From assembly GCA_902795065.1 (NCBI GenBank), contig CADBJR010000006.1, positions 18,753 to 82,752 of the forward strand: a DNA stretch of 64,000 bases, in the 5' to 3' direction. Each line of letters starts with the position of its first letter. Within the stretch, counting starts at the first letter, position 1. A program made the translations under genes and the position numbers. This DNA is from an uncultured Coriobacteriaceae bacterium (GTDB lineage: Bacteria > Actinomycetota > Coriobacteriia > Coriobacteriales > Atopobiaceae). Shown here in pieces: positions 1 through 64,000 of the stretch. Under the pieces are notes generated by a model. That model did not search any database and had not been told where the DNA came from. It saw only the letters and a list, made by a program, of their open reading frames with translations.

Positions 1-1
1 C

Positions 2-106
2 AAGAAGATCGAGCGCTTCGCGGGCAAGGACGACATCCTCTTCTCCTGCCGCCCCGGCGACGTCATCGCCAAGCCCGACCTGATCTTCAGCAAGTGCGAA
101 GAGTAG
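2..106 (+). CDS. C-terminal fragment of an unidentified protein
   Basis: Only the last 34 codons are inside the window. They end at a TAG at 104-106 and include the segment DILFSCRPGDVIAKPDLIF. A strong ribosome binding site and a PTS permease gene follow 62 bases later on the same strand, so it probably belongs to the same sugar operon. A PTS EIIA or EIIB subunit would fit the context, but no diagnostic phosphorylation site is visible in this fragment, so I give no function. Confidence 0.5.
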   Translation, partial: KKIERFAGKDDILFSCRPGDVIAKPDLIFSKCEE

Positions 107-168
107 CTCGCACCCGCTCTAGATACCAAGCATTTCTGTAAACACATCATTTGGAGGGGAAAAACTAA

Positions 169-1302
169 ATGGACGAGAACAAGAGCATTGGTCGTCAGAT
201 TCAGGGCGCCCTTATGACCGGCGTGTCCTACATGCTTCCGTTCGTCGTTGCCGGCGGTATCTACATCGCCCTCGGCTTCCTGTTCGGCGGCTATGACATT
301 CCGAGCACCGCTGTTCAGGGCGGCAACTTTGCTTCCACCACGTTCTGGATTGGCAAGATCGGCCTTGACACCTTCATGGTGCCCATCATGGCCGGCTTCG
401 TCGCCTACGGCATCGCTGACAAGCCCGGCATCGCCCCCGGTATGTTCGGTGGCTGGCTTGCCCTCGATCCCTGGGGTGCTGCTTCCAACGGCCTCAACTA
501 CGGTCCTTCCGGCTTTATCGGCGGCATCGTCGCTGGCCTTCTCGCTGGCTACATCGTCAACCTGCTGAAGAAGATTCCGCTGTCCGGCATGCTCCGCTCC
601 CTGCTCACCACGCTCATCATCCCGCTCGTGGGTGTCGGCGCTGTGTGCTACCTCATGTTCTATGTCGTCGGCGCTCCTCTTGCCGCTCTCAACGCTGCTC
701 TCACCAACTTCCTCGCCGGCCTCGGCCAGGGCTCCAAGATCCTGCTCGGCATCGTCCAGGGCTGCATGCTTGCCTTCGACATGGGCGGCACCGTCAACAA
801 GATCGCCTACGCCTTCGCAGTCGGCATGCTCTCCGGTGCTACCGATCCCGCCTCTGAGCTCTGCATGCCCATGGGCGCCAACTTCGTCGCTTGCTGCACG
901 CCTCCTCTGGGCATCGCCCTCGCCGTCCTGATCGGCAACGCCCTTGGCAAGAAGAAGTTCACCGCTGAGGAGCGTTCGACCGGCTCCGTCGCTGGCTGCT
1001 TTGTCGGCGCTGCCTGCATGATCACCGAGTTCGCCATTCCGTACGCCGTTGCCGATCCGTTCCGCGTCATTCCGTCCCTCATGGTCGGCTCTGCACTCGG
1101 TGCCGTTCTTGCCTACATCATGAACGTTGGCATCATCGCCCCGCACGGTGGCGTCTTCGTCATCTTCTTCGCTTGCTCCAACATCATCGGTTACTTCATC
1201 GCCCTGCTCGCCGGCTCCGCTGCTACCGCTGCCTGCCTGCTCGCCCTCAAGAAGGACGTCGAGGACGAGGAGATCGAGGAGGACGAGGATGGTTGGGCGT
1301 AA
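169..1302 (+). CDS. PTS fructose-family EIIC permease
   Basis: A 377-residue polytopic membrane protein of the fructose-type EIIC family, the sugar-translocating channel of a phosphotransferase system. It opens with GALMTGVSYMLPFVVAGG, a typical EIIC start, has about ten hydrophobic segments, and carries the conserved AFDMGGTVNKIAYAFA block near residues 202-217. The tail is very acidic (DVEDEEIEEDEDGW). There is no EIIB or EIIA domain in this polypeptide, so those must be separate genes, perhaps just left of the window. Start chosen at 169 after GGAGGGG. It is followed by cupin, isomerase and kinase genes that suggest a dedicated carbohydrate. The substrate cannot be read from the sequence. 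Confidence 0.88.
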   Translation: MDENKSIGRQIQGALMTGVSYMLPFVVAGGIYIALGFLFGGYDIPSTAVQGGNFASTTFWIGKIGLDTFMVPIMAGFVAYGIADKPGIAPGMFGGWLALDPWGAASNGLNYGPSGFIGGIVAGLLAGYIVNLLKKIPLSGMLRSLLTTLIIPLVGVGAVCYLMFYVVGAPLAALNAALTNFLAGLGQGSKILLGIVQGCMLAFDMGGTVNKIAYAFAVGMLSGATDPASELCMPMGANFVACCTPPLGIALAVLIGNALGKKKFTAEERSTGSVAGCFVGAACMITEFAIPYAVADPFRVIPSLMVGSALGAVLAYIMNVGIIAPHGGVFVIFFACSNIIGYFIALLAGSAATAACLLALKKDVEDEEIEEDEDGWA

Positions 1303-1322
1303 GCCTTAACCGCTTCATCTCC

Positions 1323-1349
1323 GCCGGGCCGGCATCGCGCCGGTCCGGC
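1323..1349 (+). other. Intercistronic GC-rich hairpin
   Basis: Arms GCCGGGCCGGC and GCCGGTCCGGC pair over 11 positions (one G-U) around a 5-base loop, between the EIIC and cupin genes. No U-tract follows, so it looks like an mRNA-stabilising or processing hairpin inside an operon and not a full terminator. Confidence 0.5.
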
Positions 1350-1418
1350 TCCTGCACCACCCTGCACTGCCGAGTCGAGTCGCGCATCTGACGGAATCTT
1401 CGCGAAAGGAACCGCACC

Positions 1419-2333
1419 ATGGCAAAGCTCATGGATATTCTCGAGCACTTCCCGTTCGACCCCGATAAGAAAGTCCCGATGCTGATCAGGAAGCAGGACT
1501 ACTCCACGGCCCTGTATCCGCCCAACGATGCGTCCACGTCGGACAACACGTTCACGATCATCACCACCGATACTTTCATGCTGGGCATCTACGAGCTTGC
1601 TCCCGGTTCGTGCTTCATGCCGCTGGACATCCATCCCGGCGACGAGTCCTACTACATCCTCCAGGGCCCGGTGGTCCAGAGGAGCGGCAACGGCCAGTTC
1701 TGCTGGCTCGAGACCGGTGACGGCCTGGTCATGCCCATGGGTGCATGGCACTCCGGCCACAACTTCACCGATCACAAGTCCCGCATCCTCTACTTCATCG
1801 CCCCGAAGGCGTGGGACGAGCACATTCCGCCCGCGGTCATTCCGTCCGATGAGGAGACCAAGTACTACAAGGGTGCCAACAACGATACGCTGCCCAACAT
1901 GCGCGGCGCCATCGAGACCGTCTCCCGCGAGCACTGCACCGACGACCTGGGCCACTTCCCGGTCGACGGCCCCGCGATGCGCGAGACCGGTGCCATCTAT
2001 CCGGTTCGTCACCTCGACAAGCTGAACAACATCCATGGCACCAAGCACCCCATGCTGCTCCGCTTCATCACGTCCAACGACTTCGGCAACTTCGGCGAGA
2101 TGATCCTTCCCGCCGGTGGGTTCGGCCCGCGCTACTCCGAGCCGGACAAGCACGAGGGTGACGGCGCCATCTACTGCGTCGACGGCCCCGTGACCATCAA
2201 CCTCAACGAGCTCCAGGAGAGCTTCGTCCTCGAGCCGGGCGACACGTTCTTCCTACCCGCAGGCACCTCCTACCAGCTCGTCAACTTCGAGGCGAAGCCC
2301 ATCAAGTGCGTCTTCGCCATCACGAAGCTCTAG
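1419..2333 (+). CDS. Double-cupin protein (possible sugar or sugar-phosphate isomerase)
   Basis: A 304-residue cytosolic protein with two cupin barrels. The first has LDIHPGDESYYILQG near residues 69-83 and GLVMPMGAWHSGHNF near residues 102-116. The second has KHEGDGAIYCVDGPV and LEPGDTFFLPAGTSYQLVNF near the C terminus. His and Glu in the first barrel could bind a metal; the second looks less complete. It starts at ATG 1419 after GAAAGGA and is followed by a terminator at 2351. The position between a PTS permease and an RpiB/LacAB isomerase suggests a step in carbohydrate breakdown, such as isomerisation. That role is inferred from context only. Confidence 0.7.
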   Translation: MAKLMDILEHFPFDPDKKVPMLIRKQDYSTALYPPNDASTSDNTFTIITTDTFMLGIYELAPGSCFMPLDIHPGDESYYILQGPVVQRSGNGQFCWLETGDGLVMPMGAWHSGHNFTDHKSRILYFIAPKAWDEHIPPAVIPSDEETKYYKGANNDTLPNMRGAIETVSREHCTDDLGHFPVDGPAMRETGAIYPVRHLDKLNNIHGTKHPMLLRFITSNDFGNFGEMILPAGGFGPRYSEPDKHEGDGAIYCVDGPVTINLNELQESFVLEPGDTFFLPAGTSYQLVNFEAKPIKCVFAITKL

Positions 2334-2350
2334 AACGCAGGTTGTGCGAG

Positions 2351-2386
2351 AAGGGCGCCGGCGAAATCCGGCGCCCTTTCTTCTTA
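2351..2386 (+). terminator. Rho-independent terminator after the cupin gene
   Basis: AAGGGCGCCGG and CCGGCGCCCTT form a GC-rich stem with loop CGAAAT, followed by TCTTCTT. The next gene starts only 17 bases later, so it may attenuate instead of fully stopping the operon transcript. Confidence 0.8.
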
Positions 2387-2402
2387 CAGAAGGGAAGTGC
2401 TC

Positions 2403-2855
2403 ATGAAAATCGCCATGGGAAGCGATGAGGCCGGTTTCGACCTCAAGAACCAGATCAAGGAATACATCGAGGCCAAGGGCCACGAGGTCGTGGACACGGG
2501 CTGCTACAGCAAGGATCCCGTGTTCTACCCCGAGATGGCCGAGGCCGCTTGCAAGAAGATCGTCGACGGGGAGTGCGAACGCGGCATCCTCGTCTGCGGC
2601 ACCGGCATCGGCATGGCCATGACGGCCAACAAGATGCCCGGCATCCGCGCTGCGGTGGGCCACGACATCTTCAGCGTCGAGCGCGCCGTCCTTTCCAACA
2701 ATGCACAGGTCATCTGCTTCGGCGCGCGCATCGTCGCGTTCCAGTACGTGACCAGGCTCGTGGATAAGTTCCTCGAGCTCTCCTACATCGACGGGCCTTC
2801 GACGCCCAAGATCGAGTGCATGATGAACATCGAAAACAAGTATGCGGGGCGATAG
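2403..2855 (+). CDS. RpiB/LacA/LacB-family sugar-phosphate isomerase
   Basis: A 150-residue member of the family that interconverts aldose and ketose phosphates (ribose 5-phosphate, galactose 6-phosphate, tetrulose phosphates). The conserved catalytic block ILVCGTGIGMAMTANK is intact, including the cysteine. The N-terminal motif usually read as SDHAG is SDEAG here: the histidine at residue 9 is glutamate. That residue sits in the substrate pocket, so a substrate other than ribose 5-phosphate is likely. ATG 2403 was chosen over GTG 2397 because AAGGGA lies 7 bases upstream. It ends 2 bases before the DhaK-DhaL kinase, so the two are translationally close. In tetritol pathways (LerI/DerI with LerK/DerK) these two families also occur together. 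Confidence 0.82.
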   Translation: MKIAMGSDEAGFDLKNQIKEYIEAKGHEVVDTGCYSKDPVFYPEMAEAACKKIVDGECERGILVCGTGIGMAMTANKMPGIRAAVGHDIFSVERAVLSNNAQVICFGARIVAFQYVTRLVDKFLELSYIDGPSTPKIECMMNIENKYAGR

Positions 2856-2857
2856 AT

Positions 2858-4600
2858 ATGCAGCGAATCATCAATGATCCCAACCTCGTCGTCGAGGATA
2901 TGCTCAAGGGTTTCCTGAAGTGCCACAAGGATCGTCTCCACGCCGATCCCAAGAATCCGCGCACCATCGTCTCGAATTCATTTAACGAGAAGCCCAAGGT
3001 CGGCATCGTCACCGGCGGCGGCTCGGGCCACAAGCCCGCCTTCATCGGCTACTGCGGCCGCAACATGGTCGATGCCGTGGCCGTGGGCGAGATCTTCTCC
3101 AGCCCCACCGCCGAGGCGTTCGAGCAGTGCATCCGCGCCGTCGACCAGGGCCTCGGCGTGGCCGTGCTCTACGGCAACTACGCCGGTGACAACATGAACG
3201 TCAAGATGGCCAAGCGCGCCGTCGAGAAGGACGGCATCGCTGTCAGCCTCGTCGTCGCCAACGACGACGTTCCCTCCGACCCCGTCGACCGCTCCAAGCG
3301 CCGCGGCGTTGCCGGCGAGATCATGATGTGGAAGTGCGGCGGTGCCAAGGCCGCCATGGGCGGCAGCCTCGACGAGGTCATCGCCTGCGCCCAGAAGGCC
3401 ATCGACAACACCCGCTCGGTGGGCATCGGCCTCGGCCCCTGCACCATCCCCGCCAACGGCAAGCCCAACTTCCACATCGAGCCGGGCACCATGGAGGTCG
3501 GCATCGGCCACCACGGCGAGCCGGGCGTCCGCGTCGAGCCGCTCAAGAGCGCCGACGAGATGGCCCAGGAGATGGTCGACATCGTCCTGCCCGACCTTCC
3601 CTTCGTCGCCGGCGACGAGGTCGTCGTGCTGGTCTCCGGCCTCGGCGCCACCCCCATCATGGAGCAGTACATCTTCTTCTCCAAGGTCTACGACCTCATC
3701 GAGGAGAAGGGCATCTCCATCTACAAGTCCTACGTGGGCGACTACTTCACCTCGCTCGAGATGAACGGCATCACCCTTACCGTCATGAAGCTCGACGACG
3801 AGCTCAAGGCCTGCATCGACATGCCCGTCGAGTGCGACGGCCTCACCCAGTTCGGCAGCATGCCCATCGCCGAGACCGTCGCCGCAGCCCCCGCCGCCGC
3901 CACCGTCAAGGCCGCAGAGGTCGTCGAGGACGCACCCGCCAAGGTCAAGGCCGCCCGCGAGCGCGTGGGCGCCACCATCGCCAATGCCGGCGGCGCCGCC
4001 ATCGCGCTCGCCATCTGCGATGCCATCCACGAGAAGGCCGCGTACCTCTCCGAGGTCGACGGCGAGACCGGCGACGGCGACCATGGCATCAACATGAACA
4101 AGGGCTTCCTCATGGCCAAGGAGCGCATCTCCGATGACATGAGCCTCACCGAGGCGCTCGGCACCATCGGCGACACCCTCGTGAAGGACATCGGCGGCTC
4201 CATGGGCCCGATCTACGGTACCTTCTTCGAGACGCTGGCAGACGGCCTCAACGTCCCCGAGTTCGACGCCATCGACCTCAAGGAGACCTTCGGCAACGTC
4301 GTCGACGCCCTGAAGGACCTCGCGGGTGCCAAGGAGGGCGACAAGACCCTCATCGACACCGCCGCTCCCGCTGCCCGCGCCTTCGCGGCCGCCCTCGACG
4401 AGGGCAAGTCGCTCGGCGAGGCGCTCGATGCGCTGGCCACCGGCGCCGCAGACGGCCTTGAGAGCACGCGCGGCATGCAGGCCAAGATCGGCCGCGCCGC
4501 CCGCCTCGGCGAGCGCAGCATCGGCCACCTCGATGCCGGCGCCACGAGCTGCGACATCATCCTCGAGACGCTCGCCAAGAGCCTGGCTGACCTGCTGTAG
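2858..4600 (+). CDS. DhaK-DhaL fusion kinase (dihydroxyacetone or ketotetrose kinase)
   Basis: A 580-residue ATP-dependent kinase of the dihydroxyacetone-kinase family. Residues about 1-330 are DhaK, with GIVTGGGSGHKPAF and GIGHHGEPG. His218 aligns with the histidine that binds the keto substrate covalently. A linker rich in Ala and Glu follows, then DhaL (about 370-580) with GETGDGDHGINM, the ATP/Mg site. Single-chain DhaK-DhaL enzymes use ATP, unlike the PTS-driven three-subunit form. Start is ATG 2858, just after the isomerase stop. The pairing with an RpiB-like isomerase resembles characterised L- or D-erythrulose kinases, so the substrate may be a tetrulose or another ketose. Glycerone remains possible. 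Confidence 0.88.
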   Translation: MQRIINDPNLVVEDMLKGFLKCHKDRLHADPKNPRTIVSNSFNEKPKVGIVTGGGSGHKPAFIGYCGRNMVDAVAVGEIFSSPTAEAFEQCIRAVDQGLGVAVLYGNYAGDNMNVKMAKRAVEKDGIAVSLVVANDDVPSDPVDRSKRRGVAGEIMMWKCGGAKAAMGGSLDEVIACAQKAIDNTRSVGIGLGPCTIPANGKPNFHIEPGTMEVGIGHHGEPGVRVEPLKSADEMAQEMVDIVLPDLPFVAGDEVVVLVSGLGATPIMEQYIFFSKVYDLIEEKGISIYKSYVGDYFTSLEMNGITLTVMKLDDELKACIDMPVECDGLTQFGSMPIAETVAAAPAAATVKAAEVVEDAPAKVKAARERVGATIANAGGAAIALAICDAIHEKAAYLSEVDGETGDGDHGINMNKGFLMAKERISDDMSLTEALGTIGDTLVKDIGGSMGPIYGTFFETLADGLNVPEFDAIDLKETFGNVVDALKDLAGAKEGDKTLIDTAAPAARAFAAALDEGKSLGEALDALATGAADGLESTRGMQAKIGRAARLGERSIGHLDAGATSCDIILETLAKSLADLL

Positions 4601-4621
4601 GCTTTTCCCGCATTTCGTTCA

Positions 4622-4658
4622 GAAAAGGGCAAGGGAACCATCCCTTGCCCTTTTCTTC
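4622..4658 (+). terminator. Rho-independent terminator after the DhaK-DhaL gene
   Basis: A near-perfect stem, AAAAGGGCAAGGGA paired with TCCCTTGCCCTTTT around loop ACCA, ends in a T-rich run. It separates the isomerase/kinase transcript from the HAD genes. Confidence 0.9.
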
Positions 4659-4740
4659 TGCGAGAATTGAACGGGAACGTTGAGGAAACCTCCATGAGGG
4701 GAGTATCCCCGGATGGAGGACGCATCAGGAAGGGACCGGC

Positions 4741-5562
4741 ATGATCAAGCTCATCCTCACCGATATCGACGGCACCATCCTTCCCAAGGGCCAGAAGGTC
4801 GTCTCCGAGAAGATGCTCGCCGCCATCCATGCGGCAATCGACGCCGGCATCCCCGTGGGCGTCGCCACCGGCCGCGCCGTCTCCGGTGCGCTGCCGACCT
4901 TCGGGGGAGACACCGCCTGCGTCCAGACCGCGCTCGCCACCAACGGCATGCAGGTCTATCTCAACGGCGATCTCATCCACGAGGAGTACCTCGACCATGA
5001 CGAGCTGCTGAAGGTTGCCGATGCGGTGCGCGCCATCCCCGGCGCAGGCCTCATCTGCTTCGGCGGACCCACGCTCAAGGAGGTCCATCTCGTGGTCGGC
5101 ACGGTCGAGGGCTTGCGCAAGAGCTTCCCGTCCTACGCCGACCTCGCGATTCCCGCGGACGACGTTCCGTCGTTCCCCATCGTGAAGGCCAACGTCTACA
5201 CGCCGACCGACCGCGAGACGACGCAGGAGGTCCTCGACACGCTCCGCGCGGCAGTCCCGGGCATCGGGTTCAACCTGCCCATGCCGGGCTTTTTGAACAT
5301 CGTCCCGCTCGGTTACAGCAAGGCCGACGGCGTGCGTATCCTCTGCGAAGCCCTCGGAATCGGCACCGACGAGGTCGTGGTGTTCGGCGACGGCGGCAAC
5401 GACCTCGAGATGCTCGGCGCCGTCGAGAACTCCGTCGCAGTCGCCAATGCGACCCCCGAGGTGCTCGCCGCAGCCCGCTGGCACATCGGCTCCTGCGCCG
5501 ACGAGGCGGTTGCGGATGTCATGAGCGCGCTCGCAGCGGGCGAGTGGCCGTTCGAGGAGTAG
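4741..5562 (+). CDS. Cof-type HAD-IIB phosphatase
   Basis: A 273-residue cytosolic sugar-phosphatase of the HAD IIB (Cof) class. Motif I LTDIDGTI with the nucleophilic Asp is at residues 6-13, motif II GVATGR at about 40-45, a cap domain with mixed alpha/beta content spans about 85-190, and motif III/IV is VVFGDGGNDLEML near 218-230. The family dephosphorylates sugar phosphates, flavin and pyridoxal phosphates. The substrate here is unknown. It lies 140 bases after a terminator, so it probably has its own promoter. It is followed 11 bases later by a second HAD gene with which it should be co-transcribed. Confidence 0.87.
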   Translation: MIKLILTDIDGTILPKGQKVVSEKMLAAIHAAIDAGIPVGVATGRAVSGALPTFGGDTACVQTALATNGMQVYLNGDLIHEEYLDHDELLKVADAVRAIPGAGLICFGGPTLKEVHLVVGTVEGLRKSFPSYADLAIPADDVPSFPIVKANVYTPTDRETTQEVLDTLRAAVPGIGFNLPMPGFLNIVPLGYSKADGVRILCEALGIGTDEVVVFGDGGNDLEMLGAVENSVAVANATPEVLAAARWHIGSCADEAVADVMSALAAGEWPFEE

Positions 5563-5573
5563 GGGAGAGCGCT

Positions 5574-6239
5574 ATGTTCGACGCGGTCATCTTCGACATG
5601 GACGGCCTGATGGTCGATACCGAGAAGGTTTGGGAGCACTCGAAGAAGGTCACCTGCGAGCGGCTCGGCATCCCCTTCTCGCATGAGTTCGACAGCCTGA
5701 CCCGCGGCACATCGGGCGCCACCTTCGTGCGCTGCGTCGAGGAGCACTTCGCCTCCATCGGGTACCCCGACGTCGACGGGCAGGCGTTCCTCGACGAGAT
5801 CTGGGGCCTTTCCGACCAGGCATTCGAGGAGGGCGGCGTGGACAAGAAGCCCGGCCTCGACGAGATCCTCGCGTGGCTTAAACAGCAGGGCATCCCCCGT
5901 GCCGTCGCATCCGGCAGCAAGCTCGTGCAGGTGCACCACCATCTCGCGCTCCTCGGCCTCGACGACAAGTTCACGATGGAGATCTCGGGCTTCGATATCG
6001 AGAACTCCAAGCCCGCCCCCGACATCTTCCTCAAGGCGGCGCGCGAGCTGGGTACCGATCCCGCACGGACGGTCGTGCTCGAGGACAGCTCGAACGGCAT
6101 CCGGGCGGCCCACGCCGGCGGTTTCATCCCCATCATGGTGCCCGACCATGAGTCGCCCGAGGAGGCTCACGGCCTCTACCGCTACGTCTGCAAGGACCTC
6201 TTCGAGGTGCGCGACCTGCTCGCTTCCGGCGTGGTGTAG
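5574..6239 (+). CDS. Beta-phosphoglucomutase-like HAD-IA hydrolase
   Basis: A 221-residue HAD of the IA class. Residues 5-11 are IFDMDGL, a four-helix cap follows, then ASGSKL (motif II), KPAPDIFLKAA (Lys of motif III) and VLEDSSNGIRAA (motif IV). These features fit beta-phosphoglucomutase-like or small sugar-phosphate phosphatases. The start at ATG 5574 follows GGGGAGAG; an upstream in-frame ATG at 5544 lies inside the preceding gene and was rejected. It is the last gene of the operon, ahead of a hairpin shared with the convergent PTS gene. Confidence 0.85.
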   Translation: MFDAVIFDMDGLMVDTEKVWEHSKKVTCERLGIPFSHEFDSLTRGTSGATFVRCVEEHFASIGYPDVDGQAFLDEIWGLSDQAFEEGGVDKKPGLDEILAWLKQQGIPRAVASGSKLVQVHHHLALLGLDDKFTMEISGFDIENSKPAPDIFLKAARELGTDPARTVVLEDSSNGIRAAHAGGFIPIMVPDHESPEEAHGLYRYVCKDLFEVRDLLASGVV

Positions 6240-6284
6240 CTTCAGAGAAGAGAAGCGCCTTCCGGCGCCAAGGCAGCATCATAG

Positions 6285-6314
6285 GGAAACGCCTCCCCTG
6301 AGGGAGGCGTTTCC
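6285..6314. terminator. Possible bidirectional terminator between convergent operons
   Basis: GGAAACGCCTCCC and GGGAGGCGTTTCC form a perfect 13-bp stem around CTGA, between the HAD gene and the convergent EIIBC gene. The flanking T-tracts are short, so efficiency is uncertain. A smaller hairpin (GCGCC/GGCGC) lies just before it near 6254-6268. Confidence 0.6.
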
Positions 6315-6378
6315 ATGAATCTTCGTCGTCCGGGTGCTTGTGGGAGGGGTTTCCGAGCGACTGAAGAAGGAGGGGCTG

Positions 6379-7800
6379 CTAGTCGATCTTGCCGCCGTTC
6401 TTCTCATACTGGCTCTTCTTGAAGAGCACGAAGAGCAGGCCGCCGACGACGGCGCCTGCGAGGATGGCGAGAACCCACTGGAACGCGTTCGTCACGACGG
6501 GGAGCACGAGGAAGCCACCGTGAGGAGCGGGATCGTGCACGCCGAGGAGCAGCGAGCCGATGGCGCCGATCGAGGAGCCGAGCATCATGATGGGCATGAC
6601 GGGCCAGATGTTCTTCGTCATGAAGGGGATGGCGCCCTCGGTGATGTGGGTGCAGCCCAGGACGAAGTTGACGAGACCGGCGTTGAAGTCGTCCTCGGAG
6701 AAGTACTTGCGGCCGACGGTGACGGCGAACGTGGTGATCAGCGGCGGGACGATGCAGGCGGCGGAGACGGCGGCCATGATGGCGGTGCCGGAACCGTCGG
6801 TGATGCCGGCGGCGACATCGGCGCCCATAAGGGCGGTGCCGGTGACGTAGGCAGCCTTGTTGACGGGGCCGCCCATGTCAAATGCGCACATGCAGCCGAT
6901 GGCGAGGCCCAGGATGATGGGGCTGCCGCCGGCGAGGCCGTTCAGGAAGCCCATCATGGCCTGGTTGATGGCGACCATGGGGCCGGAGATGAGCAGCATC
7001 ACGAGGCCGACGATGAAGGTCGAGCACAGCGGGTACAGGAAGATGGCCTTGAGGCCGTCGAGGCCGACGATGCCGCCGAGGAAGCCGAAGCCCGTGCCGG
7101 CGCCACCGGCGTCGATGAGGCCGGTCTGCGCGGAGACGGGAAGACCGGTGATGGCGATCATGCCTGCGATGAAGCCCGGGACGAGGGCGGGACGCTTGGC
7201 GATGGACTCGGCGATGTAGGCTGCGAGCACGGGAACCATGAGGTTCATGCCGATGCCGCCGATGATCTTGAGCATCGCGGCGAACGTGTTGTAGTCGGCG
7301 TTGGTGGAATCGAAGGAGTAGATGCCCCAGAGGAAGGACACTGCGGTGAGCACGCCGCCTGCGACCACGAACGGGAGCATGTGGCTGACGCCGTTCATAA
7401 GATGCTTGTAGATGATGTGGCCGACGGATTCCTTCTCATCACCTGCCGCGGGCTCGTCGGCCGCGACATCCGCCACGGTGCCCACGGGCTTCGCGGCGAG
7501 GGCACGGTCGATCAGTTCCTCGGCCGCTTCCTGGGAGAGGCACTTCGAGACGCCCGTGGAGACCATGGGCTTGCCGGCGAAGCGCTCGGCGTTGACGTCC
7601 TTGTCGGCGGCAACGACGACGGCCTTGGCCTGCCTGATTTCCTGCGGGGTGAGCTCGTTCTCAACACCCACCTGTCCGTGGGTCTCCACCTTGATGGTGA
7701 GCCCCTTGGCCTTAGCCGCCATTTGCAGCGCCTTCTTGGCCATGAACGTGTGCGCGATGCCCGTCGGGCATCCGGTTGCGGCAATAATGTCGTAAGCCAT
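6379..7800 (-). CDS. fruA: PTS fructose-family EIIBC
   Basis: A 473-residue membrane permease with an N-terminal EIIB domain and C-terminal EIIC. EIIB opens with AATGCPTGIAHTFMAKKAL; Cys11 is the phosphorylated residue. A linker rich in Ala, Asp and Glu (about 105-130) leads to EIIC, which starts GVSHMLPFVVAGG and contains CAFDMGGPVNKAAYV. No EIIA is fused or seen nearby. ATG 7800 was chosen because AAAGGGGT sits just upstream and EIIB starts there; the frame is open further upstream but without homology. The gene lies downstream of a PfkB kinase and an aldolase on the same strand, matching uptake, second phosphorylation and cleavage of a ketohexose. Confidence 0.9.
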   Translation of the reverse strand: MAYDIIAATGCPTGIAHTFMAKKALQMAAKAKGLTIKVETHGQVGVENELTPQEIRQAKAVVVAADKDVNAERFAGKPMVSTGVSKCLSQEAAEELIDRALAAKPVGTVADVAADEPAAGDEKESVGHIIYKHLMNGVSHMLPFVVAGGVLTAVSFLWGIYSFDSTNADYNTFAAMLKIIGGIGMNLMVPVLAAYIAESIAKRPALVPGFIAGMIAITGLPVSAQTGLIDAGGAGTGFGFLGGIVGLDGLKAIFLYPLCSTFIVGLVMLLISGPMVAINQAMMGFLNGLAGGSPIILGLAIGCMCAFDMGGPVNKAAYVTGTALMGADVAAGITDGSGTAIMAAVSAACIVPPLITTFAVTVGRKYFSEDDFNAGLVNFVLGCTHITEGAIPFMTKNIWPVMPIMMLGSSIGAIGSLLLGVHDPAPHGGFLVLPVVTNAFQWVLAILAGAVVGGLLFVLFKKSQYEKNGGKID

Positions 7801-7939
7801 ATCGCACCCCTTTCGTGTCGTGGCGACCCCTTCTAGGCACGCCAACTGCTGATATGCACACGGCTCCGCCCAGACTCCCTCCACGGGAGTTGTTTGAAAC
7901 CGTTGTTGCCAATTCGAACGAGCTCTGAAGGCCCGTAAA

Positions 7940-8869
7940 TCAGGCTACCTGTTCGATAACGACCCTTCCCTCAAGCTCATCGACCAGAGCGAAATCGCCC
8001 AGACCTGCACACATGGCGACATTCGCGCCGGTTGCCATGGCACGGCGCAGCGCCTGCTCTACGTTCTTGCGATCCGCGAACCAGCGGGAGAGGAACGCTG
8101 CAAGCGTGGCATCGCCGGCACATGTGGCTGAAAGCACATCGACTTTGACGGCGCTGGCGCGCCAAACCTTCTCGCCGTCCGTGAAGAAGGCGCCGTTGCC
8201 GCCCATGGTGAGCAGCACGTTCTTCGCGCCGCGTGCGCAGATCTCGCGCAGCGCGTCCGGGATCTCGGATTCGTCTGCGACATCGATGCCGAAGACCTGC
8301 CCCAGCTCCTCATCGTTGGGCTTGATGAGGAGGGGCCCACGCTCGATGAGGTGGGCGAGGCACGGATGGGAGATATCGAGCACGAATTCCGCGCCGCGCT
8401 CCTCGAGCACGTCGATGACCTCGTCGTAGAAGCTTGGGTCGATCTGGGGTGAGAGCGATCCCGAGATCACGAGCGCGTCGAGGTCGGGGAGGGTGCGCAG
8501 CAGCTCGAGCATCTCGACCTGCTGCTCGCGCGGGACCGGGCAGCCCGCATTGGGCAGCTTGTACTCATCCCCCGATCCGTCCGTGAGGGAGATGAACGTG
8601 TTGATGCGCGTGATCCCGTCGACCCAGATGGGCTTCACGTCGCAGCCCTTCTCATTCGCTCTGTCGACGATGTAGCGACCCGAGAAACCGCCGAAGAATC
8701 CCAAGATGGTGGATTCGACGCCGAAGTGATGCAAGGTGAAGCTCACGTTGAGCCCCTTGCCATTGGGCGTGTATACGGGATTCGCAGTGCGCGAGACCTT
8801 GTTCGGGACGAGGCGATCCGCGGTGACGTTCATGTCGACGGCGGGATTGGTGGTGAGCGTATAGATCAT
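7940..8869 (-). CDS. PfkB-family 1-phosphofructokinase or tagatose-6-phosphate kinase
   Basis: A 309-residue ribokinase-superfamily sugar kinase of the FruK/LacC subgroup. It opens with IYTLTTNPAVDMN and has NGKGLNVSF (substrate loop), GGFSGRY, LLIKPNDEEL and, near the C terminus, SATCAGDATLAAF, the PfkB signature with the catalytic Asp. In LacC/FruK the signature usually reads GAGD; here it is CAGD. It would make fructose 1,6- or tagatose 1,6-bisphosphate for the adjacent aldolase. It starts 9 bases after the aldolase stop, so the two are one transcript. A gap of 139 bases separates it from EIIBC. The aldolase type favours tagatose slightly, but fructose 1-phosphate is equally possible. Confidence 0.86.
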   Translation of the reverse strand: MIYTLTTNPAVDMNVTADRLVPNKVSRTANPVYTPNGKGLNVSFTLHHFGVESTILGFFGGFSGRYIVDRANEKGCDVKPIWVDGITRINTFISLTDGSGDEYKLPNAGCPVPREQQVEMLELLRTLPDLDALVISGSLSPQIDPSFYDEVIDVLEERGAEFVLDISHPCLAHLIERGPLLIKPNDEELGQVFGIDVADESEIPDALREICARGAKNVLLTMGGNGAFFTDGEKVWRASAVKVDVLSATCAGDATLAAFLSRWFADRKNVEQALRRAMATGANVAMCAGLGDFALVDELEGRVVIEQVA

Positions 8870-8878
8870 CGCCTGCTC

Positions 8879-9736
8879 CTAAGCCCGGTTCGTCGAACCG
8901 AGGTTGTCCATATGGCTGGCGACGACCGCTGCGATCTCATCCATAGCCCAGGCTGCAGGCTTCTTGGGATCGAAGCAGCTGGGGTTCTCCGTCATGAAGG
9001 CCATGAAGCCGCGGGTGTAGGCCTGACGGAGCTCGGTGGCGTAGTTCACCTTGCAGATTCCGTTCGCGATGGCCTCGGCGACCTGGTCGTCCGGCACACC
9101 GGAGGTGCCGTGCAGGACGAGGGGGATATCGACGCGAGCGCGGATGGCCTTGAGCACCTCCTGCTCGATATGGGGGACGCCCTTGTAGACTCCGTGCGCG
9201 GTTCCGACGCCCACGGCGAGCGAGGTGCATCCTGTGCGCGCAACGAACTCCTCTGCCTCATCGGGGTCGGTGTAAGGGCTCTCGCCCTCCACTGCGGGGC
9301 CATCGTCCTCCTTGCCGCCCACCTTCCCGAGCTCAGCCTCGACGGGGATGCCGATGGGGAGCGCGACCTTGGTGACGCTTGCGGTGAGGGCGATGTTGTC
9401 CTCGAAGGGGACATGGCTGCCGTCGATCATGACGCTGGTGTAGCCTGCGTGCATAGCTGCGATGCAGCGGTCGAAGCCATCTCCGTGGTCGAGATGCAGG
9501 GCGACGGGCACGTTCGCGGCATCGGCGGCTGCGCGGACCATGGCGGCGAAGTAGTCGAGGCTCGCGTACTTCACGGTACCGGGGGTGGTCTGCATGATCA
9601 CGGGGCTGCGACGTTCCTCCGCGGCGCGGATGACCGCCATGACGAATTCGAGGTTCTCCACATTGAAGGCCCCAACGGCGTAATGGTTCGCCTGGGCGTC
9701 GAGCAACATGTCCCTGGTGGTGACGAGCATCGGCAT
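8879..9736 (-). CDS. Class II ketose-bisphosphate aldolase (GatY/KbaY type)
   Basis: A 285-residue zinc-dependent aldolase. HLDHGDGFD holds catalytic Asp and zinc His, VEAELGKVGGKEDD is typical of GatY/KbaY, and GTAHGVYKG and VLHGTSGV supply the other zinc histidines. The length matches tagatose-bisphosphate aldolases (about 284). The second aldolase in this window (29745) is closer to ordinary fructose-bisphosphate aldolase. ATG 9736 is where homology starts; no clear ribosome binding site lies upstream, so the message may have a short leader. A DeoR-family regulator is divergent, with a candidate operator at 9775-9793. Confidence 0.86.
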   Translation of the reverse strand: MPMLVTTRDMLLDAQANHYAVGAFNVENLEFVMAVIRAAEERRSPVIMQTTPGTVKYASLDYFAAMVRAAADAANVPVALHLDHGDGFDRCIAAMHAGYTSVMIDGSHVPFEDNIALTASVTKVALPIGIPVEAELGKVGGKEDDGPAVEGESPYTDPDEAEEFVARTGCTSLAVGVGTAHGVYKGVPHIEQEVLKAIRARVDIPLVLHGTSGVPDDQVAEAIANGICKVNYATELRQAYTRGFMAFMTENPSCFDPKKPAAWAMDEIAAVVASHMDNLGSTNRA

Positions 9737-10021
9737 CACATTCTTATCGCGGGAGGTGGAAGAAGCCCTGCAGACATACTGGGTTTCAGTATAGTTTGCG
9801 GCGCTTCCGACCATCGATGCGCCGGCCATCGGGCATCCGACAGGAATAGCGCGAAGCGAAGCGAAAGGAAAGCGCGTGATTCCGGACAACTGCCCGTTTC
9901 GTTCCATCGAATCTACACATAGGAAAAAAAGACGCAAAAAAGAAAGCGTTATTCTAACTTTTTGATAAGATAAGATAAACACATTTTCTCCATATATCTC
10001 TGAGAAGAGGAAGGAAACCCG
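9737..10021. promoter_or_regulatory. Divergent control region between the aldolase operon and the DeoR gene
   Basis: A 285-base intergenic region. CATACTG-GGTTT-CAGTATA (9775-9793) is an inverted repeat that overlaps TATACT, a good -10 box for the minus-strand aldolase operon. Near the DeoR gene there is an A/T-rich block with tandem GATAAGATAAGATA (9964-9977), unusual for this genome and a possible regulator site. The DeoR protein is the natural candidate to bind here, with a sugar phosphate as effector. Confidence 0.6.
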
Positions 10022-10804
10022 ATGACCGAACAGAAGCAGCTGCTTGTCGACGAGCGGCGCGCGGCAATCATGGCGATGCTCGATCGGGGCGGATCGGTGC
10101 AGGTAGCCGAGCTGTCGGACCTTCTGAAGACGTCGAAGGTCACCATCCGATCGGATCTCGACGCCCTCGATCATGCGGGGAAGCTGCGCCGCACGCATGG
10201 CGGGGCGGTCTCGCTCTCGCGGCATGTGACGGTTTCCTTTCAGGACAGGCGCGTCAATGTGAATGCCGCAGCGAAGCGAAGCATCGGGTCGCTTGCCGCT
10301 ACCCTGGTTCCCGATGGGGCTTCGATCTTCGTGGACTCCGGAACCACCGCGCTCGAGCTGGTGAGGTCGCTTGAGATCCGCAATGACATCACCATCATCA
10401 CGACGGATCTCACCATCGCAGATTATGTTGATAGGTCGTTGCCCCGCGCCGACGTCATCCTGCTCGGAGGGTTGCTCCGCAAAGCGCACCGCTACACCGC
10501 GGGGCCCATCGCGTTCCATGCGCTCGAGGGGCTCAGGCCGGACATCTCGTTCGTCTGCCCGACCGGATACGCCTTGGGCGTGGGCCTCATGACAAACTAT
10601 CTCGAGATGGGGGAGATGAAGCGCAGGGCGATGCACTGCTCCCCGCTGACCTACGTGCTCTTCGATGCGAGCAAGATCAACGCATCCTGTCTCGTGAAGT
10701 TCGGCACGCTCGACGAGGCCGACGGGGTTGTGATGGATTGCGACCCCGGCGGTGTCATCGCAGCCGAGCTCGGCGATGATGCCGGCAAGCTCCTGCTGGC
10801 CTGA
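10022..10804 (+). CDS. DeoR/GlpR-family transcriptional regulator
   Basis: A 260-residue repressor. Residues about 8-60 form the DeoR helix-turn-helix (RRAAIMAMLDRGGSVQVAEL, then TSKVTIRSDLDALDHAGKL and RTHGGA). The C-terminal two-thirds is the sugar-phosphate sensing domain with FVDSGTTALEL and VILLGGLLRK. Such proteins repress sugar operons until a phosphorylated intermediate binds. It is divergent from the aldolase-kinase-EIIBC operon and probably controls it and itself. GAGGAAGG provides the ribosome binding site. Confidence 0.92.
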   Translation: MTEQKQLLVDERRAAIMAMLDRGGSVQVAELSDLLKTSKVTIRSDLDALDHAGKLRRTHGGAVSLSRHVTVSFQDRRVNVNAAAKRSIGSLAATLVPDGASIFVDSGTTALELVRSLEIRNDITIITTDLTIADYVDRSLPRADVILLGGLLRKAHRYTAGPIAFHALEGLRPDISFVCPTGYALGVGLMTNYLEMGEMKRRAMHCSPLTYVLFDASKINASCLVKFGTLDEADGVVMDCDPGGVIAAELGDDAGKLLLA

Positions 10805-10955
10805 GCCCTCTTCCCGCCGTCGATGCCGGAGGACGGCTGCCCTGCATCGATTCATATCCGAACGGTTAAACCCGTCGAGCGGTGTGGCGGCGGGCGCCGG
10901 CAGCTGCTACAGTATCACAGGACTGTTTTGCCCTCTGGTAAAAGGAGATTCACGT

Positions 10956-12266
10956 ATGGCTAAGATTGACGATATCGAGACGATGGGCTCTGCGGATGCG
11001 CCCGATGCGATCTACGATGCGACGACCCTCGGCGTGCCCAAGATGGTGCTCTTCGGCCTCCAGCACATGTTCGCCATGTTCGGCGCGACGGTGCTCGTGC
11101 CCGCTCTGACCGGCCTCTCGGTCCAGGCCACCCTGCTGTTCGCCGGCCTCGGCACGCTGCTGTTCCACTTCCTCGCCAAGGGCAAGGTTCCCGCATTCCT
11201 GGGCTCCTCGTTCGCCTTCATCGCCGGCTATGCGGCCATCGCCCCCAACGGCGAGCCCGAGCTGCTCCCCTATGCCTGCCTCGGCGTTGCGGCCGCCGGC
11301 TGCCTTTATCTGGTGCTCGCAGCCCTCTTCAGGGCCTTCGGCACCGAGCGTGTCATGAAGTACTTCCCGCCCGTGGTGACCGGCCCGATCGTCATCTGCA
11401 TCGGCCTCATCCTCTCCAGCTCCGCCATCAACAACTGCGCGGCAGACTGGCGCGTCGCCATCGTGGCGATCGTCGTCATCATCCTCTGCAACATCTTCGG
11501 CAAGGGCATGGTCAAGGTCGTGCCCATCCTGCTCGGCGTCGTGGCCTCCTTCGTCCTGGCCGCCATCCTCGGCGACGTCGACTTCGCGGCCATCGCTGCG
11601 GCTCCCTGGGTCGGCCTTCCCGTCGTGTGGGACAACACCGCCCTCAGCCTCTTCACCAACGGCATGGACGGCGGCCTCGCCATCACCGCCATCATCACCA
11701 TCATGCCCATCGCCTTCGCGACCATGATCGAGCACATCGGTGACATCTCCGCCATCAGCTCCACCTGCAACCGCAACTACCTCAAGGAGCCCGGCCTGCA
11801 CCGCACCCTTCTCGGCGACGGCCTCGCCACCATCCTGGCATCGCTCTTCGGCGCACCCGCCAACACCACCTACGGCGAGAACACCGGCGTGCTCGCGCTC
11901 ACCAAGGTCTTCGACCCGCGCGTCATCCGCATCGCTGCCGGCTTCGCCATCCTGTTCTCCTTCTGCCCCAAGTTCTCGGCCATCATCGGCGCCATGCCCG
12001 CCTCCGTCATCGGCGGCGTGTCGCTCGTCCTCTACGGCATGATCTCCGCCGTGGGCATCCGCAACCTCATCGAGAACCACGTGGACTTCACCATCACCCG
12101 CAACGTCCTCATCGCGGCCCTCATCCTCGTGCTCTCCATCGGCATCGCCAACAGCGCTACCGGCGCCATCGTCATCCCCGTCGGCTCCATCACGATCTCG
12201 CTCTCCGGCCTCGCCGTGGGCTCCATCGTGGGCATCGTCCTGAACGCCGTCCTTCCCGAGAAATAG
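10956..12266 (+). CDS. uraA: Uracil/xanthine permease (NCS2 family)
   Basis: A 436-residue inner-membrane nucleobase:proton symporter with about 14 hydrophobic segments. It has the N-terminal block LFGLQHMFAMFGATVLVPAL, the family motif near PAFLGSSFAFIAGY, and ATMIEHIGDISAIS plus NTTYGENTGVLALTK, which contain the conserved acidic residues of UraA-type carriers. ATG 10956 follows AAAGGAGA at the usual distance; the open frame extends into the preceding region without homology. No pyrimidine riboswitch or PyrR site was recognised in the 151-base leader. It ends in a strong terminator. Confidence 0.9.
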   Translation: MAKIDDIETMGSADAPDAIYDATTLGVPKMVLFGLQHMFAMFGATVLVPALTGLSVQATLLFAGLGTLLFHFLAKGKVPAFLGSSFAFIAGYAAIAPNGEPELLPYACLGVAAAGCLYLVLAALFRAFGTERVMKYFPPVVTGPIVICIGLILSSSAINNCAADWRVAIVAIVVIILCNIFGKGMVKVVPILLGVVASFVLAAILGDVDFAAIAAAPWVGLPVVWDNTALSLFTNGMDGGLAITAIITIMPIAFATMIEHIGDISAISSTCNRNYLKEPGLHRTLLGDGLATILASLFGAPANTTYGENTGVLALTKVFDPRVIRIAAGFAILFSFCPKFSAIIGAMPASVIGGVSLVLYGMISAVGIRNLIENHVDFTITRNVLIAALILVLSIGIANSATGAIVIPVGSITISLSGLAVGSIVGIVLNAVLPEK

Positions 12267-12296
12267 CGCTCAGGCTGCAATCCCGCTGTGCAAGCG

Positions 12297-12330
12297 AAGC
12301 GGCTGCACCGAATCCGGTGCAGCCGCTTTT
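12297..12330. terminator. Terminator between uraA and the convergent potassium-transport genes
   Basis: AAGCGGCTGCACCG and CGGTGCAGCCGCTT form a 14-bp stem around AATC, followed by TT. The T-run on the plus side and A-run on the other strand suggest it works for both convergent units. Confidence 0.85.
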
Positions 12331-12357
12331 CACGTCCGTGGGTTGAGGCCCGCCCGA

Positions 12358-13005
12358 TCAGTTCCCGAAACTGCGGAGCAGCTCGTTCGTCTTGCCGAGC
12401 ACGAGCATCGTGCAGTCATCGGGAAGCACGGTGGCGGCGGAGATGTTCATATCGAGGCGTCCGTTGCGCTTGAGCGCCATGATGTTGATGCCGTTCGTGC
12501 GGCGGACATCGAGCGCCCCGATGGTCTTTCCCACCCACCGCGCGGGGATCTTGACCTCGAAGAAGGAATACTGGTTGTCGAGGGGGATGTAGTCGAGGAT
12601 ATGCTCGGAGCTGTAGCGGATCGCCGTCCAGCGCGCCATCTGCGCCTCGGGGAAGACCACCTGGTCGGCACCGTTGCGCAGCAGGATCCTCTGCTGGACG
12701 TCGCTCTCCGCGCGTGCGACCACGAGCTTGGCCCCCATGTCCTTCAGCAGCGTCGTCGTCTCGATCGAGCTCTGGAAGTCATGGGCGATGGCCACGATGC
12801 ACACGTCGAAGTTGCCGACGCCGAGCGTCCTGAGGAAATCGGGGTTGGAGCTGTCTCCGATCTGGGCGTTGGTGACGATGGGCAGGATGCTCTCGACGCG
12901 CTCCTCGTTGCGGTCGACGGCCATGATCTCGTGCCCGAGCTCGTTGAGCTTTGCGGCGACGTTCTGTCCGAAGCGACCGAGTCCGATCAGCAGAATCGAT
13001 TTCAT
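12358..13005 (-). CDS. trkA: TrkA/KtrA-family potassium transport regulator
   Basis: A 215-residue cytosolic gating subunit. Residues 1-130 form an RCK_N Rossmann domain with KSILLIGLGRFGQNVA (dinucleotide loop) and Asp at the end of strand 2 (AVDRN), followed by an RCK_C domain (about 135-215) that can bind c-di-AMP in related KtrA/KtrC proteins. One copy of each domain makes it KtrA-like instead of the duplicated E. coli TrkA. It lies 9 bases downstream of the membrane subunit gene and should be co-expressed. Confidence 0.9.
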   Translation of the reverse strand: MKSILLIGLGRFGQNVAAKLNELGHEIMAVDRNEERVESILPIVTNAQIGDSSNPDFLRTLGVGNFDVCIVAIAHDFQSSIETTTLLKDMGAKLVVARAESDVQQRILLRNGADQVVFPEAQMARWTAIRYSSEHILDYIPLDNQYSFFEVKIPARWVGKTIGALDVRRTNGINIMALKRNGRLDMNISAATVLPDDCTMLVLGKTNELLRSFGN

Positions 13006-13014
13006 GACTCCTCC

Positions 13015-14349
13015 TTATCCGACGGCGATGTCCTCGTGTGGGAGCCTGCCCACATTCCTGTGGAGGTCCTTGGTGGCGGCGTAGACGATCGTGAGTCCGC
13101 CCACGCGGCCGAGGAACATGAAGGACATCAAGATGATCCGCGAGAATGCGCCGAGGCCTGGCGTGATTCCGCAGGTGAGGCCCACGGTTCCGATGGCGGA
13201 TGCGCATTCGAACAGGCATGAGAGGTAGGGGAGACCCTCGAAGAAGGAGATGGCAGCACCTCCGAGGAGCGTGAACCCCACATACATCATGAAGACGGCA
13301 GACGCCTGCTTGATGGTGTCGTCGACGATCCTTCGCCCGAAGAGGTTGGATTCCTCCCTGCGGAAGCAGACCGAGACGAAGTTGGCGAGCAGGACCGCAA
13401 GCGTGGTGGTCTTGATACCGCCTGCCGTCGAGCCAGGAGAGCCGCCGATGAGCATGAGGACGATGGTGAACGCCTTGCTCGGCTCGCTCATCGTCGCGAC
13501 ATCCTCGACATTGAAGCCTGCCGTCCTCGTCGTGACGGAGTGGAACAGCGATGCGAGGGCTCGCTCGGTTCCAGGCAGGTTCCCATACTCGAACACGAAG
13601 AACGACAGGGCGGGGACGGCGATCAGGATCGCGGTCGTGGTGAGGATGACCTTGCTCTGCATGGTGTAGCGCTTGACCTTGCCCCTGTTCGCGATGATGT
13701 CGTTCCACGTGATGAAACCGATGCCTCCGAGCACGATGAGGAGCGAGATGGTGATGCAGACGATGGGGTTGTCGGCATATGCGGTGAGGGAGGCGTAGGG
13801 GGTCTCCGCGGTCCCCAGGATGTCGAACCCTGCGTTGCAGAATGCGGAGATGGACAGGAACACAGCCATCCAGATGCCCCGCAACCCGTACTCGTTGCAC
13901 ATCACGGGCATCAGGGTGAATGCGCCCAAGAGCTCCGTGAAGAAGGTGACCTCGAGAATGAATATCGCCATCCGGGCCATCCCCTCCACGCGCGGCGCGG
14001 CGAAGGTCTCCTGCAGCATGCTCCGCTCCCTGAGGGAGATCCTCCTGCCCGAGAGGAGGGAGAACGAGGCGGAGGCGAGGACGACGCCGAGGCCGCCCAT
14101 CTGGATCATGGCGATGATCACGATCTGGCCGAACATCGTCCATCCGGTGGCGGTGTCCTTGACGACGAGCCCTGTCACACAGGTCGCCGAGGTTGCGGTG
14201 AAGATGGCGTCGGAGAACGATGCGGGCGAGGCGGAGCGCGAGGAGATGGGGAGCATGAGCAGCGCCGTGCCGATCAGGATGATGGCGGCGAAGCCCAGGA
14301 CGACGATCCTGAATGAAGAGAGCTTCTTGCGCGTGATGATCGACGCCAC
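13015..14349 (-). CDS. trkH: TrkH/KtrB-family potassium channel subunit
   Basis: A 444-residue integral membrane protein with the four pseudo-repeated M1-P-M2 units of the Trk/Ktr family. Selectivity-filter segments are recognisable as TATSATCVTGL, AFCNAGF, TRTAGFN and SAIGTVGLT, each with the key glycine. The C terminus (HEDIAVG) matches the Ktr type. It uses a GTG start at 14349 after AAGGAG. With the downstream RCK subunit it forms a Na+- or H+-coupled K+ uptake system for osmotic adaptation. Confidence 0.91.
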   Translation of the reverse strand: MASIITRKKLSSFRIVVLGFAAIILIGTALLMLPISSRSASPASFSDAIFTATSATCVTGLVVKDTATGWTMFGQIVIIAMIQMGGLGVVLASASFSLLSGRRISLRERSMLQETFAAPRVEGMARMAIFILEVTFFTELLGAFTLMPVMCNEYGLRGIWMAVFLSISAFCNAGFDILGTAETPYASLTAYADNPIVCITISLLIVLGGIGFITWNDIIANRGKVKRYTMQSKVILTTTAILIAVPALSFFVFEYGNLPGTERALASLFHSVTTRTAGFNVEDVATMSEPSKAFTIVLMLIGGSPGSTAGGIKTTTLAVLLANFVSVCFRREESNLFGRRIVDDTIKQASAVFMMYVGFTLLGGAAISFFEGLPYLSCLFECASAIGTVGLTCGITPGLGAFSRIILMSFMFLGRVGGLTIVYAATKDLHRNVGRLPHEDIAVG

Positions 14350-14656
14350 CGCACGCTCCTTCTCGAAACCATCCGAATTGACGGGGAGCCATATCGAACC
14401 AACATACGATACACCATTATCCCGAAGATGTTGTGGAGGAAAAACAGACCGCGATTAAAATCCGATAGGGCTATTTAGAAAGAGGTCGACTCGCTTCTTG
14501 CGGGTTTTATATGCGACGGATTTGCTCGCTATCGCTATATGCACGGCTGATGCCGAAATGCGGGAAGCGGTGCTTGCACGCTAGGCAAATGGAAGGCAGG
14601 CGCACCGCCTCCGATGCGCCTGCCGCCTGCACCATCAAAACAGAAATGGGGGAACC
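14350..14656. other. Intergenic region without a gene
   Basis: This 307-base stretch lies upstream of trkH and downstream of the Nif11-like gene, both on the minus strand. GGCAGGCGCA/TGCGCCTGCC (14595-14624) is a perfect 10-bp hairpin 32 bases past the Nif11-like stop and may end that transcript, although no T-run follows. An A/T-rich section near 14420-14510 may hold the trkH promoter (GATAAT-like box on the minus strand). I looked for a c-di-AMP (ydaO) riboswitch and could not convince myself of one. Confidence 0.45.
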
Positions 14657-14839
14657 CTATGCGCGTGCTGCGCGCACGTCCTTGGCATCGACCTTGAAGC
14701 CGTGGGAACGCGCGAACTCGACGGTCGTATCGACGGCCTCGAGCTCGCCGGCCTCCGCCACGCGGGTGCGCAGCTTCTCTGCGAGCTGCGAATCCTCGGC
14801 GAGCGCCCTCATGAACTTATCGTAATCCCGCTTCGACAC
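14657..14839 (-). CDS. Nif11-like leader peptide
   Basis: A 60-residue peptide with the Nif11 pattern: FMRALAEDSQLAEKLRTRV (helix 1) followed by FARSHGFKVDAKDVRAA (the Gly-Phe/Tyr turn and final helix). Nif11-type sequences serve as leaders of ribosomally made modified peptides or of exported peptides. Here the chain ends right after the leader-like part, at AARA, with no cysteine-rich core and no terminal GG. It uses a GTG start at 14839 with AGAAAGG upstream. No modification enzyme is adjacent. The exporter at 46-51 kb belongs to a type often linked to such leaders; that link is inference. Confidence 0.6.
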   Translation of the reverse strand: MSKRDYDKFMRALAEDSQLAEKLRTRVAEAGELEAVDTTVEFARSHGFKVDAKDVRAARA

Positions 14840-14993
14840 GATGGTACCTTTCTCTCGGGTGCACCCTCAGCTGGCATCTCAGACGGCCGGATGCATTGAA
14901 CGTCTCTAACAATATTACCGTACGCAGGTCGGTCCGCTCGTGCGAGAATAGCGGGGAACGGCTGATGCGTCCTTCACGGAAAGGTGTCCCGAG

Positions 14994-15209
14994 ATGTTCC
15001 TGAAGAAGTCGCCCAAGATATCGGTTTCTTTCGACCCCGAGACGCAGTACCCCGTCATCCGCGCCTCGATCTGCACGGGGGAGCGCGTCGCCGGCTTCAA
15101 GAACAAGTCGGATGGGCACTTCACCGAGGTGATGCTCCTCCGCTCCATGGAGGACGAGCAGGCATTCAAGGATGCCTGCGGGGTCGATGAGCTGAGGACG
15201 GTGTACTGA
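14994..15209 (+). CDS. Small conserved-looking protein of unknown function
   Basis: A 71-residue protein starting FLKKSPKISVSFDPETQYPV. It is predicted to be beta-rich, with one central cysteine (ICTGERVAGF) and one near the end (DACGVDEL). ATG 14994 follows a purine-rich GGAAAGG element. It stands alone between two minus-strand small peptide genes, with 17 bases to the stop of the downstream convergent gene. Codon use matches the neighbours. I do not recognise a family and assign no role. Confidence 0.6.
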   Translation: MFLKKSPKISVSFDPETQYPVIRASICTGERVAGFKNKSDGHFTEVMLLRSMEDEQAFKDACGVDELRTVY

Positions 15210-15225
15210 GCGGGGCAGTCCAACG

Positions 15226-15456
15226 TTACAGGGTGCCCCAAATCTCCTTGATATATGCCAGCGTGTCCTCGCGCAGCTGCGGATCCTCCGTCTGCGAGAA
15301 GATCTCGAGCGCCCGCTCCAAAGTCGTGCCCTTCAGCTTCAGCAGCGGAATCGCCTGATCCAGCACGTTCCGAACCTCGTCGGTCAACACGCCGCCGGTG
15401 ATGCCCTCGAGCAGTTCATCGGGAAGCTCGATGCCCTCGAACAGGTTGTCTGCCAT
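15226..15456 (-). CDS. Small peptide with GG-type leader motif (candidate exported peptide)
   Basis: A 76-residue protein that starts with a short acidic leader, then LPDELLEGITGG at residues 11-22. This resembles the L-x-x-x-E-L-x-x-I-x-G-G motif recognised by C39 peptidase-exporters. Cleavage after Gly22 would release a 54-residue, cysteine-free, mostly helical peptide ending EIWGTL. The start codon has a strong AAAGGAG site 5 bases upstream. A candidate processing transporter with an intact C39 triad is at 47036 in this window. An ordinary cytosolic small protein with a chance ITGG is the alternative. Confidence 0.55.
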   Translation of the reverse strand: MADNLFEGIELPDELLEGITGGVLTDEVRNVLDQAIPLLKLKGTTLERALEIFSQTEDPQLREDTLAYIKEIWGTL

Positions 15457-15741
15457 GATCGCTCCTTTCCCGGGAGAACGCTTTGAAATAGTTAAGCGCC
15501 TTCACTTGATGATACGCGATGCACTGAGCCGTCGTCTCACGACGGAGGCGTCTGCGCGCGGGCTACCCTTCCTTTTTGCCGCGAACGGAATCCAACTATG
15601 CGCACATAATTTTTCGACGGGGTCATGCCCAGCTCATGCGGGCATCCCGTTGTCCTGCTAGGAGGTGGAACGGTCGCGGCCCCATGACGCGATGCCATGG
15701 GGCCGCTTGTCGCCTGTCTGGGGCGGGGGATGCCGATCGTG
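15457..15741. other. Intergenic region with a strong hairpin
   Basis: A 285-base stretch without a convincing gene. GCGGCCCCATG and CATGGGGCCGC (15677-15707) pair perfectly over 11 bp around a 9-base loop, just past the stop of the minus-strand lipoprotein gene. It probably ends that transcript, though a T-tract is lacking. The rest includes an A/T-rich patch near 15570-15620 of no clear meaning. Confidence 0.4.
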
Positions 15742-16215
15742 CTAGTCGTCGATCTCGGCGCTGCGCTCGAGGATGGCGCCGGTCACCGGGTCGATGTCGT
15801 ACTCGTACTCCATCTGGCTCACGTGGAAGTCAACCTCGTACTTGGTCACGCCGTCGTCGGTGTCAAGCTCGACCCTGAGGCGCGAGGTGTCCTGCTCGGC
15901 GACCCCGGCGTCATCGAAGGCGATGCGCTTGGCCGCGTCCTCGCCGATGAAGGGGGACTGCTGCTGGGTGGCCGCGGGGGCGCTGGCGGTAGCCTGCGTC
16001 TCGGTGGCGGTGGGCGCGCTGGTGGCAGCTGGCGCCTCGGTCGCGGCCGCCTCCTCCTGTGCCGTGGCCTCGGGGGCCTGCGTCTGAACGGTCTGCTCCT
16101 GGGCGGTGGGCTCGGCGGGAGCCGGTGCCGCCTGCTGAGCGCCACCGCAGCCACCCAAGACGACCATCATTGCCACTGCGCCTGCTGCGAAGATCCCTGC
16201 GATTGCCTTATTTAT
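15742..16215 (-). CDS. PepSY-domain lipoprotein
   Basis: About 157 residues. A signal peptide (NKAIAGIFAAGAVAMMVV) ends in the lipobox LGGC. A low-complexity Ala/Thr/Glu/Gln linker of about 70 residues tethers a C-terminal PepSY domain (IGEDAAKRIAFDDAGV, then YEVDFHVSQMEYEYDIDPVTGAIL). PepSY proteins are extracytoplasmic and often inhibit peptidases or sense the wall. The start is odd: AAAGGAG lies 6 bases before ATA 16213-16215, which gives a normal-sized signal peptide. In-frame ATGs at 16275-16287 add a charged extension, and one overlaps a probable -10 box (see 16277-16307). An ATA start is my reading, not proven. Confidence 0.75.
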   Translation of the reverse strand: MNKAIAGIFAAGAVAMMVVLGGCGGAQQAAPAPAEPTAQEQTVQTQAPEATAQEEAAATEAPAATSAPTATETQATASAPAATQQQSPFIGEDAAKRIAFDDAGVAEQDTSRLRVELDTDDGVTKYEVDFHVSQMEYEYDIDPVTGAILERSAEIDD

Positions 16216-16276
16216 GAGGTGCTCCTTTCGTCTGGTGCGCCGCCCCGATGCCGTGGGCGCTTCCGATAACCACTTA

Positions 16277-16307
16277 TTCATACGCACCAGATGACGAGCC
16301 GTCTCAA
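16277..16307 (-). promoter_or_regulatory. Candidate promoter of the PepSY lipoprotein gene
   Basis: On the minus strand, TTGAGA (16302-16307) and TATGAA (16277-16282) are separated by 19 bases. The -35 is embedded in CCGTCTCAAAAAAG (plus strand 16299-16312), a 14-mer that recurs exactly at 52371-52384 upstream of the small peptide gene at 52305. If real, transcription begins near 16270 and excludes the upstream ATG codons. Confidence 0.4.
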
Positions 16308-16371
16308 AAAAGAGAGATGCGGCGAAAGGTTATTCAGCGTGCTGTCTTGCGACGTCGTGTCGCGGCAACCT

Positions 16372-18852
16372 CTACTCCTGTCGGAGCCACCGTTCCGGAT
16401 AGCACGTCTCGACGGCATCGCAGACCGAGCTGGCAAGATCGTCGTCCGCGCCGAACAGGGAGACGTATCCCTCGAGGTTCCTCGCCTTCTCCCGCAGCAT
16501 GCCCCTCTTGTCGAGAACGAAGATGTGGCATTTGCGCTTCCCGTTCTTGGCATCCTGGATCATGTTCGCGCCGGAGGAGTTCCCATCGAGGGCGATGAGG
16601 ACCGAGGGTCTGCGCTTGAAGACCTCGTAGGCAACGCTCTTGTAGATGCCCATGGGGCTGGGCTCGATGGAAACGCGAATGCGGACGCCGGCATGCTTCA
16701 GGCTCCTCGCCTCCTCCGGTCCGATCCGGGCCGGAACGAAGGCATAGATGTCGAACTTCCCCTGGTTCCGCTCGGCAAGGTACTGCTCGTAGCCCGAAAG
16801 GCTGTGGCCGATGACCAGGAACATCTTGCCAGGATCCCCCTTGGCGAGGACGTCGTCCAACAGGGCGCAGATGTCGCGGCGGCGCCTGGTCGCATGGCGA
16901 TCGTTATTGAAGGATCCTCCTACGAGGATCACCGGCACCCGGTCGCTCGGCAGCTCCTCGATCCTGTCGGAGAAGACCGCGGCGCTGTCCGTGGTATCCG
17001 AGAGGTCCAGCAGGGCCTCCTCCGTCGGCTGCTGAGCCTGCACCCGCGAGGCGTAGAAGGCCTCGACATCTCCCGCACCAACCTCGTCGACAAAGACGCG
17101 CATCTTCTCCTCGAGGGCGGCAAGGCCGCGGCTTCGGACCGCGTCCTCCGCACGATGCATGGCGATAAGCTCCTCCTTCGAGAGGTTGAGCGTCTTCTCG
17201 AGCGCGAGCTGCTCGTCGATCGAATCCGTCCCATACACGGCACCGCCGTCGGTTCCCTGCACGCAGGGCACGCCAGCCGCCAGGTACTGGCGCAGGGGGT
17301 GGTGCTCCAGCTGGCTCAGGTTGTTCAGCCGGACGTTCGAGGTGATCTGGAACTCCAGGACGGCACCGCTGTCCTTGAGGTCCTCCAGCAGCTGCCGTCC
17401 CTTGGCCGAGGTGAGGTTCCTGGTGTAGAGTCCGTGGCCGATCCGGATGAGGGGCATGGGCTGCCCGGGCGCAAGCCCCTCGCGGATGCATCTGATCGCG
17501 TTGGCCACGTTGTCGCGCAGGCCGTCGTTCTCCCCGGCATGGACGCGGATCGTGAAGGAGGGGTGGTCTGCGGCGATCCGGTCGAGCTCCGCCAGCAGCG
17601 GGGCAAGGTCGCGGATGTCGTTGATCTCCTCGCCGACGATGTCGCTGCCCGCCACATAGGGATCTCCCGCTATCGCACGTATCGTCTGGAGGCTCCTGCG
17701 CATCGAATCGTCATACGCGATCCTGTCGCGCACGATCGTGAGCGGAGTCCGCCGGATCGCCGCCAGGAACCGCAGCGTGACCCTGGTTTCCCGCCTGATC
17801 GCCGGCATCACCGCATGGACTTCGGCAAGCATGCGCGGTGCATCCTCGGGCTTCGCCAGGGTCGTGTCGGAGATCTCCGCGTAGTCGATGCCGCATGCGG
17901 CGTAGCTCCGCGCGATCCACAGCAGCTTGTCCTGGAAGACGCTGTTGGCGGAGAACGCAGGGTTGCTGCGATCCATTTCCATCGCGGCAAGGGCTTGGAC
18001 GATCTCGTGGTCGGGGATGCGCTCGATGCCGTCGATCCGGATCGGGTCGTCGGCGGGCACGCCCTTGCAGAAGACGTAGCGGTACAGATAGACCTTCTCG
18101 AGGTTGGTGAAGACGGCCTGCCCGTCTTTCATGATGGCCAGCGACGCCCTGATCCTGGGGATGTTCCACGCCGCGTTCTCCAGGTTCTCGAGAATGAGGG
18201 AGGCGAAGTTCAAAAACGTCCCGTCATCTATCCTGCGGTTCAGGTACTTGCCCTTGAGGGGTGAGCCGCGAAGCTGCGTCGCCGTCTGGGCACGCCGCGT
18301 CGCAAGGACCCGCTCCTGCGCGGGTGACAGCCGCAGCCCCAGCTTGCGGATGTAGTAGAGCGGGTAGCGGATCTGATGGTGGATACCGAGGGCGATGAGG
18401 ATGTCGGGATCGAGGTTGGCGTTCATGTGGGTGTGCAGGTCGGTGCGGAACTTGCACTCGCGCAGGATGTAGGTCTTCACGACGGTCTTGCGGAAATCCT
18501 GCCGGTAGTCCTTGGTCTGGCTCATCAGGGTCTTCGCGATGGCGGGTATGGATGCCTTCCGCTCGATCCTGCCGTCCGGATAGATGTTGGCGACCTTCGT
18601 ATCGAGCAGGCGGAACACGTAGACCATGCGGTTGCTGCCGTCGATGTAGCAGGGCAGCGTGCCCCGGATCACCTTGAGGCCGTCCTCATCCGTCTGAAGC
18701 TCCAGGTTGCACAGAGCGGCGAGGTTGGTGATGAGGTTGCCCGTTCCGTGGTTCGGCGTTCTGAGCACGTAGTGCAGCTCGTCCCGATCGCGGAAGAGGT
18801 CGACGACGAGGTCCTTCTCCTTGTCGAGGTAGAACTGTCCGAATGCCTCCAT
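16372..18852 (-). CDS. Adenosine deaminase-fold enzyme fused to a C-terminal SLOG/Rossmann-like domain
   Basis: An 826-residue protein. The ADA-family metal site looks complete: DLHTHMN with H140/H142, RVHAGEND with H438 and catalytic E441, RIGHG with H473, TSN at 504-506 and GTDGG with D535. An unrecognised N-terminal part of about 130 residues precedes it, and residues about 180-430 carry a large helical insertion. From about 638 a separate domain starts VPVILVGGSFNN, with FLVIGHSLSGYEQ and LDGNSSGANMIQDA, resembling nucleotide-binding SLOG/LOG or TIR-like Rossmann folds. Housekeeping adenosine deaminases are about 340 residues. Large divergent ones occur in antiphage systems (RdrB of RADAR), but no RdrA-type ATPase is adjacent. 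It borders a probable accessory block. ATG 18852 was chosen where the protein fold appears to start. Confidence 0.72.
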   Translation of the reverse strand: MEAFGQFYLDKEKDLVVDLFRDRDELHYVLRTPNHGTGNLITNLAALCNLELQTDEDGLKVIRGTLPCYIDGSNRMVYVFRLLDTKVANIYPDGRIERKASIPAIAKTLMSQTKDYRQDFRKTVVKTYILRECKFRTDLHTHMNANLDPDILIALGIHHQIRYPLYYIRKLGLRLSPAQERVLATRRAQTATQLRGSPLKGKYLNRRIDDGTFLNFASLILENLENAAWNIPRIRASLAIMKDGQAVFTNLEKVYLYRYVFCKGVPADDPIRIDGIERIPDHEIVQALAAMEMDRSNPAFSANSVFQDKLLWIARSYAACGIDYAEISDTTLAKPEDAPRMLAEVHAVMPAIRRETRVTLRFLAAIRRTPLTIVRDRIAYDDSMRRSLQTIRAIAGDPYVAGSDIVGEEINDIRDLAPLLAELDRIAADHPSFTIRVHAGENDGLRDNVANAIRCIREGLAPGQPMPLIRIGHGLYTRNLTSAKGRQLLEDLKDSGAVLEFQITSNVRLNNLSQLEHHPLRQYLAAGVPCVQGTDGGAVYGTDSIDEQLALEKTLNLSKEELIAMHRAEDAVRSRGLAALEEKMRVFVDEVGAGDVEAFYASRVQAQQPTEEALLDLSDTTDSAAVFSDRIEELPSDRVPVILVGGSFNNDRHATRRRRDICALLDDVLAKGDPGKMFLVIGHSLSGYEQYLAERNQGKFDIYAFVPARIGPEEARSLKHAGVRIRVSIEPSPMGIYKSVAYEVFKRRPSVLIALDGNSSGANMIQDAKNGKRKCHIFVLDKRGMLREKARNLEGYVSLFGADDDLASSVCDAVETCYPERWLRQE

Positions 18853-19060
18853 GCGCCTGCCCTTCAAGCTGACAGGGGTGACGGCTTTGCGCCCCCTCCT
18901 TTGCGTAACGATAGCACCAGTTACGGGGAGCTGGCACGTGGCTGACGAGAAGAGAGGCGGTGAGACGGCCATCCCTTTTCCCAGAGTCCCTTGCGCTTCC
19001 GCAGCAGCTCGGGACGAGCTGGCTGTCGGTCGGGGAGAAGTGCTACTATTACTGCCGAAT

Positions 19061-19145
19061 AGGGGAGCTGGCGCACGCCGGCTGAGATTGGGCCCACCGC
19101 GGCCCTGACCCTCGAACCTGATCTGGGTAATGCGCATTACCCGAC
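19061..19145 (+). ncRNA. TPP riboswitch (THI element), 3'-truncated copy
   Basis: Positions 19062-19132 match the intact riboswitch at 21648-21718 in 68 of 71 bases, including GGCTGAGATTGGG and CCTGATCTGGGTAATG. The conserved 3' end (CCAGCGTAGGGA) is missing. Instead GGGTAATG-CG-CATTACCC makes a perfect 8-bp hairpin, and a terminator follows at 19155. No thiamine gene lies downstream. The aptamer core needed for thiamine pyrophosphate binding is probably broken. Confidence 0.85.
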
Positions 19146-19154
19146 AATGTATTT

Positions 19155-19181
19155 CAGCCGCAGGTAGAGCGGCTGTTTTTG
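19155..19181 (+). terminator. Terminator directly after the truncated riboswitch
   Basis: CAGCCGC and GCGGCTG form a stem around AGGTAGA, followed by TTTTT. It would stop any transcript that enters through the truncated THI element. Confidence 0.85.
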
Positions 19182-19367
19182 TGCGAAATCCAAGGCAGTC
19201 CCGAAAGGATGTCCCAGACGGTCACACGGGCGTCTCTCGTGTTGCTCCTGCCCACATGCCGAATCGGCGAGCGGTCAGTCGGGCATGAAGGCAGCCCTCG
19301 TTACGCATCGAGGTTTCCCTTGTCTAGGGCTAGAATTGGGCCAGCCTAGTGAGGAAAGGTGCGCAAC

Positions 19368-19849
19368 ATGCTGGTTGTGGTGAGGACGGTCGATGACGGC
19401 GTGGTCGAGAGGCTCTTCGGCGTGTACGCGGAGTCGATGGGCGATCTCTCGGTCAACTTCTCAAATGAGAGGGAGATGCGCTCGTTGTATCGCGAGTTTC
19501 TCGAGGGCTTCGTCTCCGATTCGGGGCACCTCGTGCTCGTCGAGGAGGACGACGGCGTTTGGAAGAGCGCCTTGCGTGCGGTCTCGTGCGGCGGAGGTTG
19601 CTGGTTCATCGAGGCGGCTGAGACCGACCCCGGCGCCAGGCGCCGGGCAACGGTCGGCTCCTGCTGTCGCACGCCACGGAGTACCTACGCTCGCTCGGCG
19701 CGCGCGAGGTGACCTGCGTCATCTACAGGGGCAACGAGGCATCCAGAAGGCTCCACGAGTCATGCGGATTCAAGGCGACGGACGAGGACCCGGTCGACCC
19801 CTGGGGAGATCGCGACGAGTGCGGCGTTCTCTATAGGTCTCGGTTGTGA
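19368..19849 (+). pseudogene. GNAT-family N-acetyltransferase broken by a frameshift
   Basis: The first reading frame from ATG 19368 encodes an acetyltransferase N-terminal half (YAESMGDLSVNFSNEREM, then GGGCWFIEAAETDPGARR). Near 19640-19648 the frame must shift by one base, and the continuation reads GNGRLLLSHATEYLRSLGA and then GNEASRRLHESCGF, the acetyl-CoA loop and C-terminal part, ending at TGA 19847-19849. Without the shift the protein stops at a TGA about 60 codons too early. A single inserted G in CGCCGGGCAACGG would explain it. A sequencing error is possible. Confidence 0.72.
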
Positions 19850-19899
19850 CGCGGACCCACTTGGTCGCAAAGCTATTTCGTAGTGAATTCATGCCGTAC

Positions 19900-19921
19900 T
19901 TATAACAATATACTGTTACAA
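19900..19921 (+). promoter_or_regulatory. Promoter and operator-like inverted repeat of the abiE-type operon
   Basis: TTATAACA-ATATAC-TGTTACAA is an imperfect palindrome overlapping TATACT (19909-19914), a good -10 box. Transcription would start about 8 bases before the ATG at 19929. AbiEi antitoxins of characterised systems bind inverted repeats in their own promoter, so autoregulation is plausible here. Confidence 0.6.
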
Positions 19922-19928
19922 TTGCAGC

Positions 19929-20555
19929 ATGAAAGCATTAGATGCCTTGAACATAACGGATGGAATAGCTGCTTCGCAGCGGGGGCTCGTCACATCCGCG
20001 CAGGCGCTGGCCGCGGGGGTGGGGAGGATGGAGCTCTCGCGTCTTGCCGCGAACGGGCACCTCGAGCGCGTGGGCCGCGGCGTGTACCGGGCATCCGGCG
20101 CCCCGTCCATACGCGAGGAGGCGGTATGGGCTGCATGGCTCTCGCTCGAACCTGCGGTGCTTGCGCATTCGCGGGACCCGCTCGCATGCGCCGTCTCCCA
20201 CAACACGGCTGCATGGCTCATGGGCTTGGGCGAGCTTGGCCCGGAGCCCCTGACCTTCACCTCGGCGGTGCGCAGGCAAGTGCAAAGGGGCGGCCTGCGC
20301 GTCGTGCGCGGAAGGCTCTCGACGGACGAAGTGCGCACTGTCGCTGGGCTTCCCTGCACAACCGCCACGCGGACCGTGTGCGATCTCGTCGCCGACGGCG
20401 AGGACCTGAGCCTGGTCTCGGCGGTGCTGCAAGACGCGCTCTCCGCCGGCATGATTGTCGACGAGGCGGCGCTGCGTCGAGATGTCGACGGGCTGGGGAA
20501 GAGGCGCGGGCTTGCCAGGGGGACCTCGCTCTACGAGATGCTGAGGAGGGGGTAG
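19929..20555 (+). CDS. AbiEi-family antitoxin
   Basis: A 208-residue protein with the AbiEi layout: an N-terminal winged-helix domain (GLVTSAQALAAGVGRMELSR, then GHLERVGRGVYRASGAP) and a C-terminal domain typical of type IV antitoxin proteins (AVSHNTAAWLMGL, LPCTTATRTVCDLVADG). It is the transcriptional repressor and antitoxin of an AbiE pair. Its stop at 20553-20555 is one base before the GTG start of the toxin gene. The very short 5' leader agrees with the promoter placed at 19909. Confidence 0.85.
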   Translation: MKALDALNITDGIAASQRGLVTSAQALAAGVGRMELSRLAANGHLERVGRGVYRASGAPSIREEAVWAAWLSLEPAVLAHSRDPLACAVSHNTAAWLMGLGELGPEPLTFTSAVRRQVQRGGLRVVRGRLSTDEVRTVAGLPCTTATRTVCDLVADGEDLSLVSAVLQDALSAGMIVDEAALRRDVDGLGKRRGLARGTSLYEMLRRG

Positions 20556-20556
20556 C

Positions 20557-21432
20557 GTGGCATACCAGAGTCCGACAGAGTTCGACCTCGCGCTCAAGAG
20601 GGCGGTGCGCGAGGCCGGCGGCGACCCGGGTGCGGGATACCGCCAGGCGCTGCGTGACCGGTTCCTCTGCCGCGTGTTCAGGGGAGGGCGCTCCGATCTC
20701 GTTCTCAAGGGTGGCAGCGGGATTCTCGCAAGGATCCCCGACGCGCGCGCGACGCGCGATGTCGACTTCGGGCTCGTCGTGCCCTTGGATGCCGACTCGG
20801 CCGTGGCCGACCTGGTCGAGCGGGCCTCGGTTGACCTCGGCGACTTCTGCCGCTTCGAGCTGACGAGGCGCGAGGAGCGCATGGACGAGAACGGCTATTC
20901 GAGGCTGCTCAAGCTGCGCTTCTCGACGTTCGTCGGCGCAGAGGAGAAGGACCCCGTGCTCATAGACCTGTCGCTCGACTGTGCTCCCACGGGCGTGCCC
21001 GTAGTCGCAGACCCAGTGAGGCGCATCCAGCTCGAGGGCGTCGAGTCCTCGCCCTACGTGCTCTACCCCGTTTGCGACCAGCTCGCGGACAAGCTCTGCG
21101 CGGCCATGGAGGTCCAGCCCGGCGGGTACCCCTCGTCCAGGATGAAGGACCTCGTGGACATCGTGCTCGTCGCGCGCACTCAGGAGCTGGATTGGGGGGA
21201 CCTGAGGCTGGCCGTCGTCGCGGAGTGCGCAAGGAGGGGGATGGCTGTGCCCGGGTGCTTCGAGGCCCCGGCATTCTGGCGTGCCGGGTTCGAAAGGTTC
21301 GCGCGCAGGCAGGGGGTAGACGTCACGTTCGACGGGGCCTGCGAGGTCGCGGGAGCCCTCTTCGACCCCGTCCTCGGCGACGTCGCCTGTGGCACATGGC
21401 ACCCGGAAGGCCTGCGGTGGGACCGTTGCTGA
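20557..21432 (+). CDS. AbiEii-family nucleotidyltransferase toxin
   Basis: A 291-residue nucleotidyltransferase-fold toxin. Residues 50-71 contain LKGGSGILAR and TRDVDFG, the GS plus D-x-D metal motif; VLIDLSLD supplies the third acidic position, and VCDQLADKLCAAME a conserved lysine region. AbiEii-type toxins transfer nucleotides, in characterised cases to tRNA ends, and cause abortive infection or growth arrest unless balanced by AbiEi. It starts at GTG 20557, coupled to the antitoxin stop. The pair sits between two TPP-riboswitch copies, suggesting acquisition as a unit. Confidence 0.86.
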   Translation: MAYQSPTEFDLALKRAVREAGGDPGAGYRQALRDRFLCRVFRGGRSDLVLKGGSGILARIPDARATRDVDFGLVVPLDADSAVADLVERASVDLGDFCRFELTRREERMDENGYSRLLKLRFSTFVGAEEKDPVLIDLSLDCAPTGVPVVADPVRRIQLEGVESSPYVLYPVCDQLADKLCAAMEVQPGGYPSSRMKDLVDIVLVARTQELDWGDLRLAVVAECARRGMAVPGCFEAPAFWRAGFERFARRQGVDVTFDGACEVAGALFDPVLGDVACGTWHPEGLRWDRC

Positions 21433-21639
21433 CGAAAAGTCTCGGGATCCTCTTGGCCGATTGCGGTCACGAAGGGGTGCGCTCGCCCCTCAAGTGTGTG
21501 TTTCGTATGACTCGGCCCCTTAGGGCCGCTTAGGGCCACTTGGCGTGACGTGCCGAGGACGCTTGCCGTTCGTTTGCGGCAATATCGTTTCCGTCACGCA
21601 AGCGCGGTCGCGGCAGAGGGGATGAGTGCTACCATTACA
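21433..21639. other. Spacer between the AbiE pair and the TPP riboswitch
   Basis: No gene is seen. It holds a weak AGGGG/CCCCT hairpin near 21473-21490, two tandem TTAGGGCC units near 21518-21538, and a promoter-like element before the riboswitch (GTGCTACCATTAC, 21626-21638). That element resembles GTGCTACTATTAC ahead of the truncated copy (19040-19052), so the duplication includes promoter sequence. Confidence 0.4.
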
Positions 21640-21735
21640 ACTCGATAGGGGAGCTGGCGCACGCCGGCTGAGATTGGGTCCATCGCGGCCCTGACCCTCC
21701 AACCTGATCTGGGTAATGCCAGCGTAGGGAGACTG
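21640..21735 (+). ncRNA. TPP riboswitch (THI element) controlling the thiXYZ-like operon
   Basis: All conserved parts are present: GGGGAGC, GGCTGAGATTGGG, GACCCTCCAACCTGATCTGGG and TAATGCCAGCGTAGGGA. The terminal AGGGAG (21726-21731) is also the ribosome binding site of the first gene, 5 bases before its ATG. Thiamine pyrophosphate binding should therefore hide the translation start. No separate terminator hairpin is visible, which fits translational control. Confidence 0.94.
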
Positions 21736-21736
21736 A

Positions 21737-22522
21737 ATGCGCCTGCCCTCCAAACAGAAGACCGTGCCCGCCATCGCGGTTGCCGCCGTGCTCGCCGTAT
21801 GGCAGGCTGCCTGCTCGCTCGGTCTCATCCCGGCGTTCATGCTGCCGAGCCCCATCGCCGTGGTCTCCGCGCTGGTGAGCGACTTCCCGCTCATCTGGTC
21901 GCATACGGTGACGACGCTTCTCGAGGCGGGGCTCGGACTCGCCATCGGCGTGGTGCTCGGCTTCATCCTCGCCGTCCTCATGGACCGTTATCAGACGTTC
22001 CGTCTCGCCATCCAGCCCCTCATCACGCTCTCGCAGACCGTGCCCACCATCGCCATCGCCCCGCTCCTGGTGCTGTGGCTCGGCTATGGCATCCTCCCCA
22101 AGGTCGTCCTCATCGTGCTCACGACGTTCTTCCCCGTGGCCGTGTCGCTCGCCGACGGCTTCGCCTCGGTTGACCGCGACATCATCGACCTCATGCGCAC
22201 GATGAACGCCTCCAACCTGCAGATCTTCGTCTACGCGAAGCTCCCCGCAGCCGCCGAGCAGTTCTTCAGCGGCCTCAAGATCAGCGCCACCTACGCCATC
22301 GTCTCCGCAGTCATCGCCGAGTGGCTCGGCGGCATGAGCGGCCTGGGCGTGTATATGACGCGCGTCCGCAAGTCGTTCTCCTACGACAAGATGTTCGCGT
22401 CGATCCTGGTCATCTCCGCGCTTTCGCTGGGCCTGATGCGCCTCATCGGCCTGCTCGAGCGCGTATGCCTGCCTTGGAAACAGATCGAAAGGAAAGAACA
22501 TGGAAAGATTATCGCGTCGTAG
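21737..22522 (+). CDS. thiX: ABC transporter permease, thiamine-precursor type (ThiX)
   Basis: A 261-residue permease of the SsuC/TauC/ThiX class with about six transmembrane helices and the coupling (EAA) loop around EWLGGMSGLGVYMTR. The TPP riboswitch directly upstream indicates uptake of a thiamine precursor, most likely a pyrimidine (HMP or formylaminopyrimidine). The coding region overlaps the next gene by 23 bases. It acts in the membrane with the ATPase at 23517 and the binding protein at 22500. Confidence 0.88.
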   Translation: MRLPSKQKTVPAIAVAAVLAVWQAACSLGLIPAFMLPSPIAVVSALVSDFPLIWSHTVTTLLEAGLGLAIGVVLGFILAVLMDRYQTFRLAIQPLITLSQTVPTIAIAPLLVLWLGYGILPKVVLIVLTTFFPVAVSLADGFASVDRDIIDLMRTMNASNLQIFVYAKLPAAAEQFFSGLKISATYAIVSAVIAEWLGGMSGLGVYMTRVRKSFSYDKMFASILVISALSLGLMRLIGLLERVCLPWKQIERKEHGKIIAS

Positions 22523-23510
22523 CTTCCTCGCTGCCTGCGCAGCACTCGGCACCGCCGCATTTGCCGGCTGCAAGCAGGAGCAGCCCCAGGACGAGGGCGT
22601 TCTCACCAACAAGGTCTCCTTCGTGCTGGACTACTCGCCCAACGTCAACCACACGGGCATCTACGTCGCCATGGAGAAGGGCTTCTTCGCCGACGAGGCG
22701 ATCGAGGTGGAGATCGTTCCCGTGCCCGCCGACGGATCCGATGCGCTCATCGGCACGGGCGGCGCCCATATGGGCATGACCTATCAGGACTACATCGCCA
22801 ACAGCCTTGCGTCCGCGAACCCCATGCCCTATACCGCCGTTGCAGCGGTGGTGCAGCACAACACGAGCGGCATCATGAGCCGCGCCGAGGATGGCATCAC
22901 GACGGCTAAGAACATGGAAGGCCACACCTATGCCACGTGGGGACTGCCCGTCGAGCAGGCCACCATCAAGCAGATCGTCGAGGCCGACGGGGGTGACTAC
23001 GACAAGGTTGAGCTCGTGCCCTACGAGGTGGATGACGAGGTCATGGGCCTGCAGGCGGGCCTCTTCGACACGGTGTGGGTCTACGAGTGGTGGGCGGTCC
23101 AGAACGCCAACCTGCAGAATTATGCCGTGAACTACTTCTCGTTCGCCGACATGGACCCGGTCTTCGACTACTACACGCCCGTCATCGCCGCGAACGACTT
23201 CTTCATGCAGGAGCACCCCGAGCTCGTGAAGGGCTTTCTGCGCGCGGCCAAGAAGGGCTACGAGTTCGCGGCGGCCAACCCTGCGGAGGCCGCAGAGATC
23301 CTCTGCAAGGCCGTTCCCGAGCTCGACCCGGCGCTCATCTCCGCAGCGCAGGAGTCCATCTCTCCGGAGTACATCGCCGACGCTGCAAGCTGGGGCGTCA
23401 TCGATCCCGAGCGTTGGAAGCGCTTCTACCAGTGGCTCAACGACAAGGGCCTCGTCGAGAACGCCTTCGCTCCCGAGGCCGGCTTCACGAACGACTTCCT
23501 GGAGGGGTAG
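22500..23510 (+). CDS. thiY: NMT1/THI5-like substrate-binding lipoprotein (ThiY)
   Basis: A 336-residue binding protein. The N terminus SRRSFLAACAALGTAAFAGC has a twin-arginine-like start and a lipobox ending at Cys20, so it is a membrane-anchored lipoprotein. The mature part is an NMT1/THI5-like fold (FVLDYSPNVNHTGIYVAMEK, then DYIANSL and ATWGLPVEQ) used to bind thiamine pyrimidine precursors. The order permease, binding protein, ATPase under a TPP riboswitch supports the assignment. A general aliphatic-compound binding protein is the less likely alternative. Confidence 0.88.
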   Translation: MERLSRRSFLAACAALGTAAFAGCKQEQPQDEGVLTNKVSFVLDYSPNVNHTGIYVAMEKGFFADEAIEVEIVPVPADGSDALIGTGGAHMGMTYQDYIANSLASANPMPYTAVAAVVQHNTSGIMSRAEDGITTAKNMEGHTYATWGLPVEQATIKQIVEADGGDYDKVELVPYEVDDEVMGLQAGLFDTVWVYEWWAVQNANLQNYAVNYFSFADMDPVFDYYTPVIAANDFFMQEHPELVKGFLRAAKKGYEFAAANPAEAAEILCKAVPELDPALISAAQESISPEYIADAASWGVIDPERWKRFYQWLNDKGLVENAFAPEAGFTNDFLEG

Positions 23511-23516
23511 GGCATC

Positions 23517-24248
23517 ATGGCGGCACCCGCGCTCGAGGCGCAGAGCCTGACGCTCTCGTGGGGCGACTTCGCCGTCGCCGAGGGGGTCTCGGTCCATGTG
23601 GACGAGGGCGAGCTCGCCTGCATCGTCGGGCGCAGCGGCTGCGGAAAGACCACGCTCTTCCACGCGCTCGCCGGCCTCGAGAAGCCCGCGGGAGGCAGGG
23701 TGCTGCTCCGCGGCGAGGACATCACGGGCGTTCCCGGGCGTGTGAGCTACATGCTACAGAAGGACCTGCTCCTGCCGAGCAGGTCCATCCTCGACAACGC
23801 CGCGCTGCCGCTCATCGTGCGCGGGGTGGACCGCGACGCGGCGCGTGCGAAAGCGGGTGCGCTGTTCGCCACGTTCGGGCTCGAGGGCACCGAGGGACTC
23901 TGGCCATCGCAGCTCTCGGGCGGCATGCGCCAGCGCGCGGCGCTGCTGCGCACCTATCTCATGGATAACGACGTGGTGCTCCTCGATGAGCCCTTCTCGG
24001 CGCTCGATGCCATCACGCGCGTGGAGCTCAGGCGCTGGTTCGCCGGCATGGTGCGCGAGCTGGGCCTCTCGGCGCTCGTCATCACGCACGACGTCGACGA
24101 GGCAATCGACCTCGGCAGCCGCATCTACGTGTTCGACGGCATGCCGCGGAAGGGGATCGTCTCGCGCATCGTCGGCGAGGTCGACGTGCGCTCAGCCGGA
24201 GCTGATGCGGCGCGGACCACGCTCATGGGTTTGCTCGGCATCGCCTAG
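23517..24248 (+). CDS. thiZ: ABC transporter ATPase, thiamine-precursor type (ThiZ)
   Basis: A 243-residue ATP-binding subunit with Walker A GRSGCGKTT (about residues 41-49), signature LSGGMRQRAALLR, Walker B VVLLDEPFSALD and the H-loop VITHDVDEA. It starts 6 bases after the binding-protein stop and completes the riboswitch-controlled transporter. It is convergent with the GH3 gene, with only 12 bases between the stops and no clear terminator. Confidence 0.9.
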   Translation: MAAPALEAQSLTLSWGDFAVAEGVSVHVDEGELACIVGRSGCGKTTLFHALAGLEKPAGGRVLLRGEDITGVPGRVSYMLQKDLLLPSRSILDNAALPLIVRGVDRDAARAKAGALFATFGLEGTEGLWPSQLSGGMRQRAALLRTYLMDNDVVLLDEPFSALDAITRVELRRWFAGMVRELGLSALVITHDVDEAIDLGSRIYVFDGMPRKGIVSRIVGEVDVRSAGADAARTTLMGLLGIA

Positions 24249-24260
24249 CGGCAACGCGGA

Positions 24261-26369
24261 TCAGAAGGTCAGCCCGAGCCCGCGCTCGTAGAGGATCTCG
24301 CCGGTGAAGTTCGCCGCTCCGTCCGATGCCGCCTCGATGACGGGGATATCCACGGGCAACGTGCCCGTGGGGCTGTAGCCGCCGAAGATCGCTTCCAGGG
24401 CTGCCGTGAAGTTGGCGTTGTAGGCGGGCGCATCCGATCCGTGGCTGCGGTCGGTGGGGTCGATGTCGGACCCTTCGCTCATGTACGCAATAACCTGCGC
24501 ATCGGCATCCGTGTAGCAGGCGACGTCGTAGGGAAGGTTGTCGCTCAGCTGGATGAACGCGGCTCCTGCGCTGTGCGCCTCATCCATCGCCCGCTCGATA
24601 GCCGTCCGCTGCGCGGAGCCTTCCGAGAGCACCGACGTGCTCCAGGTCGTGGTCTCGCAGATGACCGCAGATGCCTCTGCGATGGCGGAGGATAGCGCGT
24701 CGCTGTAGCGGATCTCGCCGGCGTCGAGGTCGTAGTAGCGGTCGATGGTCACGCGCGCGGACGCGTCGTCGGAACTGCGCTCTCCGCCCGTGATGAGATT
24801 CCTCACGAGGACGCCTCCGCCGAACAGCCCGTGCTCCTCGAGTTGGGAGAGCGCATGCTCCGCTGCGGACGACTCCTCGGGGGTGCGTACGAGCAGCACG
24901 TAGGAACCGGAACTGACCAGCGGCAGCGCGCCCTCGTTCTTCACGACCGTGATCGCCTCGCGGGCCATGCGCATCTCCGCTTCGTGGTGCTTGCCCGAGC
25001 CGATGATCGCTTGCGCGCTGGCGGTGCGCGCCTCCGCATCGCGCTCGCAGTCGTACAGTCCGAGGATGCCGTGGCTCTCCTTGAGCGTGAGGACGCGCCG
25101 CACGCTCTGGTCGATGCGCTCGAGGTCGATGGCGCCCTCCTCGACCTTCTGGCAGATGAGGTCAACGTACTCGTCGTAGAACGCGGCATCCCAGCTATCC
25201 GACAGCCCGTGCGGTTGGAGCAGGATGTCCACGCCTGCGTTGAGGACCTTCTCGGCGATGTTGGCGGCGTGTTGCGCGGTATCCGGGGAGCCCTCCACCA
25301 GGTTCGCTGAGGCGATGGCGTCCATGTTGAGGGCGTCCGTGATGACGGCGCCGTCGTAGCCCAGCTCCTCCCGCAGGATCTTGGTGATGATGGTGTGCGA
25401 CATGGTTGCGGGATAGCATCCCGTGCTCCCGTCCGGGAGGGCGACCTCCTCATCGATCTCCGGGCAGGTGATATGCGCAGTCATGATGAGGTCGGCGCCC
25501 GCCTTCACCGCTGCTGCGAAGGGGACGAGCTCGCAGGCGCGCAGCTCGTTGAGATTCTTCTCCACCGTCGCGGTTCCCAGATGGCTGTCGGTGCCCGTAT
25601 CCCCGTGGCCCGGGAAATGCTTGAAGCAGGGGATCGCCCCCGAGCTCGAAACACCTTTGGCCATCGCGCAAGCCAGCTCGGCGACCATCGCGGGGTCGTC
25701 TCCGAAGGAGCGCACGCCGATGACGGGGTTGGCGGGGTTGCTGTTGACGTCGGCGACCGGCGCGAAGTCCACGTTGATGCCCAAGACCGACAGCTCCCTG
25801 CCCAGGATCGCCCCCGTCTCGCAGGCGTTCTCCTGCGCGGAGGCCCCCGTCGCTCCGACGGCCATGGCTCCGGTCATGCGAGTTCCCATGTCGAGGCGCA
25901 GCACGACGCCTCCCTCGCCATCGGCGCAGACGAGATAGGGGATGTGCGTGCTTGCCTCAGCGTTGAGGTTGTTGTCCTGCAGCGCATCGGCGAGGCGGAG
26001 GGTCTGCCCCGTCCCCTCGATGTTCGACCCGAAGAGGATCACGCCGCCGAACTGATGCCGGCGCAGCGCCTCGGCGAGCTCGGGATGGTCGTCGAGGTTC
26101 GTGGCGCCCCTCGCTATCGCCGGGATGATGAGCTGGGAGATCTTCTCATCCAAGCTCATGCCGGCAAGGATGGGCTCGACCTCGGAGGGTATGAGCGTGT
26201 CGTTGATGATGACATCGGAAACGCCGTGCCGGTATCCGGATGGGGCGGGGTCCTGCGCGCCGTCTCCCTCCGATGCGGAGCCGCCGCATCCCGCGAGCGT
26301 CGCCAGCATCCCCGCGCCGAGCGCAAGGGCCTGCCGCCGTGTCGGCATACGGTGCTTATCGGGCTCCAT
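24261..26369 (-). CDS. GH3-family (NagZ-like) glycosidase lipoprotein
   Basis: A 702-residue exported enzyme. TRRQALALGAGMLATLAGC near the N terminus is a twin-arginine-like signal ending in a lipobox. The catalytic domain has the NagZ hallmark KHFPGHGDTGTDSH (with the His/Asp pair) and VITDALNMDAI containing the nucleophile Asp. This points to beta-N-acetylhexosaminidase activity on peptidoglycan or glycans. A C-terminal GH3_C-like domain follows, ending FTGEILYERGLGLTF. NagZ itself is cytosolic and about 340 residues, so this is a large surface-anchored relative. The third ATG of a cluster (26369) was chosen because GGGAG lies 6 bases upstream. Confidence 0.85.
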   Translation of the reverse strand: MEPDKHRMPTRRQALALGAGMLATLAGCGGSASEGDGAQDPAPSGYRHGVSDVIINDTLIPSEVEPILAGMSLDEKISQLIIPAIARGATNLDDHPELAEALRRHQFGGVILFGSNIEGTGQTLRLADALQDNNLNAEASTHIPYLVCADGEGGVVLRLDMGTRMTGAMAVGATGASAQENACETGAILGRELSVLGINVDFAPVADVNSNPANPVIGVRSFGDDPAMVAELACAMAKGVSSSGAIPCFKHFPGHGDTGTDSHLGTATVEKNLNELRACELVPFAAAVKAGADLIMTAHITCPEIDEEVALPDGSTGCYPATMSHTIITKILREELGYDGAVITDALNMDAIASANLVEGSPDTAQHAANIAEKVLNAGVDILLQPHGLSDSWDAAFYDEYVDLICQKVEEGAIDLERIDQSVRRVLTLKESHGILGLYDCERDAEARTASAQAIIGSGKHHEAEMRMAREAITVVKNEGALPLVSSGSYVLLVRTPEESSAAEHALSQLEEHGLFGGGVLVRNLITGGERSSDDASARVTIDRYYDLDAGEIRYSDALSSAIAEASAVICETTTWSTSVLSEGSAQRTAIERAMDEAHSAGAAFIQLSDNLPYDVACYTDADAQVIAYMSEGSDIDPTDRSHGSDAPAYNANFTAALEAIFGGYSPTGTLPVDIPVIEAASDGAANFTGEILYERGLGLTF

Positions 26370-26474
26370 CATCATCTCCCGTGCGGTCGGTGGAATCGTC
26401 ACGCTGCATATGAAGCGTACTCCTCGTGAGGGAGCGGGATGCGCTCGTGGATGATTCTCCGGATGCCGTGAGAC

Positions 26475-27158
26475 TTAGAGCTGCGGGTCTGCGCTCTCCG
26501 TGCCGGTAGTGGGCTGCTCGGGCTCGGCGGATTCGGTGGGTTCGGTGGGTTCTGCTGGCTGGACGGGTTCCTGTGGTGTTTCCGCGGGCTCGCCGCCCTC
26601 GGGTGCAGGTTCGACCTGCGCATCGCCTTCGGGCTCGGCGGGCTGCTCCGCGTCGGGCGCAGTCTCGTCCGCGGGAAGCTCGGTTCCATCGGTGGGGGCA
26701 ACGTCCTCCTCGGGCTCGGTGTACGTGCCCGAGACGTACTCGATGATCGGCGCCTGCACGCCGATTCCCCTGCCTGCGGTGAAGATGTCGACGCCCGCCG
26801 CATACACCCACACGGCCGCGAAGCCTGCGACCATGGCGATCGCCAGCGCGATTAGCGCATGCTTGTGCGAGCGGCACGCGGGCTGCGGGGCAGAGCCGAG
26901 CTGTACCGCGCCCTGGATCGCGCGGTCGTCTGCGGCATCGTAACCGCGGATCCCCTCGACCGAGCGGTTGATCATGCTGGTGAACACCGCACCCGCGATG
27001 GTTGCGGCGACCGAGCCTACGGCTGCGCCTATGACCGAGCCCAGGATGCCGGTCTGCTTGGCGAGGGCGAACGATGTGGCGGACGCTGCGGCGCCCGCGA
27101 TGATCTGCGTTATGGTGAGGTCTCCGAAGATGGAGCCCTGCCTGATGTCCTTCTCCAT
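26475..27158 (-). CDS. Membrane protein with Pro/Glu/Thr-rich tail, unknown function
   Basis: A 227-residue protein. Residues about 13-62 hold small-residue-rich hydrophobic helices (IIAGAAASATSFALA, then IGAAVGSVAATIAGAVF), and about 103-125 a further transmembrane segment (ALIALAIAMVAGFAAVWVYA). The last 85 residues are low-complexity Pro, Glu, Thr and Ala, likely extracellular or wall-spanning. I recognise no family. It stands upstream of the GH3 lipoprotein on the same strand with a 105-base gap, so co-transcription is possible. Confidence 0.65.
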   Translation of the reverse strand: MEKDIRQGSIFGDLTITQIIAGAAASATSFALAKQTGILGSVIGAAVGSVAATIAGAVFTSMINRSVEGIRGYDAADDRAIQGAVQLGSAPQPACRSHKHALIALAIAMVAGFAAVWVYAAGVDIFTAGRGIGVQAPIIEYVSGTYTEPEEDVAPTDGTELPADETAPDAEQPAEPEGDAQVEPAPEGGEPAETPQEPVQPAEPTEPTESAEPEQPTTGTESADPQL

Positions 27159-27270
27159 GCCTACCTCCTTGCACAGGGCATGTTTTCATTAGCCACCCAT
27201 CCTGACACAACGGGCGGGAAAGGGAAGGTTTTCACAGCAACGCCATCTATTATTGACGCCGCATCCACAA

Positions 27271-27299
27271 TGACGATTCTCCTCGTAGGACTTTTGTCA
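27271..27299 (+). repeat. REP unit L1
   Basis: Begins TGACGATTCTCCTCGTAGGA and ends CTTTTGTCA. TCCT-CGT-AGGA is the palindromic core, and TGAC/GTCA are the inverted ends. It differs from the other three at one base (G for A at position 5). Confidence 0.85.
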
Positions 27300-27308
27300 G
27301 CTTTTTGG

Positions 27309-27337
27309 TGACAATTCTCCTCGTAGGACTTTTGTCA
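27309..27337 (+). repeat. REP unit L2
   Basis: Begins TGACAATTCTCCTCGTAGGA. Its last three bases TCA are, on the minus strand, the TGA stop codon of the RAYT gene. Confidence 0.88.
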
Positions 27338-28093
27338 ACCGTTCAGGTTCTTCGAGATCCTCGCGATGATTCCCCTGCTTATGCTGGTCAGCCGCTCGAT
27401 CTGCCTGATTGACAGCCCTCGACGAAGCAGCCTCTCGATACCTGCATCGCGCTCGTTCCGAGGAAGGGATTTGAGGTTCTCGATGTCCGCGCCCAGCTCT
27501 TCGTGTGCTATGAAGAGCGCCCTGGCCATGGAATCACCGATCCGCCCAGAATCGAAGGAGGGGAGGACGTCATCTCCGAGGTACTGGTTGAACCTGTCGA
27601 ATTCTTCAAGTGACCCGTACATCTCCAGCACCATCCCAGTCTCGGCAAGCCCTTGAGCTCCGAGATACTCTCGGTAACTGCTCCACGGGTACATCTGATA
27701 GTCGATCTTTCCCAGCTCGACTGGATTCTGATGGATGTATCGGACGACGGCGAGAAGTTGGGAGTCCGATTCGATGGGGACGCTCTTGAAACGATCTTGG
27801 AATAGATGCCCCACCCGATTGTGCCGCTCGTTGAAATGCTTCGCATATGCCGAGAGAACCTTCTGCATGAACGACGATAGATCGTCCTTCGCAGCGCGGG
27901 CAAGCAGGTGGAAATGGTTGTCCATGAGGCACCATGCGAGGATCTCAACCTTGGCGGGGCCCTTTGCCTCGGCAATCCGCTCGATCAGATACGAGCGGTC
28001 GTCATCGTCCTCGAAGATGATCTGCCGCCCAACGCCTCGGCACATGACATGGTAGATTTCCGAGCTGCTTTCGATTCTCGCGTTGTACGACAT
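27335..28093 (-). CDS. REP-associated tyrosine transposase (RAYT, Y1 family)
   Basis: A 252-residue HUH single-strand transposase. The HUH motif is DNHFHLL with H60 and H62, and Y83 in KVLSAYAKHFNERH is the likely catalytic tyrosine. YIHQNPVELG is a conserved Y1_Tnp/RAYT block. The C-terminal about 60 residues include a helix-turn-helix-like segment (RRGLSIRQIERLTSISRG), often seen in RAYTs. Start is ATG 28093. A 12-bp inverted repeat lies just upstream. It is intact, so it may still act on the flanking REP units. Confidence 0.9.
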   Translation of the reverse strand: MSYNARIESSSEIYHVMCRGVGRQIIFEDDDDRSYLIERIAEAKGPAKVEILAWCLMDNHFHLLARAAKDDLSSFMQKVLSAYAKHFNERHNRVGHLFQDRFKSVPIESDSQLLAVVRYIHQNPVELGKIDYQMYPWSSYREYLGAQGLAETGMVLEMYGSLEEFDRFNQYLGDDVLPSFDSGRIGDSMARALFIAHEELGADIENLKSLPRNERDAGIERLLRRGLSIRQIERLTSISRGIIARISKNLNG

Positions 28094-28119
28094 AGGGGCT
28101 CCAAAACGCGGATGATGAA

Positions 28120-28157
28120 GACGCCCATCGTATCAGTTATTTGAAACGATGGGCGTC
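28120..28157. repeat. 12-bp inverted repeat upstream of the RAYT gene
   Basis: GACGCCCATCGT and ACGATGGGCGTC pair perfectly across a 14-base A/T-rich loop. It lies between the RAYT start and REP unit R1. It may be a regulatory site for the transposase or a structured element it recognises. Confidence 0.7.
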
Positions 28158-28166
28158 AAAGAAAGC

Positions 28167-28195
28167 TGACAAAAGTCCTACGAGGAGAATTGTCA
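28167..28195 (-). repeat. REP unit R1
   Basis: Inverted copy of L2: begins TGACAAAAGTCCTACGAGGA on the plus strand and ends GAATTGTCA. Confidence 0.88.
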
Positions 28196-28204
28196 TCAAA
28201 AAGC

Positions 28205-28233
28205 TGACAAAAGTCCTACGAGGAGAATTGTCA
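28205..28233 (-). repeat. REP unit R2
   Basis: Same sequence and orientation as R1. Its last three bases TCA (28231-28233) are the TGA stop codon of the M18 aminopeptidase gene on the minus strand. Confidence 0.88.
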
Positions 28234-29622
28234 CCTCTGGTTGAGGAAGGCCTTGTAGGCCCGGTAGGCTTCGAAGACATCCGCCTTGCTCGTGACCTCC
28301 CACGGCGCATGCATCGAGAGCACGGGGATGCCGCAGTCGATGACGCTCATGCCGTAGTTTGCGAGCATGTAGGCGATGGTCCCGCCGCCGCCCGCATCGA
28401 CCTTTCCCAGCTCGGAGGTCTGCCAGTGCACGCCCGCCTCGTCCATCACGCGGCGCAGCGCAGCCACATACTCGGCGTCTGCATCGTTGGAGCCGCCCTT
28501 GCCGCGCGCACCGGTGAACTTGATGAACGACACGCCATGGCCGAGATATGCCGCGTTCTTGGGGTCGTACACCGAGGGGAATGCCGGGTCGTAGCCCACG
28601 GAGACATCGTTTGACAGCACGCAGGAGCGCTCGAGGCAGCGGCGCAGCGGAAGCGAACCGCCCTCTCCCGCGAGCTCGAGGATCTCGGCCATGGCATCCT
28701 CGAACCAGCGGCTGTGCATGCCGGTGGCACCCACTGAGCCGATCTCCTCCTTGTCGACGAGGAGGCACACGGCGGCGCGCTTAGGCATCTCGGTATCGAG
28801 CTGCGCGGTAAGGCTGGTGTAGGCGCAGGAACGGTCATCCTGCCCGTAGCCCAGGATCATCGAGCGGTCGAAGCCCACCTCGCGCGCCTTGCCGGCGGGA
28901 ACAACCTCGAGCTCTGCAGATAGCAGGTCTTCCTCCTCGATCCCAAGATCCTCCTTGAGGTGGCTGATGACGTTGGTCTTGACCGGGTCTTTGCACTCGT
29001 CACCATCCTTGATCGTGAGCGGGCGCGAGCCAACCAGGATATCGAGCATCTCGCCTTCGATGACCTCCGACGCCTTCTTGGCCATCTGCTCGCCTCCGAG
29101 ATGGGGGAGCAGATCGGTGATGTAGAAGACCGGATCGTCCTCCGCCTCACCCATCTTCACGGTGATGACGCTGCCGTCCTTCAGGGCGATGACTCCGTGG
29201 ATGGCGAGCGGCATCGTGACCCACTGGTACTTCTTGATGCCGCCGTAGTAGTGGGTATCCATGTAGGCGAGGCCGTTCTTCTCCTCGAGCGGATTCTGCT
29301 TGATGTCGAGGCGCGGGCAGTCGATATGGGCGCCCAAGATGTTGAGGCCCTTCTCGAGCGGCTCGGTGCCCAGCTGGATGAGCATGAGGGTCTTGCCCCT
29401 GTTGGACGCGTAGATCTTGTCACCGGGCTTGAGCGCGGCTCCAGACGCGATGGCGCTCTCAAGAGAGATATAGCCCTCCTTCTCGGCAAGCTCGATTGCT
29501 GCTGCTGCGCATTCGCGCTCGGTCTTATTCTCGGAGATGAAGGCGCGATACTTCGTGCAAAACGCCTCAAGCTCGGCTGTTTGCTCCTCGGTGTACTCGC
29601 TCCACGCGCAGGGGTGTTCCAT
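28231..29622 (-). CDS. M18-family aminopeptidase
   Basis: A 463-residue cytosolic metallo-aminopeptidase (aspartyl aminopeptidase/ApeA-like family). GAHIDCPRL supplies the first metal His and Asp, CLLVDKEEIGSVGATG the catalytic and metal glutamates, VLSNDVSVGYDP another Asp, and ISMHAPWEV-like VLSMHAPWEVT the final His. The length and C-terminal half match the family's two-metal (co-catalytic) layout. Start ATG 29622 follows GGAGC. The stop codon belongs to a REP unit, so the original C terminus may have been a few residues different. Confidence 0.91.
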   Translation of the reverse strand: MEHPCAWSEYTEEQTAELEAFCTKYRAFISENKTERECAAAAIELAEKEGYISLESAIASGAALKPGDKIYASNRGKTLMLIQLGTEPLEKGLNILGAHIDCPRLDIKQNPLEEKNGLAYMDTHYYGGIKKYQWVTMPLAIHGVIALKDGSVITVKMGEAEDDPVFYITDLLPHLGGEQMAKKASEVIEGEMLDILVGSRPLTIKDGDECKDPVKTNVISHLKEDLGIEEEDLLSAELEVVPAGKAREVGFDRSMILGYGQDDRSCAYTSLTAQLDTEMPKRAAVCLLVDKEEIGSVGATGMHSRWFEDAMAEILELAGEGGSLPLRRCLERSCVLSNDVSVGYDPAFPSVYDPKNAAYLGHGVSFIKFTGARGKGGSNDADAEYVAALRRVMDEAGVHWQTSELGKVDAGGGGTIAYMLANYGMSVIDCGIPVLSMHAPWEVTSKADVFEAYRAYKAFLNQR

Positions 29623-29744
29623 GATAGCTCCTTAACCGATTGTTTCATCCACCCATACGATTATGACACCAGCACCGCATGGCACGCGCTAAAATACAAA
29701 CAGAGCACGACGCCTGTCTGCCATCCGACCATTGGAGGTTACCC

Positions 29745-30617
29745 ATGCTTGTCAATGCTGCACAGATGCTTCAGTCCGCCGAGAAGGGCCACTACGCCGT
29801 GGCGGCCTTCAACACCAACAACCTTGAGTGGACCCGTTCCATCCTCACCGCAGCCGAGGAGCTCCAGAGCCCCGTCATCGTCCAGTGCACCGCCGGCGCC
29901 GCCAAGTGGCAGCAGGGCTTCAAGACCGTTGCCGACGTCGTGCGCGACCTCTGCGACTACATGAAGATCACCGTGCCCGTTGCCATGCACCTCGACCACG
30001 GCTCCTACGAGGACTGCTTCAAGGCCATCGAGGCCGGCTTCACCTCCATCATGTACGACGGCTCCCATGAGGAGACCTTCGAGCTCAACCTTGCCCGCAC
30101 CGCCGAGATCGTGAAGCTCTGCCACGGCAAGGGCCTCTCCGTCGAGGCCGAGGTCGGCGGCATCGGCGGTGTCGAGGACGGCGTCGCCTCCAAGGGCGAG
30201 CTGGCCGATCCCGCGCAGTGCAAGGCCATCGCCGATCTGGGCGTCGACTTCCTCGCCTGCGGCATCGGCAACATCCACGGCCTCTATCCCGCCGATTGGG
30301 AGGGCCTCTCCTTCGATCAGCTCGCCAAGATCAAGGCCGAGGTCGGCGACCTGCCGCTCGTCCTCCATGGCGGCACCGGCATCCCGACCGACCAGATCAA
30401 GAAGGCCATCTCCATGGGCATCTCCAAGATCAACGTCAACACCGACCTCCAGGTCGCCTTCTCCCGTGCCGAGCGCGCCTACGTCGAGAGCGGCAAGGAC
30501 CTCGAGGGCAAGAACTACGACCCGCGCAAGTTCCTCAAGCCCGGCTTCGACGCCGTCGTCGCCCGCGCCAAGGAGCTCATCATCGACTTCGGTTCCGACG
30601 GCAAGGGCTGGGCATAA
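29745..30617 (+). CDS. fba: Class II fructose-bisphosphate aldolase
   Basis: A 290-residue zinc-dependent glycolytic aldolase. HLDHGSYED contains the catalytic Asp and first zinc His; GIGNIHGLYP and VLHGGTGIP supply the others. GISKINVNTDLQ is the phosphate-binding loop. It is a monocistronic gene ending in a strong terminator. Codon bias is strongly toward C- and G-ending optimal codons, as expected for a highly expressed enzyme. ATG 29745 follows TTGGAGG. It differs from the GatY-like aldolase at 8879 and is the probable main glycolytic enzyme. Confidence 0.92.
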   Translation: MLVNAAQMLQSAEKGHYAVAAFNTNNLEWTRSILTAAEELQSPVIVQCTAGAAKWQQGFKTVADVVRDLCDYMKITVPVAMHLDHGSYEDCFKAIEAGFTSIMYDGSHEETFELNLARTAEIVKLCHGKGLSVEAEVGGIGGVEDGVASKGELADPAQCKAIADLGVDFLACGIGNIHGLYPADWEGLSFDQLAKIKAEVGDLPLVLHGGTGIPTDQIKKAISMGISKINVNTDLQVAFSRAERAYVESGKDLEGKNYDPRKFLKPGFDAVVARAKELIIDFGSDGKGWA

Positions 30618-30654
30618 GCCCGCATCCTGTCAAAGGGACAGGTCATTCGACAGG

Positions 30655-30682
30655 AACGGCCCCGCGTCAGCGGGGCCGTTTT
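30655..30682 (+). terminator. Rho-independent terminator after fba
   Basis: AACGGCCCCGC and GCGGGGCCGTT pair around GTCA, followed by TT. The stem is also suited to end the convergent suf transcript. Confidence 0.88.
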
Positions 30683-30722
30683 CTCATTTCGGGGAGTATC
30701 CCCTTTTTTTTGGAATAGCCTG

Positions 30723-31151
30723 CTATGCGCAGGAATCGGCGCCGTCGGGGCCGATCAGGTCCGAGAGGGACTTGCTGTCGAGGAACGCCGAGGTGACCTT
30801 GCCGAGGTCGCGCCAGATATCGACGGTCGTGCAGTTCTCGATCTTGGGGCAGAGCTCGCCGCTCGTGCAGTCGAGGCACGAGACGGGCGCGAGGTTGCCC
30901 TCGACCGCGCGCAGGATCTCGCCGAGCGTGTAGTCGGACGAGGGGCGGACGAGCCGATAGCCGCCGTTCTTCCCGCGCTGGCTCTCGACGAATCCGGCGC
31001 GCACAAGCAGCGACATGATCTGCTCGAGGTACTTGCGCGAGATCCCCTGGCGCTCCGCGACGTCGCCGAGCGAGACCCAGCCCTCATGGCTGCCGAGGTC
31101 GGCCATCGTGCGCAGGGCGTAGCGCCCCTTGGTGGAGAACATCTCCGCCAT
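30723..31151 (-). CDS. Rrf2-family iron-sulfur regulator (IscR/SufR-like)
   Basis: A 142-residue winged-helix regulator. FSTKGRYALRTMADL and ISRKYLEQIMSLLVRAGFV form the Rrf2 DNA-binding region, and KNGGYRLVR the wing. Cys92, 95, 101 and 107 (C-x2-C-x5-C-x5-C) can hold an Fe-S cluster. It is the last gene of the suf operon, starting directly after the sufU stop, so it is co-expressed with the machinery it senses. The probable target is the suf promoter at 36159-36187. Confidence 0.88.
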   Translation of the reverse strand: MAEMFSTKGRYALRTMADLGSHEGWVSLGDVAERQGISRKYLEQIMSLLVRAGFVESQRGKNGGYRLVRPSSDYTLGEILRAVEGNLAPVSCLDCTSGELCPKIENCTTVDIWRDLGKVTSAFLDSKSLSDLIGPDGADSCA

Positions 31152-31152
31152 G

Positions 31153-31602
31153 CTACTCGCCGTCCTTGCCGCAGTGCTCCTCGAGCATCTCCTCGAGGGT
31201 GCGCCACGCGAGCTCCGCGCACTTCACGCGCGCGGGCATGTGCGAGATGTCGCGCAGGAGCTGCGCCTCGTCGAGCTTGGCGAGCTCCGCCTCGTCGGTG
31301 ATCTCGCCGCGGACCATGCCCATGAAGAGCTTGCAGAGCTCGATGGCCTCCTCGGGCGTCTTGTCGACGATGAGGTCGCTCATGATGTCGGCAGATGCCT
31401 GGCTGATGGCGCAGCCGTGGCCCGTGAACGCGGCCTCCTCGATGGTGCCGTCATCCGCCAACCGGACGGAGAACGTGAGCTCGTCGCCGCATGAGGGGTT
31501 GATGCCCTCATGGCTGCAGGTGACGTCGTCCATCTGGTACTTGTAGTCGGGGTTATGGACGTGGTCCATGAACTGGGCATTGTAGAGGTTCATCTCAGCC
31601 AT
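31153..31602 (-). CDS. sufU: SufU iron-sulfur assembly protein
   Basis: A 149-residue IscU/SufU-fold protein with three zinc- and sulfur-transfer cysteines in NPSCGDE, GHGCAISQAS and RVKCAEL, plus an Asp in the first motif. In Gram-positives SufU accepts persulfide sulfur from SufS and passes it to SufBCD. The start overlaps the end of sufS by 8 bases. Confidence 0.92.
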   Translation of the reverse strand: MAEMNLYNAQFMDHVHNPDYKYQMDDVTCSHEGINPSCGDELTFSVRLADDGTIEEAAFTGHGCAISQASADIMSDLIVDKTPEEAIELCKLFMGMVRGEITDEAELAKLDEAQLLRDISHMPARVKCAELAWRTLEEMLEEHCGKDGE

Positions 31603-32836
31603 TGAACACCTTCCAAACTGACTCGAGGCCGTTGACGAGCCGGTCGATGTCGGACAGGTCGTTGTAGAGCGCGATGCTCGCGCGGCACGTGGAGCTCTCG
31701 CTCAGACGCTTGAGGAGCGGCTCGGCGCAGTGATGGCCCGCACGGATGCAGACCTCGCTCATGTCGAGGATCGACGAGACGTCATGCGGATGGACGCCGC
31801 GCACGTTGAACGAGACGGCGCCGACATGGCGTGCTCCGTCGACGGGGCCCACGATGTCGATGAAGGGCAGCGATGCGAGCGCGTCGGTGAGCGCGATGGC
31901 GAGCAGGCGCTCGCGCTCTTCCACGGCTGCCATGCCGATGCCCTCGAGGTAGGAGACGGCGGCTCCGAGCGCCACGATGCCGGCGCCATCCTGGGTGCCC
32001 GCCTCGAACTTAGCGGGAATCGGTGCCCACACGGCGCCCTGCTCGGAGACGGAGTCGATCATCTCGCCGCCCGTGAGGAAGGGCGGCATGGCCTCGAGCA
32101 GCGCGCGCTTCCCCCAGAGCACGCCGATGCCCATGGGGGCGAGCATCTTGTGGCCCGAGAAGGCGAGGAAGTCGCAACCGAGCTCGGCGACATCCACGGG
32201 GATGTGCGGAACCGACTGGGCGCCGTCCACCACGCAGACCGCACCGACGGCATGGGCGCGCGCTGCGATTCCGGCGACGTCGTTCTCCACGCCGAGGACG
32301 TTGGAGACCTGCGTCACCGAGACAATCTTGGTGCGCGGGCCGATCTTGTCCAGCTCGGAGGCGGGGATGCGGTACTCGTCATCGAGGTAGAGGTAGGTGA
32401 GCGTGGCGCCGCGCTCCGCGCAGATCTGCTGCCAGGGGATGAGGTTGGAATGGTGCTCCATGATGGAGATGACCACCTCATCGCCCTCGTTGAGCAACAG
32501 CTTGCCCAGCGAGCGGGCGGCAAGGTTGAGCGACTCGCTCGTGTTGCGCGTGAAGATGACCTCGGCGGGATCGGAGGCGCCGATGAAGCGCGCGATATGG
32601 GCGCGGGCGGCATCGATGGCGGCCGTCGCCTCCACCGAAAGGCGGTAGAGGCCGCGCAGCGCGTTGGCGTTCATGGTCTCGTAGAAGCGCATCTCGGCAT
32701 CGAGCACGCTCTTCGGGCGCTGCGATGTCGCGGCGCTGTCGAGATAGGCTATCCCCGGATTGGCTGCAAGCAGCGGGAAACCCGCGCGATAGGGGTTCTC
32801 GCGGATGGCATCGAGCTCGGAGGGCGAGAGGGCCAT
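31595..32836 (-). CDS. sufS: Cysteine desulfurase SufS
   Basis: A 413-residue PLP enzyme that removes sulfur from cysteine. It has LDSAATSQRP at the N terminus, MEHHSNLIPWQ, DGAQSVPHI and FSGHKMLAP with the PLP-binding Lys, and the catalytic cysteine in RAGHHCAEPL. ATG 32836 was chosen just after sufD ends; a longer open frame upstream is inside sufD. It works with SufU in the cytosol. Confidence 0.94.
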   Translation of the reverse strand: MALSPSELDAIRENPYRAGFPLLAANPGIAYLDSAATSQRPKSVLDAEMRFYETMNANALRGLYRLSVEATAAIDAARAHIARFIGASDPAEVIFTRNTSESLNLAARSLGKLLLNEGDEVVISIMEHHSNLIPWQQICAERGATLTYLYLDDEYRIPASELDKIGPRTKIVSVTQVSNVLGVENDVAGIAARAHAVGAVCVVDGAQSVPHIPVDVAELGCDFLAFSGHKMLAPMGIGVLWGKRALLEAMPPFLTGGEMIDSVSEQGAVWAPIPAKFEAGTQDGAGIVALGAAVSYLEGIGMAAVEERERLLAIALTDALASLPFIDIVGPVDGARHVGAVSFNVRGVHPHDVSSILDMSEVCIRAGHHCAEPLLKRLSESSTCRASIALYNDLSDIDRLVNGLESVWKVFNG

Positions 32837-32837
32837 G

Positions 32838-33929
32838 CTACACCTCCTTGAAGAGCTCGACGTCGAGCGCCTCGAGCGAGTCGTTGCTGATCTCGTTGCC
32901 GAGCACGGCTTCCGCACGCAGCGCGATCGCCGCGGTCGAGATGGGCTCGGGGGCGTGGATGAGCGCATCGTCGAAGATGGAGCGCATGAAGAGCGCTATC
33001 GCCTCGGCCTCCGTGAGGCCGCGGCCCGACATGTAGGCGAGCTGCTCGGGGCTGATGGCGCCGATGGTGGCGCCGTGGTTGCCCGCCACGTCGTCCTCGT
33101 CGCACAGGATCGTGGGCAGCGTCTTGTTGCGGATGTGCTCGCCTGCGATGAGCACGGTCTCGGCCTCGTTGCCCTGCGAGCCCTTGGCGCCGTGGATGAG
33201 GTCGATCGTCTCGCGCAGCGTCTTTGACGAGCCGTCGGCGAGCATGCCCGAGACGACCATGTCCTCGCGGGTGTTGCGGCCGCGGGCGCGGACGATATGG
33301 TTGATGTCGAGGAGCTCCCCGTTTCCTACGAGGTAGCGGCAGGAGAGCTCGAAGGCGGCGTCATCGCCGGCGAGGTTGCATGCCATGCCGGCGGCAACGT
33401 TCGAGCCGCCCAGGAAGTACTGGCGCACGTCGACGCGCGCGTCCTTCGCCGCATCGATGCCGAGGCCCTCGAGATGGCGGTTCGCGCCGCCGTGGGCGAC
33501 GACCTCGACGATGTGGGCGGTCGCCCCGCGCTCCACGATGATGCGGGTGAGCGCGGCGGTGATGGCATCGCCCGAAGGGTCGGCGCTCGCCGCGACCACC
33601 ACGGTGGCCTCGGCGCCCTCGCGGATGCAGACGCCCGTATCGGAATAGGCGTTCTCCCCGGCGGTGGCGACGACCACGATGGGGTCGTCGCGTCTGGTAT
33701 GGGCGGGAACCTCGATGTAGCGCGCTTCGGGAACGCTCGCGACGATCCAGTCGCGCGCCTCGTCGCCCAAGCCGCACTCGATGCCGTCGAAGACGCGCGG
33801 CAGGCGGTTGAACGCAGCGCCATGGTCGGTCGGCACGGGGACCTCGAGGCTGATGTCGTTCACGCGCAGGTAGTTCCAGGTCTGCGCGGGAGGGGTGTTG
33901 ACGTGGGAGAGCTGCATGGTCTCGGCCAT
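32838..33929 (-). CDS. sufD: SufD-like Fe-S assembly scaffold subunit
   Basis: A 363-residue member of the SufB/SufD family with the right-handed beta-helix core and the conserved C-terminal region MSGRGLTEAEAIALFMRSIF, preceded by GNHGATIGAISPEQL. It partners SufB and SufC in a BC2D complex. It directly follows sufB, whose stop overlaps its start, and the start of sufS lies one base past its stop. Confidence 0.93.
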   Translation of the reverse strand: MAETMQLSHVNTPPAQTWNYLRVNDISLEVPVPTDHGAAFNRLPRVFDGIECGLGDEARDWIVASVPEARYIEVPAHTRRDDPIVVVATAGENAYSDTGVCIREGAEATVVVAASADPSGDAITAALTRIIVERGATAHIVEVVAHGGANRHLEGLGIDAAKDARVDVRQYFLGGSNVAAGMACNLAGDDAAFELSCRYLVGNGELLDINHIVRARGRNTREDMVVSGMLADGSSKTLRETIDLIHGAKGSQGNEAETVLIAGEHIRNKTLPTILCDEDDVAGNHGATIGAISPEQLAYMSGRGLTEAEAIALFMRSIFDDALIHAPEPISTAAIALRAEAVLGNEISNDSLEALDVELFKEV

Positions 33930-35338
33930 TATCCGATCGCCCCTTCCATCTCGAGCTTGATGAGGTTGTTCATCTCGACGGCATACTCCATGGGGAGCTC
34001 CTTGGAGATGGGGTTGGCGAAGCCGTTGACCACCATCGTGCGCGCCTCGGCCTCGGAGCAGCCGCGGCTCATGAGGTAGAACACGGTGTCGTCGGAGATG
34101 CGGCCGATGGTGGCCTCATGGCCGACCTGCGCGGTCGCGCAGCGCACGTCCATCGCGGGGATGGTGTCGGAGCGGCTCATGTCGTCGAGCATCAGCGACT
34201 GGCAGCTCACGGACGCGCGGGCGTTCTCGGCGCGCGGTCCGATGATGACGGAGCTGCGGAACGTGTTGATGCCTCCGTCCTTGGAGATGGACTTGGTGTT
34301 GACGCTCGCGGTGGTGTTGGCGCCGGTCATCGTGACCTTGCAGCCCGTGTCGAGGTCCTGCGTGGCGCCCGCGAACGTGATGCCGGTGAACTCGCAGTCG
34401 GAGTTGTCGCCGGCGAGGATCGTGGACGGGTAGAGGTAGCTCACGTGGCTGCCGAACGAACCCGACACCCACTCCATGTGGGCGTCCTTGGCGACCGTCG
34501 AGCGCTTGGTGTTGAGGTTGAACATGTTCTTCGACCAGTTCTCGATGGTCGAGTAGCGCATGTGCGCACCCTCGCCGACGAAGATCTCGACCGCGCCGGC
34601 ATGGAGGTTGGCCACGTTGTACTTGGGTGCGGAGCAGCCTTCGATGAAGTGGAGGTTGGCGTTCTTCTCCACGATGATGAGGGTGTGCTCGAACTGGCCC
34701 GCGCCCTGCGCGTTGAGGCGGAAGTAGCTCTGCAGCGGGAAGGGGAGGGTGACGCCCTCGGGCACGTAGACGAAGCTCGAGCCGCTCCACACGGCGTAGT
34801 GCAGCGCCGAGAACTTGTGCTCGGTCATGGGGATGAGCGTGCCGAAGTACTTGCGCACGATCGGCTCGAGCTCGGGATCGGTGATGGCGTCCTCGATGGT
34901 GGTGTAGACGACGCCCTGGTCGGCCACGGACTCGCGCATGTTGTGGTAGACGATCTCGGAGTCGTACTGGGCGCCCACGCCGGCGAGCGTGGCGCGCTCG
35001 GCCTCGGGGATGCCCAGGCGCTCGAAGGTGCTCTTGATGTCCTCGGGCACGTCGTCCCAGGTGTTGGTGCGCTTGGTGTTGGGGGCCACGTAGGTTGAGA
35101 TGTGGTCCATGTTGAGGCCCTTGATGGAGGGACCCCAGTTGGCGGGCATCTCCATGTGCTGGTAGAGCTCGAGGGCCTTCAGGCGCTTCTCGAGCATCCA
35201 GGCGGGCTCGTTCTTCTTCTCGGAGATGGCCCGCACGATGTCGGGCGTGAGGCCGTCGGCATAGCGCTCGGCATCGACCTCGGGCATCACGAAGTCGTAG
35301 AGCGAGCGGTTGACGTCGGCTACGTTGGTGCGCGCCAT
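33929..35338 (-). CDS. sufB: Fe-S cluster assembly protein SufB
   Basis: A 469-residue scaffold on which the nascent cluster is built. Typical blocks are VYVPEGVTLPFPLQSYFR, IENWSKNMFNLNTKR and ATIGRISDDTVFYLMSRG. It starts at ATG 35338, 4 bases after the sufC stop; the larger upstream open frame overlaps sufC and is not used. The order sufC-B-D-S-U-regulator is close to that of other Gram-positive SUF operons. Confidence 0.94.
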   Translation of the reverse strand: MARTNVADVNRSLYDFVMPEVDAERYADGLTPDIVRAISEKKNEPAWMLEKRLKALELYQHMEMPANWGPSIKGLNMDHISTYVAPNTKRTNTWDDVPEDIKSTFERLGIPEAERATLAGVGAQYDSEIVYHNMRESVADQGVVYTTIEDAITDPELEPIVRKYFGTLIPMTEHKFSALHYAVWSGSSFVYVPEGVTLPFPLQSYFRLNAQGAGQFEHTLIIVEKNANLHFIEGCSAPKYNVANLHAGAVEIFVGEGAHMRYSTIENWSKNMFNLNTKRSTVAKDAHMEWVSGSFGSHVSYLYPSTILAGDNSDCEFTGITFAGATQDLDTGCKVTMTGANTTASVNTKSISKDGGINTFRSSVIIGPRAENARASVSCQSLMLDDMSRSDTIPAMDVRCATAQVGHEATIGRISDDTVFYLMSRGCSEAEARTMVVNGFANPISKELPMEYAVEMNNLIKLEMEGAIG

Positions 35339-35342
35339 AGCC

Positions 35343-36104
35343 TTACGCCTCGCTTCCGAGCTCGCGCTCGTAGCGCTCGAAGCCGTGGGCGTCGATCTCG
35401 TCGATGAGCGATGCGGGACCCTCCGCCACGAGATGGCCCTTGACCATGACGTGCGTGCGATCGACATAGAGGCGCTCGAGGATGCGCGTGTTGTGGGTGA
35501 TGATGAGCAGCGACCCGTCGCAGCGCTGGCGGTAGGCCTCGATGCCCTTCGAGACGATCGAGAGGGCGTCGACGTCGAGGCCGGAGTCGGTCTCGTCGAG
35601 GATGGCCAGCTTGGGCTTGAGCAGCAGCAGCTGGAGCATCTCGATCTTCTTCTTCTCGCCGCCCGAGAAGCCCACGTTGAGCTCGCGCATGATGAGGCCC
35701 TGGTCGAGGTCGAGCTCGTCGGAGAGGCGGCCGACCTCGTCGCGGAACTTGCGCGCGGTGGTCTTGAGCTCGGGGCGCATCTGGCAGATCGTGCGCAGGA
35801 ACGTGTAGAGCGGCAGGCCGGGGATCTCGACGGGCGCCTGGTAGGAGAGGAACATGCCGGCGAGCGAGCGGTCGGTGGGGCTCTTCTCGGTGATGTCGGC
35901 GCCGTCGAAGGTGATGGTGCCGGACGTCACGTCGAAGGCGGGGTCGCCCATGATGACGTGGCCGAGCGTGGACTTGCCGGCGCCGTTGGGGCCCATGAGC
36001 ACATGGGTCTCGCCTGCGGCGATTGAGAGGTCGATGCCGTGCAGGATGGGCTTGTCGCCTGCACCTGCGGAAAGGCCTGCCACGGTGAGCAGCGTGTCTG
36101 ACAT
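35343..36104 (-). CDS. sufC: Fe-S assembly ATPase SufC
   Basis: A 253-residue ABC-type ATPase with Walker A GPNGAGKSTLG, the SufC-specific signature FSGGEKKKIEMLQLL, Walker B LAILDETDSGLD and ITHNTRIL. First gene of the operon. ATG 36104 follows AAAGGAGA; the upstream part of the open frame is leader sequence. It powers cluster assembly on SufB/SufD. Confidence 0.94.
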   Translation of the reverse strand: MSDTLLTVAGLSAGAGDKPILHGIDLSIAAGETHVLMGPNGAGKSTLGHVIMGDPAFDVTSGTITFDGADITEKSPTDRSLAGMFLSYQAPVEIPGLPLYTFLRTICQMRPELKTTARKFRDEVGRLSDELDLDQGLIMRELNVGFSGGEKKKIEMLQLLLLKPKLAILDETDSGLDVDALSIVSKGIEAYRQRCDGSLLIITHNTRILERLYVDRTHVMVKGHLVAEGPASLIDEIDAHGFERYERELGSEA

Positions 36105-36158
36105 GTTCGGTTCTCCTTTATCGAAAGAGCGGCGAAGGGCCGCGTGTTTGCCCAATTC

Positions 36159-36187
36159 ATACTAAAGTGTAGGTATTTAAATTGCAA
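36159..36187 (-). promoter_or_regulatory. suf operon promoter with candidate Rrf2 operator
   Basis: On the minus strand TTGCAA (36182-36187) and TAGTAT (36159-36164) are 17 bases apart. ATACCTACACTTTAGTAT overlaps the spacer and -10 and resembles ATA...TAT half-sites of Rrf2/IscR operators. Repression by the regulator encoded at the operon end is likely. Confidence 0.65.
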
Positions 36188-36246
36188 GGGAGAATCGCAG
36201 TCTGAGTGGCGGATAATGGATGCCGCGGAACCGGGAAGGGAGCGGT

Positions 36247-37209
36247 GTGAAGGCATATCTGCGCATGGGGGATTGGGTCGGTCGCCACATGGCGGCAATC
36301 TCGCCCGTCCTCGTGCTGCTCTCGGTGCTCTTCCCCGAGCAGCTCGCGCTGTTGAAGCCGCTGGTCCCCGCCCTGTTCGCCCTCATCACCTTCCAGGGCT
36401 CGCTCGGCAACGACTTCGGCACCCTCGCCGAGGCGTTCAGGCGTCCCGCCGCCATGCTCGCCATCCTTGCGGTCTCCGCCATCGCCATGCCGCTGCTGGC
36501 GTTTCTGCTGGGAAGCCTCTGCTTCGCCGGCAATGCGAACCTCGTGACGGGCGTGGCCCTCGAGTATGCCGTGCCCGTTGCCGTGGTCTCCATCATGTGG
36601 ATCGGCATGTATGACGGCGATTCGTCCCTCGGCCTTGCGACGCTGCTCGTCTCGACCGTGCTGTCGCCCTTCACGATCCCGCTCACGCTGCGCCTGCTCG
36701 TCGGCGCGTCCGTCGAGGTCGACGTGCTCGGCATGATGCGCTCGATGATCGTCCAGATCGCCATCCCGGCGCTCGCGGGCACGGCTGTGAACCATCTCGG
36801 GAAGGGGTGGGGCAAGCGGGAGCTCTCGCCCGTGCTCGCGCCCGCAGCCAAGGTGATGCTCTGCATCGTGATCTTGGCGAACTCCACGACGGCAGCGCCC
36901 TATGTGCGCAACCTCACGCCGCAGTACGCGGGCGCGATTGCGTTCATCGGCGTCTTCGCGGCCTTCGGATTCGTCCTGGGCGTCATCGTCGCCCGCCTCA
37001 TGCGCCAACCCCGCGACCGTGCCGCGACCATGACCTTCGAATGCGGCCTGCGCAACATCTCGGCCGGTACCGTCATCGCCGCGCAGTACCTTCCCGGCGA
37101 GGTCATGCTGCCGGTTACCGCGGGGACGCTCTTCCAGCAGATCCTCGCAGCGCTCGCGGGCAAGCTCATCGAGCGCTTCTGGCCGAAAGACGATGGTGTC
37201 AGCAGCTAA
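36247..37209 (+). CDS. Bile acid:sodium symporter family (BASS) transporter
   Basis: A 320-residue membrane protein with about ten transmembrane helices. MTFECGLRNISAGTVIAAQ in the C-terminal half is the family's discontinuous core helix, and FALITFQGSLG the N-terminal counterpart. Related proteins move organic anions such as bile acids, pantoate or pyruvate with Na+. The substrate is unknown. GTG 36247 was chosen because GGGAG precedes it. Its stop overlaps the convergent gene by 4 bases. Confidence 0.8.
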   Translation: MKAYLRMGDWVGRHMAAISPVLVLLSVLFPEQLALLKPLVPALFALITFQGSLGNDFGTLAEAFRRPAAMLAILAVSAIAMPLLAFLLGSLCFAGNANLVTGVALEYAVPVAVVSIMWIGMYDGDSSLGLATLLVSTVLSPFTIPLTLRLLVGASVEVDVLGMMRSMIVQIAIPALAGTAVNHLGKGWGKRELSPVLAPAAKVMLCIVILANSTTAAPYVRNLTPQYAGAIAFIGVFAAFGFVLGVIVARLMRQPRDRAATMTFECGLRNISAGTVIAAQYLPGEVMLPVTAGTLFQQILAALAGKLIERFWPKDDGVSS

Positions 37210-38045
37210 CGTCCGAAGCAGATCACGAGCACTTCACGGCACCACTGGACGCTGCGCGTCGAGAAGGGCGTGGGAGCGGCGAAGGGGATGGTCCGAATAC
37301 CCGCTTCACGCGCGAGTCTGCGTGCGCGCCACATGTGGTAGTCGCTCGTGACGATCCATGCGGTGCCACCGAGGTCGGCATCCTCCATCAGCTCGATCGA
37401 GCGGGAGAAGTTCTCCTCGGTGTTGAGGGCGCGGTCTTCGACGATGATCTGTTGTGCGGGTATGCCGGCATCCGCGAGGTAGGCTGCCATGACGTCCGCC
37501 TCGCCGGGCTCCGATGGATCGGAGATGCCGCCCGTGACGATGAGCCGCAGGTCCGGATGGTCTCTCCATAACCTGACGGCTGCGTCGAGCCGCAGCTTGA
37601 GCGTGTACGACGGCATGCCGTGCCTCACGGCGCACCCGAGGATGATGGCGACGGGGGCTTGGGAAACCCCATCCGCGACGAACGTCGCAGCGGCCATGCG
37701 GACGAACCATACGTGCAGGAAGACGAACATCGCCGCGCCGACGACCGCGCATGCGAGGGCCCACATCGAGTGGTCCACCAGCTCCGAGGCGGCGCCTGCG
37801 AACCCGAGGACGAAAAGCGACAGGGGGATGAGCCCCACGCTGATCTCACGGCGGACGATGTGGAATGCGACGATGGCGGCGCAGATGGCCATGCAAGCGA
37901 CCGGCGCGGCTGCAAGGGGGACGAAGTGGCCCCATGCCCGTGCAAGCAGGGTGATCGACCCGATGGTGCAGGCGATGGTGATCGCCAGCACGGGCATGCG
38001 CCAGAGGCGCTCGGTCCCCATGATGGTGTGCGTCGTCTCTGCCAT
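37206..38045 (-). CDS. YdcF/SanA-like DUF218 membrane protein
   Basis: A 279-residue protein. Four hydrophobic helices (about 20-140) precede a cytosolic or extracytosolic DUF218 domain: IILGCAVRHGMPS, LKLRLDAAVRLWRDHPDLRL, VTGGISDPSEPGEADVMAAYL, EDRALNTEENFSRS and VTSDYHMWRARRLA. The family includes SanA/YdcF proteins linked to envelope integrity. ATG 38045 follows GGAGAGGG; an upstream ATG at 38078 would overlap the divergent gene. The two genes share a 31-base promoter region. Confidence 0.82.
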   Translation of the reverse strand: MAETTHTIMGTERLWRMPVLAITIACTIGSITLLARAWGHFVPLAAAPVACMAICAAIVAFHIVRREISVGLIPLSLFVLGFAGAASELVDHSMWALACAVVGAAMFVFLHVWFVRMAAATFVADGVSQAPVAIILGCAVRHGMPSYTLKLRLDAAVRLWRDHPDLRLIVTGGISDPSEPGEADVMAAYLADAGIPAQQIIVEDRALNTEENFSRSIELMEDADLGGTAWIVTSDYHMWRARRLAREAGIRTIPFAAPTPFSTRSVQWCREVLVICFGR

Positions 38046-38076
38046 GCCCTCTCCGCGAGCGACTATACTAACAACC

Positions 38077-38541
38077 ATGATGAGTGTAGCGAAAACCGCC
38101 GTCTTCTACCTTGTCCAGCTCACCTGGGGGTTGCCCCAGACGCTGGTCGGCGCAGCCATGCATGCGTTCGTTCCCGGCGAGAAGGACGGTCGCTATCGGT
38201 GCGCCATCGTGACGAAGTGGAAGTACTCGCGGGGGCTCTCGTTGGGACCCTTCATCTTCATCCCCGACTATCTCGTGGGCGCGGACCATCCCAAGACCAT
38301 CGCCTATATGAAGCGATATCAGGAGAAGCTCCTCGTGCATGAGTACGGCCACTGCATCCAGTCTCTCGTCTTCGGTCCGCTCTACCTGCCGCTCTTCGCC
38401 TTCCCCTCGATGATCTGGGCGGGTGTGCCCGCGCTTGAGCGCATGCGCAACGCCCGCGCGTTCTCCTATTACCGCTTCTACACCGAGAAGGTCGCGAACT
38501 GGCTGGGCGAGCGGGTCACGGGCGAGGAGAGCCTTCACTAG
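38077..38541 (+). CDS. Small HExxH-containing membrane-associated protein, unknown role
   Basis: A 154-residue protein. It contains LLVHEYGHCIQSLVFGP, an H-E-x-x-H motif typical of zinc metalloproteases, followed by a hydrophobic stretch (LYLPLFAFPSMIWAGV). The N terminus also has a hydrophobic segment (VFYLVQLTWGLPQTLVG). TATACT at 38063-38068 lies 8 bases before the ATG, so the mRNA may be leaderless. I do not recognise a named family. Confidence 0.65.
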   Translation: MMSVAKTAVFYLVQLTWGLPQTLVGAAMHAFVPGEKDGRYRCAIVTKWKYSRGLSLGPFIFIPDYLVGADHPKTIAYMKRYQEKLLVHEYGHCIQSLVFGPLYLPLFAFPSMIWAGVPALERMRNARAFSYYRFYTEKVANWLGERVTGEESLH

Positions 38542-38667
38542 GGACTACGGGGCCGCGTTTCAGTTGAGTTGGTAGTCTTATTGGGAACGTATCTGAAGGA
38601 AGCCACCAAGTCATGTGCAGCTTTGCGTGATGTGGACGCAAAAGCCCAGTTGCGTAGAGGCTGTATG

Positions 38668-38712
38668 GTTTTGACTTGGTGTAGAAAAGCAGACCTGACA
38701 CCAAGTCAAAAC
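38668..38712. repeat. 15-bp perfect inverted repeat in an intergenic region
   Basis: GTTTTGACTTGGTGT and ACACCAAGTCAAAAC pair exactly around a 15-base loop. A partial copy, ACCAAGTCATG, lies near 38604-38614. It is between convergent genes, so it may serve as a terminator, but length and symmetry also suit a small mobile-element remnant. Confidence 0.65.
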
Positions 38713-38752
38713 GAGAAGGCGGTTTCAGTTCGGGAATGTCCGCCCTTCGCGT

Positions 38753-39196
38753 CTAGTCCTCCTCGGCCGTGAGGGTGGCGACGAGCTTGCCGAGGGTCTG
38801 GGCGAACGCCATGAGCTCATCATCGGAGATGTCGGCGAACAGGGTGCCGGTCGCTTCGGCCACGAGCGGTGCATTCTTCGCGAGGCAGTTCCTTCCCTTG
38901 CGGGTGATCCTCACGCTCAGCGCACGCGCGTCGAACTTCGAGACGGATGTCTCCACGTAGCCCTTGTTCTCGAGCTGCTCGATGATCTTGCGCGCATTCT
39001 GACGGGTTGTTCCGATGAATTGCGCAACATCATGCACGCTCTTTTCGAGCGAATCCATGCGGTCGATCATCATGAGGAAGAACCACTGCTTGTAGGTGAT
39101 GCCCGAGAGATCCGCGTCGATTGCCGCAGCCATGCGGTTGGCGATGAGGGACGTGGTACCGAAGACGTACTGCTCGATGTTGGCGCGCTGTGCCAT
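38753..39196 (-). CDS. MarR-family transcriptional regulator
   Basis: A 147-residue winged-helix regulator: LSGITYKQWFFLMMI, VHDVAQFIGTTRQNARKIIE and the wing SKFDARALSVRITRKG. It probably dimerises through its terminal helices. No divergent transporter or enzyme is present, so its target is unknown. Ligand and regulon cannot be inferred. Confidence 0.88.
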   Translation of the reverse strand: MAQRANIEQYVFGTTSLIANRMAAAIDADLSGITYKQWFFLMMIDRMDSLEKSVHDVAQFIGTTRQNARKIIEQLENKGYVETSVSKFDARALSVRITRKGRNCLAKNAPLVAEATGTLFADISDDELMAFAQTLGKLVATLTAEED

Positions 39197-39277
39197 GGCT
39201 GCTCCGTTTCAGATGCATATGCTGGATGGCATCAACTATAGGCAAGGGGTTGCTGATTGGCAAGGGGAGTCGGTGCG

Positions 39278-40000
39278 CTACCGTACGAAATGCGCGAGGT
39301 ACTCCACGTTCCCGTCGCCGCCCGTGATGGGGGAGGGCACCACGCCCGTGCAGGAGAAGCCCGCATGCTCGAACGCATCGCGCACATCCGCCACGGCACG
39401 CTGCCGGACCGCCTCATCCACGACCACGCCCTTGTGCGCCTTCGCCTCGCGCCGGCCGCATTCGAACTGCGGCTTCACGAGGCAGATGACCTCGCGCACA
39501 TCCGTCGCCGCCACGGCGTCCACGAGCATCCTCGCCGAGATGAACGATACGCCGATGCCCGCGATGTCCGCACCTGCGAGTTCCGCAGTCGGCATGCGCC
39601 TGAAGTCGGTCTGCTCGTGCAGTGAGACGCGCGGGTCGCTCCGCAGCGGCTCGACCATCTGATCGGTGCCCACATCAACGGCGATGACGCGTGCGGCGCC
39701 GTGCTGGAGCGCGCAATCGGTGAACCCGCCGGTCGACGAGCCGATGTCGAGCACCGTGCGTCCGTCCAGGCGGATGCCCCAGGTCTCGAGCGCCTTCTCC
39801 AGCTTGAGGCCGCCGCGCGACACGTAGGGCATCACGCGGCCTGCGAGCTCGATCGCGGTCGTGTCATCAACCTTGTGCGCGGGCTTCGTGCAGACCTCGC
39901 CGTCGCAGAGCACCTGCCCCGCTCGAATGGCCTCCTGGGCCTTGGATCGCGTGGGAAGGAGCCCCCGCGTCACCAGCTCGTTGTCGAGCCTTCCGCTCAT
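39278..40000 (-). CDS. tlyA: TlyA-family rRNA 2'-O-methyltransferase
   Basis: A 240-residue enzyme with an N-terminal S4-like RNA-binding domain (RLDNELVTRGLLPTRSKAQE) and an FtsJ-like methyltransferase domain (TVLDIGSSTGGFTDCALQ is the SAM site, followed by CLVKPQFECG with the conserved Lys). TlyA methylates 16S and 23S rRNA in mycobacteria and is a capreomycin-resistance determinant. The start overlaps the end of the M20 peptidase gene by 4 bases (ATGA). Confidence 0.92.
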   Translation of the reverse strand: MSGRLDNELVTRGLLPTRSKAQEAIRAGQVLCDGEVCTKPAHKVDDTTAIELAGRVMPYVSRGGLKLEKALETWGIRLDGRTVLDIGSSTGGFTDCALQHGAARVIAVDVGTDQMVEPLRSDPRVSLHEQTDFRRMPTAELAGADIAGIGVSFISARMLVDAVAATDVREVICLVKPQFECGRREAKAHKGVVVDEAVRQRAVADVRDAFEHAGFSCTGVVPSPITGGDGNVEYLAHFVR

Positions 40001-41121
40001 GCGCACACCAGCCGCTCCATGAGCGCGAGCGCGCAGTCGACGCCCGGGGCCAGGCTCGCGACGTCCACCCACTCCTCGCGCGTGTGCGCGCCTGCGCCGC
40101 GAATCGCTCCCACGGTGGTCGCAGGGATGCCCAGCGAGAAGGGCACGTTGGCGTCGGTCGACGACGGACCCCACTGGACCTGCTCGCCGAGCGTCTCCAC
40201 CACGGCCTGCTCGCATGCCTTCATCAGCGCGTTCTGCCGCACCGGGTCGATCGGGCCCTCGCCGGGGCGCTCGCCGATGAGCTCGAGGGCGAAGCGTACG
40301 TTCTCGGCAGCCGACTGCTCCACGAGACGCTCCACGCGCTCCCGCATCGTGGCGAGGCATGCCTCGGAGACGGACCGGTACTCGATGAGCGCCTCCGCGT
40401 GCTGCGCGATGGAATTCACGGTGGTCCCGCCCTCGATGCGTCCCACGTTCACGGTCACGGGCTCCTCGTCGGGACGCTCGAGCTGGTAGAACGCGCAGAT
40501 GAACGCGCTCAGGCGCTCGATGGCATTGGGCGATCCGAACTTCGCGTAGCTGTGTCCGCCCGGCGTGTCGCAGCTGATGCGCCAGCGGTGCGAGCCCACC
40601 GGCCGCGTGACCACGTGCGGGGCGTAGCCGTCGAGCGAGACGAACGTCTCGATCCGCCTGCCCACGCGTGCGAAGAGCGCCTTCATGCCGTCGAGGTTCC
40701 CGAGCCCCTCCTCGCACGAGTTCGCGGCGATCATGACGGCGCGCCTGCGCTTGAGCTCGCCCGTGCGGATGCGGCGCAGCAGCTCGCGGTAGGCGAGCAG
40801 CAGGCATACGAGATTGGCGGTGTCGTCGCCGACGCCGGGCGCTTGGATGCGGCCGTCCTGCTCGACGAGGGGAAGCGGGACGGTGTCGGGGAAGACCACG
40901 TCGGTGTGCGCCGAGAACAGCGCGATCCTGCCGATGATGCCCACGCCGTACGAGCTCGTCACGTTGAGGGCGTCGTCGATCTCGGCGTCGAGCCCCTGGC
41001 CAATCAGCCAATCGCGCACAAACTCCGCGCGCCTGCCCTCATCGTGGCTCGGCGCGGGGATGCGCGCCAGCGTGCAGAGAAGGTCGTGGGCCTCCTGGGC
41101 AACGTCGGTTCCGTAAGACAT
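39997..41121 (-). CDS. M20-family metallopeptidase
   Basis: A 374-residue zinc peptidase of the PepT/CPG2-like class. [12 protein letters not shown] supplies the metal His and Asp, [10 protein letters not shown] the bridging Asp, NSCEEGLGN the catalytic and metal Glu. The dimerisation domain contains [12 protein letters not shown]. Substrate could be a di- or tripeptide. It is co-transcribed with tlyA. Confidence 0.88.
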
Positions 41122-41240
41122 GGCAGCTCCTCGTCGGTCGGTCCATCTCCTCCATTATGAGCCAAACGCCGCGTGCTGGATGGTGCCTGCATGCACTATG
41201 CTTGAGGGGAGGCATCTTAGGATTTCGAGGGAGGCATCCC

Positions 41241-41915
41241 ATGCTCGAGGAACTGAAGCGGACCGTTTGCGAGGCCAACCTGCTCCTGCCGAAGCACCGG
41301 CTCGTGACCCTCACGTGGGGCAACGCCTCGGGCATCGACCGCGCGGCGGGGCTCATCGTCATCAAGCCCTCGGGCGTCGACTTCGAGGGGATGACCCCCG
41401 ACGACATGGTGGTGGTCGATCTCGACGGCAACGTGGTCGAGGGCAGCCACCGTCCTTCCAGCGACACGCCCACCCACCTCGAGCTCTACCGGTCGTTCCC
41501 CTCGATCGGCGGCATCGTTCACACGCACTCGCGCTGGGCGACGATCTTCGCGCAGGCGGGCCGCAGCATCCCGGTGCTCGGCACCACGCACGCAGACCAC
41601 TTCTACGGCGAGATCCCCTGCACGCGCTCGATGATGCGCCACGAGATCGAGGACGATTACGAGCGCGAGACAGGCCGCCTCATCGTCGAGACCTTCTCGC
41701 GCACCGACCCCTCGGACGTCCCCGGCGTGCTCGTGTGCGCCCACGGCCCCTTCACCTGGGGCGCCGACCCCATCGAGGCGGCCAAAAACGCCGTGGTCTT
41801 GGAGGAGGTCGCCTTCATGGGCTGGCACGTGGTCGCGATCAGGTCGGACCTCGAGCCGATCGAACGTCCGCTGCTCGACCGCCACTTCAGGGGCAGGCAC
41901 GGCGAGGATGCCTGA
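41241..41915 (+). CDS. Class II aldolase/epimerase (AraD/FucA family)
   Basis: A 224-residue zinc enzyme. [30 protein letters not shown] with the zinc histidines, and [12 protein letters not shown] resemble L-ribulose-5-phosphate 4-epimerase more than fuculose-phosphate aldolase. It would feed pentoses into the pentose-phosphate route. ATG 41241 follows GGGAGG. No sugar kinase is adjacent. Confidence 0.86.
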
Positions 41916-41968
41916 TACGGGCGGGAGATAGCCCCCGCCCGCACGGCGAACGAATTCTCCGCGGATAG

Positions 41969-43387
41969 CTAGACGCTCAGCCACTCCGACTCGGGACGGC
42001 AGAGCAGGCGTGCGTTCTTGTACGCCATGCGCAGCGTGAGGATCGTCCGGCCTTCGTAGCGGCCGTGCTCGTCCTTGTTGGTGACCAGCGCGCAATCGGG
42101 TACGTCCTCGTCCATGAGGCACAGCGGCAGCAGGATCTGGATATCGTTGATGGCGGGGTAGAAGCTCGGCACGCCGGTGCGGAAGCTGTAAGCAGCGCGC
42201 ACGCAGGCACGGTCGAGCGCGCCGTCCATGGCCGCCTTGATGCGGTTGAAGTACGAGGGGTTCTCGGTGAGGAACGCACGCAGCTCGTCGAACTGCTCGC
42301 CCGCGAGGCCCTTGGCGTGGTCGCCGAAGGGGTCGCCGTCGCTGCCGCGGTCGGGATCGTAGTCGATCGACTCGACGAGCTCGCGGATCTCGGCCGCCTG
42401 CCTGCCGTAGAGCTGGCTCGCGATGAAGTCGGTGGGGATGCGGTCGACGTTCTCGATGATGATGTGCTCCCAGTTGCACAGCGGCGTCCCGAGCGACGCG
42501 TCGAACACGATATCGCTCACGTCGTTGAAGAAGCGTGCGCGCTGGGGCATCTCGGGGAACGTCGCGCAGAGCTTCGCGCTCAGCTTCTTGTTGCTGTTGT
42601 CGAACTGCGTGCAGACGCCCGCATACGTCCACGGCTGCTTGCCGGACATGGTGTTGGGCACGAAGCACAGGTAGAGGTCCTCGTAGCGCGGGGTGACCAG
42701 GCCGCTGTTCATGGCGGCGAAGGTGCGGCCCTTGTTCTCGAGCACCATGCCGTCCAGGCGCAGCTTGTAGAAGGTCTGGGTGATGTAGCTCTGGAGGATG
42801 GAGTAGTCGCCCTCGCCGAAGCCCCACGGCTCGGGCAGGGCGCGGCTTGCGATCTCCTCGAGGGCGTTCACATGGTGGCCGTCGCTCTTCGAGATCCACA
42901 TGAAGGCGTAGTTCCTGAGGTCGCGCGTGTTCGTCGGCGCGGCGCCCGCAGGCTTCGGGGAAGCGGGGGTTGCGGCAGGGACAGGGGCGGGAGCGGGGGT
43001 CGGGGCGGGGACGGGCTCGGCATCCTCCGGGATATCCACCGTCGTTCCGGGGACCGCGACGTTCGCGAGGACGCCGTGCTTGTCCTCGCCCGCGTAGGTC
43101 ATGTACCAGGGCATACCGCCCTCATGCGCGTTGGGCTTGAGGACGGCGCACAGGACGGTGGCGGGGTCGGTGCTGCTGTGCACCTGGAACGTGATGGTTC
43201 CGGGCGTGGAGACGAACGCTCCGGTCTCGAGCGCCTTCTTCCAGCTCAGCCCGAGCACGACGGCTTCGTGGCCCTTGGCGCTCTCCATCAGGCAGGGCGT
43301 CAGGAATCCCTGCGTCTTTCTCGAGACCTGTGCGAACTCGGTAAGCTCTTCGGTGACTTCGGGGTGCTCTTCGATGAGAGGTGCCAT
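41969..43387 (-). CDS. DUF3825-domain protein
   Basis: A 472-residue cytosolic protein. Residues 1-115 form a separate domain, joined by a Pro/Ala linker (about 125-150; PAPTPAPAPVPAATPASPKP). The C-terminal part (about 155-470) matches DUF3825 proteins: YAFMWISKSD, GFGEGDYSILQSYITQTFYKL, NSGLVTPRYEDLYLCFVPN and FYPAINDIQILLPLCL. Members are thought to be nucleic-acid related but have no proven function. It has no operon partner here. The start at 43387 follows GAAAGGC. Confidence 0.7.
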   Translation of the reverse strand: MAPLIEEHPEVTEELTEFAQVSRKTQGFLTPCLMESAKGHEAVVLGLSWKKALETGAFVSTPGTITFQVHSSTDPATVLCAVLKPNAHEGGMPWYMTYAGEDKHGVLANVAVPGTTVDIPEDAEPVPAPTPAPAPVPAATPASPKPAGAAPTNTRDLRNYAFMWISKSDGHHVNALEEIASRALPEPWGFGEGDYSILQSYITQTFYKLRLDGMVLENKGRTFAAMNSGLVTPRYEDLYLCFVPNTMSGKQPWTYAGVCTQFDNSNKKLSAKLCATFPEMPQRARFFNDVSDIVFDASLGTPLCNWEHIIIENVDRIPTDFIASQLYGRQAAEIRELVESIDYDPDRGSDGDPFGDHAKGLAGEQFDELRAFLTENPSYFNRIKAAMDGALDRACVRAAYSFRTGVPSFYPAINDIQILLPLCLMDEDVPDCALVTNKDEHGRYEGRTILTLRMAYKNARLLCRPESEWLSV

Positions 43388-43545
43388 GATTGCCTTTCGA
43401 CGTGGGTTCGACAACCGCATCATACCCGTTTTCCGCGCCGTTCAAGCATCCTTCCGCGATGATGCCGGCAGGCGAGCGGGCGGGGAGGGAGGTCGAGCCG
43501 CTATACTGGTTGACATCGGTTCAAATCGAAGGGAAAGATCCATCC

Positions 43546-44706
43546 ATGGCCAACCGTTTCGTCCTTAACAACATCAGCTATCACGGCAAGGGCGCCATCA
43601 ACGAGATTCCCGGCGAGATCTCCTGTCGCGGCTTCAAGAAGGCGTTCGTCTGCTCCGACCCCGACCTCGTGAAGTTCGGCGTGACCGCCAAGGTCACCGA
43701 CCTGCTCGACGCCGCAGGCATCGCGTGGGAGCTCTTCTCCGAGATCAAGCCCAATCCCACGATCAAGAACGTCCAGGACGGCGTCGAGGCCTTCAAGGCC
43801 TCCGGTGCCGACGTCATCGTGACCATCGGCGGCGGCTCCTCCATGGATACCGCCAAGGCCATCGGCATCATCGCCGAGAACCCCGAGTTCGCCGACTTCG
43901 TGTCGCTCGAGGGCGTCGCCCCCACGCAGAACCACGCCACGTTCACCATCGCCGTCCCCACGACCGCCGGCACCGCCGCCGAGGTCACGATCAACTACGT
44001 CATCACCGACCCTGACAAGGTCCGCAAGTTCGTGTGCGTCGACACCAACGACATCCCTGATGTCGCCATCGTCGACCCCGACATGATGGCCTCGATGCCC
44101 GCCGGCCTCACCGCCGCCACCGGCATGGACGCCCTGACCCACGCCATCGAGGGCTACACCACCCGCGGCGCCTGGGAGCTCTCCGACATGTTCCACTTCA
44201 AGGCCATCCAGCTCATCTCCCAGAACCTCCGCGATGCCTACGCCGAGGCCAAGAGCGGCGAGCCCGGCAGCGGCCGCGAGGGCATGGCGCTCGGCCAGTA
44301 CGTGGCAGGCATGGGCTTCTCCAACGTGGGCCTCGGCATCGACCATGCCATGGCGCACACGCTCTCCGCCCACTACGACACCCCGCACGGCGTCGCCTGC
44401 GCGATGCTGCTCCCGATCGCGATGGAGTACAACAAGCCCGTCGTGACCAAGCGCCTCGCCGAGGTCGCCGTCGCCATGGGCGTCGACACCGCAGGCATGA
44501 CCGAGGACGAGGCTGCCGACGCAGCGATCGCCGCCGTCCGCCAGCTCTCCGCCGATGTCAACATCAAGCCGACGTGCGATGGCCTGGTCGAGGAGGATCT
44601 CGACCAGCTCGCGACCGACGCGCTCGCCGACGCCTGCTATCCCGGCAACCCGCGCGAGGCCGACCATGAGACCGTGAAGGAGCTCTTCCGCAAGATCATG
44701 GCGTAA
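43546..44706 (+). CDS. fucO: Lactaldehyde reductase/iron-dependent alcohol dehydrogenase (FucO-like)
   Basis: A 386-residue group III alcohol dehydrogenase. IGGGSSMDTAKAIGI is the nucleotide site, VPTTAGTAAEVT and GMDALTHAIEGYTT precede the metal ligands, and NVGLGIDHAMAHTLSAHYD carries the Fe-binding histidines. FucO interconverts L-lactaldehyde and 1,2-propanediol in anaerobic fucose or rhamnose fermentation; related enzymes act on other short alcohols. Codon bias is strong, implying high expression. TATACT at 43502-43507 may be its -10 box. A long hairpin follows the gene. Confidence 0.88.
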   Translation: MANRFVLNNISYHGKGAINEIPGEISCRGFKKAFVCSDPDLVKFGVTAKVTDLLDAAGIAWELFSEIKPNPTIKNVQDGVEAFKASGADVIVTIGGGSSMDTAKAIGIIAENPEFADFVSLEGVAPTQNHATFTIAVPTTAGTAAEVTINYVITDPDKVRKFVCVDTNDIPDVAIVDPDMMASMPAGLTAATGMDALTHAIEGYTTRGAWELSDMFHFKAIQLISQNLRDAYAEAKSGEPGSGREGMALGQYVAGMGFSNVGLGIDHAMAHTLSAHYDTPHGVACAMLLPIAMEYNKPVVTKRLAEVAVAMGVDTAGMTEDEAADAAIAAVRQLSADVNIKPTCDGLVEEDLDQLATDALADACYPGNPREADHETVKELFRKIMA

Positions 44707-44727
44707 GCACGAGCCGCAAAGCGATGG

Positions 44728-44794
44728 GAGGGCCGTCCGCCTGTCGCGAGATGTACGCTTCGCAAAACATCTCGCAAGCAGGCGGGCGGCCCTC
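44728..44794 (+). terminator. Long bipartite hairpin after fucO
   Basis: GAGGGCCGTCCGCCTG pairs with CAGGCGGGCGGCCCTC (one G-U), enclosing a second stem GCGAGATGT/ACATCTCGC. The 67-base structure is far larger than the other terminators here and lacks a T-tract. It could stop transcription or be a structured repeat element. Confidence 0.55.
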
Positions 44795-44841
44795 GCCTTA
44801 TGGCGCGTGCTGGATAGGCTGGGAAAAGCATGGAGGAACAG

Positions 44842-44879
44842 TACGGTTCGCGAAACGTATGCACGCATCGCGAACCGTA
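44842..44879. repeat. 12-bp inverted repeat and related motifs before the MFS gene
   Basis: TACGGTTCGCGA and TCGCGAACCGTA pair perfectly around a 14-base loop. Related strings such as ACGCTTCGC, GAAACGTATGC, GAAGCGTACGG and ACGTTTCGTAA recur between 44750 and 44935, giving a patch of degenerate repeats in 240 bases. Its role is unknown. Confidence 0.6.
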
Positions 44880-44946
44880 TCGTTTTGGGCTGCACGTTTT
44901 ATGAAGCGTACGGATAAAACCGCACGTTTCGTAATCGGGGGAAGCG

Positions 44947-46263
44947 CTACTCCGCGAGGCGGGCCTCCACCTCGTCGACGGTGATCGAATCGCCGTGGCG
45001 CGCCTGCAGAAGCGCCGCGATCATCGCCACGCCCATCACGGCGATGTAGAGGAAGAGCTGCTTCTCGGCCACGTCCATGATCGCACCCGAGAGGATGGGC
45101 GTCACCACCTGCGCGGCCATCGAGACGGTGTAGTAGTAGCCCGCATAGCGTCCGATGGAGTTCGCGGAGCAGTTCTCGAGGATCATCGGATAGACGCAGA
45201 TGTCGACCGCGCCGAGGCCCACGCCCATGAGCAAAAACACGCCGTAGAGTGCCGGGTGGAAGCCGGGCGCCAGCCAGATGGCGATGGGGCAGACGGCCAT
45301 GATGAGGCCCGTGATGAGGGCGACGCGCTTGCGGCCGTACTTGAGCGAGAGATTCGCGACGGGCACGTAGCTCGCCAGCGCGCCCGCGATGGTCGTGATG
45401 TTGATGATGGCGTAGCTGCCGCCGCCCATCGAGAAGAAATCGCCTGCATAGCGGCTGATGTTGGTGGTCATGCCGTTGTAGCTCATGTAGTAGAAGAACA
45501 CCGTGAGCATGAGGAAGATCATGGAGCGGCGCACGTCGGGGTCGGCGATGCGCTCCTTGCCGCCGTGCCTCTCGTCGTCCGCCTCTGCGTCCATCTCGTC
45601 CTCGGGGATGCCCATGGCGGCGGACTCCCTATGCATGAGGGCGACGGAGGCAGGCTCGTCCACGAAGCTGCGGTAGAGGAGCGCCGCGATGAGGATGACG
45701 GCGCCCTGCAGCAGGAAGATGGGCAGGTAGTTGGGGTGCTCGACATCGGGCACGAGCAGCGCGATGGCCACGAGCATGACGCCCGTGCCCGCATAGCCCA
45801 CGATCTTCTCGACGGAGTCCGCCTTGGCGCGCAGGGGGCGTGGCGTGATGTCGGCGACCACCGCGACCGTGCAGGTGCGGTAGGCGCAGACGGCGATGAG
45901 CGTCGCGATGATCGCGGCCATGAGGAAGGCGAGGCTCCGTACGTGGTTCGCCACCGCGATGCACGGGACGGCGATGGCGGCCGCGACCGATCCGATGAGG
46001 ATGAAGGGCGTGCGCCTGCCCATCGCCGAGCGGCAATGGTCGCTCATGATGCCGAACCAGGGCAGCAGGAACAGGCCGAAGATGTTGTCGAGCGCCATGA
46101 CCACGCCCGTCACCGTATGGGAGAGCCCGAACGTGCCCACGAGGATCTCCGGGACGAGGCCGTCGAAGACCTGCCAGAAGGAGATCATTCCCATGAAGGG
46201 GAGCGCCGCCAAGGCGATGGTCTTCGCATGGAAGGGATAGCCTTTGCCGGGATTCTTCGCCAT
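44947..46263 (-). CDS. Major facilitator superfamily sugar or polyol transporter
   Basis: A 438-residue 12-helix transporter. The GPH/sucrose-transporter-like motif is DNIFGLFLLPWFGIMSDHCR with MGRRTPFILIGS after it. A charged cytoplasmic loop (about 220-250; EDEMDAEADDERHGGKE) separates the halves. LKYGRKRVALITG is the second-half equivalent of the RxxxGRR motif. The family moves sugars with H+ or Na+. ATG 46263 follows GGAGG. No metabolic partner is adjacent, so the substrate is unknown. Confidence 0.85.
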   Translation of the reverse strand: MAKNPGKGYPFHAKTIALAALPFMGMISFWQVFDGLVPEILVGTFGLSHTVTGVVMALDNIFGLFLLPWFGIMSDHCRSAMGRRTPFILIGSVAAAIAVPCIAVANHVRSLAFLMAAIIATLIAVCAYRTCTVAVVADITPRPLRAKADSVEKIVGYAGTGVMLVAIALLVPDVEHPNYLPIFLLQGAVILIAALLYRSFVDEPASVALMHRESAAMGIPEDEMDAEADDERHGGKERIADPDVRRSMIFLMLTVFFYYMSYNGMTTNISRYAGDFFSMGGGSYAIINITTIAGALASYVPVANLSLKYGRKRVALITGLIMAVCPIAIWLAPGFHPALYGVFLLMGVGLGAVDICVYPMILENCSANSIGRYAGYYYTVSMAAQVVTPILSGAIMDVAEKQLFLYIAVMGVAMIAALLQARHGDSITVDEVEARLAE

Positions 46264-46483
46264 GTGAGCCTCCATCCTCCGCACCCTGCTGCGACCATGC
46301 TAGCGCACGCCGCGATTGCGCCTCATGCTCCGACACATGGGGGAAACGTTGGGGCGACGACGACCGAGATGCGGGGCGCTGAACGGATTCGGCGGGATTC
46401 CATGATGTAGAATTGCAGGGAATGTGGAAACGGGCCTCCGGATGCCATCCAGGCGCCCGCGAACGGGGCGGAAGGGGCGTGCG

Positions 46484-46993
46484 ATGGCCGACGCCGCAAG
46501 ATCGATCTTCAACCAGCGCGCAACGGACAAGCTGCGCAGCCCTGACGACCTCGACAAATACGTGCGCGTGACCAACCCCAGCGTGTGGGTGCTGCTTCTC
46601 GCCTGCGCCGCCCTGCTCGTCGGCCTGCTCTCCTGGGGCATCTTCGGCTCCGTCACCACGAGCATCGCCGCCCAGGGCGTCTCCCTCGACGGAACGGTGA
46701 TGTGCTTCCTGTCGCCCGAGGACGCCGCGAAGGTCCATGAGGGCGACGTCGCCAACGTGGACGGCGCGCGGATGACGGTCGCGAGCGTGTCGGCCGTGCC
46801 CTTCTCCCAGATCGAGGCGTGGGAGATCCTCTCGAGCGACTACCTGTTGAGCAGGCTCGTCGAGGACGAATGGGCGTATCAGGTGATCTTCGAAGGCGAT
46901 GCGTCGGTGCTCGAGCAGGGCGTCCCGATCGAGGTGCGCATCACGACCGAGCGCGTGGCGCCGATCGAGCTCATCCTGGGAGGCGGCGCATGA
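46484..46993 (+). CDS. Short HlyD-like secretion protein of an NHLM-type peptide exporter
   Basis: A 169-residue protein. KLRSPDDLDKYVRVTNPSVW followed by a single transmembrane helix (about 33-56; VLLLACAALLVGLLSWGIFG) matches the start of NHLM-type HlyD proteins. A normal family member is about 400 residues with a long coiled coil and a beta-barrel; here the coiled coil is missing and only about 110 extracellular residues remain (beta-rich, ending TTERVAPIELILGGGA). The organism is monoderm, so a trans-periplasmic adaptor is not needed. It is the first of three genes that form one operon. ATG 46484 follows GAAGGGG. Confidence 0.72.
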   Translation: MADAARSIFNQRATDKLRSPDDLDKYVRVTNPSVWVLLLACAALLVGLLSWGIFGSVTTSIAAQGVSLDGTVMCFLSPEDAAKVHEGDVANVDGARMTVASVSAVPFSQIEAWEILSSDYLLSRLVEDEWAYQVIFEGDASVLEQGVPIEVRITTERVAPIELILGGGA

Positions 46994-47035
46994 TCCGCAT
47001 CCCCCTCGCAGCGTATCCGACCTGCAGGAGGCTCC

Positions 47036-49204
47036 ATGCCTAGCAAGGTCGTCAAGGTTCCGCAGATCATGCAGATGGAAGCGCTCGAGTGCGGAGCCGC
47101 CTGCCTGGCCATGATCCTGGCCTACTACGGCCGCTGGGTCCCGCTCGAGCGTGTGCGCGCCGACTGCGGCGTGTCGCGCGACGGCAGCAGGGCGTCCAAC
47201 ATCCTGAAGGCCGCGCGGTCATACGGCCTGACCGCCAAGGGCATGTCGTTCTCGAGCGAGGCGATGCGCGAGAAGGGCTCCTTCCCCTGCATCATCTTCT
47301 GGAATTTCAACCACTTCGTCGTGCTGAGGGGCTTCTCGGGCAAGCACGCCCTGATCAACGACCCCGCGCGCGGCCAGGTCATGGTTCCGATGGAGGAGTT
47401 CGACCAGAGCTTCACCGGCATCGTGCTCGTGTTCGCCAAGACCGACGCCTTCGAGGAGGGCGGCGCCAAGCCCGACACGCTCGCCTTCGCCCGCAAGCGC
47501 CTCGAGGGTCTGGGCGGCCCCATCGCGTTCGTCATGCTGACCGCCGCCATCACCTCGCTCATGGCGATCCTCAACACCTCGATCGGCAAGGTGTTCATGG
47601 ACCGCATCCTCACCGGCGACAATCCCGATTGGCTCGTCCCCCTCTCGTGCGTCCTCCTGGGCCTTGCGCTCATCTCGGTGACCGTATCGGTCCTGAACGC
47701 GGTCTACCTCACGCGCATCCAGGGCAAGATCGCCGTCGTGTCGTCGTCTCGCTTCATGCGCCACCTGCTACATCTTCCCGTCGGCTTCTACGCGCAGCGC
47801 ATGGTGGGAGACCTGCAGCAGCGCCAGGAGGCCAACGAGACCATCGCCCTCAACCTCATCGGGCAGCTCGCGCCGGTACTCGTGAACATCGTGATGCTCG
47901 TGCTGTATCTGGCGATCATGCTCAGGTACAGCGTGCTGCTGACGGCAGTCGGCCTGCTCACGGTCCTGATCAACACGGTCATCGCGCGCGTCATCTCGGC
48001 GAAGCGCGTGAACATCGCCCGCTCCGCAGCTGCGAGCGCGGGCAAGCTCTATTCCACCACGGTCGGCGGCATCGAGATGATCGAGACCATCAAGGCCGCC
48101 GGCGCAGAGTCCGGCTACTTCGGCCGCTGGTCGGGCTACCAGGCGGCTGTGAACGAAGCCGCCATACACACGGCGCATCTCAACGAGCGGCTCGGCCTGA
48201 TCCCCCAGCTCATGACGCAGGGCGCGAACATCCTCGTGCTCGTCCTGGGCATCTGGCTCATCGTCAACGGCGCCTTCACCCCCGGCATGCTGCTCGCGTT
48301 CACGGGCTTCCTCGCTTCCTTCATGGCCCCCGTGAACCAGGTCATCGGCCTGGGCCAGATGGTCCAGGAGATGGAGACGCAGATGGAGCGCGTCGAGGAC
48401 GTCATGCGCTATCCGGTCGACGTCCCCGAGGAAGGGGAGGGGAATCACGCCGAAGCCGCCGAGGGCACGCTCGAACGGGAGAAGCTCCGCGGCGAGGTCG
48501 AGCTCAAGGGCGTCACCTTCGGGTACTCGCCGCTCGATCCGCCGATCATCGAGGATTTCGACCTCCATCTCAAGCCGGGCCAGTGGGTCGCCCTCGTGGG
48601 CGGCTCGGGCTGCGGCAAGAGCACGATCGCCCGCATCGTGGGCGGCCTGTACGAGCCCTGGGAGGGGGAGGTCCTCTTCGACGGCATCCCGATCAAGGAG
48701 GTCCCGCGTCCCATCCTGCGCGGTTCGCTCGCCGTCGTCGACCAGGACATCGTCACCTTCGACGGGTCGGTGAGCGACAGCGTGAAGCTCTGGGACCGCT
48801 CCATCGAGGACTACGAGGTCATCCTCGCCTGCCGCGACGCCGGCATCCACGACGAGATCGCCAGCCGCGAGGGCGGGTACGGGAGCCGTATCCTTCCCGG
48901 CGGCCGCAACTTCAGCGGCGGCCAGCTCCAGCGCCTCGAGATCGCCCGCGTGCTGGCCCAGGATCCGACCGTCATCATCCTTGACGAGGCGACGAGCGCG
49001 CTCGACGCTCAGACGGAGGCCGAGGTCATCAAGCGCATCCGCGACCGTGAGATCACCTGCATCGTCGTCGCCCACCGGCTCTCGACCATCCGCGACTGCG
49101 ATGAGATCATCGTCCTCGAGAACGGCAAGGTCGCCGAGCGCGGCACCCACGAGGAGCTTCTTGCTGCCAACGGGGCCTATGCGGAGCTGGTACGCAATGA
49201 CTAG
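47036..49204 (+). CDS. C39 peptidase-ABC exporter (NHLM-type transporter 1)
   Basis: A 722-residue bifunctional exporter that trims leader peptides and exports the product. Residues 1-130 are the C39 peptidase with Q13, catalytic C19 (MEALECGAACLAMIL), H93 (FNHFVVL) and D109 (LINDPARG), so the triad is intact. Residues about 155-450 hold six transmembrane helices, and about 490-722 the ATPase (Walker A GGSGCGKST near 520, signature NFSGGQLQRLEIARV, Walker B VIILDEATSALD). The architecture and order (HlyD, peptidase-ABC, second ABC) match NHLM bacteriocin-system transporters. No precursor is directly in front of it. The stop overlaps the next start by 8 bases. Confidence 0.9.
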   Translation: MPSKVVKVPQIMQMEALECGAACLAMILAYYGRWVPLERVRADCGVSRDGSRASNILKAARSYGLTAKGMSFSSEAMREKGSFPCIIFWNFNHFVVLRGFSGKHALINDPARGQVMVPMEEFDQSFTGIVLVFAKTDAFEEGGAKPDTLAFARKRLEGLGGPIAFVMLTAAITSLMAILNTSIGKVFMDRILTGDNPDWLVPLSCVLLGLALISVTVSVLNAVYLTRIQGKIAVVSSSRFMRHLLHLPVGFYAQRMVGDLQQRQEANETIALNLIGQLAPVLVNIVMLVLYLAIMLRYSVLLTAVGLLTVLINTVIARVISAKRVNIARSAAASAGKLYSTTVGGIEMIETIKAAGAESGYFGRWSGYQAAVNEAAIHTAHLNERLGLIPQLMTQGANILVLVLGIWLIVNGAFTPGMLLAFTGFLASFMAPVNQVIGLGQMVQEMETQMERVEDVMRYPVDVPEEGEGNHAEAAEGTLEREKLRGEVELKGVTFGYSPLDPPIIEDFDLHLKPGQWVALVGGSGCGKSTIARIVGGLYEPWEGEVLFDGIPIKEVPRPILRGSLAVVDQDIVTFDGSVSDSVKLWDRSIEDYEVILACRDAGIHDEIASREGGYGSRILPGGRNFSGGQLQRLEIARVLAQDPTVIILDEATSALDAQTEAEVIKRIRDREITCIVVAHRLSTIRDCDEIIVLENGKVAERGTHEELLAANGAYAELVRND

Positions 49205-51389
49205 GTGGATGGAATCCCAGATCGAGACCCGGGCCGAGCTCGACGACCAGATGCTCGAGCGCGCCTACGCCGAGCTCGCCGCGAGCGTGAGCGAGCCCGA
49301 CAACGGCCTCCACATCGAATTCGACGACCTCGATGCCGCCGACAGCGCGATCCGCGCCTGTCTCGCCTATGTCGGCGCCACGGCGGGAGAGCTTCCCGAG
49401 GGCACGTTGGATCTCGAAGACCGGATCGAATGGCTCTGCCGCCCCACGGGCACGATGCACCGCAGCGTCCGCCTCGACGCCGGCTGGCAGAACGAGGCGT
49501 TCGGCGCCATGCTCGGAACCCTCGATACGGGCGAGGTCGTCGCGCTCCTGCCGCGCGGCATCCGCGGCTACTGCTATCTCGACCCCTCGAGCGGGGGCAG
49601 GGTGAGGGTGACCGAGGGCGTTGCCGCGCATATCGGAAGCGAGGCGGTGCTCTTCTATAGGCCGCTTCCCGCGAAGCCCCTCAAGATCTCCGATCTCGTG
49701 GAGTTCATCTTCCGCGTGTTCGACCGCAGCGACTACCTGCTCGTCCTGCTCGCGGCGGGCGTGGTCGCGCTCATCGGCCTGCTCCCCGCATGGGCGAACC
49801 AGGTCGCCTACGGCGTCGTCGCGCCGTCGGGCCAGCCCAACCTCATCCTCCCCATCGCCGCGATGCTGCTCGGCGTCGGCGTGGCGAGCACGTTGATCGG
49901 CGCCTGCCGCTCAATGGTCATGAACCGCGTCGCCACCAAGCTCGACGTGGTGACCGAGGCCGCCACGTTCTCGCGGGTGCTGTCGCTTCCCAGCTCCTTC
50001 TTCAAGCAGTACTCCTCGGGCAACCTCGCCAGCCGCGTCGCGAACGCGCGCCTGCTCGTCCAGACGCTGTCCTCCGTCATCCTGGGCTCCTCGCTCACCA
50101 CCATATTCTCCATCGTCTACATCTTCCAGATCGGCGTCTTCGCAGCCCAGCTCGCGATCCCCGCCCTTCTGATCGCCGTCACGCAGGCCGTCCTCACGGT
50201 CATCGCGACGCTCGGGGCGATGCGCTACGAGCGCGCGACGATGGAGGCGTCCGCCAAGCTGTCGGGCGATGTGACGGCCCTGCTCAACGGCATCCAGAAG
50301 ATCAAGCTCGCGGGCGCAGAGGACCGTGCCTTCGCGCGGTGGGCGCATGGCTATGCGGAGTACGCGCGTCCCGCCTACAACCGCCCCGTCATCATCCGCG
50401 CGCTTCCCGCGATCATCGGCTTCGTCGGGCTCCTCGGCAACATCGTCATCTACTACCTCGCGGGTTCGACCGGCGTCTCCATCGCCAACTACACGGCGTT
50501 CAGCGCATCCTACGGCCAGGTGACCGCCGCCATCATGTCCCTTGCCGGCATCGCAGGCCAGATCGCGCGGATCAACCCCATGCTCGAGATGGTCGGCCCC
50601 ATCCTCGAGGCGACGCCCGAGATCTCCGAGGAGAAGAAGCCGGTCGAGTCGCTCACGGGCGGCATCGAGGTCTCCGACATCTCGTTCCGCTACGACGACG
50701 CCTCCCCGTACATCCTGCAGAACCTCTCATTCAAGGTCCGTCCGGGCGAGTACGTGGCGATCGTGGGCAAGTCGGGCTGCGGCAAGTCGACGATCATGCG
50801 CCTGCTGCTGGGATTCGAGACCCCCGAGCGCGGAACCATCCTCTACGGCCCACACGACGTCTCCAAGGTCGACCTGCAGTCGCTGCGCCGCCACATCGGC
50901 GTCGTCATGCAGGACGGCAAGCTCTTCATGGGCGATATCGCGAGCAACATCACGATCGCGACGCCGACGGCCACGATCGACGACGCGTGGGAGGCTGCCG
51001 AGACGGCCGGCATCGCCGACGACATCCGCAAGATGCCGATGGGCATGCAGACCTTCGTGACCGAGGGCGGAGGCGGCATCTCGGGCGGGCAGCGCCAACG
51101 CCTCATGATCGCGCGCGCGGTGTGCGGCAGGAAGCGCATCCTCATGTTCGATGAGGCCACGAGCGCGCTCGACAACGTGACCCAGCGCCATGTCGCGGAA
51201 TCGCTCGACTCCCTCAAGTGCACGCGCATCGTCATCGCGCATCGCCTCTCGACGGTGCGCCACTGCGACCGGATCCTGGTCGTGGACGGCGGGACGATCG
51301 CCGAGGAGGGCACGTTCGAGCAGCTCATCGCCAAGAGGGGGCTGTTCTACGAGCTGGTCGAGCGCCAGCGTCTGGACGGGGACGACTAG
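49197..51389 (+). CDS. Second ABC exporter of the NHLM-type system (transporter 2)
   Basis: A 730-residue ABC transporter. The N-terminal about 165 residues are a soluble domain without C39 residues (ETRAELDDQMLERAYAEL, later GTMHRSVRLDAGWQ); then six transmembrane helices and an ATPase with Walker A VGKSGCGKST near 520, signature GGISGGQRQRLMIARAV and Walker B ILMFDEATSALD. NHLM transporter-2 proteins pair with the peptidase-bearing partner in this way and usually are longer (about 900). ATG 49197 overlaps the end of transporter 1, so translation is coupled. Confidence 0.85.
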   Translation: MTRWMESQIETRAELDDQMLERAYAELAASVSEPDNGLHIEFDDLDAADSAIRACLAYVGATAGELPEGTLDLEDRIEWLCRPTGTMHRSVRLDAGWQNEAFGAMLGTLDTGEVVALLPRGIRGYCYLDPSSGGRVRVTEGVAAHIGSEAVLFYRPLPAKPLKISDLVEFIFRVFDRSDYLLVLLAAGVVALIGLLPAWANQVAYGVVAPSGQPNLILPIAAMLLGVGVASTLIGACRSMVMNRVATKLDVVTEAATFSRVLSLPSSFFKQYSSGNLASRVANARLLVQTLSSVILGSSLTTIFSIVYIFQIGVFAAQLAIPALLIAVTQAVLTVIATLGAMRYERATMEASAKLSGDVTALLNGIQKIKLAGAEDRAFARWAHGYAEYARPAYNRPVIIRALPAIIGFVGLLGNIVIYYLAGSTGVSIANYTAFSASYGQVTAAIMSLAGIAGQIARINPMLEMVGPILEATPEISEEKKPVESLTGGIEVSDISFRYDDASPYILQNLSFKVRPGEYVAIVGKSGCGKSTIMRLLLGFETPERGTILYGPHDVSKVDLQSLRRHIGVVMQDGKLFMGDIASNITIATPTATIDDAWEAAETAGIADDIRKMPMGMQTFVTEGGGGISGGQRQRLMIARAVCGRKRILMFDEATSALDNVTQRHVAESLDSLKCTRIVIAHRLSTVRHCDRILVVDGGTIAEEGTFEQLIAKRGLFYELVERQRLDGDD

Positions 51390-51428
51390 TCCCGGTTCTC
51401 GATCGTATGGGGTTGTGCAGGGACGTCC

Positions 51429-51929
51429 TCAGAGGATGCCGTTTGCCGCGGCGCGCATCTTGGCGACCGCGCGGGACAGCAGCGTCGAGACCGTCGAGGC
51501 GTTCATGCCCAGCTGCTGGGCGATGTCGACGTTGCGCATATCCTCGCGGAACTTGAGCACCACGAGCTCGCGCTCGTCATCGTCGAGCACGCCGAGCAGG
51601 CGGTCGACGAGCTCGCGGTCGTCGATGACGTCCTCCTCGCTGCCCTCGGAGACGAGGATCGGGGCGATCTCGTCGACGTCGACCGTCGGACGCTCGCGGC
51701 GATAGTAGGTGTTCATGCAGTTGATGGCGATCTTGATGATCCACGTCGAGAACTTCGCCCGGTTGGGGTCGAAGCTGCGGAAGCTGCGCGCGGCGAGCAT
51801 GAACGCCTCCGAGACGATATCCTCCGCCTCGTCGCTCGCCATGCGGTAGCGGACGTAGTTGTATACGACGCTGTAGCTTTCCTGATAGAGCCGCGTGAAC
51901 TCGCGCTTCTCGAGGTCGCGCTCCGAAAG
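51429..51929 (-). CDS. ECF-like sigma-70 family RNA polymerase sigma factor
   Basis: About 166 residues. Region 2 is FTRLYQESYSVVYNYVRYRM, then AEDIVSEAFMLAARSFRSFD and KFSTWIIKIAINCMNTYY; region 4 is LDDDERELVVLKFREDMRNV, then VDIAQQLGMNASTVSTLLSRA. It is convergent with the exporter operon (39 bases between stops) and could direct transcription of it or of peptide genes. The start is unresolved. GGAGG at 51936-51940 lies 6 bases before CTT 51927-51929, which would give a chain starting SERDLEKREF. There is no in-frame ATG or GTG nearby. ATC 51944 or TTG 52013 are alternatives, but TTG lies in the probable -10 box. Confidence 0.82.
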   Translation of the reverse strand, partial: LSERDLEKREFTRLYQESYSVVYNYVRYRMASDEAEDIVSEAFMLAARSFRSFDPNRAKFSTWIIKIAINCMNTYYRRERPTVDVDEIAPILVSEGSEEDVIDDRELVDRLLGVLDDDERELVVLKFREDMRNVDIAQQLGMNASTVSTLLSRAVAKMRAAANGIL

Positions 51930-52012
51930 CCTGTTCCTCCGGATGGCCGTACGACCACCCCTTTCCGTCCGCGATTCCCCGAAAAACCGGGAATCTTCCC
52001 CGCATCCCGCCA

Positions 52013-52043
52013 AGTATATGCGCAAAGGAGCCCGCAGCGTCAA
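52013..52043 (-). promoter_or_regulatory. Candidate promoter of the sigma-factor gene
   Basis: On the minus strand TTGACG (52038-52043) and TATACT (52013-52018) are 19 bases apart. It lies between the small peptide gene and the sigma factor, so the sigma gene can be transcribed independently. It places the transcript start near 52005, downstream of the TTG codon at 52011-52013. Confidence 0.5.
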
Positions 52044-52095
52044 GGCAGAATCGACGGGGAGCGACGGCGGGACGGAACGCGCCGCCGCCGAACCG

Positions 52096-52305
52096 CTAGA
52101 AGAGGTTGTCCTCGGGGTCGTCGGGACGGAGGAACTGGCTGGGATCTCCGGCTGCGGCGAGCATATCGAGTTCGTCGTCGGCGAGCTCGACGACATCGTC
52201 GGCGCCCAGGACGAACAGGCAGCGTCCCAGCAGCGCGTCGCGGAACTCCTCGGTTCCCTTCGACAGGTCCGTCTTCATGATGCGCGAGAGCTTCTTCTCA
52301 ACCAT
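52096..52305 (-). CDS. Leader-like small peptide next to the NHLM exporter (candidate precursor)
   Basis: A 69-residue acidic peptide. The N-terminal 35 residues contain EEFRDALLGRCLFVLG with the only cysteine (C29). Residues 40-53, ELADDELDMLAAAG, resemble the E-L-x-x-V/I-x-G-G/A-G processing motif of exported peptides. The 16 residues after it are acidic and proline-rich (DPSQFLRPDDPEDNLF). The start is ATG 52305 with a strong GGAGGAG site. It precedes the sigma-factor gene on the same strand. It could be the cargo of the exporter at 46.5-51.4 kb or a regulator of the sigma factor. Confidence 0.6.
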   Translation of the reverse strand: MVEKKLSRIMKTDLSKGTEEFRDALLGRCLFVLGADDVVELADDELDMLAAAGDPSQFLRPDDPEDNLF

Positions 52306-52498
52306 GGCTCCTCCACTCGATATAGCGCTATCCCACACGTTCGATACCTTATACTCGCCCGCGGAGCAGTCCGTCTCAAAAAAGTTGGAGAAATTCGAGA
52401 AGGGTTTCCGAGAAGCGGGAATCATCCGCACCACGCCCCAGAAGGCACGTGCCGGACGGCGCCGTCCCGACCGGGGGATCTGGTCTACAATCATGTCC
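52306..52498. promoter_or_regulatory. Divergent control region of the small peptide gene and rarA
   Basis: Facing the peptide gene: palindrome ATAGCGCTAT (52322-52331), a TATAAG-like box (52348-52353, minus strand) and TTGAGA (52374-52379), inside the 14-mer CCGTCTCAAAAAAG shared with 16299-16312. Facing rarA: TACAAT at 52486-52491, 7 bases before ATG 52499, suggesting a leaderless message. Confidence 0.45.
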
Positions 52499-53851
52499 AT
52501 GGATACGCTGTTCACCAACATCGAGCGCTACAAGCGCAACCTCAACGCCCCGCTCGCGGTGCGGATGCGTCCCCAGACCCTCGACGGGTTCGTCGGCCAG
52601 GAAGCCGCGGTGGGGGAGGGCTCGTGGCTGCGCCGCGCCATCGAGCAGGATGCGCTCTCCTCGATCATCCTCTACGGTCCTGCGGGCACGGGCAAGACCA
52701 CGCTCGCGCGCATCATCGCCAACGGCACCCATGCGGCGTTCGTCGAGGTGTCGGCCGTCACGGGCACCGTCAAGGACCTGCGCCAGGCCATCGAGGCGGC
52801 CGAGAACCGCCTGCTCACCACGGGCCAGCGCACGATCCTGTTCATCGACGAGATCCACCGCTTCAACCGCACGCAGCAGGATGCCCTGCTCCATGCCGTG
52901 GAGGACCGCATCGTGGTGCTCGTGGGCGCCACCACCGAGAACCCCTTCTTCGAGGTCAACTCCGCGCTCATCTCGCGTTCGCGCGTGATCGAGCTCACGG
53001 TCCTCTCGGACGACGACATCCGCGTGCTGCTCGACCGTGCGCTCTCCGATCCGGTGGGCCTCGGGGGCCGCTACACGCTCGGCGCCGACGCCGCGGACGA
53101 GATCGTGACGCTCGCGGGCGGGGACGGCCGCGCCGCCCTCACGACGCTCGAGCTCGCGAGCCAGATGGCCACGCCGGCAGGCTCCGCGCAGGGAGCCGGC
53201 CCGTTCGAGATCACGCGCGAGCACGTGGTCGATGCCAACCCGCGCCGCGGCCTCTCCTACGACAAGCACGGCGACATGCACTACGACATCATCTCGGCGT
53301 TCATCAAATCGATGCGCGGGAGCGATCCCGATGCCGCGCTCTACTGGCTCGCCCGCATGATCGATGCCGGCGAGGACCCCAAGTTCATCGCGCGCCGCAT
53401 CATGATCTGCGCGTCCGAGGACATCGGCAACGCCGACCCGCAGGCCCTGCTCGTTGCGCACGCCGCATTCAAGGCGACCGAGGTCATCGGGTATCCGGAA
53501 TGCCGCATCAACCTCGCGCAGGCGGCCCTCTACCTGTGCCTCGCCCCCAAGAGCAACGCTGCCGAGGCGGGCATCGACGCCGCGCTCGAGGAGGTCCGCA
53601 CCGGCCCGCGCCGGGAGGTCCCCAACCATCTGCGCGACCGGCACCGCCCGGGCTCTGATGAATACGGCCCCTACCTCTACCCCCACAACTATCCTGCGGG
53701 CTGGGTCGCCCAGCGCTACCTGCCCGAGGGCCTCGAGAAAGGCGCCTTCTACACACCCGGCGCGCGCGGCTGGGAAGCATGGCGCGTCGAGGCTGCTGCA
53801 CGCGACCGCTCGGAGCAAGACGAGGGGGGCAACGCGGGCGCGGACGGCTAG
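52499..53851 (+). CDS. rarA: RarA/MgsA replication-associated recombination ATPase
   Basis: A 450-residue AAA+ protein. Walker A YGPAGTGKTTLARIIA (near residues 60-75), Walker B TILFIDEIHRFNR, sensor 1 GATTENPFFEVNSALISRSR, and the MgsA C-terminal tetramerisation region KSMRGSDPDAALYWLARM with NHLRDRHRPGSDEYGPYLYPHNYPAGWVAQRYLP. It works at stalled replication forks. ATG 52499 was preferred because a -10 TACAAT lies 7 bases upstream; ATG 52493, two codons upstream in frame, is the alternative. The stop at 53849-53851 overlaps a TAGAAT box for the next gene. Confidence 0.93.
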   Translation: MDTLFTNIERYKRNLNAPLAVRMRPQTLDGFVGQEAAVGEGSWLRRAIEQDALSSIILYGPAGTGKTTLARIIANGTHAAFVEVSAVTGTVKDLRQAIEAAENRLLTTGQRTILFIDEIHRFNRTQQDALLHAVEDRIVVLVGATTENPFFEVNSALISRSRVIELTVLSDDDIRVLLDRALSDPVGLGGRYTLGADAADEIVTLAGGDGRAALTTLELASQMATPAGSAQGAGPFEITREHVVDANPRRGLSYDKHGDMHYDIISAFIKSMRGSDPDAALYWLARMIDAGEDPKFIARRIMICASEDIGNADPQALLVAHAAFKATEVIGYPECRINLAQAALYLCLAPKSNAAEAGIDAALEEVRTGPRREVPNHLRDRHRPGSDEYGPYLYPHNYPAGWVAQRYLPEGLEKGAFYTPGARGWEAWRVEAAARDRSEQDEGGNAGADG

Positions 53852-53899
53852 AATAGGGGTACGTGCCGGCTACCGATCAATACGATCGAGGAGGAACTG

Positions 53900-54418
53900 C
53901 TCGCCATCGCGGGCGTCTGGGCCGTCGTCGAGCTCGCGCTCACCATCCGCAAGGCTCGCAAGGTCGTCGACGAGCTCTCCATCACCGCAAACGAGACCGT
54001 CGGACAGGTCCAGCCCATCATCGGCAAGGTCGACGGCATCATGGACGAGCTCGACCCCACGATCAAGCAGGTTCCCGAGCTTCTCGGCAAGGTGGGCGGC
54101 ACGCTCGACGGCGTGAACAGCATCCTGGGCGATGTCTCCGGTGCCACCGGCGCCGTCTCCAACGTGACCACGGGCGCGGCGCGTGCGGCAACCGGCGCCG
54201 TCAACACGGTCACGTCCGCGGTCGGCCGCCTCACCGGCAAGCGTCGCAAGGGCAAGAAGTCCGTCGCCGACGCACAGCTCAAGGCCGCTCCTGCCGAGGA
54301 GAAGCCCGCCGCAGCGGAGAAGCCCGCCGCCGAGGACAAGCCCGCTGCAGAGGGCAAGGACTACGTCGTCTACACCGAGGACAAGCCCGCCGAGACCGCG
54401 GATTCCAGCGCAGAGTAA
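53900..54418 (+). CDS. Membrane-anchored DUF948-like protein with Lys/Ala/Pro/Glu tail
   Basis: About 172 residues. A single N-terminal transmembrane helix (AIAGVWAVVELALTIRKA) leads to an amphipathic, probably coiled-coil region (VVDELSITANETVGQVQPII, then MDELDPTIKQVPELLGKVGG) and a low-complexity tail (EEKPAAAEKPAAEDKPAAEG). The helix and coiled-coil arrangement is typical of DUF948/YtxH-like proteins found near general-stress genes. No ATG, GTG or TTG lies in frame between the rarA stop and ATG 54041, which would remove the helix. GAGGAGG (53888-53894) sits 5 bases before CTC 53900 and 11 before ATC 53906, so the start codon is unusual or unclear. It is followed by the anti-sigma and sigma genes. 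Confidence 0.7.
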   Translation, partial: LAIAGVWAVVELALTIRKARKVVDELSITANETVGQVQPIIGKVDGIMDELDPTIKQVPELLGKVGGTLDGVNSILGDVSGATGAVSNVTTGAARAATGAVNTVTSAVGRLTGKRRKGKKSVADAQLKAAPAEEKPAAAEKPAAEDKPAAEGKDYVVYTEDKPAETADSSAE

Positions 54419-54430
54419 AGGTTCCGACAC

Positions 54431-54784
54431 ATGAAGACATCCCACGTTGAACTCTCCGTGCCCGCGGAGGCGGCATTCGCCCGCACCGTGCGCATGATGG
54501 CGGCCAACCTGGCCGTGTGCCTCGACATGAACGTCGACGATGTCGAGGAGGTCCGCATGGCCGCAGAGGAGGGCTTCGTGCTCTCCTGCGCCAGCAAGCC
54601 CGCGGTCTGCGCCATCGCGTTCGACCTCTCCGACGACGGCATCGCCATGGAGTTCCCGCTGGGTGACACGCACGATGACAGCGCCGAGCTCGAGCTCGCG
54701 CGCCTGCTCGCATCCGCGCTCTGCGACGAGTTCGCGGTCGATGAGGAGACCGCACGCATCCGCCTCGTGAAGAGGGCAAGCTAG
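54431..54784 (+). CDS. RsbW/SpoIIAB-like anti-sigma factor lacking kinase motifs
   Basis: A 117-residue protein with the GHKL-fold start of anti-sigma kinases (VELSVPAEAAFARTVRMMAA, then VDDVEEVRMAAEEGFVLSC). Normal RsbW/SpoIIAB proteins have about 140-160 residues, an N-box Asn in E-A-x-x-N and a D-x-G-x-G box. Here E46-E47-G48-F49-V50 leaves valine where Asn should be, and no D-x-G-x-G follows. It probably still binds the adjacent sigma factor but cannot phosphorylate an antagonist. The stop at 54782-54784 is one base before the sigma start, so expression is coupled. Confidence 0.72.
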   Translation: MKTSHVELSVPAEAAFARTVRMMAANLAVCLDMNVDDVEEVRMAAEEGFVLSCASKPAVCAIAFDLSDDGIAMEFPLGDTHDDSAELELARLLASALCDEFAVDEETARIRLVKRAS

Positions 54785-54785
54785 C

Positions 54786-55721
54786 ATGTCGGACTACTAC
54801 GACGACGAATACGTCGAGTTCGCCGACGAGGACGAATCCGACGAGCAGGGCTTTATCGAGGAGGAGGGGGAGGACATCCCCGACGACCTCGACGAAGCTG
54901 ATGCCGCCGAGGAGCCCGACGGGCCCGATGGAGCTTCGCGCCCTGCAGGGCAGCGCCAGCCCAAGTGGAGCAAGCTGCGCACGCGCAGGCTCTTCCGCGC
55001 CGCCCGCGCCGGCGACGCCCAGGCGCGCGAGCAGCTCATCATGGCCTACCGCGGCCTCGCCCGCAACATCGCCCGCAAGTATCGCGACCGCGACGAGGGC
55101 ATCCCGTTCGAGGATCTCGAGCAGGTTGCCTACCTCGGCCTGATCAAGGCGATCGACCGCTTCGAGCCCGAGCGCGGCTTCGAGTTCTCGACCTTCGCCA
55201 CGCCCACGATCACCGGCGAGCTCCGCCGCTACTTCCGCGACAAGGGCTGGTCGGTGCGCGTGCCGCGCCGCCTGCAGGACCTCTCCCAGAAGGTCAAGGG
55301 CGCGACCGACGACCTGGCCATCCAGCTGGGGCATACGCCCTCGGTCTCCGAGCTCGCCGAGTACCTCGGCGCATCGGTCGACGATGTCCTCGAGGCCATG
55401 GAGGCGTCGAGCGCCTACAGCTCGGTCTCGTTCGAGAAGACCTCCAACCCCGATGACGAGGATGCGCTCACCCTCATGGACTCGCTCGGTGACGAGGACC
55501 GCGACCTCACGGGAACGGATGACCGGCTGCTGCTCGACGAGGTCATCTCGTCCTTCTCGCCGCGCGAGCAGCAGGTCGTGCGCATGCGCTTCATCGAGGG
55601 CCTCACGCAGGTCGAGATCGCCAACCAGCTCGGCATCTCGCAGGTCCAGGTCTCGCGCCTGCTGCGCAAGACGCTCGGAAGGCTCCAGGAGAAGATCGGC
55701 GCCGCGGGGCTGCTCGGCTAG
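54786..55721 (+). CDS. SigB/SigF/SigG-family RNA polymerase sigma factor
   Basis: A 311-residue group 3 sigma factor. The first 58 residues are highly acidic (DDEYVEFADEDESDEQGFIE). Region 2 has GLARNIARKYRDRDEGIPFE and EDLEQVAYLGLIKAIDRFEP plus FEFSTFATPTITGELRRYF, region 3 GWSVRVPRRLQDLSQKVK, region 4 SFSPREQQVVRMRFIEGLTQ and VEIANQLGISQVQVSRLLRK. It fits general-stress or sporulation-like sigma factors. The acidic N-terminal tail is unusual and might mimic nucleic acid or hold the protein inactive. It is paired with the anti-sigma gene immediately upstream. Confidence 0.9.
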   Translation: MSDYYDDEYVEFADEDESDEQGFIEEEGEDIPDDLDEADAAEEPDGPDGASRPAGQRQPKWSKLRTRRLFRAARAGDAQAREQLIMAYRGLARNIARKYRDRDEGIPFEDLEQVAYLGLIKAIDRFEPERGFEFSTFATPTITGELRRYFRDKGWSVRVPRRLQDLSQKVKGATDDLAIQLGHTPSVSELAEYLGASVDDVLEAMEASSAYSSVSFEKTSNPDDEDALTLMDSLGDEDRDLTGTDDRLLLDEVISSFSPREQQVVRMRFIEGLTQVEIANQLGISQVQVSRLLRKTLGRLQEKIGAAGLLG

Positions 55722-55827
55722 CCGGAGCGTCCTGAAAAAACGCATCCCGCCCGTTTCGGTATGTGGATTCGGACATGGAGCTGCGCTTTCATGCCGCATC
55801 ATGCATACCGAGACGGATCGCCTGCTG

Positions 55828-55833
55828 TATAAT
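55828..55833 (+). promoter_or_regulatory. -10 box of the alaS operon
   Basis: TATAAT preceded by TG (extended -10: TGTATAAT). No good -35 is visible at 17 bases. The leader of about 60 bases contains the palindrome-like CCCCCTGCAGGGGG (55857-55870), a stem that may regulate expression; no T-box motif was recognised. Confidence 0.6.
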
Positions 55834-55898
55834 CAACCAGTTGTGCATATACAGGCCCCCTGCAGGGGGGAAGCGATAGCTGAGGAGTGCCGAGCACC

Positions 55899-58535
55899 AT
55901 GTCCGACTACAAGACGATGACCACTGCCGAGATCCGCGACGACTTCCTGAAGTTCTTCGAGTCCAAGGGCTGCAAGCTCTACCCGTCCTCGTCGCTCGTG
56001 CCCGACGACCCGTCGCTTTTGCTCACGAACGCGGGCATGAACCAGTTCAAGGAGTACTACCAGGGCATCAAGACCATGCCCGAGATCGGCGCGTGCTCCT
56101 GCCAGAAGTGCCTGCGCACCAACGACATCGACAACATCGGCGACTCGCGCCACCTCTCGTTCTTCGAGATGCTCGGCAACTTCTCGTTCGGCGGCTACTC
56201 CAAGGCCGACGCCATCGCGTGGGCGTGGGAGTTCATCACCTCCGAGGAGCACCTCGGCCTTCCCGAGGACCGTCTCTACATGACCGTCTTCGAGGACGAT
56301 GACGAGGCCATCGAGCTCTGGCATTCCCACGGCGTGCCCTACGAGCACATCAGCCGCCTCGGCGCCGACGACAACTTCTGGGCTGCCGGCCCCACCGGCC
56401 CCTGCGGCCCCTGCTCCGAGATCTACTTCGACCAGGGCCCGGAGTTCGAGGGCGAGGCGCCCGGCGATGACGGCGACCGCTACCTCGAGTTCTGGAACCT
56501 CGTCTTCACGCAGTACGACCGCCAGGAGGACGGCTCGCTGCCCGACCTGCCGCACCGCAACATCGACACCGGCATGGGCCTCGAGCGCATCGCCGCGATC
56601 ATGCAGCACAAGGGCACCAACTACGACGGCGACGTCCTGGCATCGCTCATCGGCGTCGGCGAGAGCCTCTCCGGCCGCACCTACGGCGACGACGCCCGCG
56701 CCGACCGCTCGATGCGCATCGTGGCCGACCACAGCCGCGCCGTGACCTTCATGATCGGCGACGGAATCCTGCCCTCCAACGAGGGCCGCGGCTACGTGCT
56801 GCGCCGCCTGCTGCGCCGCGCGGTCTACCACGGCCGCCTGCTCGGCATCCAGGGCATCTTCCTGTCCACCTACTCCTCCGAGGTCATGCGCCTCATGGCC
56901 GACGTGTACCCGCAGCTCACCGAGAACAAGGCCCTCATCCTGAGCCTGCTGCGCGCCGAGGAGGAGCGCTTCAACGGCACGCTCGACGCCGGCGAGGCCA
57001 AGCTCGAGGCCGCCCTCGCGACCCTCGCCGAGGGTGCCGAGCTCCCCGGCGACGTTGCCTTCCAGCTGCACGACACCTATGGATTCCCCATCGACCTCAC
57101 CCGCGAGATCTGCGAGTCCGCGGGCCACGAGGTCGACATGGACGGCTTCAACGCCTGCATGACCGAGCAGCGCGAGCGCGCCCGCGCCCACGCCGAGCAG
57201 GACGCCTGGGGCACCTTCAACGACGTGTGGGTCGCCCTCTCCGACAAGCTTCCCGCCACCGACTTCGTCGGCTACGAGCAGGAGGAGGCCGCGGCCACGG
57301 TGCTCGCGATCGTCTCCGAGGGCGCAGAGATCCTCGGTGCAGGCGAAGGCGCGAAGGTCGAGATCGTCCTCTCGTCCACGCCGTTCTACGCCGAGATGGG
57401 CGGCCAGATGGGCGACATGGGCTGGATCCTCGCCGACGGCGCGGCCGTCCGCGTGACCGACGTCCGCCATCACGACGGCGGCCTCTACGCCCACATCGGC
57501 ACGGTCGAGGAGGGCGGCATCGAGGTCGGCTCCTCCGTCACCGCGACCATCGACCACGGCCGCCGCGAGCTCATCCGCCGCAACCACACGGCCACGCACC
57601 TGCTCGACGCGGCGCTCAAGAAGGTCCTCGGCGAGCATGTCAACCAGGCCGGCTCGCTCGTGGCCCCTGACCGCCTGCGCTTCGACTTCACCCACTTCGA
57701 GGCCATGACCAAGGATGAGATCGACCGCGTCGAGGGCATGGTCAACGCCGAGATCTTCGCCGCCAAGCCCGTCATCACGCAGGTCATGGGCATCGACGAG
57801 GCCAAGGCATCCGGCGCCGTCGCCCTGTTCGGCGAGAAGTACGGCGACGTCGTGCGCGTCGTCTCCTGCGGCACCGAGGACGCCCCGTTCTCGCGCGAGC
57901 TCTGCGGTGGCACGCATGCGCGCAACACCGCCGAGATCGGCCTGTTCAAGATCGTCTCCGAGGGTTCCGTGGGCTCCAACGCCCGCCGCATCGAGGCCGT
58001 CACCTCGGTGGGCGCCATCAACTACCTCGACGAGCGCCTGACCATGGTCGACGAGGTCGCCGCATCGCTCAAGTGCCGTCCCGCCGACGTACCTGCGCGC
58101 GTCGCCGCCCTCATCGCCGAGCGCGCCGAGGCCGAGAAGAAGCTCGCCGCCGCCCTCACCGGCGGCCAGTCCTCCAAGCTCGCATCCGCCCTCGCCGGAG
58201 CCGTCGACAAGGGCGCCTACAAGCTCGTCGTCGCACGCGTCGACGGCATCGGCGGCAAGGAGATCCGCAACGCCTGGGACAGCATCCGCGACCAGCTCGG
58301 CGGCTCCTGCGCCTGCGTGCTCGCCTCCGCCACCGACGACGGCAAGGTCGCCCTGCTCGCGGGCGCGACCGATGACGCCGTCAGCGCGGGCTTCTCCGCC
58401 GGCAACGTCATCAAGCAGATCGCGGGCCTCGTGGGCGGCCGCGGCGGCGGCAAGGCCAACATGGCCCAGGCCGGCGGCACGGACGCCTCCGGCATCGACG
58501 CCGCGCTCGCCGCGGCGCGGGAGATGCTCGCCTAG
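55899..58535 (+). CDS. alaS: Alanyl-tRNA synthetase
   Basis: An 878-residue class II synthetase. The aminoacylation core starts EIRDDFLKFFESKGC; motif 2 and 3 regions are LRTNDIDNIGDSRHLSFFEM and HRNIDTGMGLERIAAIMQ. The editing domain has HTATHLLDAAL (H-x-x-x-H) and LCGGTHARNT (C-x-x-x-H), so the zinc site that clears Ser-tRNA is intact. The C-terminal C-Ala domain ends AGGTDASGIDAALAAARE. The length matches E. coli AlaRS (876). ATG 55899 has GAGGAG upstream. It abuts ruvX with no spacing. Confidence 0.97.
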   Translation: MSDYKTMTTAEIRDDFLKFFESKGCKLYPSSSLVPDDPSLLLTNAGMNQFKEYYQGIKTMPEIGACSCQKCLRTNDIDNIGDSRHLSFFEMLGNFSFGGYSKADAIAWAWEFITSEEHLGLPEDRLYMTVFEDDDEAIELWHSHGVPYEHISRLGADDNFWAAGPTGPCGPCSEIYFDQGPEFEGEAPGDDGDRYLEFWNLVFTQYDRQEDGSLPDLPHRNIDTGMGLERIAAIMQHKGTNYDGDVLASLIGVGESLSGRTYGDDARADRSMRIVADHSRAVTFMIGDGILPSNEGRGYVLRRLLRRAVYHGRLLGIQGIFLSTYSSEVMRLMADVYPQLTENKALILSLLRAEEERFNGTLDAGEAKLEAALATLAEGAELPGDVAFQLHDTYGFPIDLTREICESAGHEVDMDGFNACMTEQRERARAHAEQDAWGTFNDVWVALSDKLPATDFVGYEQEEAAATVLAIVSEGAEILGAGEGAKVEIVLSSTPFYAEMGGQMGDMGWILADGAAVRVTDVRHHDGGLYAHIGTVEEGGIEVGSSVTATIDHGRRELIRRNHTATHLLDAALKKVLGEHVNQAGSLVAPDRLRFDFTHFEAMTKDEIDRVEGMVNAEIFAAKPVITQVMGIDEAKASGAVALFGEKYGDVVRVVSCGTEDAPFSRELCGGTHARNTAEIGLFKIVSEGSVGSNARRIEAVTSVGAINYLDERLTMVDEVAASLKCRPADVPARVAALIAERAEAEKKLAAALTGGQSSKLASALAGAVDKGAYKLVVARVDGIGGKEIRNAWDSIRDQLGGSCACVLASATDDGKVALLAGATDDAVSAGFSAGNVIKQIAGLVGGRGGGKANMAQAGGTDASGIDAALAAAREMLA

Positions 58536-58958
58536 ATGCGGGTCCTCGCGCTCGACATAGGCGAGAGGCGCATCGGGATCGCCGTGAGCGACCCGCGCGG
58601 CGCCATCGCGTCGCCCGTGTGCGTGCTGCCAGCGGCCGACGTCCTCGCCAACGCGCCCTCGTGGCGCCGCGTCCTCGAGGACTGGGAACCGGAGCTGCTC
58701 GTCTGCGGGCTTCCGCTCACCCTCGGGGGAGAGGAGGGCCCGCAGGCCGTCGATATCAGCGGGAAAGCGCGCGCGATCGCCGCAAGATGCGCTCTTCCCT
58801 TGGAGTTTTGCGACGAGAGGCTCTCCTCGGCGGAGGCGAAGCGTATCCTACATGAGCAGGGTTTGAGCGAGAAGGACATGCGCGGCAAGGTCGATATGGT
58901 CGCCGCGTCGCTCTTCCTCCAGTCCTGGCTGGACGCCGGGCAGACCGATAGGGCATAG
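58536..58958 (+). CDS. ruvX: RuvX/YqgF Holliday-junction resolvase-like nuclease
   Basis: A 140-residue RNase H-fold protein that processes pre-16S rRNA 5' ends and branched DNA. ALDIGERRIGIAVSDP holds the first catalytic Asp, FCDERLSSAEA the Glu/Arg block and KVDMVAASLFLQSWL the final Asp. The start is the base after the alaS stop, so translation is coupled. Confidence 0.93.
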   Translation: MRVLALDIGERRIGIAVSDPRGAIASPVCVLPAADVLANAPSWRRVLEDWEPELLVCGLPLTLGGEEGPQAVDISGKARAIAARCALPLEFCDERLSSAEAKRILHEQGLSEKDMRGKVDMVAASLFLQSWLDAGQTDRA

Positions 58959-58963
58959 GAACC

Positions 58964-60268
58964 ATGGCATCTCACATGACTCCCAGCAACGACAGCACGC
59001 AGGCCCCGCGCCAGCAGGCGCGCCGCCCGCAGCAGCGTGTCGTGGTGACCACCTCCGACGAGGCCCGTCCCGTCGCGATCGAGGGGCTCCAGACCCTTCA
59101 CGGTGCGCCGGAGACCTCCAACTCCGTGCTCGGCGGGCGCGTATCCTCGCGTACCGCGCAGGCAACCGAACGTGCGCGCGAGCGCGCGGGCAGGACCCAC
59201 CGCCGCAAGCGCTCGCTCGCATTCCGGATCATCTCGGGCATCCTGGGCCTCGCGGTCCTGGGAGGCCTCGCGGCGGCATTCTACTTCTACGTGCTTCCGC
59301 GCATCTCGGGCACGATCGCAGGCGACGATCGTCCGGCCATCGAGGCGGGCGTCGACGTCGACATCATGATCCCCGACGGCTCCGGCGCCACCGAGATCGC
59401 CGAGATCCTGTACCAGAACGGCGTCATCGACGACCGCACGGTGTTCCTGCAGGCCATCAAGCGCCAGGACGCCGAGCAGCTCCTCAAGAGCGGCCCCTAC
59501 CACTTCCTCACGGGTTCCAACCCCTCCGACGTGGTGCGCCAGCTCGTCGAGGGACCCAACTCCACCGCGGGCACCTTCACCGTGCCCGAGGGCCTCACCG
59601 TCGCCAAGGTCGCCGACCTCGTCGAGACGCGCTTCGGCATCCCGCGCGACGAGTTCCTCGCGCAGGCCAAGGCATCCAACTACGTCGCCGACTACCCGTT
59701 CCTCTCCGAGGCGTCCAACGACTCGCTCGAGGGCTTCCTGTTCCCCAAGACCTACGATCTGACCGGCCAGGACATCACGGCCGACCTCATCATCCGCACG
59801 ATGCTCTCGCAGTACGCCGCCGAGGTCGCGGGCATCGACTTCGACAGCGTCCGCGCCACGCTCGCCGACCGCTACGGCCACACGTTCTCGAACTACGAGA
59901 TCATCACCATGGCCTCGATCATCGAGCGCGAGACCAATACCGACGATGACCGCGCGACGGTCGCCTCGGTCCTCTACAACCGCATCGAGCTCGACATGCC
60001 GCTGCAGTCCGACGCGACGACCGAGTACATCGTCGGGCGCGAGGTCTACCAGAGCGACCTCGAGGAGGACAACCCCTACAACACCTACCTCAACTACGGC
60101 CTCACGCCGACGCCCATCTGCTCGCCCGGCCTCGCTTCGATCCAGGCCGCCTGCGATCCCGAGCATACGTCGTACCTGTTCTTCTACATGGATGGCGACT
60201 ACCACGTGTTCTCCGAGACGATCGAGGAGCACGAGGTCGCGATCGCCAACGCGCCGTCGGGAGACTAG
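58964..60268 (+). CDS. mltG: MltG endolytic transglycosylase
   Basis: A 434-residue membrane protein. An about 80-residue basic cytoplasmic tail precedes one transmembrane helix (FRIISGILGLAVLGGLAAAF), then the YceG-like/LysM-like N-domain and catalytic domain. GFLFPKTYDL, MASIIERET with catalytic E321, and NRIELDMPLQSD are diagnostic. It cuts growing glycan strands during peptidoglycan synthesis. The start at ATG 58964 lies 5 bases after ruvX; ATG 58976 is an alternative. Confidence 0.93.
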   Translation: MASHMTPSNDSTQAPRQQARRPQQRVVVTTSDEARPVAIEGLQTLHGAPETSNSVLGGRVSSRTAQATERARERAGRTHRRKRSLAFRIISGILGLAVLGGLAAAFYFYVLPRISGTIAGDDRPAIEAGVDVDIMIPDGSGATEIAEILYQNGVIDDRTVFLQAIKRQDAEQLLKSGPYHFLTGSNPSDVVRQLVEGPNSTAGTFTVPEGLTVAKVADLVETRFGIPRDEFLAQAKASNYVADYPFLSEASNDSLEGFLFPKTYDLTGQDITADLIIRTMLSQYAAEVAGIDFDSVRATLADRYGHTFSNYEIITMASIIERETNTDDDRATVASVLYNRIELDMPLQSDATTEYIVGREVYQSDLEEDNPYNTYLNYGLTPTPICSPGLASIQAACDPEHTSYLFFYMDGDYHVFSETIEEHEVAIANAPSGD

Positions 60269-60270
60269 AC

Positions 60271-60771
60271 GTGGCGCTCGTCACGGCTTGGCGCTATGTC
60301 GCACGCGTGGAGCTCGTCGACCTCGACGAGCTCGTCGCGCTCGGCATCCGATGCCTGCTGCTCGACCGCGACAACACCATCGTTCCGCGCGATACCAAGC
60401 GCGCGCCCGAATCCGTGCGCGCTTGGATCGGCCGCGCCCATGAGCTGGGCCTGACGGTCTGCTTCGTCTCGAACAACTTCCACTCCAAGCAGGTGGCGGC
60501 CAATGCGGCCGAGTTCGATGCCGGCTGCGTGGACCACGCCATGAAGCCGTTCCCGTTCGCGGTGCGCCATGCGCTCAGGAAGATGGGCGTCTCGGCGGAC
60601 GAGGCCGTGCTCATCGGCGACCAGGTCTACACTGACATCTGCGCGGGCAACCTCGCCGGCGTCCGCACCATCCTCGTGCGCCCGCAGTGCCGCCGCGAGC
60701 TCTGGTACACCTACATCTTCCGTGCGTTCGAGGCCCTGCTCCTGCGGGGCAAGACGTACGAGGGCGAGTAG
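60271..60771 (+). CDS. YqeG-family HAD-IIIA phosphatase
   Basis: A 166-residue protein. LLLDRDNTIVPRD is motif I of the YqeG/YqaB group, VCFVSNNFHSKQV motif II, MKPFPFAVRHALRKM with the Lys of motif III, and LIGDQVYTDICAGNLAG motif IV. Its physiological substrate is unknown. In many Firmicutes yqeG is next to the shikimate/aroE operon, as here. GTG start at 60271. Confidence 0.88.
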   Translation: MALVTAWRYVARVELVDLDELVALGIRCLLLDRDNTIVPRDTKRAPESVRAWIGRAHELGLTVCFVSNNFHSKQVAANAAEFDAGCVDHAMKPFPFAVRHALRKMGVSADEAVLIGDQVYTDICAGNLAGVRTILVRPQCRRELWYTYIFRAFEALLLRGKTYEGE

Positions 60772-60789
60772 GGCCCATCATCCCACCCG

Positions 60790-60818
60790 CTGACATCGGC
60801 AGCGCATGATGATAGAAT
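60790..60818 (+). promoter_or_regulatory. Promoter of the aroK operon
   Basis: CTGACA (60790-60795, five of six consensus bases) and TAGAAT (60813-60818, five of six) are 17 bases apart. It lies between yqeG and aroK, so the aroK operon can be expressed separately from alaS. Confidence 0.75.
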
Positions 60819-60848
60819 CGAAGCGTCAAACTTCGAGGAGATACGTGC

Positions 60849-61397
60849 GTGGATAACCTGGGGCACAACGTCGTCGTCCATGATGGCTGCGACCACATCT
60901 TCTTCGTCGGCTTCCTGGGGGCCGGCAAATCCACGCTGGCTCGCAACCTCGGCGAGCTCTTCCACCGCACCTACGTCGACACCGACCACATGGTCGAGCT
61001 CTCGCTCGGCAAGCGCGTCGTGCAGATCTTCGAGGAGGACGGCGAGGATGCGTTCCGCGAAGCCGAGACACGCGCCCTCAAGCGCCTCGAGCTCCGCAAG
61101 AGCCTGCTCGTGAGCTGCGGCGGCGGCATCGTCGAGCGTCCCGAGAACTGCGCGCTCATGCACGAGATGGGCGTCGTCGTATTCCTCGACGGAGATCTCG
61201 AGGATTCGCTGCGCCAGATCCAGTGCCCCGAGCGCCGCCCCGACCTCGGCGACCGCGATAACGCCGAGCGCGTCTACGCATACCGCCGCCCGCTCTACGA
61301 GCAGACGGCCGACATCACCATCGACATCCGCAATAAGAGCTTCACCGAGGTTGCTGCCGCATCCGGCCAGCTCCTCTGGGAGAGGGGGCTGCTATGA
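60849..61397 (+). CDS. aroK: Shikimate kinase
   Basis: A 182-residue kinase that makes shikimate 3-phosphate. VGFLGAGKSTLARNLGELF is the P-loop, YVDTDHMVE the Asp that binds shikimate, LVSCGGGIV the second substrate loop and RRPLYEQTADI the lid/adenine region. GTG start at 60849 with CGAGGAGA upstream. Its stop overlaps the start of the aroB-like gene by 4 bases (ATGA). Confidence 0.92.
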   Translation: MDNLGHNVVVHDGCDHIFFVGFLGAGKSTLARNLGELFHRTYVDTDHMVELSLGKRVVQIFEEDGEDAFREAETRALKRLELRKSLLVSCGGGIVERPENCALMHEMGVVVFLDGDLEDSLRQIQCPERRPDLGDRDNAERVYAYRRPLYEQTADITIDIRNKSFTEVAAASGQLLWERGLL

Positions 61398-62644
61398 CGG
61401 AAGAGCTCAACGCCGTGCCTGCCGAGCCCGAGATGCCCGAGACGCCCGCGGCGCCCGAAACGCCTGCGCCGACCGTCGCGCCTGCAGCGCCGACCGCGCG
61501 CGGGTCTTTCTCCGCGCAGGCCAAAGCAGCATCTGCTGCATCGGCCGACAACGTCCTGGTCCGCCAGTGGGTCACCGTGCCCGGCGGTTCGATGGACGTG
61601 CGCATGGGCACGGGCCTCGCGGACCGCGCGGGCAAGGAACTCAAGGCGTCGCTCGGCAAGCCGCGCCTCGCCGTCCTCGCGAGCATCGCGGGCGCTCCCG
61701 GAGACGAGGTCGAGCGTATCCGCCGCTCGCTCACCGATGCGGGCTTCCTCGTCGAGCAGATCGCCTTCCCGGCGGGCGAAGACGCGCTCTCGCTCGATGC
61801 GGCGAAGGCCGTCCTCGACGATCTCGACCGCCTCGGTGCCACCTCCGGCGACGGCCTCGTCGTCGTGGGAGACACGGCCGCCCTCTCGCTCGCCTCGTTC
61901 GTGGCCCGGAGCTGGTGCAACGGCATCTCGCTCATGGAATACCCGCTCGACCTGCGCGCCGCCCTCGAGGGCAGCTGCTCGCCGCTCGGCTTCACCGTGG
62001 GCGCGCATCCCGAGATGTTCATGTTCCCCGCTGCCACGCGCTACGTCTACTGCGACTTCGACCTGATGGCCCCGAGCTTCGGCGGCGATGAGGAGCTCTT
62101 CGCCCGCGCGCTCATGGTGTGCGGCGCGGTGGCCGACGCCGAGAAGGCCTTCGCCAAGCTCTGGGACAGTATCGACGGCTTCCTCGACGGCACGCCCAAG
62201 ACCCGCGCCCAGGTAATCGGCGACGCGTTCCGCAGCCGCGGCCGCGTGATCTCGTCGTCCGCTGTGGTCACGCGCGATTCGCTCAACTACGGCCGCACCT
62301 TCCTGCGGGCGATGCGCCCGCTCTTCTCCGCCGACGTCCCCTCATCCACGCTCTACGCCGAGGGCATGCGCTTCGCGTCGCGCCTCGCGGCGGGCAACGG
62401 CGATTTCGCGGTCGACGACGTGCTGGCCATCGACGAGATGCTCGACGCCCTCGAGCTCGGCTACGTCGAGGACGTGCCCTTCTCGGCCGAGGAGATGGCC
62501 GCGGCGATCAAGGCGGAGTGCTTCCGCCGCACCAACAAGTTCCAGATGTACACGCCCAAGAGCTACGGGCGCATCCGCCTCATGTCCATTACCGACGAGA
62601 TGCTGGCGGAGCACACGGAGGCTTGGGTCGAATCGCGCAGCTAG
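61394..62644 (+). CDS. 3-dehydroquinate synthase homologue, catalytic residues lost
   Basis: A 416-residue protein with the DHQS fold order: an N-terminal NAD-like half (GKPRLAVLASIAG, later GLVVVGDTAALSLASFVARS) and a C-terminal half. The usual L-N-x-G-H-T-x-G-H zinc site is LNYGRTFLRAM (297-307), so both histidines are arginines at 301 and 305. G-G-K-T-x-x-N is LEGSCSP instead. It has an extra about 55-residue Ala/Pro-rich N-terminal extension. It should therefore not be an active AroB. It is translationally coupled to aroK and so may regulate or scaffold the shikimate pathway. The homology is by eye. Confidence 0.72.
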   Translation: MTEELNAVPAEPEMPETPAAPETPAPTVAPAAPTARGSFSAQAKAASAASADNVLVRQWVTVPGGSMDVRMGTGLADRAGKELKASLGKPRLAVLASIAGAPGDEVERIRRSLTDAGFLVEQIAFPAGEDALSLDAAKAVLDDLDRLGATSGDGLVVVGDTAALSLASFVARSWCNGISLMEYPLDLRAALEGSCSPLGFTVGAHPEMFMFPAATRYVYCDFDLMAPSFGGDEELFARALMVCGAVADAEKAFAKLWDSIDGFLDGTPKTRAQVIGDAFRSRGRVISSSAVVTRDSLNYGRTFLRAMRPLFSADVPSSTLYAEGMRFASRLAAGNGDFAVDDVLAIDEMLDALELGYVEDVPFSAEEMAAAIKAECFRRTNKFQMYTPKSYGRIRLMSITDEMLAEHTEAWVESRS

Positions 62645-62680
62645 GCGCGGTTCCACGGTTCCGATAGGGAAGGGGTTCTC

Positions 62681-63808
62681 ATGGCAGACGAGACTGCGAT
62701 CGCCGGTCGCGTGGCGCGCTTCCGCGCCCTCATGGAGGAGCGCGGCTACGACGCCGCGATCGTGCGCGACAATGCGGGGCTGCGCTGGCTCACCGGGGCG
62801 GAGCGCGTCTTCGATTTCGAGAGCGCGCACACCGCGTTCATCACGGCGGACGGGCTCTGGTTCCACACCGACTCGCGCTACTTCAACACCTTCATGGAGC
62901 GGCTCGGCACCGACAGCGCCTGGCGTTTCGACCAGGATGCCATCGATGGTCCCGCATGGGCTGCCGACAGGATCCTCGAGACCCGCTCCCGCGTGGTCGC
63001 GGTCGAGGACAGCACGACGCTCGCCTTCTTCGACGACCTCGGGACCGCCTGCGGCAAGCTCGGCATCGCGCCGCTGTTCCCCCGCATGCACGCCGATATT
63101 GCGCGCCTGCGCATCGTCAAGGACGAGGAGGAGCTCGCGCTGCTCCGCGAGGCGCAGCGGATCACCGACGAGGCGTTCACCCACATCTGCGGCTTCATCA
63201 AGCCCGGCATGAGCGAGAAGGAGATCCGCGTCGAGCTCGAGAACTACATGCTCACGCACGGCGCGGATGGCCTGTCGTTCGAGTCGATCGTCGCGGGCGG
63301 ACCCAACGGCGCCAACCCGCACGCCCAGCCGAGCGAGTACCGCGTGCAGAAGGGCGACTTCATCGTCCTCGACTACGGTGCGCTCTACCACGACTACCAC
63401 GCCGACATGACCCGCACGGTCATCCTCGGCGAGCCCACGGAGGAGCAGCGGCACGTCTACGACATCGTCCGCCTCGCCCATGAGACCTGCGCCGCCACCG
63501 CGAAGCCCGGCTGCATCGGCAAGGATATCCACAACCTCGCCGTGAAGGTCATCTCCGACAACGGCTACGGCGACTACTTCGCGCACGGCCTCGGGCACGG
63601 CGTGGGCCTCGAGATCCACGAGAAGCCCGTCTTCGGCCGCACGTACGAGGGCGAAGTCCCGGTCGGTTCGGTCATCACCGTCGAGCCGGGCATCTACCTG
63701 CCGGGCCGCTTCGGCATCCGCCTCGAGGACACTGGCGTCATGACCGAGGACGGCTACGCGCCCTTCGCGACCTCTCCACATGAGCTGGTCGTCATCGACT
63801 GCGGCTAG
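62681..63808 (+). CDS. pepP: Xaa-Pro aminopeptidase (M24B)
   Basis: A 375-residue metallopeptidase. The N-terminal creatinase-like domain precedes a pita-bread fold whose five metal ligands are visible: VLDYGALYHDYHADMTRT (two Asp), HGLGHGVGLEIH (His), TVEPGIYLPG (Glu) and RLEDTGVM (Glu). It removes N-terminal residues before proline. pepP-efp is a conserved pair in many bacteria: EF-P helps ribosomes through polyproline. Confidence 0.92.
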   Translation: MADETAIAGRVARFRALMEERGYDAAIVRDNAGLRWLTGAERVFDFESAHTAFITADGLWFHTDSRYFNTFMERLGTDSAWRFDQDAIDGPAWAADRILETRSRVVAVEDSTTLAFFDDLGTACGKLGIAPLFPRMHADIARLRIVKDEEELALLREAQRITDEAFTHICGFIKPGMSEKEIRVELENYMLTHGADGLSFESIVAGGPNGANPHAQPSEYRVQKGDFIVLDYGALYHDYHADMTRTVILGEPTEEQRHVYDIVRLAHETCAATAKPGCIGKDIHNLAVKVISDNGYGDYFAHGLGHGVGLEIHEKPVFGRTYEGEVPVGSVITVEPGIYLPGRFGIRLEDTGVMTEDGYAPFATSPHELVVIDCG

Positions 63809-63815
63809 TTTGAGC

Positions 63816-63821
63816 TATAAT
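63816..63821 (+). promoter_or_regulatory. -10 box ahead of efp
   Basis: TATAAT between pepP and efp, 55 bases before the start codon. No strong -35 is seen. efp may thus be transcribed separately from pepP, as well as by read-through. Confidence 0.55.
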
Positions 63822-63875
63822 CACTTGGTTATGACATTTCCGGATTAAACGGAATCGAGCGAAAGGTTTACTCCC

Positions 63876-64000
63876 ATGGCAACTCTCAAGATCACCGACC
63901 TCAAGGCAGGCCTCGGCGTCAACATCAAGGGCAGGGATTGCGTCATCATCACCGCTGAGCACGTCAAGCCGGGCAAGGGCAACACCTATGTGCGCACCAA
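63876..64000 (+). CDS. efp: Elongation factor P, N-terminal part (cut by window end)
   Basis: The first 41 residues match EF-P domain I: ITDLKAGLGVNIKGRDCVII and the loop KPGKGNTYVRTK containing the Lys32/34 region that can be modified to help peptidyl transfer at prolines. ATG 63876 follows GAAAGG. The rest lies beyond the window. Confidence 0.9.
   Translation, partial: MATLKITDLKAGLGVNIKGRDCVIITAEHVKPGKGNTYVRT

Follow-up and report, generated by a model that had tools for sequence, protein, structure and literature searches.

The gene described here encodes an 826-residue protein in which a beta-rich N-terminal domain, an adenosine deaminase (ADA) barrel and a C-terminal SLOG-like domain are joined, and this is a new architecture inside a known enzyme superfamily. 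It lies in the window, that is, the whole stretch of 64,000 nucleotides that was analysed, and it belongs to an orphan family with sharp boundaries, present in many ruminant gut bacteria. The architecture, the orphan status of the family, its horizontal spread and its shifting location are secure. The protein is likely a nucleotide deaminase with a ligand-binding tail, and an immune or stress role for the family is plausible. Nucleotide-deaminating ADA-fold proteins have recently emerged in bacterial immunity, where RADAR depends on its partner RdrA and Cad1 on a CRISPR signal; in the present family the ADA fold is joined to a different ligand-binding domain, without a conserved gene partner. 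We know of no earlier example of a SLOG domain fused to an ADA. As a single gene it allows direct testing, and either outcome, phage defence or salvage, would give a function to a family that is unnamed in the curated libraries searched.

Regarding the gene itself, the first-pass annotation had given the interval correctly, and the strand is the minus one: from 18852 to 16372 there are 826 codons and a stop, in agreement with the 826 residues counted before, and the plus strand of 16372-18852 is interrupted by stops. The reading frame opens further upstream, at 19137; the homologs begin at the methionine of residue 1. AlphaFold2 modelled the full protein with a mean pLDDT of 85 and a pTM of 0.81; in this model the beta-rich N-terminal domain covers residues 1-100, the barrel residues 135-600 and a C-terminal Rossmann-type domain residues 637-800. 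The ADA fold, the extra N-terminal domain and the SLOG-like Rossmann domain, all of them proposed in the first-pass annotation, were recovered by the alignment, the structure prediction and the fold search. For the full model, Foldseek against the PDB placed ordinary ADAs on top (6n9m, E 2e-8), the ADGF-type enzymes and the ADA domain of Cad1 ranked below them, and the tail led to the LOG-like structure 1ydh. The only Pfam match on the full protein was A_deaminase (PF00962; residues 317-574, E=1e-14, 54.8 bits against a cut-off of 27), the NCBIfam adenosine deaminase models matched far under their cut-offs (45.8 bits against 216.55 for the TIGR01430 equivalog), and no model of the curated family libraries searched spans the whole 826-residue protein. 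The family is under purifying selection, with a dN/dS of 0.12-0.22 for the whole gene against five homologs and of 0.10-0.33 for its parts taken separately. As the values are low in the whole gene and also in the separate parts, the entire protein is under selection. The coordinates of the features are given in Table 1.

Table 1. Features of the deaminase gene and its surroundings (positions in the window).
Feature	Coordinates	Strand	Evidence
Complete deaminase gene, 826 aa: beta domain, ADA barrel and SLOG-like domain	16372..18852	-	translation, Pfam, alignment, model
N-terminal beta-rich domain, residues 1-100, without family match; holds conserved TPNHGTGNLITNLA	18553..18852	-	model, conservation
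Adenosine deaminase barrel with insertions, residues 135-600	17053..18450	-	Pfam, model, fold search
H140-T-H142 zinc ligands, then N144, aligned with mouse ADA D19	18427..18435	-	alignments
Residues 241-260, MKDGQAVFTNLEKVYLYRYV, candidate lid, partly low pLDDT	18073..18132	-	conservation, alignment, model
H438-A-G-E441, zinc ligand and catalytic glutamate	17530..17541	-	alignment
H473 (IGHG motif)	17434..17436	-	alignment
D535-G536; family-invariant G536 aligns with mouse ADA D296	17245..17250	-	alignments
SLOG-like Rossmann domain, residues 637-800	16453..16944	-	models, fold searches
GGSFN loop, residues 645-649	16906..16920	-	alignment
GNSSGAN loop, residues 757-763	16564..16584	-	alignment
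Probable extended -10, TGCTATCGT	18908..18916	-	comparison of upstream regions
AbiEi/AbiEii toxin-antitoxin pair, a neighbour outside the system	19929..21432	+	neighbour annotation
Stretch nearly absent in same-genus genomes, between trkH and TPP-ABC operon	14338..21703	.	comparison with G078, G079

The catalytic ADA motifs that the first reading of the sequence had picked out, H140, H142, H438, E441, H473 and D535, are all invariant in the alignment of 63 full-length homologs and the zinc site is intact. Ordinary bacterial adenosine deaminase (PF00962, TIGR01430) shares the barrel, the zinc site and the catalytic glutamate with the family, but it has around 340 residues instead of 826, and the family adds the insertions as well as an Asn and a Gly in the pocket. 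The Asn is N144 and it is present in at least 90% of the family members (locus L066 has Ser), whereas the eight ordinary ADAs aligned all have Asp or Glu at this position, a residue that in ordinary ADAs hydrogen-bonds the 5' and 3' hydroxyls (PMC12669630). Asn is also what the plant and human N6-methyl-AMP deaminases have there (HAHLNG in 6ijm, 6j23 and 8qch); thus, these MAPDA/ADAL enzymes and the family have both replaced the ribose-reading Asp of ADA in the same way, although the former are around 355 residues long and have no extra domains. Cad1 has Gly at this position and converts ATP to ITP, with little or no activity on adenosine (PMC12669630). Because the D19 carboxylate is replaced in the family, as it is by Asn in MAPDA/ADAL and by Gly in Cad1, a phosphorylated substrate is the better inference, and it is the loss of the ribose-reading residue that points to it. 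Nevertheless, adenosine deamination was not rescued when both canonical residues were restored in TaqCad1 (PMC12669630), so the substrate cannot be read from the pocket residues alone. G536, at the D296 position, was down-weighted as a marker of ATP deamination, since TDN, with Asn at this position, is common among the ordinary ADAs aligned. The most conserved 20-residue stretch of the family is that of residues 241-260 (mean majority 99%), which sits in an insertion that ordinary ADAs do not have.

By its predicted fold alone, the C-terminal domain belongs with the SLOG superfamily, and its nucleotide binding is putative. The first-pass annotation had described a Rossmann-like domain with GGSFNN, GHSLSG and DGNSSGAN and had proposed structure prediction and comparison with SLOG domains; the motifs are present, the model does have a Rossmann domain at the C terminus and Foldseek matches it to SLOG. 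Modelled alone (pLDDT 88, pTM 0.87), the domain matched almost exclusively SLOG-superfamily structures, with E from 5e-5 and a TM by query length of around 0.5. These were LOG phosphoribohydrolases (one in complex with AMP), DprA, ShosA, TRPM channels and molybdenum-cofactor carriers, all of which belong to the SLOG superfamily, and the list includes relatives of the LOG-AMP and TRPM2-ADPR type; the SLOG domain of ThsA is not among the fold matches listed. The SLOG domains of LOG, DprA, TRPM and ThsA bind nucleotides or nucleic acid. LOG, DprA and the N-terminal domains of TRPM share the Rossmann-type fold with the tail of the family according to Foldseek, but no sequence similarity; in Pfam nothing passed the cut-off for this domain, so that no SLOG family was assigned by sequence, and the PDB gave no natural sequence relative. 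The catalytic motif of LOG, PGGxGTxxE, is absent, and GNSSGAN probably occupies its place. Toprim was discarded for this domain, as its matches were weak (best E 0.009) and the fold search gives it no support.

The species-level genome collection yielded 157 homologous loci, of which 80 were read. The hosts are rumen-associated Coriobacteria, Lachnospiraceae, Erysipelotrichales and some Clostridia, whose record titles mostly name RUG or RGIG, labels of ruminant or rumen MAG sets. A full-length or fragmentary member is present in around 29 of the 140 genomes of the window's own family, in 23 of 397 in the family of G140 (Oribacterium, Lachnospiraceae), in 73 of 295 in the order of G144 (Solobacterium, Erysipelotrichales) and in 2 of the 349 genomes of a phylum-wide spread sample (phylum of G140). 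Nearly all searched genomes of the genus g31 and most of those of the genus g35 carry the gene. Complete family genes score above around 1000 bits and ordinary ADAs below 42, with nothing intermediate. There is one copy per genome, genes split over contigs aside, and around nine family genes of the Erysipelotrichales have one internal stop. The phage records and IMG/VR had no full-length homolog and the plasmids searched had none either, only ordinary ADA; phage or plasmid carriage was therefore rejected. An ordinary ADA occurs alongside the family gene in 10 g35 genomes, it is absent from the g31 genomes and from G000, and many relatives carry neither of the two. Therefore, the family is not a plain replacement of ADA.

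The deaminase gene is horizontally transferred, since its identities and those of rpoB disagree in both directions. Between G000 and G066 the identity is 73% for rpoB and 88% for the deaminase, and for G000 compared with the L023 MAG, which is from Clostridia, it is 59% and 71% respectively; this MAG carries both genes on a single contig (C19), which speaks against misbinning. The two Solobacterium genomes G144 and G142 show the opposite, with 79% for rpoB and 57% for the deaminase. In the tree, with midpoint rooting, the actinobacterial clade is placed beside three Clostridia MAGs, inside Bacillota. Furthermore, G078 and G079, which are of the window's genus and do not have the gene, show a nearly closed site: the gap from trkH to the TPP-ABC operon is 7.3 kb in the window versus 356 bp and 1.16 kb respectively. 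The transfer and this nearly closed site are consistent with a mobile accessory gene. Most genome pairs have unrelated flanks within 1.5 kb, even in genera where nearly all members carry the gene. In most Coriobacteria the similarity begins at a -10-like TGCTATCAT, the counterpart of the probable extended -10 of the window, which in most coriobacterial homologs sits around 30-40 nt upstream of the start codon. Both this limit and the other one, at the stop codon, are sharp. No integrase or terminal repeat was noticed with the gene.

A 102-nt repeat was considered as the end of a mobile element and rejected, because it is a second, partial copy of the TPP riboswitch region. This copy is at 19032-19133 (+), 2.6 kb from the TPP riboswitch at 21637-21748 (+), which precedes an ABC transporter at 21737-24248 (permease, binding protein and ATPase), and the AbiE pair sits between the two copies. 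The nearly closed site of G079 (L152, around 2166-2723) holds a seemingly decayed AbiEii fragment, and the trkH/TPP-ABC site may be a small hotspot.

As to the neighbouring genes, the AbiEi/AbiEii pair, around 1 kb from the deaminase gene, had been overlooked in the first-pass annotation. Its remark that the usual partner genes are not adjacent was right, and it extends to the family: no neighbour or operon partner recurs family-wide in the 80 loci, so an operon partner was discarded. A gene for a YfbR-like HD nucleotidase is directly upstream, at 38-141 nt, in four Oribacterium (L066, L072, L074, L075), HAD phosphatases are upstream in five other loci and trkA is upstream in five coriobacterial loci. 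PADLOC at 1e-8, run on the 117 neighbouring proteins alone, matched at most around 20 of them, probably near 10, mostly with generic models. With so few matches there is no defence-island signature among these neighbours. The neighbours are mostly metabolic, yet they form neither a purine operon nor another metabolic operon. A wide housekeeping distribution with a metabolic neighbourhood had been named in the first-pass annotation as refuting its reading of the protein; the spread is in part housekeeping-like, being near-universal in two genera, but the neighbourhood is not that of a metabolic operon.

The kinship to RADAR and Cad1 that had been suggested for the protein holds at the level of the ADA superfamily and not closer, since the RdrB models are unmatched and ordinary ADAs beat the family on the Cad1 model. 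The hallmarks of RdrB are a dodecameric shell and the conversion of ATP to ITP. Like the family, RdrB has an ADA fold and a similar length, it is extended at the N terminus by around 140 residues before HxH, and its chain is enlarged by an insertion from HxH to the third His; in E. coli RdrB these are H152/H154 with a gap of 344 from HxH to H, compared with H140/H142 and a gap of 296 here (PMC9994260). The similar size, the extension before HxH and the enlarged gap would suit a RADAR RdrB-type effector with its RdrA partner elsewhere in the genome, but we regard this as highly improbable. RdrB has an insertion 3 after its last His (PMC9994260) that is lacking in the family, where H473 and D535 are 62 residues apart; it has no SLOG tail, and it has RdrA as partner, whereas no RdrA adjoins the loci of the family. 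The NCBIfam RdrB model (NF041744) did not match P0001 at E<=1 or anything else in the genome, the PADLOC RdrB models did not match the family, and RdrB is not among the PDB fold matches listed for the full-length model. RdrB identity was rejected on the models, the absent insertion 3 and the absence of an adjacent RdrA. In a search of 399 Bacillota genomes for RdrB itself, none passed the cut-off.

Cad1 (CAAD, the CARF-fused ATP deaminase of type III CRISPR) resembles the family in joining a Rossmann domain of ligand-binding type to an ADA barrel and in the substitution of both the D19 and D296 positions (N144 and G536 in the family). However, D296 to N is also found in ordinary ADAs, so this double substitution is a weak criterion for Cad1. 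The ligand-binding domain of Cad1 is a CARF and N-terminal, whereas the putative one of the family is SLOG-like and C-terminal and is accompanied by the beta domain and the insertions; no CRISPR context was seen in the neighbourhood of the deaminase. The PADLOC model CARF_ADA was matched by its ADA half alone (around 328-590 of 605), with no CARF domain, and the ordinary ADAs used as control scored 129-212 bits on it versus 19-35 for the family, so this match was rejected as a sign of Cad1 kinship. The deaminase may work like Cad1, yet it is neither Cad1 nor RdrB.

The explanation that we tentatively put first, with a confidence somewhat below even, is a stand-alone ligand-gated nucleotide deaminase used as a conditional immune or stress effector, where the immune role is speculative. 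We infer deaminase activity, a phosphorylated substrate and ligand gating: the zinc ADA barrel would hydrolytically deaminate a 5'-phosphorylated adenine nucleotide (of the AMP, dAMP, ATP or dATP type) to its inosine form, and the SLOG domain would bind a nucleotide-type ligand and gate this activity. The gene would travel as a lone cassette with its own -10 element, and the effector would alter the pool of adenine nucleotides much as Cad1 and RADAR do, except that a single gene would encode both sensor and effector. We counted in favour the invariant catalytic residues, the ADA and SLOG folds, the replaced D19 carboxylate, the absence of a recurring partner, the sharp ends of the homology, the nearly closed site, the transfer and the dN/dS of 0.12-0.22; against it, the few PADLOC neighbours and the lack of full-length homologs in phage, plasmid and IMG/VR records. 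Moreover, presence in nearly all g31 and most g35 genomes is unusual for a defence gene. That the protein is a self-contained mobile immune protein without a partner, with a SLOG sensor and an ATP/dATP deaminase effector, which has spread through rumen Firmicutes and Coriobacteria and is a third, independently built class of nucleotide-deaminase immunity beside RADAR and Cad1, seems rather unlikely to us.

Nucleotide salvage is a serious rival to the immune reading. The protein could serve the salvage or detoxification of purine nucleotides in the rumen niche, which we find possible if doubtful: its barrel would deaminate AMP or an N6-modified AMP derived from RNA, DNA or plant cytokinin nucleotides, its LOG-like domain would bind or process the same nucleotide, and a growth benefit would drive the spread. 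The Asn that the family shares with MAPDA/ADAL at the D19 position would also fit an ordinary salvage enzyme, and in the fold search of the C-terminal domain LOG phosphoribohydrolases rank near the top, but this domain does not have the LOG catalytic motif. Near-fixation in two genera and strong purifying selection agree with salvage, and so do the mostly metabolic neighbours, with the nucleotidase of the four Oribacterium and the HAD phosphatases of five loci; nevertheless, no purine operon and no recurring neighbour were found, and the coexistence with ordinary ADA in the 10 g35 genomes and the many relatives with neither gene also speak against it. The family could as well be a regulator of nucleotide homeostasis, whose SLOG domain would read an endogenous ADP-ribose- or alarmone-like nucleotide while the ADA trims the ATP/dATP pool in starvation, with no role against phages. 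The SLOG fold, the single copy with its own promoter-like element, the conserved N-terminal domain and the lid-like loop are consistent with it, but a patchy horizontal spread and a shifting location are less expected of a core regulator than of an accessory gene, and we hold this to be quite improbable.

Some other features of the window were observed. A PepSY lipoprotein gene (15742-16287, -) is directly downstream of the deaminase gene and is not conserved beside its homologs. A Nif11-domain peptide (PF07862, E 1e-6; 14657-14839, -) and another short peptide, whose sequence includes a leader-like GITGG stretch (15226-15456, -), are possible natural-product precursors, with no obvious modifying enzyme beside them. 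Finally, two inverted repeats of 67 nt, 97% complementary and around 830 nt apart (27270-28235), flank a short gene (27335-28093, -) that resembles a REP-associated Y1-type transposase, and the whole looks like a small palindrome-flanked mobile element.

Follow-up and report, generated by a model that had tools for sequence, protein, structure and literature searches.

The aroB* locus

The window, by which is meant the whole stretch of 64,000 nucleotides analysed here, comes from an uncultured member of the Atopobiaceae and carries the following genes and gene parts around a reading frame that we call aroB*.

58964-60268, + strand: conserved upstream neighbour, which we take to be an mltG homologue (conserved synteny)
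60271-60771, + strand: yqeG (HAD phosphatase), conserved neighbour upstream of aroK* and aroB* (TIGR01668 above cut-off; synteny)
60849-61397, + strand: aroK*, second shikimate-kinase-type gene with intact kinase motifs (PF01202, E 8e-37)
61394-62644, + strand: aroB*, AroB-fold protein of 416 aa without the catalytic residues (open reading frame, profile, model and alignment)
61394-61543, + strand: N-terminal Pro/Ala-rich tail of AroB*, residues 1-50, predicted to be disordered (pLDDT < 50) and not conserved
62681-63808, + strand: pepQ-type M24 peptidase (PF00557, E 3e-69; synteny)

An earlier note on this DNA described aroB* as an intact gene that overlaps aroK and keeps a strong codon bias, and all of this holds. 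From its ATG start the frame runs through 416 codons without a stop and shares its first 4 bases (ATGA) with the 3' end of the shikimate-kinase gene lying upstream, and GC3 is 0.91 against 0.87-0.96 in the adjoining genes. The tail encoded at 61394-61543 differs in length and sequence between relatives, and GC3 is 0.76 in codons 1-55 and 0.93 in the core. In every locus whose contig extends that far, pepQ lies directly 3' of aroB*.

Ancestry and fold

The kinship of AroB* with AroB is far above chance. The AroB profile TIGR01357 matches AroB* at E 4.6e-11, and a profile of the AroB* family finds M. tuberculosis AroB at E 1.7e-24. The TIGR01357 score of 42.5 bits is nevertheless under the curated cut-off of 305, which the canonical AroB of the same genome exceeds with 330.9 bits, and the Pfam gathering scores are missed as well (PF01761 DHQ_synthase, 21.1 vs 24.2; PF24621 DHQS_C, 13.8 vs 27.6). 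The AlphaFold2 model of AroB*, made with 46 relatives, has a core pLDDT of ~96 and a disordered stretch at residues 1-50. Its best solved matches in Foldseek are dehydroquinate synthases (DHQS; E 4e-20), and DALI-like Z scores reach 37.0 (6lla) and 36.7 (3qbe) over ~350 residues at 18-20% identity; in this predicted model the DHQS fold spans residues 54-416. Given the profile E-values and a fold match at Z 37, the family assignment is sound. The naming of the protein as a 3-dehydroquinate synthase homologue in the earlier note is thereby borne out, and the profile searches did find the relation to DHQS whose absence it had listed as grounds for giving up the idea.

Loss of the active site

Residues were compared by aligning 51 AroB* orthologues with 59 canonical AroBs of the same class. 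In A. nidulans numbering, we take E194, H271 and H287 to be the Zn ligands, and the second motif histidine, H275, to be a substrate contact, as it is usually listed. All 59 canonical AroBs keep Glu194, His271, His287, Lys152, Lys161, Asn162, Lys197, Lys250, Arg264, Asn268, His275 and Lys356 together with the NAD GGG/D motif. Among the AroB* orthologues the Zn ligands have disappeared almost entirely (Glu194 in 2/51, His271 and His287 each in 0/51), as have the substrate residues Lys152 (2/51), Asn268 (5/51), His275 (3/51) and Lys161, Asn162, Lys197, Lys250 and Lys356 (0/51 each); Arg264, kept in 48/51, is the sole substrate-binding residue retained. In the NAD motif, the third Gly of GGG is present in 0/51 and the Asp (D119) in 2/51, with Ser at that position in 44/51, and the NAD-binding signature of GGGVxxD with flanking Glu and Lys is missing from the AroB* sequence. 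R130 is likewise absent from the AroB* of the window, in which the diagnostic positions are as follows.

61868-61888, + strand: residues 159-165, GDTAALS in place of the NAD-binding GGGVxxD (alignment)
61979-61990, + strand: residues 196-199, SPLG at the GGKT loop (Lys in 2/51 relatives)
62111-62113, + strand: L240 at Zn ligand Glu194 (Glu in 2/51 relatives and 59/59 canonical AroBs)
62237-62239, + strand: R282 at the substrate-carboxylate position Lys250, a newly fixed Arg (Arg in 46/51 relatives)
62273-62275, + strand: R294 at Arg264, the retained substrate-binding residue (Arg in 48/51 relatives)
62294-62308, + strand: R301 to R305, at Zn ligand His271 and at His275 (His in 0/51 and 3/51 relatives)
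62342-62344, + strand: S317 at Zn ligand His287 (His in 0/51 relatives)

The segment LNYGRTFLRAM (residues 297-307) had been taken as evidence that two metal-binding histidines became Arg. Both motif histidines are indeed Arg (R301 and R305), but only the first of them is a metal ligand on the usual assignment that we follow for H275. The reported change of the GGKT region to SPLG is real, and the extent of the loss was understated, as E194 has become L240, H287 has become S317, and K152, K161, N162, K197, K356, R130 and the NAD GGG/D119 are also gone. With the metal, NAD and most substrate residues missing, AroB* would be unable to use the known metal- and NAD-dependent mechanism of DHQS, as the note had concluded for the zinc-dependent reaction. 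DHQS requires a divalent cation (PMC7144000); in Candida Aro1, where both motif histidines are given as Zn ligands, a double His-to-Lys change in the metal site abolishes activity (PMC9074039).

Across the 51 orthologues the former Zn columns show neither a consensus nor a conserved His, Glu, Asp or Cys replacement, and the H271 column is varied (R9, T7, Q7, L7, E6 and V5 among the commonest). An alternative metal site or a rebuilt catalytic centre at this place is therefore unlikely. The residues that have become newly fixed in AroB* include Q58, D153, S165, W174, C175, R282, R382 and R395.

A true AroB and a second aroK in the same genome

A search of the genome for a second, normal aroB, proposed in the earlier note as a check, finds one on contig C1. 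It lies in a complete shikimate cluster with genes for DAHP synthase, a prephenate dehydrogenase-like protein, aroA, aroC, an aroE-aroK fusion and aroQ, those without a family match having been named from their translation. The description of the aroB* setting as the aroK operon is thus correct in that an aroK lies upstream, but this aroK* is the second SKI copy in the genome and the complete pathway is on another contig, where the kinase is the AroE-AroK fusion.

The P-loop, Asp34, Arg58, GGG and Arg136 are all intact in aroK*, which makes it a putative shikimate kinase. The gene is strongly conserved, with RPD replacing RPL in the lid, and is kept in genome G282 (L229) despite the loss of aroB, aroC, aroE and aroQ; its substrate may be other than shikimate. 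On contig C1, the AroE-AroK fusion occupies L115:10263-11558, and the kinase of relatives also lies in similar long open frames. At L115:11650-12612 of the same contig, a class II dehydroquinase (PF01220, E 1e-51) carries an N-terminal PTS EIIB domain (PF00367, E 4e-10), an unusual fusion that could couple the aromatic pathway to the state of sugar transport.

Distribution and origin

A search of 140 genomes of the same family (f1, Atopobiaceae) gave a match in 140/140. In one of them (G045) the match is the canonical AroB only, and its apparent loss of aroK* and aroB* is an artefact, the locus being a run of N. Named relatives with AroB* are Olsenella, Tractidigestivibacter, Thermophilibacter and Parafannyhessea, all Atopobiaceae, and AroB* is found in 40/40 sampled genomes of the sister family f3, which is probably Coriobacteriaceae. 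Both families keep the gene order mltG-yqeG-(aroK)-aroB*-pepQ. A third family, f2 (probably Eggerthellaceae), and the remainder of the class have a fully canonical AroB in the same place between aroK and pepQ; judged by its residues, the AroB encoded at this ancestral aroK-aroB-pepQ locus is catalytically complete. In trees, the AroB* proteins of f1 and f3 form one clade (100%) and their canonical AroBs a separate clade (100%), whose branch also contains second AroBs from three f2 genomes. This would be most simply explained if the divergent second AroB came with a new shikimate cluster and freed the locus copy.

A comparable change is seen in f2. Two genomes, G175 (L106:3932-5050, - strand) and G293 (L235:4198-5298, - strand), each combine a locus AroB that is inactivated but still open with a second AroB that is intact, and in two others (G203 and G276) the locus copy is lost. 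Read from its translation, the G293 locus AroB lacks Lys152, Lys197, Arg264, His271 and His275, and the tree sets it apart as a separate case; the G175 copy is outside the AroB* clade in one tree and sister to AroB* in the other. The inactivated locus AroBs of f2 hint at a second role of the ancestral AroB, one that outlived catalysis. We tentatively suggest, as a possibility that we would not yet bet on, that the actinobacterial AroB of the aroK-aroB-pepQ locus has a second, non-metabolic role in the cell, and that once another AroB catalyses the reaction, the active site of the locus copy becomes dispensable and the protein can be retained solely for the second role.

Purifying selection on AroB*

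AroB* is under purifying selection at the protein level, as indicated by an omega of 0.05-0.31 with a median of 0.09 (42 pairs from related species), in agreement with the statement in the earlier note that the gene is under selection. Within its own genus omega is 0.23-0.31, like that of mltG and of canonical aroB. Across genera aroB* evolves fastest at the locus, typically with 35-45% identity, aroK* and pepQ having ~65%. Lost catalytic residues, a kept fold and purifying selection together mark AroB* as a probable conserved pseudoenzyme.

Persistence without the shikimate pathway

A true AroB is found in nearly all genomes that carry AroB*, and the exceptions are informative. G282 of f3, a one-contig genome that is 99% complete, keeps aroK* and aroB*, and no canonical aroB, aroC, aroQ or aroE was detected in it. 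G030 (1.0 Mb, 94% complete) has an intact aroB* of 411 codons between yqeG and pepQ, with canonical aroB, aroC, aroQ, aroE and shikimate kinase all undetected. Four genomes of lower completeness (G008, G009, G010 and G138) likewise keep AroB*, with aroC, aroQ and aroE undetected. Further, aroB* occurs without aroK* at six Atopobiaceae loci. As AroB* persists where the true AroB, aroK* or the whole pathway is missing, its role is independent of them, and its tie to the aroK operon is historical, not functional. The idea that AroB* is obligatorily tied to AroB, to AroK or to the pathway was considered and is rejected on this phyletic pattern; aroK* may be a physical partner where both occur, but is not required.

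Proposed role of AroB*

On balance we favour the view that AroB* is a non-catalytic relative of DHQS, most likely a dimer that acts as a ligand-binding sensor or as a structural subunit, a role that we infer from the pattern of lost and kept features. The divergent second AroB, in the separate complete shikimate cluster of the Atopobiaceae and the sister family, is the copy whose active site is intact. The locus copy has been stripped of its metal and NAD residues and of most substrate residues, its fold and reading frame staying under purifying selection. AroB* would now work without chemistry, as a dimeric ligand sensor or a structural subunit. Such a course is plausible if the original AroB, besides catalysing its reaction, also served a non-catalytic purpose that survived the loss of catalysis. 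R282 and R294, which presumably sit at the AroB site for the DAHP carboxylate, together with the fixed R326, R330, R382 and R395, suggest an anion-binding cleft at the former DAHP site. However, conserved Arg may be structural, since the AroBs of the ancestral locus already have R326 and, for the most part, R330. A further concern is the fast evolution of AroB*, which a loose structural role would explain as readily as a sensor.

The newly fixed D153, S165, W174, C175, R282, R382 and R395, the retained R294 and the fully folded, very confident model could instead mean that AroB* is a new metal- and NAD-independent catalyst in a remodelled DHQS cleft. We consider this unlikely, as orthologues vary widely in the columns that once bound Zn, NAD and phosphate, unlike a catalytic centre, and within the sugar-phosphate cyclase/polyol dehydrogenase superfamily we know of no characterised enzyme that works without metal. 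The new activity envisaged in the earlier note has a small probability, and the Zn columns, with no conserved replacement, speak against a rebuilt active site there. The same note had also envisaged a regulatory or scaffolding subunit. If AroB* served the shikimate enzymes AroB or AroK in this way, the position of its gene adjoining and overlapping aroK* would make sense, and AroK-AroB fusions exist elsewhere (NF010627). This proposal is weakened by the retention of AroB* in G282 and G030 without canonical AroB, AroC, AroE and AroQ, and at the six loci without an adjacent aroK*; an obligate role of this kind is largely refuted, and we regard the proposal as a whole as improbable.

The place of aroB* inside a long housekeeping operon, its 4-base overlap with aroK* and its fast divergence might also be explained if the frame were kept mainly for operon integrity, that is, for coupling of transcription or translation into pepQ-efp. 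The low median omega, the near-invariant residues across two families and the confident fold make this explanation harder still to accept. The idea that AroB* is still an active DHQS, with its metal bound at another site, agrees with the fold and ancestry shared with AroB, but has very little chance of being right, given Zn columns without conserved His, Glu, Asp or Cys, the missing phosphate, Lys and NAD residues and the true AroB in nearly all these genomes. Finally, a decaying pseudogene would account for the loss of all catalytic residues, and its probability is negligible, as the gene is intact in essentially all genomes of the family, even a reduced one of 1.0 Mb, and omega rules this reading out.

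Comparison with known systems and significance

AroB itself (TIGR01357; PF01761 and PF24621) shares with AroB* the fold, the ancestral locus of the class and common ancestry, whereas AroB* lacks the Zn ligands and the NAD motif, has one substrate residue left and is found without the shikimate pathway. The 2-deoxy-scyllo-inosose and 2-epi-5-epi-valiolone synthases (Z 32-34) and the AroB-related putative phospholyase (TIGR04425) also have the superfamily fold; however, they are metal/NAD enzymes, and AroB* has neither set of residues. Pseudoenzymes derived from shikimate enzymes are represented by QutR, GaaX and TanX, which differ from AroB* in being fungal, in consisting of kinase, dehydratase and dehydrogenase domains rather than DHQS, and in having a known transcription-factor partner. 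For such AROM-derived repressors, the working hypothesis is that the inactive protein still binds the inducer ligand (PMC10512348). Profile searches with AroB* gave similarity to DHQS only, the QutR-type set of shikimate kinase, DHQase and shikimate dehydrogenase domains being absent. In Candida albicans Aro1 the DHQase domain is inactive, its reaction has been taken over by a second enzyme, and it is possibly kept for dimer contact (PMC9074039). There too an inactive part is retained with its catalysis outsourced, but it is a domain of a multienzyme, has a different fold and the shikimate pathway is still present.

Literature searches on bacterial AroB pseudoenzymes, Atopobiaceae DHQS and Coriobacteriia shikimate found nothing relevant, and as far as these searches reach, the bacterial AroB* family is undescribed. 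Databases would tend to label aroB* as aroB or leave it unnamed, and matches to aroK or aroB-like genes at the mltG-yqeG-aroK-aroB*-pepQ locus should not be taken as proof of a shikimate pathway. AroB* offers a clean test case for an enzyme outliving its reaction, and it points to a core function, so far undescribed, of Coriobacteriia that are common in the gut and mouth.
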